From assembly GCA_903861205.1 (NCBI GenBank), contig CAIOTC010000020.1, forward strand, positions 197,273 to 231,850: DNA of 34,578 nucleotides. Direction: 5' to 3'. The position numbers and the translations under genes are program-made. Shown here piece by piece: positions 1-34,578 of this stretch; positions within the stretch are counted from its first letter, which is position 1; each line of letters opens with the position of its first letter. A model generated the notes under the pieces. That model was given only the letters and a program-made list of their open reading frames with translations. It did not search any database and was not told the origin of the DNA. The DNA comes from an uncultured bacterium. Its GTDB lineage: Bacteria; Patescibacteriota; Minisyncoccia; Phycocordibacterales; DATDWN01.

Positions 1-6
1 AAATTT

Positions 7-1230
<1,224 letters not shown>

Positions 1231-1301
1231 TCACAAAATTGCCGAAAATCGAAAAATTGCAATATTATTGTCGGTATGCTTTAATTATGAAAGGAGGATT
1301 T

Positions 1302-1574
1302 ATGAAGAAAACCTTGTTCTTTATGGCTATCTTGGTGATTTTCAGAAAAGAAGTTTTCAATCTGATCGTTTATTTTTACGATCAGCGCGTTCCCATCGAT
1401 GTTATTTTTGCAGTAATTTTGATTCTGACTTTTGGCAAAATTCTGATTTCGCGAATTGGTTCGAAGGATGGACAATTTGTGCGACTCGAAAGATGGAATC
1501 CTTTCCCCACGATTCCAGATGGGTGTGGATTCGCACAACCTAACTTGGGAACTGATCGATTCGAAAAAAAATAG
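1302..1574 (+). CDS. Small hypothetical membrane protein
   Basis: ATG preceded by AAAGGAGGATTT Shine-Dalgarno; hydrophobic N-terminus; followed by a GC hairpin plus T-run. Confidence 0.55.
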   Translation: MKKTLFFMAILVIFRKEVFNLIVYFYDQRVPIDVIFAVILILTFGKILISRIGSKDGQFVRLERWNPFPTIPDGCGFAQPNLGTDRFEKK

Positions 1575-1584
1575 GCAAGCGAAA

Positions 1585-1610
1585 ACCGGACGGGTGTCCG
1601 GTCTTTTTTT
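1585..1610 (+). terminator. Rho-independent terminator
   Basis: ACCGGAC...GTCCGGT stem followed by TCTTTTTTT. Confidence 0.85.
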
Positions 1611-1628
1611 ATTTAAAATTTAGATTTA

Positions 1629-2087
1629 TTATTTTTCCACTTTCAGCAGTTCAATCTCAAACACCAGTGTAGAATTTCCGGGTATCGACATGTAGTCGTT
1701 CGCTCCGTAGCCGAGCTCCGGTGGGATCGAGATAATTCTCTTGCCACCGACACGCATGCCAACCATTCCCTGATCCAATCCCGAAATAACCTGTCCCGCT
1801 CCGAGAACAAACTGTGCCGGCTCTCCGCGTGTAACCGAGCTGTCAAAAACTCGGCCGTCGATAAATCTTCCGGTGTAATGGAAAGTCACTCTGCTTCCAA
1901 CCACAGCCTGGTCACCAACTCCGGCCACGACATCTTGCGTCGTTATTTGCGGAGTCTGTACGGCAAGCGCGCTGGTTTTGCCGGAAGTGAATATTGAAAT
2001 CAAACCCTGGCCAAAGACGAAAAAGAATCCGACGACAAACAGCGACACGACGACTGCGACCCATTCTTTTGTTTCTAATTTTCTCAT
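1629..2087 (-). CDS. FKBP-type peptidyl-prolyl cis-trans isomerase, membrane anchored
   Basis: VTFHYTGRFIDGRVFDSS...FVLGAGQVISGLDQGMVGMRVGGKRIISIPPELGYG; N-terminal TM segment. Confidence 0.95.
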   Translation of the reverse strand: MRKLETKEWVAVVVSLFVVGFFFVFGQGLISIFTSGKTSALAVQTPQITTQDVVAGVGDQAVVGSRVTFHYTGRFIDGRVFDSSVTRGEPAQFVLGAGQVISGLDQGMVGMRVGGKRIISIPPELGYGANDYMSIPGNSTLVFEIELLKVEK

Positions 2088-2094
2088 CCTTTTA

Positions 2095-2823
2095 TTATAC
2101 TACTTCTTTGTAGGAAAATTCAATATTTTCTTTTACGGGAACCTTGCGAATAATTTCAATTATTTCATCCACATCATCTGTAATTTTGTACAAATCGATA
2201 TCGTTCTCCTCAATCGTGCCGCGCGTTAGCATTTCATTCTTTATAAGACTATCCACACCGCTCCAAAAATCTTTGCCAACCAGAATAAGAGGAATTTTTT
2301 CAATTTTGTGCGTTTGGACAAGCGTCAAAATTTCGAAAAATTCGTCGAGCGTCCCAAACCCGCCAGGAAAAAATATGTAGGCTTCGGCCGAAAAAGACAG
2401 GCAGACTTTTCGGATGAAAAAATAATACAAGTCAACATTATCGGTCAAATATTGGTTGGTGGTCTGCTCATGCGGCAACTTTATGGTCAGCCCCAAAGAC
2501 TGCCCGCCAGCTTCAAACGCCCCACGATTGGCCGCCTCCATGATGCCCGGCCCTCCGCCGGAGAAAACAGAATAACCTAAATCTTTAACAATTCTCCCTC
2601 CCAATGAATACGCCAGCGCATAATAAGAGTCATTTTCCTTGATGCGCGAACCGCCGAAAAATGTAACGGACTTCGGATAATTTTTTATAAAATTGAAACC
2701 GTCTGTGAATTCTTTTGTTATTAAATCTATTCTTTCCTGATTAAAATTGTGAACTTCTTCGCGAGTCAATGTTTTGACTGGCAAGAATTTTTCCGGCGCA
2801 TTTGCTATAAGTTTGTTTGTCAT
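2095..2823 (-). CDS. LOG family (TIGR00730-type) Rossmann-fold protein
   Basis: GGGPGIMEAANRGAFEAGG and PGGFGTLDEFFE motifs. Confidence 0.9.
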   Translation of the reverse strand: MTNKLIANAPEKFLPVKTLTREEVHNFNQERIDLITKEFTDGFNFIKNYPKSVTFFGGSRIKENDSYYALAYSLGGRIVKDLGYSVFSGGGPGIMEAANRGAFEAGGQSLGLTIKLPHEQTTNQYLTDNVDLYYFFIRKVCLSFSAEAYIFFPGGFGTLDEFFEILTLVQTHKIEKIPLILVGKDFWSGVDSLIKNEMLTRGTIEENDIDLYKITDDVDEIIEIIRKVPVKENIEFSYKEVV

Positions 2824-2840
2824 TTTTGTGTTTCTTGTAA

Positions 2841-3050
2841 TTATTTTTGTATCTCTTTTTTAATTTCCTTGAATTCGTTTTCGATCTGAGACAGTCTTTC
2901 ACGTGACTCTTTGATGAGCTCCGCGCCTTCCTTGACCAGCTCGAGACCTTTTTCGACATCGGGCTCGGACTGCGACTCAAACCACGAAACGACTTCTTTT
3001 AATTTCTTGAGCGTCTCGTTTAAATTTGTTTTTTGATTTTCTTTTTTCAT
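2841..3050 (-). CDS. xseB: Exodeoxyribonuclease VII small subunit
   Basis: Small coiled protein with ...LEKGLELVKEGAELIKESRERLSQIE-type pattern, downstream of xseA. Confidence 0.85.
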   Translation of the reverse strand: MKKENQKTNLNETLKKLKEVVSWFESQSEPDVEKGLELVKEGAELIKESRERLSQIENEFKEIKKEIQK

Positions 3051-3237
3051 CCCGTAGTAGAAAATGGCATCGTTCTACGAACTGAATGTCATTTCAAAAT
3101 TTAATGTTATTAATGTCGATTTTTGTTATTTAACCACGTAATGAATTTATTCAATGCCATTTTCACTACGGGATAGTCCCGTAGTGAAGTCGGCATCTTT
3201 TTATGTGCTCTGCACAATGCCGACTTCTACTACCGGG
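3051..3237. repeat. Two inverted, related palindromic units (REP/MITE-like)
   Basis: Unit 1 CCCGTAGTAGAAAATGGCAT...ATGCCATTTTCACTACGGG (3051-3172); unit 2 CCCGTAGTGAAGTCGGCAT...ATGCCGACTTCTACTACCGGG (3178-3237). Confidence 0.8.
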
Positions 3238-4470
3238 TCATATTACCTGTGAATTAATCTTACCATCTGAGACTATTATATCAAGCTTGTCGCCGCTCGA
3301 AACATCTTGTCTGCTGCGAATAATTTTGTTGCCGGATTTGACGATGCTGTATCCGCGGGAAAGCTGCCTTTCCGGGCTGGAAATTTGAATTATTTTTTCG
3401 TATTGGCCGATTTTATTTTTCAAACTGACGGACATGTTTTCAAAATTCGAATTCAATTCTCGAGATTTATTCGCCACAAAATCAGACAACCTGCCAATCT
3501 GCGATTCAATTTTTTGCATCGCGCCGAAAACGGTCGATTCCGCCCGGCGAAACATGTCAAAAATGGAAACAAATTTCTGCTCAATCAAAACTTTCGAATT
3601 TTCAACTTCAAATTGCTTGTTTCTCACGGCCGATCCAAAACCGGATAAAATTTTTTCCTCGGACAGTCGCACCGACGAAGTTGCCGAGTCCCACGATTCG
3701 TTGAGCAAGTGCGCCACGGCTGTCGGTGTGGACACGTTTTTGTCCGAAACCAGCGAAACAAGCGGCACATCTTTGTCGTGACCGATTCCCGTGATAACCG
3801 GCGCCGGAAAAGCGGCCACGGCGCGCACCAGAGTTTCGTTGTTGAACGCCAAAAATGATTCGAGTGATCCACCGCCGCGCATCATGACCAACACGTCGAC
3901 ATTTTTTCCGGACAAAGTTTCGACGGAAGCGAGCAAATCCTTGATGGCGTCCTGCCCTTCCACTTTTGAATCGACAAAAATAATTTCAAAACCGTACTTG
4001 CCGATGTTGGAAAGAAAATCGTTGATGACCGCTCCGCTTTTTGATGTAATGACACCGATGCGATGCGGATAATTTGGAATTTCCCTTTTGCGTTCCTCGG
4101 CCAAAAGTCCTTCCATTTCCAATTTTTTCTTCAACTCATCATAAGCCATTTTGAGCGCACCTTCGCCGACCAACTCCACTAGTTCAACCTGTAGAGTCAG
4201 TCCGCCGTTCGGTTTGTAGATGTTCGGATAAGCCGTGACCACGATTTCCATTCCATCGGCCAGTTTAACGCCGGAAATTCTGAAATCATTTTTCCACATA
4301 AAACATTTGACGGTACTTCCATCTTTGTCTTTCAGCGAAAAATATAAATAGCTCCGCCCCTCGTACATCTGAAGTCCTGAAATTTCCCCACTGATTTTGG
4401 CTTTCTGATTTTTCAGTATCAAATTTAGCCTATCCAAATATCCACTAACCGAAAAAATTTCATCTTGCAT
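3238..4470 (-). CDS. xseA: Exodeoxyribonuclease VII large subunit
   Basis: OB-fold N-terminus and GVITSKSGAVINDF, MRGGGSLESFLAFNNE, ITGIGHDKDVPLVSLVSD motifs. Confidence 0.96.
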   Translation of the reverse strand: MQDEIFSVSGYLDRLNLILKNQKAKISGEISGLQMYEGRSYLYFSLKDKDGSTVKCFMWKNDFRISGVKLADGMEIVVTAYPNIYKPNGGLTLQVELVELVGEGALKMAYDELKKKLEMEGLLAEERKREIPNYPHRIGVITSKSGAVINDFLSNIGKYGFEIIFVDSKVEGQDAIKDLLASVETLSGKNVDVLVMMRGGGSLESFLAFNNETLVRAVAAFPAPVITGIGHDKDVPLVSLVSDKNVSTPTAVAHLLNESWDSATSSVRLSEEKILSGFGSAVRNKQFEVENSKVLIEQKFVSIFDMFRRAESTVFGAMQKIESQIGRLSDFVANKSRELNSNFENMSVSLKNKIGQYEKIIQISSPERQLSRGYSIVKSGNKIIRSRQDVSSGDKLDIIVSDGKINSQVI

Positions 4471-4476
4471 TACACA

Positions 4477-4505
4477 ATTATACTTGACCCTGTGATATAT
4501 GTCTA
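4477..4505 (-). promoter_or_regulatory. Candidate xseA promoter (TAGACA-17-TATAAT)
   Basis: -35 TAGACA (4500-4505), 17-nt spacer, -10 TATAAT (4477-4482), 6 nt before the ATG at 4470. Confidence 0.65.
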
Positions 4506-4545
4506 AAAGACATTAGGTTTACTTTGTAAACCTATATCACAGGGT
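4487..4545. repeat. Perfect three-arm inverted repeat (cruciform/three-way junction)
   Basis: Outer 12-bp arms ACCCTGTGATAT/ATATCACAGGGT enclosing TGTCT-aaa-AGACA and AGGTTTAC-ttt-GTAAACCT. Confidence 0.85.
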
Positions 4546-4601
4546 TTGAAACCATTTTCAAAATACTTGACAAAATTTACATGTAGTAGTAACCTATTGC
4601 T

Positions 4602-4816
4602 GAGGCTGTCGGCGTTTGTGTTGCCTAGAACACAGAAAAACGACAGCTGAAGCGGCTCTAACTAGGCAAGCCGGGGGCGAATTTGGTCAGATTACGGAAA
4701 AAGTTAGACCTTGGATTTTCCGCAGCATTATCTCCAAATTCTGCCAGCGAAAGCTGGCTGTTGTTTCTGCCCTACACAAAGTCAACTGAAGGGTGAGCAC
4801 TGCGCTCGCCCTTTTT
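4602..4816 (+). ncRNA. Structured non-coding RNA candidate, family not assigned
   Basis: TTGACA-17-TAACCT promoter (4567-4595), multiple nested stems, loop-loop complementarity GCCTAG/CTAGGC, terminator GGGTGAGC...GCTCGCCC-TTTTT; no convincing ORF. Confidence 0.65.
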
Positions 4817-4868
4817 CTTTTCCACCACTTCCAGTCTCTTGGAAAAAATCTCGCTGAGAATTTTGAAA

Positions 4869-5261
4869 TTATTTTTCTTCTAGATCAAGACACACCGAAT
4901 TCAGACAATATCTTTTTCCGGTTTTCGTCGGTCCGTCGCGGAAAATGTGTCCTAGATGGCTGCCACATTTGGCGCAAACCACTTCCATGCGATGCATGCC
5001 GAGCGAATCATCCACCAACTCGCGCACTGCGCCGGGGATAGCCTCATCAAAACTCGGCCAGCCGGTTCCGGAATCAAATTTTGTGTCCGATTCAAAAAGC
5101 GGATTACCGCAAACTTTGCACAAATATTGTCCATAACGCGTTTCGTGCAAAAGTTTGCCGGAAAACGGCACCTCGGTTCCCTTCTCTCGCAAAACATGAT
5201 ATTCCTCGGGAGTTAAAATGTCTTTTATTTCATCCTCATTTTTTGGCATTTCTTTTTTCAT
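4869..5261 (-). CDS. msrB: Peptide-methionine (R)-S-oxide reductase
   Basis: CKVCGNPLFESDTKFDSGTGWPSF, CAKCGSHLGHIFRDGP, RYCLNSVCL. Confidence 0.97.
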   Translation of the reverse strand: MKKEMPKNEDEIKDILTPEEYHVLREKGTEVPFSGKLLHETRYGQYLCKVCGNPLFESDTKFDSGTGWPSFDEAIPGAVRELVDDSLGMHRMEVVCAKCGSHLGHIFRDGPTKTGKRYCLNSVCLDLEEK

Positions 5262-5268
5262 ATATTCA

Positions 5269-5294
5269 ATATCTTACGATATATCGTAAGATAT
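5269..5294. promoter_or_regulatory. 26-bp perfect palindrome between msrA and msrB
   Basis: ATATCTTACGATATATCGTAAGATAT, 8 nt upstream of the msrB start. Confidence 0.7.
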
Positions 5295-5297
5295 AAT

Positions 5298-5846
5298 TTA
5301 CTTTGTCAGTAGTTCTCCAAAATCTTTTTGCACTTTTTCCAGCTTTGGATCGATGACCAGCTGGCAATACGGCGCATCTTTGTGGTTTTCAAAATAATTT
5401 TTGTGATAATCTTCAGCCGAATAAAATATGTCGAATGGAGCGACCTCCGTCACAATCGGCGCGCCTTTTTCGGACTGATTATTCAGATTTTTTATAAAAT
5501 TTTCGGCAATTTCTTTTTGTTTTTCGCTTGTGTAGAAAATGACGGAGCGATATTGCGTACCAACATCGCCACCTTGCCTGTTCAACGTTGTCGGATCGTG
5601 AGTTCCGAAAAAAACCGTCAGCAATTTTTCGTAGGAAATAATTTTCGGATTAAATTCAATGAGTGTCGCTTCGGCATGTCCGGTCAGTCCCGTGCCAACA
5701 TCGTCGTATGTCGGATTTTTTGTCGTTCCGCCGGAATAACCGGGCTCAACTTTTGTGACACCGTTCAGCATTTTGAAAACGGCCTCCGTGCACCAAAAAC
5801 ATCCTCCGCCAAAAACAGCTTGTTCTATTTTTTGTTCTGTCATCAC
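5298..5846 (-). CDS. msrA: Peptide-methionine (S)-S-oxide reductase
   Basis: FGGGCFWCTEAVF motif, GYSGG, THDPTTLNRQGGDVGTQYRS. Confidence 0.97.
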   Translation of the reverse strand: MMTEQKIEQAVFGGGCFWCTEAVFKMLNGVTKVEPGYSGGTTKNPTYDDVGTGLTGHAEATLIEFNPKIISYEKLLTVFFGTHDPTTLNRQGGDVGTQYRSVIFYTSEKQKEIAENFIKNLNNQSEKGAPIVTEVAPFDIFYSAEDYHKNYFENHKDAPYCQLVIDPKLEKVQKDFGELLTK

Positions 5847-5852
5847 TTAATT

Positions 5853-6455
5853 TTACTGGACGCGAGATGAATTCCTTTTGAGATATTCAAAAACAGTCGG
5901 CAAAAGGGAAACGAAAATAATACTGACAATAATCGGTGTTAAAAACGTTTCCGTTTGCGGGAAAATATGTCCGAGATAAAAACCGATGCACGTCATGCCG
6001 ATGGCCCACAGCACTGCGCCAACAAAAGAATAAACCATGAATTTCTTGAAGGTCATGTCGGCCACGCCAGCCAACGCCGGACCGAAACTGCGGACAATCG
6101 GCACAAAACGCCCGATAATAACCGTTTTGGCGCCATACTTTTCGTAAAACTCGCGAGTGTAAACAACATATTTCGGGTTGAAAATTTTCGAATCGGGATT
6201 TCTGAAAAAACGCTTGATGATTTTCTGTCCAAAAAAATAACTAAATATGTAACCAACAACAGCAGCAACAAAAAATGTCAGAATCAAAAGTCCCATGCTG
6301 AAATACCCCTGCGATGCCAAAAGTCCGGCAGTGAAAAGCAGGCTGTCGCCGGGCAAAAGAAAAGTCAAAGGAAAACTTTCAAAAAAGATAATGGCAAACA
6401 TGAGCGCGTAACCTAGATATCCCAAACTTTGAATATAATTGATGAGTTCGTGCAT
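5853..6455 (-). CDS. DedA family membrane protein
   Basis: FFESFPLTFLLPGDSLLFTAGLLA and GRFVPIVRSFGPALAGVADM motifs. Confidence 0.92.
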   Translation of the reverse strand: MHELINYIQSLGYLGYALMFAIIFFESFPLTFLLPGDSLLFTAGLLASQGYFSMGLLILTFFVAAVVGYIFSYFFGQKIIKRFFRNPDSKIFNPKYVVYTREFYEKYGAKTVIIGRFVPIVRSFGPALAGVADMTFKKFMVYSFVGAVLWAIGMTCIGFYLGHIFPQTETFLTPIIVSIIFVSLLPTVFEYLKRNSSRVQ

Positions 6456-6456
6456 G

Positions 6457-7167
6457 CTATTTGAATTTCGGTGATAAAATGTCAGCTATCGATTGCTTAC
6501 TAAGCGGAAATTCCTGAATGCCCAAAACGTACGGACCGACTTGATATTGTCCGAAAATAAAAACAATATTTTTGTCGGTCAAATACCAGGCCGAATAATT
6601 TTCAGCTGTCGGAGCAGTACCGGCGTTCACGCTGTCCGGCTGCAAATATCCCGGATCGATTGTCGCGTAAAAATAATTATGGGCCAGATCGGAAACCTTT
6701 TGCAAATATGGCGCCATAAAAACATCCTGCAAAGTGACAAGCTTTCCGCCAGCATCATATGTGAAAGTCGCCACACTCGTGCCCCCGTGCGCCCCACCGG
6801 TAAACGTATAAACCTCAACAATGTAAGTGACAGTTTTGGTCGAAGTGGCCACGTTTGTGGTCAATGTAAAATTATATTTGCGATCGCCGCCCAAGTGCAT
6901 CGTCTGAATATCTGTCGGAGTGAGCGAGTTGAAATCGTCCAGAAAATCTTGTTTGCTTTTTTGCACATAGGCAAAAAGTTCCGGATAATTTATAGCCGCT
7001 GATTCGGGATAAGACAAATCCATCGTCATATAATCTGTCTGATTTTTTTCGGTCGTAAACGTATCAACGCGGGGCGTCTGCGCTACCGGCTTTGCCGCAA
7101 AGTAAAAAATCCCGCCAAATACAACGACCACTAGAGCAACAACCAACATTTTCTGAAAAACTTTCAT
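6457..7167 (-). CDS. DUF3298/DUF4163-type secreted or anchored protein
   Basis: N-terminal TM; FTGGAHGGTSVATFTYDAGGKLVTLQDVF pattern typical of DUF3298. Confidence 0.75.
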   Translation of the reverse strand: MKVFQKMLVVALVVVVFGGIFYFAAKPVAQTPRVDTFTTEKNQTDYMTMDLSYPESAAINYPELFAYVQKSKQDFLDDFNSLTPTDIQTMHLGGDRKYNFTLTTNVATSTKTVTYIVEVYTFTGGAHGGTSVATFTYDAGGKLVTLQDVFMAPYLQKVSDLAHNYFYATIDPGYLQPDSVNAGTAPTAENYSAWYLTDKNIVFIFGQYQVGPYVLGIQEFPLSKQSIADILSPKFK

Positions 7168-7371
7168 TTAACCATTATAGCATACCCAAATAATATCTCA
7201 TCATATAATTTCAGTTAATTGTAAATATTTATGTTAATTCTAATCAGTGAACTAATCATGAAGCTATGATTAATTTCCCAGCGGAGCAAAATTTTTGGAC
7301 ACCGGGTGTCAACGAAATCTATCGTTGTTTTAAGCCATATTTTATTAATGAAATTTAAATGAATTTAAAAC

Positions 7372-7400
7372 TTGACAGTTTTAGTGAACGGGTGTATAAT
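7372..7400 (+). promoter_or_regulatory. Consensus sigma70-type promoter
   Basis: TTGACA, 17-nt spacer, TATAAT. Confidence 0.85.
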
Positions 7401-7451
7401 AGTAGAGGAATTAAGGGCTCACAAAATTGTTATTTTGAAAGGTGAGAAAAA

Positions 7452-7853
7452 ATGACAACTTTCTTGAACGTTTTGTCTTCGTTGGCGATCGTAATCATGA
7501 TCGCCACTGTCATCAACCGGCGCGCTCGCCGCGCCAAGATCACGGCCACCAAAATTCTCGGCGCCGGCTACTGGCCGGAGATCGAGGAGCCTCCCGACGT
7601 GAGCACCGCCCCGGAAGCCGAACCGGCTCCAGCGCTCTGGCCGGCAAACGTTCGCGTTCTGCCAACCTACATGCCGGTCGGCGGCGAAAAGGTCTTGTAC
7701 GAGACACACGCCGGCAACTGGCTCGTAGCACGAACCGTCGGAAGCAACGAATATGGTTTTGTGCTACGCCGCCGCCACTGTCAGTTCGCCAAGCCCATCT
7801 CAGCCATCCGGCCCCGGTTGGTCGCCGAAAAAGTTCTGGCTGTGGCAGCCTGA
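7452..7853 (+). CDS. Hypothetical GC-rich small protein with N-terminal TM
   Basis: Consensus promoter, GAAAGGTGAG SD, hydrophobic N-terminus, dedicated terminator. Confidence 0.75.
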   Translation: MTTFLNVLSSLAIVIMIATVINRRARRAKITATKILGAGYWPEIEEPPDVSTAPEAEPAPALWPANVRVLPTYMPVGGEKVLYETHAGNWLVARTVGSNEYGFVLRRRHCQFAKPISAIRPRLVAEKVLAVAA

Positions 7854-7872
7854 AAAACCGCACACCAAAACA

Positions 7873-7909
7873 AACCCAGCTGGTTCGCCAGCTGGGTTTT
7901 CTCTTTTTT
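7873..7909 (+). terminator. Rho-independent terminator
   Basis: AACCCAGCTGG-TTCG-CCAGCTGGGTT followed by a T-rich tract. Confidence 0.9.
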
Positions 7910-7991
7910 ATTTTTTCACTTTCTTCGGTTTCTTTTTTTCTTTTTTGTGTCCGTCGCCTTTTGCCATACCTTTATAAGTTAGCTATTAAAA

Positions 7992-9029
7992 TTACTTAAA
8001 ATTATACCATGGGTTTCCGCCCAAATGCCAGATCGAAATGGAACTTATCCCCATGTTTTGAATGACTTTCACTTTCAGAGCCATACTCTGACTGTCCTGA
8101 TAAAAATAAACATTATCTCCGTTTGTCCATGTCATTTCAAGTGACGCCGGATCGCGAACCGAATCGATAAACCCAAGTTCGTTCCGTGTCTGGTCAAATG
8201 TTAAAAGTTTTATTTGTCCGGTACTTTTTGATCCAACGTATCCATACGACGGTATACCGGCAGTAATTTTTGAAGTGTCAGGAAAATTCTTTTTGGTGGC
8301 CGATATTACATCCTGAATCCAACCAATCGGCGAAACCGGTTGACCAACACCGTGATCAAACTCGTAATCGTAAATCAAAATCACAACTTTATCGATCGGC
8401 AGTTTGGCCATATCACCATATTTGAAAATGAATAAGTTTTGCTCGGCCGAAACGATGGCCGGTCCGTCAATCATCAGCTTTTTATTTTTCGCGTGCAAAG
8501 CATCGCCGAGTTTTTGCAGAAATTGTTTGTACTCCAAATACATATTTCCATCCCAATTACTGAAATTTTCAAAGTCAATTTCAATACCGGTGACATCATT
8601 ATTTACCACAAAAGAAACGAGCGTGTTTATATCAGCCTCATTCGTTGTCGACCTGGCCAAAAAAACGGAAAGGCCGCTGGCGCCGGTATTGGCCACGGTA
8701 ATATATTGCTCCTTTGAATATTTTTTTATGCCCGCCAAATTGTCTGGCGAAAATCCGTTGCAGCCGGCGCTTTGCTCGGTGGCCAGATCGAGCACACCGG
8801 AATTGTTAACATTAAAATACTCCGGCTTTAAGACATCAATCACTCGACCATCGCTGTATTCCGCCGACGCGCTGCACGCCGGTTCGCCCGGATAAATCCA
8901 AGCCATCGTCTCGGCCAGAGCTTTCGGCTGCAAGTTGCCATACAAAAAAAGGCCGATCAAAACGACCGCGATGCATACCAAGATAAAATTCCTATTCTCT
9001 CTTATAAATTTTTTAATAATATTAAACAT
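7992..9029 (-). CDS. GH18-like glycoside hydrolase, membrane anchored
   Basis: VTGIEIDFENFSNWDGNMYLEYKQFLQKLGDALHAKNKKL, ILIYDYEFDHGVGQPVSPIGWIQDV, ITAGIPSYGYVG: GH18 barrel motifs including the DxDxE-like segment. Confidence 0.85.
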   Translation of the reverse strand: MFNIIKKFIRENRNFILVCIAVVLIGLFLYGNLQPKALAETMAWIYPGEPACSASAEYSDGRVIDVLKPEYFNVNNSGVLDLATEQSAGCNGFSPDNLAGIKKYSKEQYITVANTGASGLSVFLARSTTNEADINTLVSFVVNNDVTGIEIDFENFSNWDGNMYLEYKQFLQKLGDALHAKNKKLMIDGPAIVSAEQNLFIFKYGDMAKLPIDKVVILIYDYEFDHGVGQPVSPIGWIQDVISATKKNFPDTSKITAGIPSYGYVGSKSTGQIKLLTFDQTRNELGFIDSVRDPASLEMTWTNGDNVYFYQDSQSMALKVKVIQNMGISSISIWHLGGNPWYNFK

Positions 9030-9090
9030 TAAATTGATAATAATTTTTACTATTTATATTTTAGCATTACTTCATGAAAATTTGATGATA

Positions 9091-9125
9091 TAAAAAAACC
9101 CGGGGCGCTACGGAGCACCCCGGGT
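9091..9125 (-). terminator. Rho-independent terminator of the ParB-like operon
   Basis: Minus strand CCCGGGG...CCCCGGG followed by TTTTTTT. Confidence 0.9.
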
Positions 9126-9148
9126 GGGTTAAGTGAAAGAACATGTTG

Positions 9149-9979
9149 TTAGGCTGCCGACTCTTCGGCCGGCTTACCCGACTTCTCTGCGCACTTGGCC
9201 TCGAAGCGGCGGCGCCAGTCGGCGATCGCCCGGGTCTGCTTCTTTTGGAGAGACTCGATGTGACAGATGACTTCGCCGACCTGCTCGGCCAGCATATCAC
9301 CGTCATCGAACTTATCGAGGATCTTCCGCATGTACGAAGCGTTGGACGAAGCGAGCGACTTGTAGTTGAACGTCAGCTTACGCTGAAGTTCTTCCACACC
9401 GTGCTTGTTCGCCTTGTGGCGCTTGCGGGTGCCGGAGAGTTGCTCTTTGAGCTTGTCCAGCTCGACCTCGAACTTCTCGGCCGACTGGGCCGCCGTCAAA
9501 CCTCCGTGAACAACAGCCTCGACTGCCGCCATCATCCTGGCGCGGTTGAGGCGAGACTTGACCTCGCTCACATACTTGCGCGCCATGGAATTCGGCAAAG
9601 CCAAGAGCTTGCCAATCGCGCTGATGGACTGCTTGCGTTCGAGGAGGAGCTCAACCGTGTGGTCGGTGTCCTCGGCAGTCGGAGGCTTGGACCCACCGAT
9701 GTTGGCGCGGTAGGCTTCGGAGATAAGGTCGACTTCGTTGTCGATGTCAACCACATCCACTTCGATTTCCGTGACCTTGTTCAGGTCATAACCTTCGTAG
9801 CGATGGCGGCCGTCGACGACAACGAAGTCCTTGGTGACCTTGATGTTATCGGCCATCTTGACCCCGGCTTCAATCAGCTCGGAGAGGAACAGGGCACGCT
9901 CAGTGTCCAGCTCCTTGCGCACGAACAAGTTCAACTTGAGATCGTGCAACTTCACCGTGATCGTTCTCACAACTCGCAT
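9149..9979 (-). CDS. ParB/Srx-domain protein
   Basis: Start chosen at MRVVRTITVK after AGAGAGGAAAAAAG SD; VVVDGRHRYEGYDL ParB-like motif followed by a helical region SISAIGKLLALPNSMARKYVSEV. Confidence 0.75.
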   Translation of the reverse strand: MRVVRTITVKLHDLKLNLFVRKELDTERALFLSELIEAGVKMADNIKVTKDFVVVDGRHRYEGYDLNKVTEIEVDVVDIDNEVDLISEAYRANIGGSKPPTAEDTDHTVELLLERKQSISAIGKLLALPNSMARKYVSEVKSRLNRARMMAAVEAVVHGGLTAAQSAEKFEVELDKLKEQLSGTRKRHKANKHGVEELQRKLTFNYKSLASSNASYMRKILDKFDDGDMLAEQVGEVICHIESLQKKQTRAIADWRRRFEAKCAEKSGKPAEESAA

Positions 9980-9999
9980 CTTTTTTCCTCTCTTCTGTA

Positions 10000-10269
10000 C
10001 TACTCTGTACTGCTTTGCTTGGTTGTGGGTTGTTCGTCGGACGGTTGAAAAAACCGCCCAGAATACGCACGCCATCCGCGCGTTTTTTTGCGGATCTCCG
10101 AGAGAACAACAATGTCCCCTTCCTCGGGCCAGTACTTTTCCTCCCAAACCGGTGGCTTAAGAGCAAAAGTGACATTGCCGAGAACTTCGATAGACGCAAC
10201 AGCATTGGGACCGTGCTTGCCGTTAGGAAAAACACACTGAACGACAGCACTGTAGCTTTTGTTATCCAT
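10000..10269 (-). CDS. Hypothetical protein, 89 aa
   Basis: AGGGAG SD, start overlaps the end of the upstream ORF (coupled), same operon as the ParB-like gene. Confidence 0.65.
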   Translation of the reverse strand: MDNKSYSAVVQCVFPNGKHGPNAVASIEVLGNVTFALKPPVWEEKYWPEEGDIVVLSEIRKKTRGWRAYSGRFFQPSDEQPTTKQSSTE

Positions 10270-11035
10270 TGGCTACTCCCTTTCCTATTGCCATGAGCTT
10301 CGAACTCAGCGCATTCAAATGGGTTGAGAGTCGAAGGACGGTACTGCAAGAGCGCACGTTAAGAGTGGCCAGATCATCCGGCGAGAGATTGTCAAACATT
10401 CCCTCTTCGAACGACATAAGCACCCCCTCCATGATAAGAAGCATGGCGGAATAGCGAGAAGAAAAGCTCTTGGTCGGTTCCGGCAGAGCCAGAACTTGTT
10501 GCACCAATGGCTTTTCTTTCGGTGTAGGTTTGAAAAGAATTTCCAGACGACTGGACTTCAAAGCCAGTTGCTTTTTATTGTCCAGTTCGTCTCTTCGTTC
10601 CTTCCAGATTTCCCACATTTTGGTTTCTTTGTCCTTGCCGAGACCTTCTTTTTCCCACAGAACTGCATAGGTTTGCTGGGAACCAGAAAGATAGCCAACA
10701 AGCTCGGAAGCCTGTTGGGCGGACAAGATACCGTAGCCGATTAGCTCCGCGAAATTGCGCAAGACTTTCGGCATTCTTTCGAACTCGATGACTTTGTAGC
10801 CAAGGAGATCAAGGTAGCAGAGAAGTTTGAGAAGAATTTCCCCTTTCGGAGAAATACATTCCAAACTTTCATCCATCCACCTTTCTACTGTCTGGCGGGA
10901 TATTTCGCAAAAATCCATCATAGGCTTCATGGCTGCAAACCGGCCGTGCTGTCCCCGATGAATTTTTGAGTTGAACCACTTTATGAGGTGTGAAAAACAC
11001 TCCTCGGTGTGACCTCTGAAAATCTCTCCGTTCAC
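10262..11035 (-). CDS. Hypothetical protein with possible HTH segment
   Basis: GTG start after AAAGGAAGAAATAT SD proposed instead of the ORF-track ATG at 11083, which lies next to the promoter; segment FCEISRQTVERWMDESL is HTH-like. Confidence 0.65.
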   Translation of the reverse strand: MNGEIFRGHTEECFSHLIKWFNSKIHRGQHGRFAAMKPMMDFCEISRQTVERWMDESLECISPKGEILLKLLCYLDLLGYKVIEFERMPKVLRNFAELIGYGILSAQQASELVGYLSGSQQTYAVLWEKEGLGKDKETKMWEIWKERRDELDNKKQLALKSSRLEILFKPTPKEKPLVQQVLALPEPTKSFSSRYSAMLLIMEGVLMSFEEGMFDNLSPDDLATLNVRSCSTVLRLSTHLNALSSKLMAIGKGVANG

Positions 11036-11120
11036 ATATTTCTTCCTTTCTTTACAAACAACTTCTGCCCGAAAGGCTAGCATATTGTATATTTTTTGTC
11101 AAGTTGACGTAGATCAAAAT

Positions 11121-13781
11121 TTATTTTTTGGTTTTATCCTTTATCGCGGCTTGGGCGGCGGCAAGGCGGGCGATGGGGACGCGGAAGGGCGAGCAGGACA
11201 CGTAGGTGAAGCCTTCGCGGTGGCAGAATTCGACTGTTTTCGGTTCGCCGCCATGCTCTCCGCAAATACCGACTTTCAAATCTTTTTTGACTCCCCTGCC
11301 CTTTTTGATGGCGATGCGAATGAGTTCACCGACACCTTCCTGGTCAAGCACTTCAAACGGATCCTGATCGAAAATTCCTTGGGCAACATATTCTTTCAAA
11401 AATTTTCCGGCGTCATCGCGGGAAAGTCCGATGCCCATTTGGGTCAGGTCGTTGGTGCCGAATGAGAAGAATTCAGCTCCAGCCTCCACGATTTTGTCTG
11501 CCACCAAGGCAGCCCGAGGAACTTCAATCATGGTACCAACTTTGTAAGCAATTTTGACTTTGGCCTCTTTCATTTTTCTTTCGACAATTTCCACGATTCT
11601 GTCTTTTATAATCGAAAATTCTTTGGTCGTGGCTACCAGCGGAATCATTATTTCCGGCTGGATTTTTTTCAATTTCTTTGGCCCGCGAGAAACTTCGATG
11701 GCCGCTTCAATAATCGCCTCAACTTGCATGTCGTAAATTTCCGGGAAAGTGATGGCCAGTCTGCAACCTCGATGTCCGAGCATCGGATTGAATTCGTGCA
11801 GATCGTCGATTTTAGCCATCAATGTTTTGACGTCCACTTTCATTTCGCGAGAAAGTTCCTCGATATCTTTTTTCTCTTTCGGCAAAAATTCGTGTAGCGG
11901 TGGGTCAAGCAAGCGAACTGTCACAGGAAAACCATCCATAGTGCGGAACAGCTCAACAAAATCTTCTTTTTGGTAAGGTAGGAGTTTAGCCAAAGCTTTT
12001 TTTCTGCTTTCCAAATCGCCAGCCAAAATCATTTCGCGCACAGCCTTGATGCGATTAACATCGAAAAACATGTGCTCGGTTCGGCAAAGGCCGATACCTT
12101 CGGCGCCGAATTTTCTGGCCACAGAGGCGTCAGTTGGAGTGTCAGCGTTTGTTCGCACGCCTATCTTGCGGATGCTGTCTGCCCAAGCCATCAGCTTGCC
12201 AAAGTCACCGGAAAGTTCCGGATCTCGCGTGCCGATTTTGCCGGCGTAAACTTTTCCGGTTGAGCCGTCGAGAGAAATGTAATCGCCTTCTTTCAGAGCA
12301 ACACCTTTTCCGGCACTTTTGACCGTCAATGTTTTGGCTTTTTCATTTATTTCAATTTCCGAACATCCGGCCACGCAACACGTGCCCATGCCTCGGGCCA
12401 CCACGGCAGCGTGCGATGTCATGCCACCGCGCGCCGTCAAAATTCCTTTGGCGCTGTGCATGCCGTCGATATCCTCGGGCGAAGTTTCCACACGAACCAA
12501 AATGACATCCAAACCTTTTTGTGTTTTTTCAAATGCGTCCTTGGCGGTAAAAACAATTTCACCAACAGCCGCTCCCGGAGATGCTGGCAGTCCGGTGGCA
12601 ATTACTTCCGCTTTGGAGAGCGCCACGGAATCAAACTGTTTGTGAAGGAGCTGATTGAGCTGGTTCGGATCGATTCGCAAAAGTGCTTCCTCTTTGGTCA
12701 ATATTTTTTCTTTGACCAACTCCACCGCCACGCGGACTGCCGATGTGGCCGTACGTTTGCCGTTTCGCGCCTGCAAAATGTAAAGTTTGTTGTCCTGAAT
12801 GGTGAACTCCATGTCCTGCATGTCGCGATAATGTTTTTCAACTTTGTTGCAGATGGTCACCAGCTCTTTGTAAATGGCCGGATTTTGTTTTTGCAAAGTG
12901 GAAACGGCAAGCGGAGTGCGAATACCAGCCACCACGTCCTCGCCCTGCGCGTTCATCAAATACTCGCCGTAGAACTTAGCCTCGCCGGTCGACGGATTGC
13001 GCGTAAAGCAAACACCCGTGCCGGACGTGTCGCCGAGGTTGCCGAAAACCATGGCTTGAATGTTGACGGCCGTGCCGATCAGCCCTTTGATATTGTTTAT
13101 TTCGCGATAACGAATAGCACGATAGTTGTTCCAAGAACCAAAAACAGCATTAATCGACAAATACATTTGTTTGATTGGATCTTGCGGAAAATCAACACCT
13201 TTAACTTTTTTGATCTGGGCTTTGTATCGCGCAACAATTTCCTGCAAATCTTCCGCCGTCAAATCAGTATCAAATTTTGCACCCTTGCTCGCTTTGACCT
13301 TTTCTAATATGTGTTCGAAATCAGCATGCTCAACTTCCATAACAACTGAGCCGAACATTTGAATCAGACGTCGGTATGAATCCCAGGCGAAACGCGGATT
13401 GTTCGTTTTCTTGGCCAAACCCAAAACGGATTTGTCGTTCAGTCCCAAGTTCAAAATGGTGTCCATCATGCCTGGCATCGATGCGGCCGCGCCGGATCGC
13501 ACGGAAACCAAAAGCGGATCGTTGGCATCGCCGAGCACCTTGCCCATTTTTTTCTGCAAATCTTTCAGTTTGATTTCAATCTGCCTTTTGACCTCAGTGT
13601 TAAGAGTTTTTTTGTCTTTATAATATTGGTCGCAGACTTCTGTGGTGATGGTGAAGCCGGGAGGAACATTAATACCGAGATTTTTCATCTCCGCCAAGTT
13701 GGCTCCCTTGCCTCCCAAAATTTCTTTCATGCTTCTGTTCCCTTCCTCAAATGCGTACACAAATTTTTTACTTTTTGCCAT
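11121..13781 (-). CDS. ppdK: Pyruvate, phosphate dikinase
   Basis: KGANLAEM, GGMTSHAAVVARGMGTCCVAG catalytic His motif, GTNDLTQMGIGLSRDDA, C-terminal CGEHGG. Confidence 0.97.
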   Translation of the reverse strand: MAKSKKFVYAFEEGNRSMKEILGGKGANLAEMKNLGINVPPGFTITTEVCDQYYKDKKTLNTEVKRQIEIKLKDLQKKMGKVLGDANDPLLVSVRSGAAASMPGMMDTILNLGLNDKSVLGLAKKTNNPRFAWDSYRRLIQMFGSVVMEVEHADFEHILEKVKASKGAKFDTDLTAEDLQEIVARYKAQIKKVKGVDFPQDPIKQMYLSINAVFGSWNNYRAIRYREINNIKGLIGTAVNIQAMVFGNLGDTSGTGVCFTRNPSTGEAKFYGEYLMNAQGEDVVAGIRTPLAVSTLQKQNPAIYKELVTICNKVEKHYRDMQDMEFTIQDNKLYILQARNGKRTATSAVRVAVELVKEKILTKEEALLRIDPNQLNQLLHKQFDSVALSKAEVIATGLPASPGAAVGEIVFTAKDAFEKTQKGLDVILVRVETSPEDIDGMHSAKGILTARGGMTSHAAVVARGMGTCCVAGCSEIEINEKAKTLTVKSAGKGVALKEGDYISLDGSTGKVYAGKIGTRDPELSGDFGKLMAWADSIRKIGVRTNADTPTDASVARKFGAEGIGLCRTEHMFFDVNRIKAVREMILAGDLESRKKALAKLLPYQKEDFVELFRTMDGFPVTVRLLDPPLHEFLPKEKKDIEELSREMKVDVKTLMAKIDDLHEFNPMLGHRGCRLAITFPEIYDMQVEAIIEAAIEVSRGPKKLKKIQPEIMIPLVATTKEFSIIKDRIVEIVERKMKEAKVKIAYKVGTMIEVPRAALVADKIVEAGAEFFSFGTNDLTQMGIGLSRDDAGKFLKEYVAQGIFDQDPFEVLDQEGVGELIRIAIKKGRGVKKDLKVGICGEHGGEPKTVEFCHREGFTYVSCSPFRVPIARLAAAQAAIKDKTKK

Positions 13782-13893
13782 TAGTTTTGCTGAATTAATT
13801 GTAATTATTAAAATTTTTTACACTTCATATTTATAACAAAAAAAATTAAAAAATCAAAGTTTACACAACCAAAAAATCATTGGACTATTTCCA

Positions 13894-13982
13894 ATTCTCC
13901 CTTTTTAAAGGGAGCACTCGCTAATGCGAGGAGGGATTTAAAAATCCTCCGGCTTCGCCACCTCCTTTAAAAAAGGAGGAAT
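13894..13982. repeat. Composite palindromic repeat
   Basis: ATTCTCCCTTTTTAAAGGGAG at one end and CCTCCTTTAAAAAAGGAGGAAT at the other, plus two internal hairpins. Confidence 0.75.
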
Positions 13983-13987
13983 AAATT

Positions 13988-15058
13988 CTACAATTTATTC
14001 GCACCTTCGATAAGCGAAGGATCAGAGGAGTTGTTTGGCGCTTGGTCTGGCCAGCCGGAAGTGTCCAGATTTTGAAATGGAGAATACTGTGGCGGAGGAT
14101 TTTGTGAAGAATCCGATGAACCGGTCGAACCGGACGGCTCTCCCGCCGGAGGTTGATTTTGCTCTTGATATGTCACTTCGTCCTGAGCTTGCGAAACAGC
14201 GTCCTGCTGATTTTTTATTTCATCCGGCGTGACAATGGGTGGCGTAATCGGCGTCGGCTCTATTGGTTCCTGCGGATTTTCCGGCGGCACACCAGGCGAA
14301 GGAAGTGGAGGCGGATTCGGATCAGCATAAGTTACTTCAACTTTTTCGGCCGCTTTTTCAATCGCATCCATTTTTGTGACGTCCTTTTGAGCTTCGTTTG
14401 AAACCGATTCGACAATCGCTTTGTAAGAATCTATTTCGCTCTGCGACAATCCGGAATTGGCCGGAGTCAGAGCGTCGACAATATTTTTCAAATCATCCAC
14501 ATAAGTTTGAACCAGGGCGACGTCCTCCTTGGCTTTTTCCACCAAAGCCGGCAGCGCCGGGGGAGGATTTACGCTCGGGATGTCGGAATTAATTTCGGCA
14601 ATGGTATTACTCCACGAGTCGAGCAGCTGCGTTATCTGCAAACGTTTCTGATTTATGTCGTTTTTAGTTTTGTTGTTGGAAATTTTTATTTTTATTGCCG
14701 GATTTTGCGTGGTCGGATTTTGAAACATGACATCAGTTTTTTTGATGATTGTATCGCTCACATTCGAGTACTCGCTCTGGATTTGAGCAATGACGGCTTG
14801 TTCCGCGCCGGATCTGGCCAAAAGATTGCTGAGGCCAGCCTTGGCCAGTTCCAAATTTTTCTTGGCCTGAGCTAAGGTTTTGGCCGTAACCGCTTCGGCT
14901 CTTTTTTGTTCCACATAGGCTTTGTTCTGAGCAAGTCGCACCGCCAGAGCTTTGTCGCTTTTGTTTTTGGAATAAAAATAAAAGCTCACGCCGATAATCA
15001 GAACGATTATTATCGCCGCGGTCGAATATGCGATGAATTCTCTTTTTGTAATGACCAT
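13988..15058 (-). CDS. Hypothetical membrane-anchored protein, Pro-rich C-terminus
   Basis: N-terminal TM, coiled middle, PPPLPSPGVPPENPQEPIEPTPITPP tail. Confidence 0.7.
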   Translation of the reverse strand: MVITKREFIAYSTAAIIIVLIIGVSFYFYSKNKSDKALAVRLAQNKAYVEQKRAEAVTAKTLAQAKKNLELAKAGLSNLLARSGAEQAVIAQIQSEYSNVSDTIIKKTDVMFQNPTTQNPAIKIKISNNKTKNDINQKRLQITQLLDSWSNTIAEINSDIPSVNPPPALPALVEKAKEDVALVQTYVDDLKNIVDALTPANSGLSQSEIDSYKAIVESVSNEAQKDVTKMDAIEKAAEKVEVTYADPNPPPLPSPGVPPENPQEPIEPTPITPPIVTPDEIKNQQDAVSQAQDEVTYQEQNQPPAGEPSGSTGSSDSSQNPPPQYSPFQNLDTSGWPDQAPNNSSDPSLIEGANKL

Positions 15059-15064
15059 TTTAAT

Positions 15065-15454
15065 TTATTTGGCGCCCGCAACCATTTCCTCCACTTTTTT
15101 CAATATGCCGTTTAAACTGTATTCCGTTTTTATAATGTATCCGTAAATACCACTTTCCATCGTTTTGGCGATATAATCCGTTTCTTCGAGCAAAGTCAGG
15201 ACGATCACTTTGGCCTCCTTGCCCCACTCATCCTCGCGCAATTTTTTGAGCATCTCCAGGCCATCCATTTTTGGCATGACAAGATCGAGCAAGATAACAT
15301 CCGGATGCAGTTCGAGCGCTTTTTTCAAACCTTCCTCGCCATCCGGAGCGCCAACCGCGTCAAAGCCGGAAAATTTCAGTTTGTCCACCAAGACAGTGTT
15401 CAAATTTGAATCATCGTCCACTATTAATATTTTCTTTTTATTTTCGTCTGTCAT
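15065..15454 (-). CDS. Response regulator receiver-domain protein
   Basis: KILIVDDDSNLNTVL, DVILLDLVMPKMDGLEML, VIVLT, K near the C-terminus. Confidence 0.95.
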   Translation of the reverse strand: MTDENKKKILIVDDDSNLNTVLVDKLKFSGFDAVGAPDGEEGLKKALELHPDVILLDLVMPKMDGLEMLKKLREDEWGKEAKVIVLTLLEETDYIAKTMESGIYGYIIKTEYSLNGILKKVEEMVAGAK

Positions 15455-15478
15455 AAAAATTCTTAAAATAATAATTTA

Positions 15479-16804
15479 TTAAAATGTCACAGTGAATGTG
15501 CTGCCTTTATTTTCCTCCGACACAAAACTAATTTTACCGCCGAGCGCATCCACTACTGATTTTACCAGATATAAGCCCAAACCGGTACCATCTTTGCCAG
15601 AAAGTCCGCGGACGTTGCCGGCGCGAAAAAGTTTGGTGAAAACTTTGTCCTGCTCGGCTTTCGGAATTCCCACTCCGTTGTCCGAAATGACAATCTGTTT
15701 TTCACTGCCAAAATCACGAAAAGCGATGGAAATTTCTCCGTCATCCGAAGTGTATTTGACCGCATTGCCGATCAAGTTTTGGATAACGATGCGCAAAAGT
15801 TTCGGATCGCTTTTGACATTTTTCAAAAGTCCGTCGTACCGCTTGTCGATCCGGATTTTTTTCCTGTCGATTTGAAGCGAGAGTTCGGACAAAACACTCT
15901 CGGAAAGTTCCTCGACATTTGTCGGTTTCGACTCGACGGACAGCTTGCCCATTTCGATTCTGGAAACGTTTAGCAAAACATCAACCAGATTGATCATTTC
16001 CTCGTTGGCCGTGCCAAGTTTGTCAACGTATTCTTTTTGCTTGTCGGTCAAAGAGCCCAAATCGCCTGAGGCCAACATTTCCGTAAACCATTTAGTGGTG
16101 GCCAGCGGTGTGCGCAGCTGATGCGAGGCCAGCGAAACGAATTCCGTTTTGGTTTGATCCAAAAGTTTCTGCTCGGTGATATCGAAAATAACCGCAAGTC
16201 CGGTGCTGGAAAAGCTGCCGGGATTTTTCATTTCGAAAATGGAAAGCAAAACCCACCTGGCGCCATTTTTTTTCGTCATCATCTGCACTTCCTGCCTGTT
16301 GATGGGCATGCCGGTTTTGTAATATCGGTGAAATTTGTCGGACTCAGCCGCAGATTCCGGCGCGAAAAGAGAAAAAAAATCCTTGTCGGCGATTTCTTCC
16401 GGCACAACCTCGAAAAAGCGCAAGGCGGCTTTGTTCGGATCGCGAATGTTTCCGTTTTTGTCGAGCAAAAGGTAAGGCACCGGCGCACTTTCGTAGAGTC
16501 GCTTGAACTGTTCCTTGGAGAGAGCCAACGATTTGGTGGCGTTCCAAACGGCCAGTTCAGAACGAGTGTTCAGGGTTAGTATCAAATAGAAAATGTAGGT
16601 AATAAGGACGACGATGGTCGCGAGCAAAATGAAAACAATGGCAAAATGCAAATCCGGCAACAACAAATCGCTTTTGAAATAATTTTCCGGATTGGCCAAA
16701 ATATCCTGAATGTAATTTTTCGACTCAAAAAGAGCAATGACCAATAGTGCAAAGAAAATAAAAGTGCCAAACAGATGTTTTATGTAAAGTTTGATCCGAG
16801 GCAT
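15479..16804 (-). CDS. PAS-domain sensor histidine kinase
   Basis: PAS region, H-box FVSLASHQLRTPLATTKWF, N-box NLIGNAVKYT, DNGVGI, GTGLGLYLVK. Confidence 0.96.
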   Translation of the reverse strand: MPRIKLYIKHLFGTFIFFALLVIALFESKNYIQDILANPENYFKSDLLLPDLHFAIVFILLATIVVLITYIFYLILTLNTRSELAVWNATKSLALSKEQFKRLYESAPVPYLLLDKNGNIRDPNKAALRFFEVVPEEIADKDFFSLFAPESAAESDKFHRYYKTGMPINRQEVQMMTKKNGARWVLLSIFEMKNPGSFSSTGLAVIFDITEQKLLDQTKTEFVSLASHQLRTPLATTKWFTEMLASGDLGSLTDKQKEYVDKLGTANEEMINLVDVLLNVSRIEMGKLSVESKPTNVEELSESVLSELSLQIDRKKIRIDKRYDGLLKNVKSDPKLLRIVIQNLIGNAVKYTSDDGEISIAFRDFGSEKQIVISDNGVGIPKAEQDKVFTKLFRAGNVRGLSGKDGTGLGLYLVKSVVDALGGKISFVSEENKGSTFTVTF

Positions 16805-16820
16805 GAATTCTAGTTGTAAT

Positions 16821-16954
16821 GAATTAAAAATCTCTTACGACCCAACATTTTTCCGTCGCCAGAATATTTTCCTGCTGGAAAATTTCTTCCTGCTCGTGTC
16901 TTCACGCACTCCGCAATGCGCCGGAAAAGTGTCGGCTCGACGAGTTTTTAATTC
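16821..16954 (-). ncRNA. Structured leader RNA candidate, copy A
   Basis: ~134-nt element shared with 22326-22460; paired 13-bp ends; begins 6 nt after a TATAAT (16961-16966) on the minus strand. Confidence 0.65.
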
Positions 16955-16979
16955 AACCTAATTATACCACGCGGGAAAA

Positions 16980-18068
16980 TTACTTTACCTCAGTTGTCAA
17001 CAGCGGCTCGGTTTTGGTGGGTACTATGTTGAAACGCAAACGGCCGATGACTTGGCCTTGCAGAGTTTCGACGTTCACGCGCCATTTTCCGGCGGAAAGG
17101 TTGGAGCTTTCGGAATACGTTCGGAAACCATTTTCTCGGCCGCCGACCAGCGGAAGTTGTATTTTGCTTTTTGTCAGCCATTTATTTTGCGCCGGATCCA
17201 AATACTGCCATTCGTGGACAATAGTGATGTTCAAATCACCCGGAGAAAAAACCGCGCTGTAGGCGTAAACCGGATCACCGGGAACTTCTTTGTAATTTTG
17301 GTAGAGCTGAAAGTATCCGCGCCAGCCCAAATCTTCGTACGCCACAAAGTAACTGCCTGTTTGATTTTTTTGAACCAGATGAAAAACACCGGCATCTTTG
17401 AGAGAAAGTGGAATGGGCGGAATAAGATTGGTAAAATATAAAAAATTCACAATAACAAAAATGCTTCCAACAGAAATGAAAATCATTTTTCTGTTGATTT
17501 CTTTCTTTTTCTTGATGAATAAAAACAAAACGTGGACATAAGCGCCCATAAAAATAATACTGGACAGGCCAGAAAGCAAAAAAATTCCTGTTCCGATTTG
17601 GTGCATCAAAATGGGCAGAAGAAAAATGGCAAATGAATACACGGAAAGAAAGAAAAGGCTGAGTTGAAAACTTAACCTGACATAATGACGTTTGAGAGAT
17701 TCATTGGCCCAAAATGCCAAAGCTAAAAGAAAAATAAATGGCCAGGTGACGAGAATATCGGCGCTTCTGAAATAAAAAACCAGATAGGTCGACAAAATTC
17801 CGCCGAAGAAAAATTGCAGAATGTTGACGTACCAAAAATGCGCTTTGTGCGGATCTTTTTCGTCACCGGGCTGATTTTCGCGGATGTGAATGAGGGCAAT
17901 GAAAAAGCCAACGATGAAAAGATGGGCGATAATCCAAAAATTTTCCCAGAACATGTCCACGCGCCGAAGCGTCACCGCGTCAAAAACGAAACCGAAAATA
18001 AGCGAGAACGACGAAATCGGCCGCTCATAGCGAGCATACCAGTTGCGAATAGGTTCAACAAAAGCCAT
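16980..18068 (-). CDS. DUF2914-domain membrane protein
   Basis: Multiple TM helices, C-terminal W..EWQYLDP...W.VNVETLQGQVIGRLRFNIV pattern. Confidence 0.75.
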   Translation of the reverse strand: MAFVEPIRNWYARYERPISSFSLIFGFVFDAVTLRRVDMFWENFWIIAHLFIVGFFIALIHIRENQPGDEKDPHKAHFWYVNILQFFFGGILSTYLVFYFRSADILVTWPFIFLLALAFWANESLKRHYVRLSFQLSLFFLSVYSFAIFLLPILMHQIGTGIFLLSGLSSIIFMGAYVHVLFLFIKKKKEINRKMIFISVGSIFVIVNFLYFTNLIPPIPLSLKDAGVFHLVQKNQTGSYFVAYEDLGWRGYFQLYQNYKEVPGDPVYAYSAVFSPGDLNITIVHEWQYLDPAQNKWLTKSKIQLPLVGGRENGFRTYSESSNLSAGKWRVNVETLQGQVIGRLRFNIVPTKTEPLLTTEVK

Positions 18069-18164
18069 GAGTTAATAATACCACGCTTCATAATAAATAC
18101 ATCTGGCACTGACATAATTCTCTTAGTGTGCTTAGTTAATATTATTAAATTATCAAAAAATTTC

Positions 18165-18896
18165 ATGAATAAAAAATTAGCAATTTTTGTTTCGTCCAGT
18201 TTGGTTTTAGTTTTGTTCGCTTTCCCTTTTTTCGTTCAAAAGGCCGAGGCACTTTCGCCCATTTCGTCCAGTCTGGACATTGGTTCGACAGGCGCAGATG
18301 TTTCGACGTTGCAAACTTTTTTGGCACAGGACACGAGCATTTACCTTCAAGGTCTAGTGACCGGCTATTTCGGATCACTGACATCCGCGGCAGTCAAAAA
18401 TTTCCAAAATAAATATGGAATATCGGCCGTCGGCAGAGTCGGACCGCAGACAATGGCAAAAATTAACGAACTAATTGCAAATGGTGGATTCGGCAATGGC
18501 TCTATGGGCGGCACAACTTCAATGGGACCGGGCCAAGCTCCAGCCATATCCAGTGTGGCCACTTCCCTTTCCACTCAAAACACCGGCACAACAACCGTAA
18601 ACGGCGCAGTCGTATCGTGGCAAACGGACAGACCAACAACCGGAAAAGTATTTTACAGCGCAACTCCAATCATTGCCTCGGAACCAGACAGTCCGACTGT
18701 TCAGCCGACTATCGGAGGCAATGTTGTTTCGGACAACACAATAACCAACAGCCACTCCGTCACTTTGACCAATCTTTGGACAAGTGGCAACACGTCTCCG
18801 TACTATTATATGGTTGAGGCGGTGGACGCGAACGGCTACGTTTCTGTCACTTGGCCAACACTTTTGAACTCCTCCGGAGTTTCCACAGCACAGTAG
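18165..18896 (+). CDS. Secreted protein with peptidoglycan-binding domain
   Basis: Start at MNKKLAIFV signal peptide; SLDIGSTGADVSTLQTFLA...GYFGSLTSAAVKNFQNKYGISAVGRVGPQTMAKIN PG_binding_1 pattern; Fn3-like tail. Confidence 0.85.
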   Translation: MNKKLAIFVSSSLVLVLFAFPFFVQKAEALSPISSSLDIGSTGADVSTLQTFLAQDTSIYLQGLVTGYFGSLTSAAVKNFQNKYGISAVGRVGPQTMAKINELIANGGFGNGSMGGTTSMGPGQAPAISSVATSLSTQNTGTTTVNGAVVSWQTDRPTTGKVFYSATPIIASEPDSPTVQPTIGGNVVSDNTITNSHSVTLTNLWTSGNTSPYYYMVEAVDANGYVSVTWPTLLNSSGVSTAQ

Positions 18897-18914
18897 ATGA
18901 TATATAATTAATGT

Positions 18915-20093
18915 GTGAGAAAGAAAAAAAGCTCCTCAAGAAATGAGCTCTGGTATGTTGTGCCGGTTTTTGTTTTGCTGGCAAGCGTTGCCGGGTTTTT
19001 GATGTGGTCAAAAAACTCGCCCAAGACATCCGTAGCACAGGGTTCAGGCGCGCAAAAAACGACAAGCACTTTTTATCCAACCCAATATTCAGACAAACAC
19101 ATCACACAAAACGCCATAACGACAGATCCGAAATACAAAGACGTTTCTTTCGTCAACAAAAAAGATTTTCTGGCAAATATTGTGAGCAGTCTGCCGGCTA
19201 AACCGGCGCCCAAATCCGAACCGTTTGAAAAAGGAACTTGGCTGTGGACGCCGATTTCCTACATCACGCCGGAGTACAGAGACTCTATCATCGCCGGCGC
19301 CAAAAAAGACGGCATCAAAAATATTTACATTTCCATCGACACGTATCTGGACATATATGTCATGCCAAATGGTCCGGAAAAAGATAGAGCTAAGAAAAAT
19401 TTTGACGACACATTGGAGTCTTTCGTGACTGAAGCGCACAAAAACAACATGACCGTCGATGCCGAAGCCGGCTGGCAAAACTGGGCCGAGGAAGGTAATT
19501 TGTACAAACCTTTGACCGTTTTGGATTACGTTTTGAAATTTAATAAAGCGCAAAAAGAAAAATTGCGCGGTTTTCAGTATGATGTCGAACCATATATGCT
19601 GCCGTCATACCAAAACGACAAAGCAACAGTGCTTTACAACTTCGTCTCTTTGGTTGATCAGACCGCAAGTGTCCTTAAAAATCAAAATATTCAATTTTCC
19701 GTGGTTATTCCGGAGTTTTATGACAGCAAAAGCGCGGAAACGCCCGCCTTTTCTTACGGAGGAAAAAATGCGTACACCATCGACCATCTGCTTTCCGTTC
19801 TGGAACAAAAACCCGGAAGCAAAATTATCGTCATGGCTTATCGCAATTTTACCAAAGGCGATGACGGCTCAATAGATGTTTCCAGAGACGAAATAAGCCG
19901 GGCAGACGGTTATCAAACGAAAATTATCGTCGCCCAGGAAACCGGCGACGTCTTGCCTCCCTATGTCACCTTTCACAACACTCCGAAAAGCTATTACGAA
20001 AAGCAGTTAACGAATATCCATGACGCTTTCATCCAAGACAAAAGCTATGGTGGCGTCGCCACGCACTATGTGAATGCGCTATTGGAATTATAA
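18915..20093 (+). CDS. TIM-barrel glycoside hydrolase-like surface protein
   Basis: GTG start; N-terminal TM; IKNIYISIDTYLD, KLRGFQYDVEPYMLPSY, KIIVMAYRNF barrel-like strands. Confidence 0.7.
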   Translation: MRKKKSSSRNELWYVVPVFVLLASVAGFLMWSKNSPKTSVAQGSGAQKTTSTFYPTQYSDKHITQNAITTDPKYKDVSFVNKKDFLANIVSSLPAKPAPKSEPFEKGTWLWTPISYITPEYRDSIIAGAKKDGIKNIYISIDTYLDIYVMPNGPEKDRAKKNFDDTLESFVTEAHKNNMTVDAEAGWQNWAEEGNLYKPLTVLDYVLKFNKAQKEKLRGFQYDVEPYMLPSYQNDKATVLYNFVSLVDQTASVLKNQNIQFSVVIPEFYDSKSAETPAFSYGGKNAYTIDHLLSVLEQKPGSKIIVMAYRNFTKGDDGSIDVSRDEISRADGYQTKIIVAQETGDVLPPYVTFHNTPKSYYEKQLTNIHDAFIQDKSYGGVATHYVNALLEL

Positions 20094-20117
20094 TCACATT
20101 TTACGAAACTCTATATC

Positions 20118-20189
20118 TGTCATTCCCGCGCAGACGGGAATCCAGAGATATACACGAAAATGTGGATTCCCGCCTGCGCGGGAATGACA
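20118..20189. repeat. Paired ATTCCC-N8-GGGAAT hairpins (dRS3-like)
   Basis: 27-nt arms TGTCATTCCCGCGCAGACGGGAATCCA / TGGATTCCCGCCTGCGCGGGAATGACA, one mismatch. Confidence 0.85.
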
Positions 20190-20214
20190 CAGGAACGAGT
20201 TTTTTGACTTACGA

Positions 20215-20469
20215 TTACGACAAATGTTTTGAAACGAGCTTTGTCATTTCAAACATGTTGACAACCGATTTGCCACCGAAAACTTTTTTCAAATTTTCAT
20301 CAGCATTTATATTTCGCTTGTTCTTTGGATCCTGAAGATTCTCCTTTTTAATGTATACCCAAAGTTTTTTAACAACTTCGGATCTAGGCATAGGTCCTTT
20401 GCCCACCACTGCGGCTAGCTCATCGCTAACTGCCATCGGCTTCATAAACGCTGAATTTGTTTTCGCCAT
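20215..20469 (-). CDS. SWIB/MDM2-domain protein
   Basis: MKPMAVSDELAAVVGKGPMPRSEVVKKLWVYIKKENLQDPKNKRNINADENLKKVFG. Confidence 0.93.
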   Translation of the reverse strand: MAKTNSAFMKPMAVSDELAAVVGKGPMPRSEVVKKLWVYIKKENLQDPKNKRNINADENLKKVFGGKSVVNMFEMTKLVSKHLS

Positions 20470-20596
20470 AAATTTTGTTACTTATAATAATGTACCCATT
20501 ATATAACTATTTCATAAATTAAGATAGAGATATCAACATATTGACATTTCCCCACTTCATTTTATTTTCACTGGAAGATATTAATATTTTCTGACC

Positions 20597-21514
20597 ATGA
20601 AAAACACAACTAAAAATTCTTCGTTTATTTTTATTTTATTAATAGGAATTTCAGCCATATCCGGTTTTAGCTTTTCAAAAACAGCTTCGGCAGATACAAA
20701 TCTGGCATCGACGACAATTTACGCCATTTCAATAGTGGACAATTCATTCTCGCCTCCAAACGTGATGATTCCGGTCGGGAGCACCATCTTGTGGACAAAC
20801 AACGGGTCAGTCGCCCACACCGTCACTTCCGACAATTCCGATGTTAGCACCATGTTTAGCAGCGGATCCATCAATCCCGGCGCCACTTTCGGCTGGACAT
20901 TCAATAAGGCCGGAGTCTATCCGTACTACTGTTCATTTCACGGCGGACCCGGGGGCGTCGGAATGTCCGGATCGGTCGTAGTCGGTACACCGCAACCCCC
21001 GGAAAGCCAGTCGTCCACTACGCCCGCCGGGACAGCGCCGACAATTTCAAATGTGAACCAGTCAGTAAGTGGTGACGGTACTGCGGTTACAATTACATGG
21101 ACGACAGATATACCGGCAACTTCCCAAATACAATACGGACCACAACCGACAAATCTTACCTCTTCAACCACTCCAGACAACACGCTGACCACTGATCACT
21201 CCGTTACTCTTTCAGGTCTCGCGCCAAACAATACGTATTACTTCCAAAGAGTCTCAGGCAGCGACTCCGGAGCAAACACCACTTCCCCGATACAGACATT
21301 TACAACCACCGTGTCCGCAAATGGTACCACGCCTACGCCGCCAACCGGAATCATTCCGCCACCGCCAACTAACCAAGGGGGTTCGCCTGATCTCCAAGCA
21401 ATCAAATATCAAATTCAGCAAATAGAACAGGAGATATTGATTATAATGGGTGAGCTTAAACAGTACCTTAATGCCAGCGGTCATGAGTTTTACGCGCCGT
21501 CGATAACCATTTAA
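20597..21514 (+). CDS. Cupredoxin-like secreted protein with Fn3-like domain
   Basis: Signal peptide; DNSFSPPNVMIPVGSTILWTNNGSVAHTVTSD...YPYYCSFHGG copper-site pattern; ITWTTDIPATSQIQYG Fn3-like. Confidence 0.88.
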   Translation: MKNTTKNSSFIFILLIGISAISGFSFSKTASADTNLASTTIYAISIVDNSFSPPNVMIPVGSTILWTNNGSVAHTVTSDNSDVSTMFSSGSINPGATFGWTFNKAGVYPYYCSFHGGPGGVGMSGSVVVGTPQPPESQSSTTPAGTAPTISNVNQSVSGDGTAVTITWTTDIPATSQIQYGPQPTNLTSSTTPDNTLTTDHSVTLSGLAPNNTYYFQRVSGSDSGANTTSPIQTFTTTVSANGTTPTPPTGIIPPPPTNQGGSPDLQAIKYQIQQIEQEILIIMGELKQYLNASGHEFYAPSITI

Positions 21515-21519
21515 AATAG

Positions 21520-22086
21520 TCAATACTTGCGAATCACTCCTTTGACGATGGCCGCCACTTTGAGTTCGTACTGCGGATAGAGCGGTGAGTATTTTTTGTT
21601 GGCTGGTTTTAGGTACGTAATGCTCCCCTTCTTTTTGTAATATTTCATTGTCCAACCGCCGTCGATTTCGGCAATGACGATGTCGCCATCTTTCGGTTCA
21701 CCTTTGCGCTCAACAATAACTAGGTCGCCCTCCTTGATACCCTCGTCAATCATCGAGTCTCCCTTCACTTCCAAAAGGTATGTGGCTTCTTTATCTCGCA
21801 CCAAATAATCGTTGATAGACATGGTGTCGGTCATCTCCCCGTCCACCAAAGTCGGAAATCCAGCCTCGACAAGTCCGAGCATCGGCACTTCATCGAGACC
21901 AACAGCTGGCGTCAATCGTCCTTTGGCGTCCTTTTTTACCACGCCTTCGTCCACCAATTTGTTTATCAATTTGTAAACCGCATTTTTCGATTTGAAACCA
22001 ACCAGCGACATTATTTCCGCATATCCCGGCATGCGTTTGTTGCGCCTGTAAAAAGATATTATTTTATTTTTGTAGTCGTTATGCAT
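21520..22086 (-). CDS. lexA: LexA-type repressor (S24 peptidase)
   Basis: Winged-helix N-terminus; EAGFP cleavage site; GDSMIDEGIKEGDLVIVER catalytic Ser region; AEIDGGWTMKYYKK. Confidence 0.9.
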   Translation of the reverse strand: MHNDYKNKIISFYRRNKRMPGYAEIMSLVGFKSKNAVYKLINKLVDEGVVKKDAKGRLTPAVGLDEVPMLGLVEAGFPTLVDGEMTDTMSINDYLVRDKEATYLLEVKGDSMIDEGIKEGDLVIVERKGEPKDGDIVIAEIDGGWTMKYYKKKGSITYLKPANKKYSPLYPQYELKVAAIVKGVIRKY

Positions 22087-22098
22087 ATTGGGTACATA

Positions 22099-22314
22099 CT
22101 ATAGTATAAAAGTTGTGGCAAAACCGAGAGATCTGCCAAGCCAGTTTGCGCGGGAATTTGCGTTTTTGCGAATTTCCGAAAGTCTCTGCACGATGAATTT
22201 GTGCCGGCGAGACTCCTTTCCATATGGCAAACCTTTGATTATTTTGTGATCGATTTGATCATTCAAAACTTCCAACTCCCTTCGCAAAGTTCTTTCAAAA
22301 TTTTGTTTGCTCAT
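22099..22314 (-). CDS. Hypothetical protein, 71 aa, upstream in the lexA operon
   Basis: ORF 12 nt upstream of lexA, basic and helical. Confidence 0.6.
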   Translation of the reverse strand: MSKQNFERTLRRELEVLNDQIDHKIIKGLPYGKESRRHKFIVQRLSEIRKNANSRANWLGRSLGFATTFIL

Positions 22315-22325
22315 ATTTTTTTATT

Positions 22326-22460
22326 GAATCACAAATTTCTTACGATCCAACACTTTTCCGTCGCCAGAATATTTTCCTGCTGGAAAATTTCTTCCTGCTC
22401 ACCTCTTCACGGGCTCCGCAATGCGCCGTAAAAGTGTCGGCTCGACAAAATTTGCGATTC
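22326..22460 (-). ncRNA. Structured leader RNA candidate, copy B
   Basis: Homologous to 16821-16954, with a 13-bp closing stem maintained by different base pairs. Confidence 0.65.
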
Positions 22461-22484
22461 TTGGTTATGGTTGGTAATGCATTA

Positions 22485-22513
22485 AGTATAGGTGAACCTT
22501 CGTTCACCGTCAA
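22485..22513 (-). promoter_or_regulatory. Promoter with embedded GAAC-N4-GTTC box (LexA-like operator)
   Basis: TTGACG (22508-22513), spacer GTGAACGAAGGTTCACC, TATACT (22485-22490), upstream of the 71-aa protein + lexA. Confidence 0.75.
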
Positions 22514-22569
22514 CAAAAATACCTGTGGATAACACAGTAGGAAATAGAAAAAATATTTTTGCAAGATTT

Positions 22570-23766
22570 CTAGGAGACAAAAGTCAGCGCTTTGCCGAGT
22601 TTGCCGGCGCGACCTGTGCGGCCGATGCGGTGAACATAGTCGTCGTGTGTAGCGGGAATGTCGAAGTTGATGACATGGCTAACGTCGGCGATATCGAGAC
22701 CGCGAGCAGCCACGTCGGTTGCCACCAAAATCTGAATGGTACTGTCTTTAAATTGTCGCAAAGCTTGCTGGCGCTTACTGTGATTTTTGTTGCCATGAAT
22801 CGACTCCGCCTTGAATCCGCATTCGGTCAGATTCTGCGAAAGTTTTTCCACACCGTGTTTGGTTCGTCCGAAAATGAGTACTTTGGTCAGCTCCTTTTGA
22901 CAGAGCAGTTTGTGCAAGGTATCGATTTTTTCTCGACTGTCCCTGACACGCACAATATCCTGGTCGACATTTTTTGAAGTGTCGGAAGTCTTGACCGAAA
23001 TGCGGACCGGCTGTCGCAAAAATTCACCGATCAGTTTTTCAACGTCCTGCGAAAGGGTGGCCGAGAAAAACAAAGTCTGTCGATTTTTCGGCATTCCACT
23101 CATCACGGCGCGCATGTCATTTACAAATCCCATGTCGAGCATTCTGTCGGCCTCGTCCAAAACAATCGTGTTGAATTCCGCCAGTCGAATCATTTTTCGG
23201 TCGATCAAATCTTTCAATCTGCCCGGCGTGCCGATAATAAAGTTATATTCGTATCGCAAATCGCGCAGCTGTTTGCCGATCGGCGCACCGCCAACGCAAC
23301 AAACGGAAAAAATTTTCATTCCCGTTACAAATTCTCGCAATTCGTTTTCAATCTGAATAGCCAGCTCGCGCGTCGGTACTATAATCATGACCTGCTCTTT
23401 TCTGTTTCGCAAAATTTTGTGAATAAGCGGAATGAGAAACGCAGCGGTCTTGCCCGTGCCAGTATTGGCAATGCCAACTAGGTCGTGCCCCAAAAGAATT
23501 TCCGGTATGGTCCGATCCTGTATCGGCGTCGGCAAAACATAACCCTTGGCGGTTATCGATTTTTTCAACCTTTCATCAATTTGAAAATCTTGAAATTTAT
23601 TGACCGGCGTAAAAAGGACAACCTTTTCAGTTGTTGTCACTTTATTGACAAAACGAGAAATATCTATTTTCTCGCTTTTTCCGCCTCCTCGGCGAGCCTG
23701 CCCGCGTCCGGCCATTCTGCCACCCGCCTGGCGAAACGACGAATTTCTTTTTGTATTCGTGTACAT
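22570..23766 (-). CDS. DEAD-box RNA helicase
   Basis: ANTGTGKTAAFLIP, PTRELA, TPGRL, DEAD, SAT, ATDVAARGLD, HRIGRTGRAG. Confidence 0.97.
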   Translation of the reverse strand: MYTNTKRNSSFRQAGGRMAGRGQARRGGGKSEKIDISRFVNKVTTTEKVVLFTPVNKFQDFQIDERLKKSITAKGYVLPTPIQDRTIPEILLGHDLVGIANTGTGKTAAFLIPLIHKILRNRKEQVMIIVPTRELAIQIENELREFVTGMKIFSVCCVGGAPIGKQLRDLRYEYNFIIGTPGRLKDLIDRKMIRLAEFNTIVLDEADRMLDMGFVNDMRAVMSGMPKNRQTLFFSATLSQDVEKLIGEFLRQPVRISVKTSDTSKNVDQDIVRVRDSREKIDTLHKLLCQKELTKVLIFGRTKHGVEKLSQNLTECGFKAESIHGNKNHSKRQQALRQFKDSTIQILVATDVAARGLDIADVSHVINFDIPATHDDYVHRIGRTGRAGKLGKALTFVS

Positions 23767-23967
23767 ATTATATAAAGGCCAAAAGCCTGCAACTTTTGGT
23801 CTTTATAATAATCGAGTGACCAAGAATGTCCCAAATAGTAAGTGCGTACAAAAACTAGTGAGATTTAGTTACCCTGTAAGTATATACTAAATAATTTATC
23901 TTGTCAAATGAAAAATTATTCGATGCAACACTAATGGTTCATCGTGCTATGGTGGCTGGAATTTTCT

Positions 23968-24948
23968 TTAATCTGTTGAAAATTTAAACGTAGAAAGAAT
24001 TTGATTTTGAAGTTCTGTATCATCGGCTACCGGGTATATACTGTCTTCGTTTGAACCAAATACAATTACAATTGTGTGGTGATCATTCATTGGTACTGAA
24101 AATGAAGTCCCCCAACTTCCGCCCTCTCCGGATGTGGATTCATAACCATATAAATTTCCTACCTTGACTTTTTTCATATTTTTTATTTCAGGACTATTCC
24201 ATACTTTTTCATATTCAGAAGGCTCAAATTTATAAACTGTGATATAACCTCTTTTCCCTAGAGTATTTAATATTGAATTACGATTAGTAAGATTTTCAGT
24301 AAATATATTGGTAGGGTATAAAAATTCAAAATTACCATTACTTTCTTTAATTGTTTGCCAATTATCAGGTTTAATTTTTGGTGCAATAAGATTTGCATCA
24401 ATCTTTAAGGTAGAGAAAATTTTTTCACCTATACTATTTCCTTTTGTGTAATATATCCAAAATAATTGATTGTTTTGGTTTGTTGTTAATATATTAGTCT
24501 GTGTATATTTTTTATCAGGAAAGTCATGATACAAATCATTGAAATTAATATCTCGAGTAAAACGATACCCGGTTCTACCGTTTAAAATAATCTGTTCAAA
24601 TTCTGATACTGGCATATAATGAAGATTTGGATTTTTCTCATTTTTAAGCATGTTCCACATATCCTCAGCATAACTTTTTAAATCTGGAGTGCTTGATGAA
24701 AATTGGAGAGGAACTACATCAAGAAAACTTCTTGGATTGAAAGCATCAAAGTTATTTTGTGTAGGGACCATGTAGGAAAAACCATATTTTTCATCTGTAT
24801 AGGTTCGCCAATTGCCCGTATCTATTTCGGTAGTGGTGGTTGATATTGTTGATACTACTGATTCTGTTGTGGTTTTTTTATAATTTGTATACAAAAACAC
24901 GAACCCGATTATAACTACTGCGACTATTGTATACTCTATACTTTTCAT
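23968..24948 (-). CDS. Hypothetical membrane-anchored protein
   Basis: Start placed at MKSIEYTIVAVV since a terminator-like hairpin lies in the upstream extension; N-terminal TM. Confidence 0.65.
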   Translation of the reverse strand: MKSIEYTIVAVVIIGFVFLYTNYKKTTTESVVSTISTTTTEIDTGNWRTYTDEKYGFSYMVPTQNNFDAFNPRSFLDVVPLQFSSSTPDLKSYAEDMWNMLKNEKNPNLHYMPVSEFEQIILNGRTGYRFTRDINFNDLYHDFPDKKYTQTNILTTNQNNQLFWIYYTKGNSIGEKIFSTLKIDANLIAPKIKPDNWQTIKESNGNFEFLYPTNIFTENLTNRNSILNTLGKRGYITVYKFEPSEYEKVWNSPEIKNMKKVKVGNLYGYESTSGEGGSWGTSFSVPMNDHHTIVIVFGSNEDSIYPVADDTELQNQILSTFKFSTD

Positions 24949-25002
24949 GTTTTTTGTATTAAAAAATTTATTATACCCACATAGAGTTAGCAGTTCTTTC
25001 AA

Positions 25003-25033
25003 AAATCCCAGTCCGTAATGGCTGGGGTTTCTT
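25003..25033 (-). terminator. Terminator-like hairpin downstream of mpg
   Basis: Minus strand ACCCCAGC...CTGGGATTTTT. Confidence 0.65.
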
Positions 25034-25073
25034 TTGAATATCAGCTTTTCATATGTACACTATACATTTTAAT

Positions 25074-25601
25074 TCATGAAGTACGGATGATGACAAACCG
25101 CCATAACTTTTTGGACCAAACCGGACCGGCGTAGGCGACACCGATGCGCGGAGTTTTTTTGATATTTTTTTGAGCGACAATTTCTCCCCCATCTTCGAAC
25201 CATAATCCGCTTTTCGGAAACGCCGGTAATTTGTTCACTTCGCGTCCGATGCCAAGCGCCTTGGTCAAAGTTCCCGGACCGGAAATGTTTTGCAGTCCGC
25301 GAATGAGCACCGCGCCGGGATGATCTTTTTTTCCGGTTACCACATTGAGCATCGTGTGCATTCCGTAAACCAAGTATGCGTAAAAAATTCCGGGCTCGCC
25401 GAACATAACTTCGTTCCTTTCTGTCCGACTTTTCGAAGCGTGAGAGGCCAAGTCGTCCGTACTGTCATAAGCTTCCGTTTCCACAATCATGTACGCGGTT
25501 TGCTTCCCGCCGATTTCTCGGACCAAATATTTTCCCAACAAATCCCTGGCCACCTCCGGCGCCGGCCGGTTGAAAAAATTTTTTCTCAAAATCTTTTTCA
25601 T
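25074..25601 (-). CDS. mpg: DNA-3-methyladenine glycosylase (AAG/Mpg family)
   Basis: FFNRPAPEVARDLLGKYLVRE, IVETEAYDSTDDLASHA, GIFYAYLVYGMHTMLNVVTG. Confidence 0.95.
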   Translation of the reverse strand: MKKILRKNFFNRPAPEVARDLLGKYLVREIGGKQTAYMIVETEAYDSTDDLASHASKSRTERNEVMFGEPGIFYAYLVYGMHTMLNVVTGKKDHPGAVLIRGLQNISGPGTLTKALGIGREVNKLPAFPKSGLWFEDGGEIVAQKNIKKTPRIGVAYAGPVWSKKLWRFVIIRTS

Positions 25602-25669
25602 CCAGAGATTCTAGCATTTTTAGGCCCGTTCTTCACGCCAACTTTATCCGCGCAGTATAGCCTTATAAT

Positions 25670-25861
25670 ATGAACACATTTGCATTGCTCGTTATCGCGG
25701 ATGCTTTATTTTTAATCGTGACAGTTTGCGTTGTCCTGCTGACTGTCGTGTTCGCCATGGCGGGAATCAGTCTCATCAAACTTGTGAGAAGCGCTAGACG
25801 AGTCAGTCGAAACGTGCGAATGTTTCAATTACTAATTAAAAATATTATTTCTAAATTTTAA
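25670..25861 (+). CDS. Small membrane protein, 63 aa
   Basis: Single hydrophobic segment, directly upstream of the YtxH-like gene. Confidence 0.55.
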   Translation: MNTFALLVIADALFLIVTVCVVLLTVVFAMAGISLIKLVRSARRVSRNVRMFQLLIKNIISKF

Positions 25862-25872
25862 TCATAAAAATT

Positions 25873-26214
25873 ATGAAAGATTTTCACAATCACAAAGGAA
25901 ATTCGTTCGGCGCATTTTTGGCCGGAGTTTTGACAGCCGTAGCTGCCGGAGGTTATTTATTTTTCGGCTCAAAAAAAGCCAGACGCAATAGGCAAAAAGT
26001 CGATTGGTGGATTGAAGACGCCAAGGAAGAAATTTTTGCCAAAATGGAAAAAGCCAAAGATTTTTCACGCGAAAAATTTGATGAAATCATCGACGGTGTC
26101 ATGAGAAAATATTCCAAGTTCAAAGACTTGAAAGATGACGCCGTAGATGATTTCAAAACCGAAATGCGGAGGAGATGGGAAGAAATTCGCGAGGAGGAAG
26201 ACGACGAAGACTGA
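25873..26214 (+). CDS. YtxH-like protein
   Basis: GAFLAGVLTAVAAGGYLFFGSKKARRNR then a charged helix. Confidence 0.75.
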   Translation: MKDFHNHKGNSFGAFLAGVLTAVAAGGYLFFGSKKARRNRQKVDWWIEDAKEEIFAKMEKAKDFSREKFDEIIDGVMRKYSKFKDLKDDAVDDFKTEMRRRWEEIREEEDDED

Positions 26215-26220
26215 AACCGA

Positions 26221-26373
26221 TTATCTGATCGGATTTCTGCCTTGGATTATGCGAATGAGAAACAGCACGATGGCCGCCACCAAAAGCACGTGGATAAACC
26301 AACCGAAAGTGTATCCGGTGATAAGACCAAGAGCCCACAATATCAAAAGTATGACTCCTATTGTGATGAGCAT
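26221..26373 (-). CDS. Lmo0937/DUF5670-like small membrane protein, 50 aa (absent from the supplied ORF track)
   Basis: Minus-strand translation MLITIGVILLILWALGLITGYTFGWFIHVLLVAAIVLFLIRIIQGRNPIR. Confidence 0.85.
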   Translation of the reverse strand: MLITIGVILLILWALGLITGYTFGWFIHVLLVAAIVLFLIRIIQGRNPIR

Positions 26374-26437
26374 AATAATTTGATTAATACTAATTAAATA
26401 ATAGTAACCAACCTATGCTGAACAACACATGAAGATT

Positions 26438-26884
26438 TTAGTATTCAATATTTATCGGGAAAGAAATGGATTTGTCGCGAGTGGGGTCGCCTGACGGGTT
26501 GTCGTTTTTCAAAATCAAAGTAGCCGGGCCGATGTATGTTTCCGGAATTTTTATGTCCGCTTTGAATGGCACAAAATTTTCGGTCATCCAGCCCCCTTCC
26601 GCTTGGGCCGGCATTTGGGCCAAAACATTTCCGTCTTTGTCCAGAACTTTGACCGGAAAAGAAGCTTCGAAATACCACGTTCCCCTCGCCTTTCCTATGA
26701 CACTAAAATCTTTTCCAACCACCGCGCCGGGAAAAGGCAAATCGACGACGATTAAATCCGCTGAAGCGTTTGTGTACGTTGCTTTGCTTTCCGGAGCGTT
26801 TGTCGTTTTCCAGTGCTTGGCGCCATATTGCAAGCCAACGGCGATAACTATTAAAACTAAAATTGCAATTATATATTTTTTCAT
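26438..26884 (-). CDS. Gmad2 Ig-like domain protein
   Basis: PFPGAVVGKDFSVIGKARGTWYFEASFPVKVLD...GPATLILKNDNPSGDP. Confidence 0.85.
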   Translation of the reverse strand: MKKYIIAILVLIVIAVGLQYGAKHWKTTNAPESKATYTNASADLIVVDLPFPGAVVGKDFSVIGKARGTWYFEASFPVKVLDKDGNVLAQMPAQAEGGWMTENFVPFKADIKIPETYIGPATLILKNDNPSGDPTRDKSISFPINIEY

Positions 26885-26891
26885 GTTTTGT

Positions 26892-27485
26892 TTAATTGGT
26901 CACAGCACCGACCGACTTTACGTCATCATAAAACTTCGCCATAGTGACTTGAATGTACGGAAATAGCCAGAGAAAGCCGATTCCCAAAGTCAAAATCGAA
27001 AGCAGCGCCCAGCCGATAAATCGAAATCCCAAACAGAAATATTTCCATTTGTAACCATACATCATTTTTTTGCTTTTCTTGATGGCGTCACCGGCGCTGA
27101 TTATTCCGTCGTCGTTTAAAATATAAAACACCTGCGAATATGAAATGGCGGCGATGATGCCGGGGATGATTAGCAAAAGCGCCCACAAAAGAGTGAACAA
27201 AACTACCAGCAAATAGGCCGAAAGAGCTTTGCCGAATTTTTTGAAGCCCTCGAATACCTGTTCAAGCCTGGCGTCTAGATGTCTGGAAATGGAAAGGGAA
27301 AACAAAGATATTCCCATGGCGAATGGTCCCGAAACCAAAAGTGAGATGAGCGAACCAACGCCTTTAAAACTTCCGATGGCAATGCTAATGAGCAAATAAA
27401 CAGCGAATGTTCCCACCGCCAATCCCCACTTGCCGGCCAAAGATTCTCTGGCCTGCTTCATCAAATATTTGTTTTCCGTTATCAT
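26892..27485 (-). CDS. DUF975-like multi-pass membrane protein
   Basis: Several TM segments; FKKFGKALSAYLLVVLFTLLWALLLIIPGIIAAISYSQVFYIL. Confidence 0.65.
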   Translation of the reverse strand: MITENKYLMKQARESLAGKWGLAVGTFAVYLLISIAIGSFKGVGSLISLLVSGPFAMGISLFSLSISRHLDARLEQVFEGFKKFGKALSAYLLVVLFTLLWALLLIIPGIIAAISYSQVFYILNDDGIISAGDAIKKSKKMMYGYKWKYFCLGFRFIGWALLSILTLGIGFLWLFPYIQVTMAKFYDDVKSVGAVTN

Positions 27486-27576
27486 TTTATTAAATTATTT
27501 TATAAAGGGTATCGGCCCCAAGGCAAGCCTCGAGGTTTTTCATGATTTAATTATAGCACGATTTTCATGAAATTAT

Positions 27577-27783
27577 AAAACATAACCGCCGGCGCCATGA
27601 GGGACGCAAGCGGTTAAATAATGAGAACGAAAGAGCAAGCTCACAGCCCCGAAGTCGGACAATCAGTTCCCCGCGTCCATCCAGCGCCCTTTGGCCGGGC
27701 CAGCCGAATGTCGCCTGAAAGCTTTCTTCAAAGTCTGTGAGCTGTGGAGCAAGGCTGGAACCCAGATGCTCCGGACAAGTGTT
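27577..27783 (-). ncRNA. Structured small RNA candidate 1 (~207 nt)
   Basis: TTGACG-17-TATTTT promoter (27790-27818), stems GGAGCA/TGCTCC and AGCTCACAG/CTGTGAGCT, terminator TAACCGC...GCGGTTATGTTTT. Confidence 0.65.
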
Positions 27784-27829
27784 TGTATTAAAATATCATA
27801 ATATTTAAAATACGTCAACCTAATTTTTG

Positions 27830-27952
27830 GGCAAAAAAAAGACCGGGCGCAATGCCGGTCTGGGACTTTTGGCTCACACGGTTTCGGTCAGCTGTCTCTG
27901 GAGGGGGTTTCTCCAAGCTATACGGAAACCGTGTGAGCACAAACACTTGTCT
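27830..27952 (-). ncRNA. Small RNA candidate 2 (~120 nt)
   Basis: TTGACT-17-TATTAT promoter (27959-27987), perfect 14-bp stem GCTCACACGGTTTC/GAAACCGTGTGAGC, terminator GACCGG...CCGGTC plus 8 T. Confidence 0.75.
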
Positions 27953-28014
27953 GTACATATAATATACCCACTGGTTTGTGAAGTCAAGCGGAAGTATCCA
28001 CAATTAATTGCATA

Positions 28015-28308
28015 TCACCAAACGCGATAAATTTCTCGCGAGCCGGTCAAATACATGTCTCTCATGCCAGCCATTTGCTCGTTCATTTTTTTGTTTTCTT
28101 CGCTGTCTTTCATCATCATTTCCATCCCCTTTTCGAATGCCGCTAAACTTTCATATTGGCTAACCATGACAACTCTATGATATTGCCCAGTCATGTCGGT
28201 TAAAATATTAAGCACGTTCTCGTGATTCCCCATTGTTTCTTTGAACATTTTGGCAACCTTCGAAGCGTTGCCCGGTTTGCACATAAATGTGTCGTGAATG
28301 ATTATCAT
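28015..28308 (-). CDS. Dimeric alpha-beta-barrel-like protein
   Basis: MIIIHDTFMCKPGNASKVAKMFKE...VVMVSQYESLAAFEKGMEM pattern. Confidence 0.55.
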   Translation of the reverse strand: MIIIHDTFMCKPGNASKVAKMFKETMGNHENVLNILTDMTGQYHRVVMVSQYESLAAFEKGMEMMMKDSEENKKMNEQMAGMRDMYLTGSREIYRVW

Positions 28309-28398
28309 AGAATTTAAAATTTAATAATAAAGAAAAATTGTAACGGAAAGTAATGAAGTCGTAATGATTTTTGCAAAAGAAAATCCGCAGAGCTTGCG

Positions 28399-28869
28399 CT
28401 ATGCGGAAATGTATTCGTAAACGGACTGAATGGTCACTCCGCTTTCCTTTAGAATGCGGGCGGCGAATAAATTGCGATGTACCAAAATTCCAAAAATCAG
28501 ATACTCGGGGCCGATGTGATTTACTTCCGGGCCGACTGCACGTTCAAGTACAGATTTAAAAACCAATTTGGTTTTTTTCGACATAAGCAATTCGTTCGGC
28601 ACTATAACGGATCCGTGTTGATGACTGACGCGAGAAACTATTTGACAATTGCTGCGAAAAATATGACTAAAAATCTTTCTTTCAAGAATTTCCGGCGTTT
28701 GCCCGGCCGGAAGAAATCGTCCGATCGGCACGTAATTTTCTCTCCATTGTTTCGCCAAGAGTCCCAACAAGAGATGTTCCGGTTCTACAGAACGACTATT
28801 TGTTTTATCAGCCATATACATGGCATAGGAAATGCAATACCTCGACGTATGCGTAAGCCGATTAAACAT
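28399..28869 (-). CDS. Solitary Clp N-domain protein
   Basis: VEPEHLLLGLLA and IGPEYLIFGILVHRNLFAARILKESGV Clp-N repeats without an AAA domain; GGAAGGAGAGCAAG SD. Confidence 0.8.
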   Translation of the reverse strand: MFNRLTHTSRYCISYAMYMADKTNSRSVEPEHLLLGLLAKQWRENYVPIGRFLPAGQTPEILERKIFSHIFRSNCQIVSRVSHQHGSVIVPNELLMSKKTKLVFKSVLERAVGPEVNHIGPEYLIFGILVHRNLFAARILKESGVTIQSVYEYISA

Positions 28870-28946
28870 CTTGCTCTCCTTCCAATTAGAATATTATATG
28901 TATTGCAAAAAATTGCAAGCGCGGACTAATCTGCTATCATGTAGAC

Positions 28947-30419
28947 ATGAAATACTCGCGTCTGATTTTTTTGATAATATTTTTCATGATTATTTTGCCT
29001 GTCTGCGCTTTTGCGGCAGTGCGATCGCTTTCGCTTGGAATGACTGGAAGCGATGTGACAGATTTACAAAATAAATTGATTGCTCAAGGATATCTTGCCG
29101 CCGGCAACAACACCGGTCGCTTTGGTCCGCTGACCGAAACTGCCGTCAAAAAATTCCAGTGCGCAAAAAATATCGTCTGCTCAAGCTCAACCATTTCCGG
29201 TTACGGCGTCGTCGGACCAAAAACTCAAGCGGCACTCGCCGGCACACCGACCAGCCCGTCAACTGGCGGAACTCTGACGGGAAAATCTCTGACCGGACCG
29301 GCCACCGGTTCGTTTGAAATTTCCGGCTGGGTACCGGACTGGCGCGCCGCTTCCGGCACAGCCGATGTCCTTCCACACTTGAGTCAGCTCAAATCGGTCA
29401 TGCCGTTTGGATATTCAGTTTCAAGCACAGGACATTTGATTGACCATGCCAAAATTTCACAAGAACCATGGTCAAGCTTCATCGCCGAAGCTAAAAGACA
29501 AAAAGTCAGAGTTGTTCCGACAGTGATGTGGGGCGACGGATCGGCTACGCAAAAAATATTGAGCAACTCCACCACGCGCATCGCCCTCGAAGACGAAATT
29601 GCAAACATGGTCAAACAAAACGGCTTCGACGGCGTCGATATCGATTTCGAAGCCAAACAATCACAGACCAGAGATTATTTTTCAACATTTCTCAAGGGTC
29701 TATACCAGCGACTCTCCGGCAAATGGGTTTATTGCACGGTTGAAGCCCGACAGCCGCTCGTCGACCGCTTCAGTCCGGGCGCCGTGATCCCCGCCGACGC
29801 CGAGGACTTTGCCAATGACTACGTAGCGATGAACAAATATTGCGACCGCGTGGAAATAATGGCCTACGATCAAGGCACGATCGATCTGCGCCTCAACCTC
29901 GCCCGCTCCGCTCCATACGCGCCGGTGGCAGACCCTGGTTGGGTTGAGGATTTGGTCACTTTAGCCGCGCAAAATATTTCAAAAAATAAATTAATCATCG
30001 GCATTCCGAATTACGGCTACGAATACGAGGTGACAAAAGTTGATGGCTCTTTCCGATACGACAGGCAGTGGGCTTTCAATCCGCCGTACGCCATGCAAAT
30101 CGCGCAACAACTCGGCATCACACCTCACCGCACCAGCGCCAACGAAATCGGTTTTATTTATGATCCAAAAGTTTTGAAAGCGATGGCTCCGGCAGGCGGA
30201 AACGCGACAGTAATCCAGCAAAATACCCCGGCGTCCACCGTCGTTCAAAATCTCGGCTCGCAAGTCAACACGAATCAGCCTTTCAACTACATCACCTGGA
30301 GCGACCCCACCGCCATCGCCGATAAAGTGGCGCTGGCGCACCAACTCGGTGTCCGCGGTGTAGCCATCTTCAGCCTCGGCGGCGCCGAGGACCAAGCAAT
30401 GTGGAATATTTTAAAATAA
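28947..30419 (+). CDS. Secreted peptidoglycan-binding + GH18 hydrolase
   Basis: LSLGMTGSDVTDLQNKLIAQGYL...GVVGPKTQAAL; GFDGVDIDFEAKQSQTRDYFSTFLKGL, VEIMAYDQGTIDLRLN, IIGIPNYGYEYEV. Confidence 0.93.
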   Translation: MKYSRLIFLIIFFMIILPVCAFAAVRSLSLGMTGSDVTDLQNKLIAQGYLAAGNNTGRFGPLTETAVKKFQCAKNIVCSSSTISGYGVVGPKTQAALAGTPTSPSTGGTLTGKSLTGPATGSFEISGWVPDWRAASGTADVLPHLSQLKSVMPFGYSVSSTGHLIDHAKISQEPWSSFIAEAKRQKVRVVPTVMWGDGSATQKILSNSTTRIALEDEIANMVKQNGFDGVDIDFEAKQSQTRDYFSTFLKGLYQRLSGKWVYCTVEARQPLVDRFSPGAVIPADAEDFANDYVAMNKYCDRVEIMAYDQGTIDLRLNLARSAPYAPVADPGWVEDLVTLAAQNISKNKLIIGIPNYGYEYEVTKVDGSFRYDRQWAFNPPYAMQIAQQLGITPHRTSANEIGFIYDPKVLKAMAPAGGNATVIQQNTPASTVVQNLGSQVNTNQPFNYITWSDPTAIADKVALAHQLGVRGVAIFSLGGAEDQAMWNILK

Positions 30420-30483
30420 GTTGAAACTTTATTCGAAAAATACCTCGCCTGCTTTACAGCGAGGATGGACGGAGCGACTGCTT

Positions 30484-30747
30484 TTATTTTAAGCAAAAAT
30501 AGAAACTGGTGACTATTATTATCTGAATTGAAATCGCCAACAAAATCTTCTTGAGATCATCTTTTTTTGTTGAAGGAAAATATAGATATACCGCCAAAGA
30601 TAGGACATATACTATTACTGCCATGACCATGACTATGAGTAAATTTGGACCTTCAGGATCGTTGAAAAACGAGAACATCGCCCTAGAACATGCAATAGAT
30701 GTTATGCCTAATATTATCAATGAAATCTTTTTTGATTTGAAATGCAT
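30484..30747 (-). CDS. Small membrane protein, 87 aa
   Basis: Three hydrophobic segments. Confidence 0.5.
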   Translation of the reverse strand: MHFKSKKISLIILGITSIACSRAMFSFFNDPEGPNLLIVMVMAVIVYVLSLAVYLYFPSTKKDDLKKILLAISIQIIIVTSFYFCLK

Positions 30748-30821
30748 ATTTGTGATTATTTAGAAAATATACGGGCTGACTGTCTGGGGGAGTATCTAAA
30801 CAAAACTTACCATATTATAAC

Positions 30822-30870
30822 AGAAAACCCGCTCGTGAGAGTAGGTTTCTGCTACTTCAACACGGCGGGT
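30822..30870 (-). terminator. Rho-independent terminator of the lipoprotein gene
   Basis: Minus strand ACCCGC...GCGGGTTTTCT with an inner GTAGC/GCTAC-like stem. Confidence 0.7.
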
Positions 30871-30873
30871 GTA

Positions 30874-31404
30874 TTACTTGGTCTGTTTGAGCAGCTCGAT
30901 CAGCTCCTTGTTTTGGCGCAAGACCTCACTGTTCTGCTTCATGATGGATTCGGCGATTTGTTGCCGATTAAGGTTTCCAACCGGCTTCCCGGGTAGCGTG
31001 GGCGAGGTTTGATCCGAGATTAATGTTGTGGCTGTCGTCGGGACAACTGGATTGCTATCCATGACTTCCATTTTCGTGAGGAAGTGATCTTGGCTTTCCG
31101 AACGACAGAAAGTCACGCCTTCTGTTTTGTAGAAGATCTTGACCTCCTGCTGCTTATTCATGGCGTCCTGAACTTTGCTGGCGAGTTCATCGCTTTCGAT
31201 TGTGAAGTCGAAGGCGGCTCCGAACGCTCCGTTGCCACCACTCAGACCGCCACGAACAATCTGGCCCTCCCACGTCTGGCAAAGAACGCCCTTCTTTGCG
31301 ACCTTGGTGATAACGCCGATTTTCTCGCCTTGACCCGTGTCCCAACATCCCGTCGCAGCGAGCGAAAAGAGAACCGAACTTAATGCCGAAAGTAACCGTT
31401 TCAT
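30874..31404 (-). CDS. Predicted lipoprotein
   Basis: GAGGAGG SD, signal peptide with lipobox-like SLAATGC; TTGACA promoter upstream; hypothetical. Confidence 0.75.
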   Translation of the reverse strand: MKRLLSALSSVLFSLAATGCWDTGQGEKIGVITKVAKKGVLCQTWEGQIVRGGLSGGNGAFGAAFDFTIESDELASKVQDAMNKQQEVKIFYKTEGVTFCRSESQDHFLTKMEVMDSNPVVPTTATTLISDQTSPTLPGKPVGNLNRQQIAESIMKQNSEVLRQNKELIELLKQTK

Positions 31405-31550
31405 TTCCGAACCTCCTCATAAATACTATCACATGAGATATGTGTATGTCAAGTACTTCCCTGCTCGAGCTAGAACCGTGGTCGGCATTGCCCTGTAATG
31501 CTATTCTAACACTTTTTGGAAAGTCTGTCCGACGTCACTCGAGCACCCGG

Positions 31551-32111
31551 CTAATTCATTATTTTCATCAACGAATCAAGACATTGTGGAAGAGTATTCC
31601 ACCCGCTTGAACCATTCAGGTGTCCGCCGTTTTTAATTAAAATAAGCTCGCCTCTTAATTTTTTGGCTGTTATTTCAGCATTAATAACTGGTACCCATTT
31701 ATCATTGTCTCCATGAATTATTATCGTTTTTTTTATATTAGATTTAATCTTTTTAAAATCAAAGTCTTTTTTTAGAAATCCTTCTATTTTTTTATTTTTA
31801 GTTTTTTGAATTGGGCCAGAAACTAAAACAATACCTTTAACTTTAAATGCTAGTTTACTTTCTAGATACCGAAGAATGGCGGTAGACCCCAAACTGTGTC
31901 CGACAAGATAGATATCATCATCCATATTTGATTTAACATATCTTGCAATTTCCTTTATCCATTCACTACAAATAGGAGCTTCGGGTTTTGGCATGGCAAG
32001 CGAAAAAGCATAAATATCCTTCTTATCTAATTCTGTCATCAACCACCCACGCCATGCTCCATTTGGCATACCTTCAAACCCGTGTATAAGAAAAACTTTT
32101 TTATTTTTCAT
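31551..32111 (-). CDS. RBBP9/YdeN-like alpha/beta serine hydrolase
   Basis: VFLIHGFEGMPNGAWRGWL, YLVGHSLGSTAILRYLE, IIHGDNDKWVP, KNGGHLNGSSGW. Confidence 0.9.
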   Translation of the reverse strand: MKNKKVFLIHGFEGMPNGAWRGWLMTELDKKDIYAFSLAMPKPEAPICSEWIKEIARYVKSNMDDDIYLVGHSLGSTAILRYLESKLAFKVKGIVLVSGPIQKTKNKKIEGFLKKDFDFKKIKSNIKKTIIIHGDNDKWVPVINAEITAKKLRGELILIKNGGHLNGSSGWNTLPQCLDSLMKIMN

Positions 32112-32183
32112 AAAATTTATTTTGACGCTACTTGAGCGCACAAGTACCATTGACAAACAACGCAACTCGTGCCGTGCTCGACT

Positions 32184-32257
32184 TGGCTGGGAGACTAGGG
32201 ATCGAACCTAGATAAACAGATCCAAAATCTGTTGTCCTACCATTAGACGATCTCCCA
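32184..32257 (-). tRNA. tRNA-Gln (anticodon TTG), CCA encoded
   Basis: Cloverleaf TGGGAGA...ACAGA-TTTTGGA-TCTGT...GGTTCGATCC...TCTCCCAGCCA. Confidence 0.95.
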
Positions 32258-32320
32258 ATATTTTATATTTATATCATTTTCTCATCCAATTTACCATTTA
32301 TTTAAAATATAATACAAAAT

Positions 32321-32350
32321 CATTCTGATATTCTTAAGAATATCAGAATG
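32321..32350. repeat. 30-bp perfect palindrome overlapping the 3' end of the ArsR-like gene
   Basis: CATTCTGATATTCTTAAGAATATCAGAATG. Confidence 0.9.
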
Positions 32351-32612
32351 TCTGTATAAATTTTAAAAATTTTTTTCCATATGGAGAAAGAGAATGGACC
32401 ACGTGTTGAGCTTGATACTTTTTATTAAGCAAACCCGCTTGAACCAATCTGTGAGTATGACTGGAAATAGTTTTTACATTTCCATTGAGACCTTCTACAA
32501 TTCCATCCAGAGTAATTCCATCCTCTTTAGAAACCAATAGCAAAATGCTTATCCTGTGGTGATTTGCCACACCTTTACAATATCTTTCAAGTTGCTTTGA
32601 TGTTTTCATCAC
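32343..32612 (-). CDS. ArsR-like winged-helix regulator
   Basis: ANHHRISILLLVSKEDGITLDGIVEGLNGNVKTISSHTHRLVQAGLLNKKYQ...HSLSPYGKKFLKFI. Confidence 0.8.
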   Translation of the reverse strand: MMKTSKQLERYCKGVANHHRISILLLVSKEDGITLDGIVEGLNGNVKTISSHTHRLVQAGLLNKKYQAQHVVHSLSPYGKKFLKFIQTF

Positions 32613-32641
32613 TTTAACTGTTATCTAACCAAAATAAGTTG

Positions 32642-32685
32642 AAAATTGTATTCTCATATTCTTAAGAATATGAGAATACAATTTT
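32642..32685. repeat. 44-bp perfect palindrome between dnaX and the ArsR-like gene
   Basis: AAAATTGTATTCTCATATTCTTAAGAATATGAGAATACAATTTT. Confidence 0.92.
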
Positions 32686-32686
32686 T

Positions 32687-33775
32687 TTAATTTTTTAGTT
32701 TTTTGTCAATTTTTTCTAAATTGTTTCCTATTATATTCACTAGGGCAAGTTCTAGGGGTAGTGATGGGATGTAGGCGCCAGAGGTTTGTTCCAGGGCAGT
32801 CAATAGCTCGACGAGGACTTGGGAGGAAAAAGTTGGAGCCTGCCCCGTAGCGTGCTCTGCTCTACTACTGGGGTCGGACTTGGCAAGTTTGGTGACAAAA
32901 TCAAATTCTGATTCGGATAGGCTGTCTTTTATCACGCTCTCAGCACCAAAACGAACAAGCAAAACAGCCCGAGCGCTGTGCAAAATCAATTTCAAAAAAA
33001 CGGACATATCGATGTTTTCTTTTGCAGCTGTATGAACAGCCGACAAACCTTTTGGCAAATCCCCTGCAGAAATTGCCGAGAGTATGTCGTGGATCAATTC
33101 CATTTTCGGCGCACCGGTGACCAAGCGAACTTCTTCTTCGCTTATTTTGGAATCCTTTGACCACGAAATTATTTTCTGCAAAATCCCCTGTGTATCGCGG
33201 AAAGATCCATCGCCGAGGAGTGCAATCAAATCAGCCGAGGATGAATCGATGGTAAAGCCTTCTTTCTTGGCAATATTCTGAGCAACTTTTTTGAGTGTCT
33301 CCTCACTCGGTTTTTTGAAAGTAAAAACTTGGCAACGTGACAAAACGGTTTCGGGAATTTTGTGCGTTTCGGTCGTGGCCAAAATAAAAACAACGTGAGA
33401 GGGCGGTTCCTCCAAAGTTTTGAGGAGTGCATTGGCGGCGGATTTGGAAAGCATGTGCACTTCGTCGAGAATATAAACTTTATATTTTGATTCGAAGGGC
33501 AGTGTGTTGACGGACTCGTTGAGCGACCTGATGTCATCAACACCAGTGTTCGAAGCAGCATCGATTTCGTAGATGTCGTTTTTGCTCGTACCGATAGCCG
33601 AGGCAAAAATACGCGCCACTGAGGTCTTGCCTGTACCGCGCGTGCCGGCAAAAAGGTAGGCGTGAGAAATGTCGCCAGATTCAACCTGCGCTTCCAAAAC
33701 TTTGACCACGTGCTCCTGACCGAGCACATCACCAAACTTTTGCGGACGATATTTTCTGTACAAAACTTCTGACAT
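32687..33775 (-). CDS. dnaX: DNA polymerase III subunit gamma/tau (short form)
   Basis: YRKYRPQKFGDVLGQEHVVKVL, GTRGTGKTSVARIFA, YILDEVHMLSKSAANALLKTLEEPP. Confidence 0.96.
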   Translation of the reverse strand: MSEVLYRKYRPQKFGDVLGQEHVVKVLEAQVESGDISHAYLFAGTRGTGKTSVARIFASAIGTSKNDIYEIDAASNTGVDDIRSLNESVNTLPFESKYKVYILDEVHMLSKSAANALLKTLEEPPSHVVFILATTETHKIPETVLSRCQVFTFKKPSEETLKKVAQNIAKKEGFTIDSSSADLIALLGDGSFRDTQGILQKIISWSKDSKISEEEVRLVTGAPKMELIHDILSAISAGDLPKGLSAVHTAAKENIDMSVFLKLILHSARAVLLVRFGAESVIKDSLSESEFDFVTKLAKSDPSSRAEHATGQAPTFSSQVLVELLTALEQTSGAYIPSLPLELALVNIIGNNLEKIDKKLKN

Positions 33776-33804
33776 ATGTAACAGAATAACATTTTTTTAT
33801 AACA

Positions 33805-33835
33805 AAAACACTCACCTCTTGCGAGAGTGAGCGGT
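33805..33835 (-). terminator. Rho-independent terminator upstream of dnaX
   Basis: Minus strand CTCACTCTCGCAAGAGGTGAG followed by TGTTTTTG. Confidence 0.7.
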
Positions 33836-34045
33836 GGGGCTCGGCAGCGACTATGGCCGAGAATGGCGCTTCTGCGCGCCGAGCCCCGTTTATATTTAAA
33901 GAACCGATGTGTGTGTTTTTTTCGCCCGCGACTTTGGTACCGGGCTTAATCTAACCCCAACGGATTTTCAGGCCGTTGGACCTGTCAGGATTAATCCTGA
34001 AAAGGCTGATATTTGGTCATATGCTCATAACGGCCATCGCCACTA

Positions 34046-34387
34046 TTATGAGGAGAACCACACTCCTTTCTGATCCGTAAGTGGATCAAACTGTCGCGCC
34101 GGTAAGTTTGTTTGATGACCAGGCGCGACTTTTTTGTATAACTTCCCTTTTGCCATCGCCAATGGCATGTAGAGTCGGCAATCCTGCAAGCGGATTTTTT
34201 GTCCCGCACCTTGCAGACTTGACCCAAAAGGGACTCCAATTTTCGTAACTGGGACCGTCAGAGATTTCTCCTCTCTCTGCGAAGGTTTGGGGAGTCGCCA
34301 TATGGACTTTTTATCGAGTTTCCTCGCCCCGGCCTGTAGGCACAGGCGTCCGCGGCGCGCCCATCTGGAAGCGCCACGTAAAATCAT
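34046..34387 (-). CDS. Possible small ORFan protein (uncertain)
   Basis: Longest frame downstream of a TTGACA-17-TAAGCT promoter (34417-34445); the ORF-track start at 34435 lies inside the promoter, so a downstream Met is used; competing frames exist. Confidence 0.3.
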   Translation of the reverse strand: MILRGASRWARRGRLCLQAGARKLDKKSIWRLPKPSQREEKSLTVPVTKIGVPFGSSLQGAGQKIRLQDCRLYMPLAMAKGKLYKKVAPGHQTNLPARQFDPLTDQKGVWFSS

Positions 34388-34578
34388 AACACGTGGCAAA
34401 GAGCATTTCGTTATTAAGCTTAGCATAGTGTACAAACTTTGTCAAGCACTTTCGGTAATGTGTACACACATATGGCGGGTTTTGGCCTAGAATGGCCTAA
34501 TGACAACACATATGGCGAAGACAATAGGAGAAGAGAGGTTGAGGTGGGTTCTGCCCATCGCACACAGACAAGTGAAGC

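Follow-up and report, generated by a model that had tools for sequence, protein, structure and literature searches.

A dispersed T-shaped structured repeat that favours gene ends in Patescibacteria genomes

What is the structured element that lies directly in front of a PAS histidine kinase gene in this Patescibacteria genome, and does it control that gene? The window (the whole 34,578-nt stretch analysed here) holds two copies of the element, both on the minus strand: copy A at 16821..16954 (covariance-model match 16822-16953, C20:214094-214225, 143.5 bits) and copy B at 22326..22460 (match 22327-22458, C20:219599-219730, 146.3 bits). A preliminary description had located both copies there and had read copy A as one of two examples of a riboswitch-like 5′ leader of a class that it did not recognise; positions and strand are borne out by the covariance-model matches. 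Copy A occupies a short gap between two co-directional minus-strand genes, about 26 nt past the stop codon of a DUF2914 membrane-protein gene (16980..18068, minus strand) and, as described, ending 16 nt before the ATG (16804) of the PAS histidine kinase gene (15479..16804, minus strand), which a response regulator gene follows (15065-15454). Just past copy B begins a small ORF of 71 aa (22099..22314, minus strand), with a LexA-like Peptidase_S24 gene after it (21520-22086). The minus strand does contain the closing stem, long second helix and two hairpins attributed to copy A, namely outer helix P1 (5′ arm 16942..16950, model columns 4-12; 3′ arm 16826..16834, columns 120-128), helix P2 (5′ arm 16918..16939, columns 15-36; 3′ arm 16838..16859, columns 95-116), the P3 arm of a three-way junction (16890..16916), in which the internal loop GGA/GA is conserved and the apical loop includes GUGAA, and the P4 arm (16861..16887), with a conserved AGCA loop at 16873-16876.

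The element is far from being confined to two copies. A BLAST search of the own genome (884 kb in 24 contigs, 99% complete) with copy A matched 43 pieces, and a covariance model built on 31 full copies raised the count to about 53: 35 of them are close, scoring at least 96.9 bits, and about 18 are divergent, with scores from 80 down to 41 bits. Three further copies (L043-L045) are broken by another repeat, a dispersed hairpin of the form GTCATTCCCGCG...CGCGGGAATGAC that sits inserted inside each of them and also occurs in the window at about 20120-20190 (G000:C20:217392-217450) and at several other sites in the genome. Another three copies (G000:C22:70831-71016, C20:10069-10254 and C4:5663-5847) have a P3 arm enlarged by an extra hairpin of ~55 nt that is nearly alike in all three. 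No ORF-bearing version of the repeat was seen among the own-genome matches, in a data set of incomplete genomes, and no pair of copies in the own genome is near-identical, so recent movement is not evident there.

The folded single-strand structure is genuine and strongly conserved. A 139-nt stretch containing copy A has an RNA minimum free energy of -54.6 kcal/mol (z -6.35 against dinucleotide shuffles), and folded as DNA it reaches a z of -8.5, far beyond chance. The RNAalifold consensus is a T-shaped three-way junction of 47 pairs, in which a long outer stem (P1 and P2) carries two short arms, P3 with its GGA/GA internal loop and, in the own genome, a GUGAAGA-type apical loop, and P4 with its AGCA loop. 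Double compensatory changes, at least one each, occur in 26 of the 47 pairs (0 of 500 shuffles), including 12 of 20 pairs in P2 among the 31 copies; 96.8% of cells are paired in the consensus fold; and the covariation score is 0.401, against 0.141 with columns shuffled and at most 0.108 with pairing partners slid. Unpaired core columns diverge by 0.015 and paired ones by 0.21. In more distant relatives three features are mostly preserved: the internal loop CGGA...GAG, the P4 loop of AGCA type and an A following P4. Their outer stem, by contrast, is free in sequence and often runs to 20-30 bp of nearly perfect pairing. No Rfam family matches the element at the gathering cut-off, either in the window or at 20 loci around copies in the own genome and relatives, which agrees with the earlier description, whose author recognised no known class; a lone snoRNA match at a permissive threshold was put down to chance.

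Substitution patterns also tell which strand folds. Among the 31 copies, G-U pairs outnumber A-C mismatches 81:10, or 50:10 once one invariant U-G pair is set aside. Counted over the outer stems of 157 copies, G-U pairs number 263 on the element strand and 140 on its complement (P = 1e-9); in 151 of these copies the element strand also forms the more stable fold. This asymmetry bears on the idea that the covariation was made mechanically, by arm-templated repair of quasi-palindromes, rather than by selection on the fold. In some copies (L041, L035 and L040) the outer stem is indeed perfect, and one of its arms appears to have been copied from the other, as such repair would produce. Symmetric repair, however, does not predict a G-U over A-C excess on one strand (50 versus 10), the asymmetric internal loops and the hairpin loops are invariant, and the short inner helices covary too, all of which makes a purely mechanical origin very unlikely. 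In a post-hoc comparison, the G-U excess was larger where the neighbouring gene runs in the same sense (62:19) than where it is antisense (43:35; P = 0.005), a difference that could reflect transcription-linked mutation instead of selection.

We then asked where the copies lie relative to genes. Those of the own genome are intergenic and, by crude gene calls, occur in every arrangement: co-directional sense (21), co-directional antisense (14), divergent (9) and convergent (9). A better gene caller, applied to four contigs, placed 23 of 32 copies no more than about 26 nt away from a stop codon, whichever way they are oriented. In named relatives, copies lie a median of 5 nt from the 3′ end of a gene, and many overlap the stop codon itself; convergent gaps are enriched (22 of 65, versus 48 of 308 others; P = 0.001). 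Within co-directional gaps, copies in sense and in antisense are balanced (16 versus 23). Neither the own genome nor the relatives gave any sign of a preference for gene starts. Copies adjoin unrelated housekeeping genes, which from their sequences we take to include recA, dnaJ, leuS, rnc and ruvC, with no coherent set of genes downstream. Pairs of copies enclose just ordinary housekeeping genes, and a composite transposon was rejected on that ground. Replication-strand tendencies of the copies differ from contig to contig.

This context is what decides against a cis-regulatory 5′-leader RNA that would control the downstream gene in the manner of a riboswitch. Such a leader would account for the good fold, the conserved loops and the covarying stems, and it gains some appeal from the TATAAT that does stand before copy A and from several copies that stop 10-20 nt ahead of an ATG. 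Against it, copies are found in both orientations with no preference between them, mostly behind stop codons, favouring 3′ over 5′ ends, with many in convergent gaps and with neighbours that have nothing in common; the copy A gap yielded no sigma-70-type promoter having both hexamers, and Rfam offers no matching class. The riboswitch reading of copy A is therefore largely refuted because of genomic context, and we regard it as hardly credible, for copy A as for the family. The preliminary description had itself named two outcomes that would count against its proposal: many dispersed copies whose positions have nothing to do with promoters or the starts of genes, as in a MITE or REP, which is what we observed, and a lack of covariation, where we observed the opposite. 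The structured element stands; the two-copy 5′ leader is not supported.

A different possibility is that every copy is an independently transcribed non-coding RNA gene acting in trans. Selection of one strand for folding in every context would suit such genes, as would an unpaired core that is invariant in the way of RNA families and the covariation of several helices. Yet the copies share no promoter-like sequence upstream, their outer-stem sequence is unrestricted, copy numbers are very unequal between related genomes, and interrupted, dead copies exist; a family of functional RNA genes seems to us quite unlikely. Nor do the copies as a group look like canonical U-tailed terminators, since a T-run behind the distal arm shows no excess over all copies (22, versus 30 in a mirror control).

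We next examined how far the family extends. The covariance model found matches in 33 of 61 relatives, and a broader model detected the family in 62 of 286 sampled genomes of the class and, for the phylum, in 14 of 192, with a few other classes represented. Searching 85,462 species with a DNA pattern that describes one P4 type recovered 87 stretches; a few of these are labelled just ‘bacterium’ or ‘uncultured bacterium’, and every match that names a taxon belongs to Patescibacteria (Nomura-, Zambryski-, Kaiser-, Taylor-, Vogel-, Colwell- and Nealsonbacteria and other Parcubacteria or Patescibacteria). No match to the repeat came from viral contigs, phages or plasmids, and no published description of it was found in the literature searched. 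The copies seem to form a new family of small, structured and mobile elements that spans the phylum.

Amplification is lineage-specific. Of 117 copies, 83 have their nearest neighbour in their own genome, against 12.7 expected; copy number differs widely between related genomes, and several genomes contain adjacent inverted pairs of copies. We compared two orthologous gaps across 12 congeneric genomes and found that each is occupied by the element in only part of the species. The first gap lies behind a conserved gene: copies, of differing subfamilies or orientations, are present in three species, and the remaining species have other hairpins or nothing at all. In the second, the element or its remains stand directly after the stop codon in four species, and an ordinary intrinsic terminator takes the same spot in four; the element and terminator versions have in common a T-run and the -10-like box of the next gene. 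Other species have another large hairpin or a remnant at this site; in L293, L294 and L296 (genomes G008, G006 and G013) the element after gene X is replaced by another large structured hairpin family, which has a common stem-loop of the GTTCACC...GGCTCACTCG type. Given that T-runs are not general among copies, ‘terminator’ describes only the alternative allele at this one orthologous gap. A single pair of positional orthologs in the same orientation, in G002 and G011, differs by four double compensatory changes and two wobble changes, which speaks for selection in place; this covariation could also stem from replacement by another copy.

The ends of the element are clearest in recent copies from two Zambryskibacteria genomes, where similarity ends near AAATCTC...GAGATTT. 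Terminal inverted repeats, a classical mark of MITEs, are thus represented by paired AAATCTC/GAGATTT-type ends in the Zambryskibacteria copies, and inverted complementarity specific to each copy reaches about 8-10 nt further into the flanks, past the conserved ends. A search for target-site duplication found direct repeats to be no more frequent than in shuffled pairing. These end data fit elements that inserted at, or within, dyad symmetries already present, or else a stem that lengthened once the element was in place.

To look for a mobilising enzyme, we surveyed candidate genes in the same genomes. A strand-specific fold without target-site duplication, adjacent inverted pairs, intergenic dispersal and the presence of Y1 (RAYT-like) genes in 39 of 61 relatives would all suit a mobile DNA of the REP/REPIN kind, with a single strand recognised by an HUH/Y1-type transposase and a structure that serves mobility without any host role. 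However, Y1 transposases occur in 23 of 33 genomes with the element and 16 of 28 without it (P = 0.42), and G002, G006, G029 and G034 carry 6-18 copies each with no Y1 gene. The own genome has six RAYT-like Y1 genes of about 220-240 aa (G000:C14, C16, C18, C12, C20 and C3), and no T-shaped repeat was seen within about 1.5 kb of any of them (on C14, to the contig end); the GTCATTCCCGCG repeat was likewise not seen within those distances. With the repeat associated with Y1 genes neither by place nor by presence, the RAYT/Y1 transposase was rejected as the driver, and the compensatory changes in positional orthologs are a further point against a fold that serves mobility only; we rate this explanation as rather unlikely. 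Reverse transcriptases occur in 28 of 61 relatives with no evident relation to copy number, and the repeat does not require their presence. The two in the own genome (G000:C22:95817-96425 and C12:3596-4294) are unrelated to the repeat and perhaps of the diversity-generating kind. An OMEGA/TnpB guide RNA was also discarded, as a TnpB-type nuclease gene is missing from the own genome and present in 2 of 61 relatives.

The explanation that we favour, and hold to be probable, is a non-autonomous mobile structured repeat that comes to rest at gene 3′ ends, where it persists as a putative folded transcript-end structure. An intergenic repeat of about 120-135 bp, one strand of which folds into the T shape, is amplified inside individual Patescibacteria genomes, and we infer that an enzyme inserts it by transposition. 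Most copies lie at a stop codon or directly behind one, in some cases on a site that in related species holds an intrinsic terminator, and once settled they would probably be retained, in either orientation, as the folded 3′-end structure of neighbouring transcripts, with a putative role in termination or in protection of the mRNA end. A bolder version, which we offer as a tentative possibility, is that a previously undescribed, phylum-wide class of element moves as a folded single strand of RNA or DNA, is recognised by its T-shaped junction, targets or displaces the hairpins of intrinsic terminators and is consequently kept by the host as a transcript end.

By analogy with described systems, the repeat appears closest in kind to YPAL and ERIC, from which its T-shaped junction and gene-end preference would set it apart as unusual. 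With ERIC/YPAL-type repeats it has in common a length of about 100-200 bp, a non-coding and dispersed intergenic nature, a stable fold and filled and empty sites. YPAL (RU-2) of Yersinia, about 168 bp, is a stable, non-coding, intergenic stem-loop whose targets span or abut dyad symmetry, with filled and empty sites and target-site duplications of 3-26 bp (PMC2229807), and it was listed as a stem-loop family with a conserved-structure score of 1.00 in a systematic survey (PMC2267715). The present repeat resembles it in being small, non-coding, intergenic and stably folded, with filled and empty sites in relatives; it differs in its three-way junction with conserved GGA/GA and AGCA loops, in the unrelated taxon, in the copy-specific complementarity of its flanks with no target-site duplication detected, and in a range that spans classes of a phylum. 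ERIC (IRU, RU-1), 127 bp, is likewise intergenic, dispersed in enterobacteria and folded as RNA, is co-transcribed with its neighbours in Yersinia, and has a TIR, a TSD and a terminal TA (PMC2229807). Similar in size, intergenic dispersal and folding, the present repeat has a T-shaped junction, none being described for ERIC, and is known only from Patescibacteria. REP units measure 20-40 bp, and RAYT genes have REPs in their flanks (PMC3116915); the present repeat is like REPs and REPINs a non-autonomous intergenic hairpin with inverted doublets and within-genome amplification, and unlike them flanks none of the six own-genome Y1 genes.

Integron attC sites are DNA that folds on one specific strand, and in them unpaired features are conserved and the stems vary. 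The present repeat shares these traits; its copies, however, stand singly among housekeeping genes with no cassette array seen around them, and no attC boxes (RYYYAAC/GTTRRRY) were recognised in it by eye.

Patescibacteria genomes are very small, and dispersed repeats are unexpected there; yet up to about 53 copies of this one occupy less than 0.9 Mb. Searches for riboswitches in Patescibacteria will keep matching the repeat unless it is modelled and masked. The family offers abundant natural material for studying the spread and retention of small structured repeats, and the existence of both filled and empty orthologous sites, with ordinary terminators at some of the latter, makes the domestication of repeats at gene ends testable.
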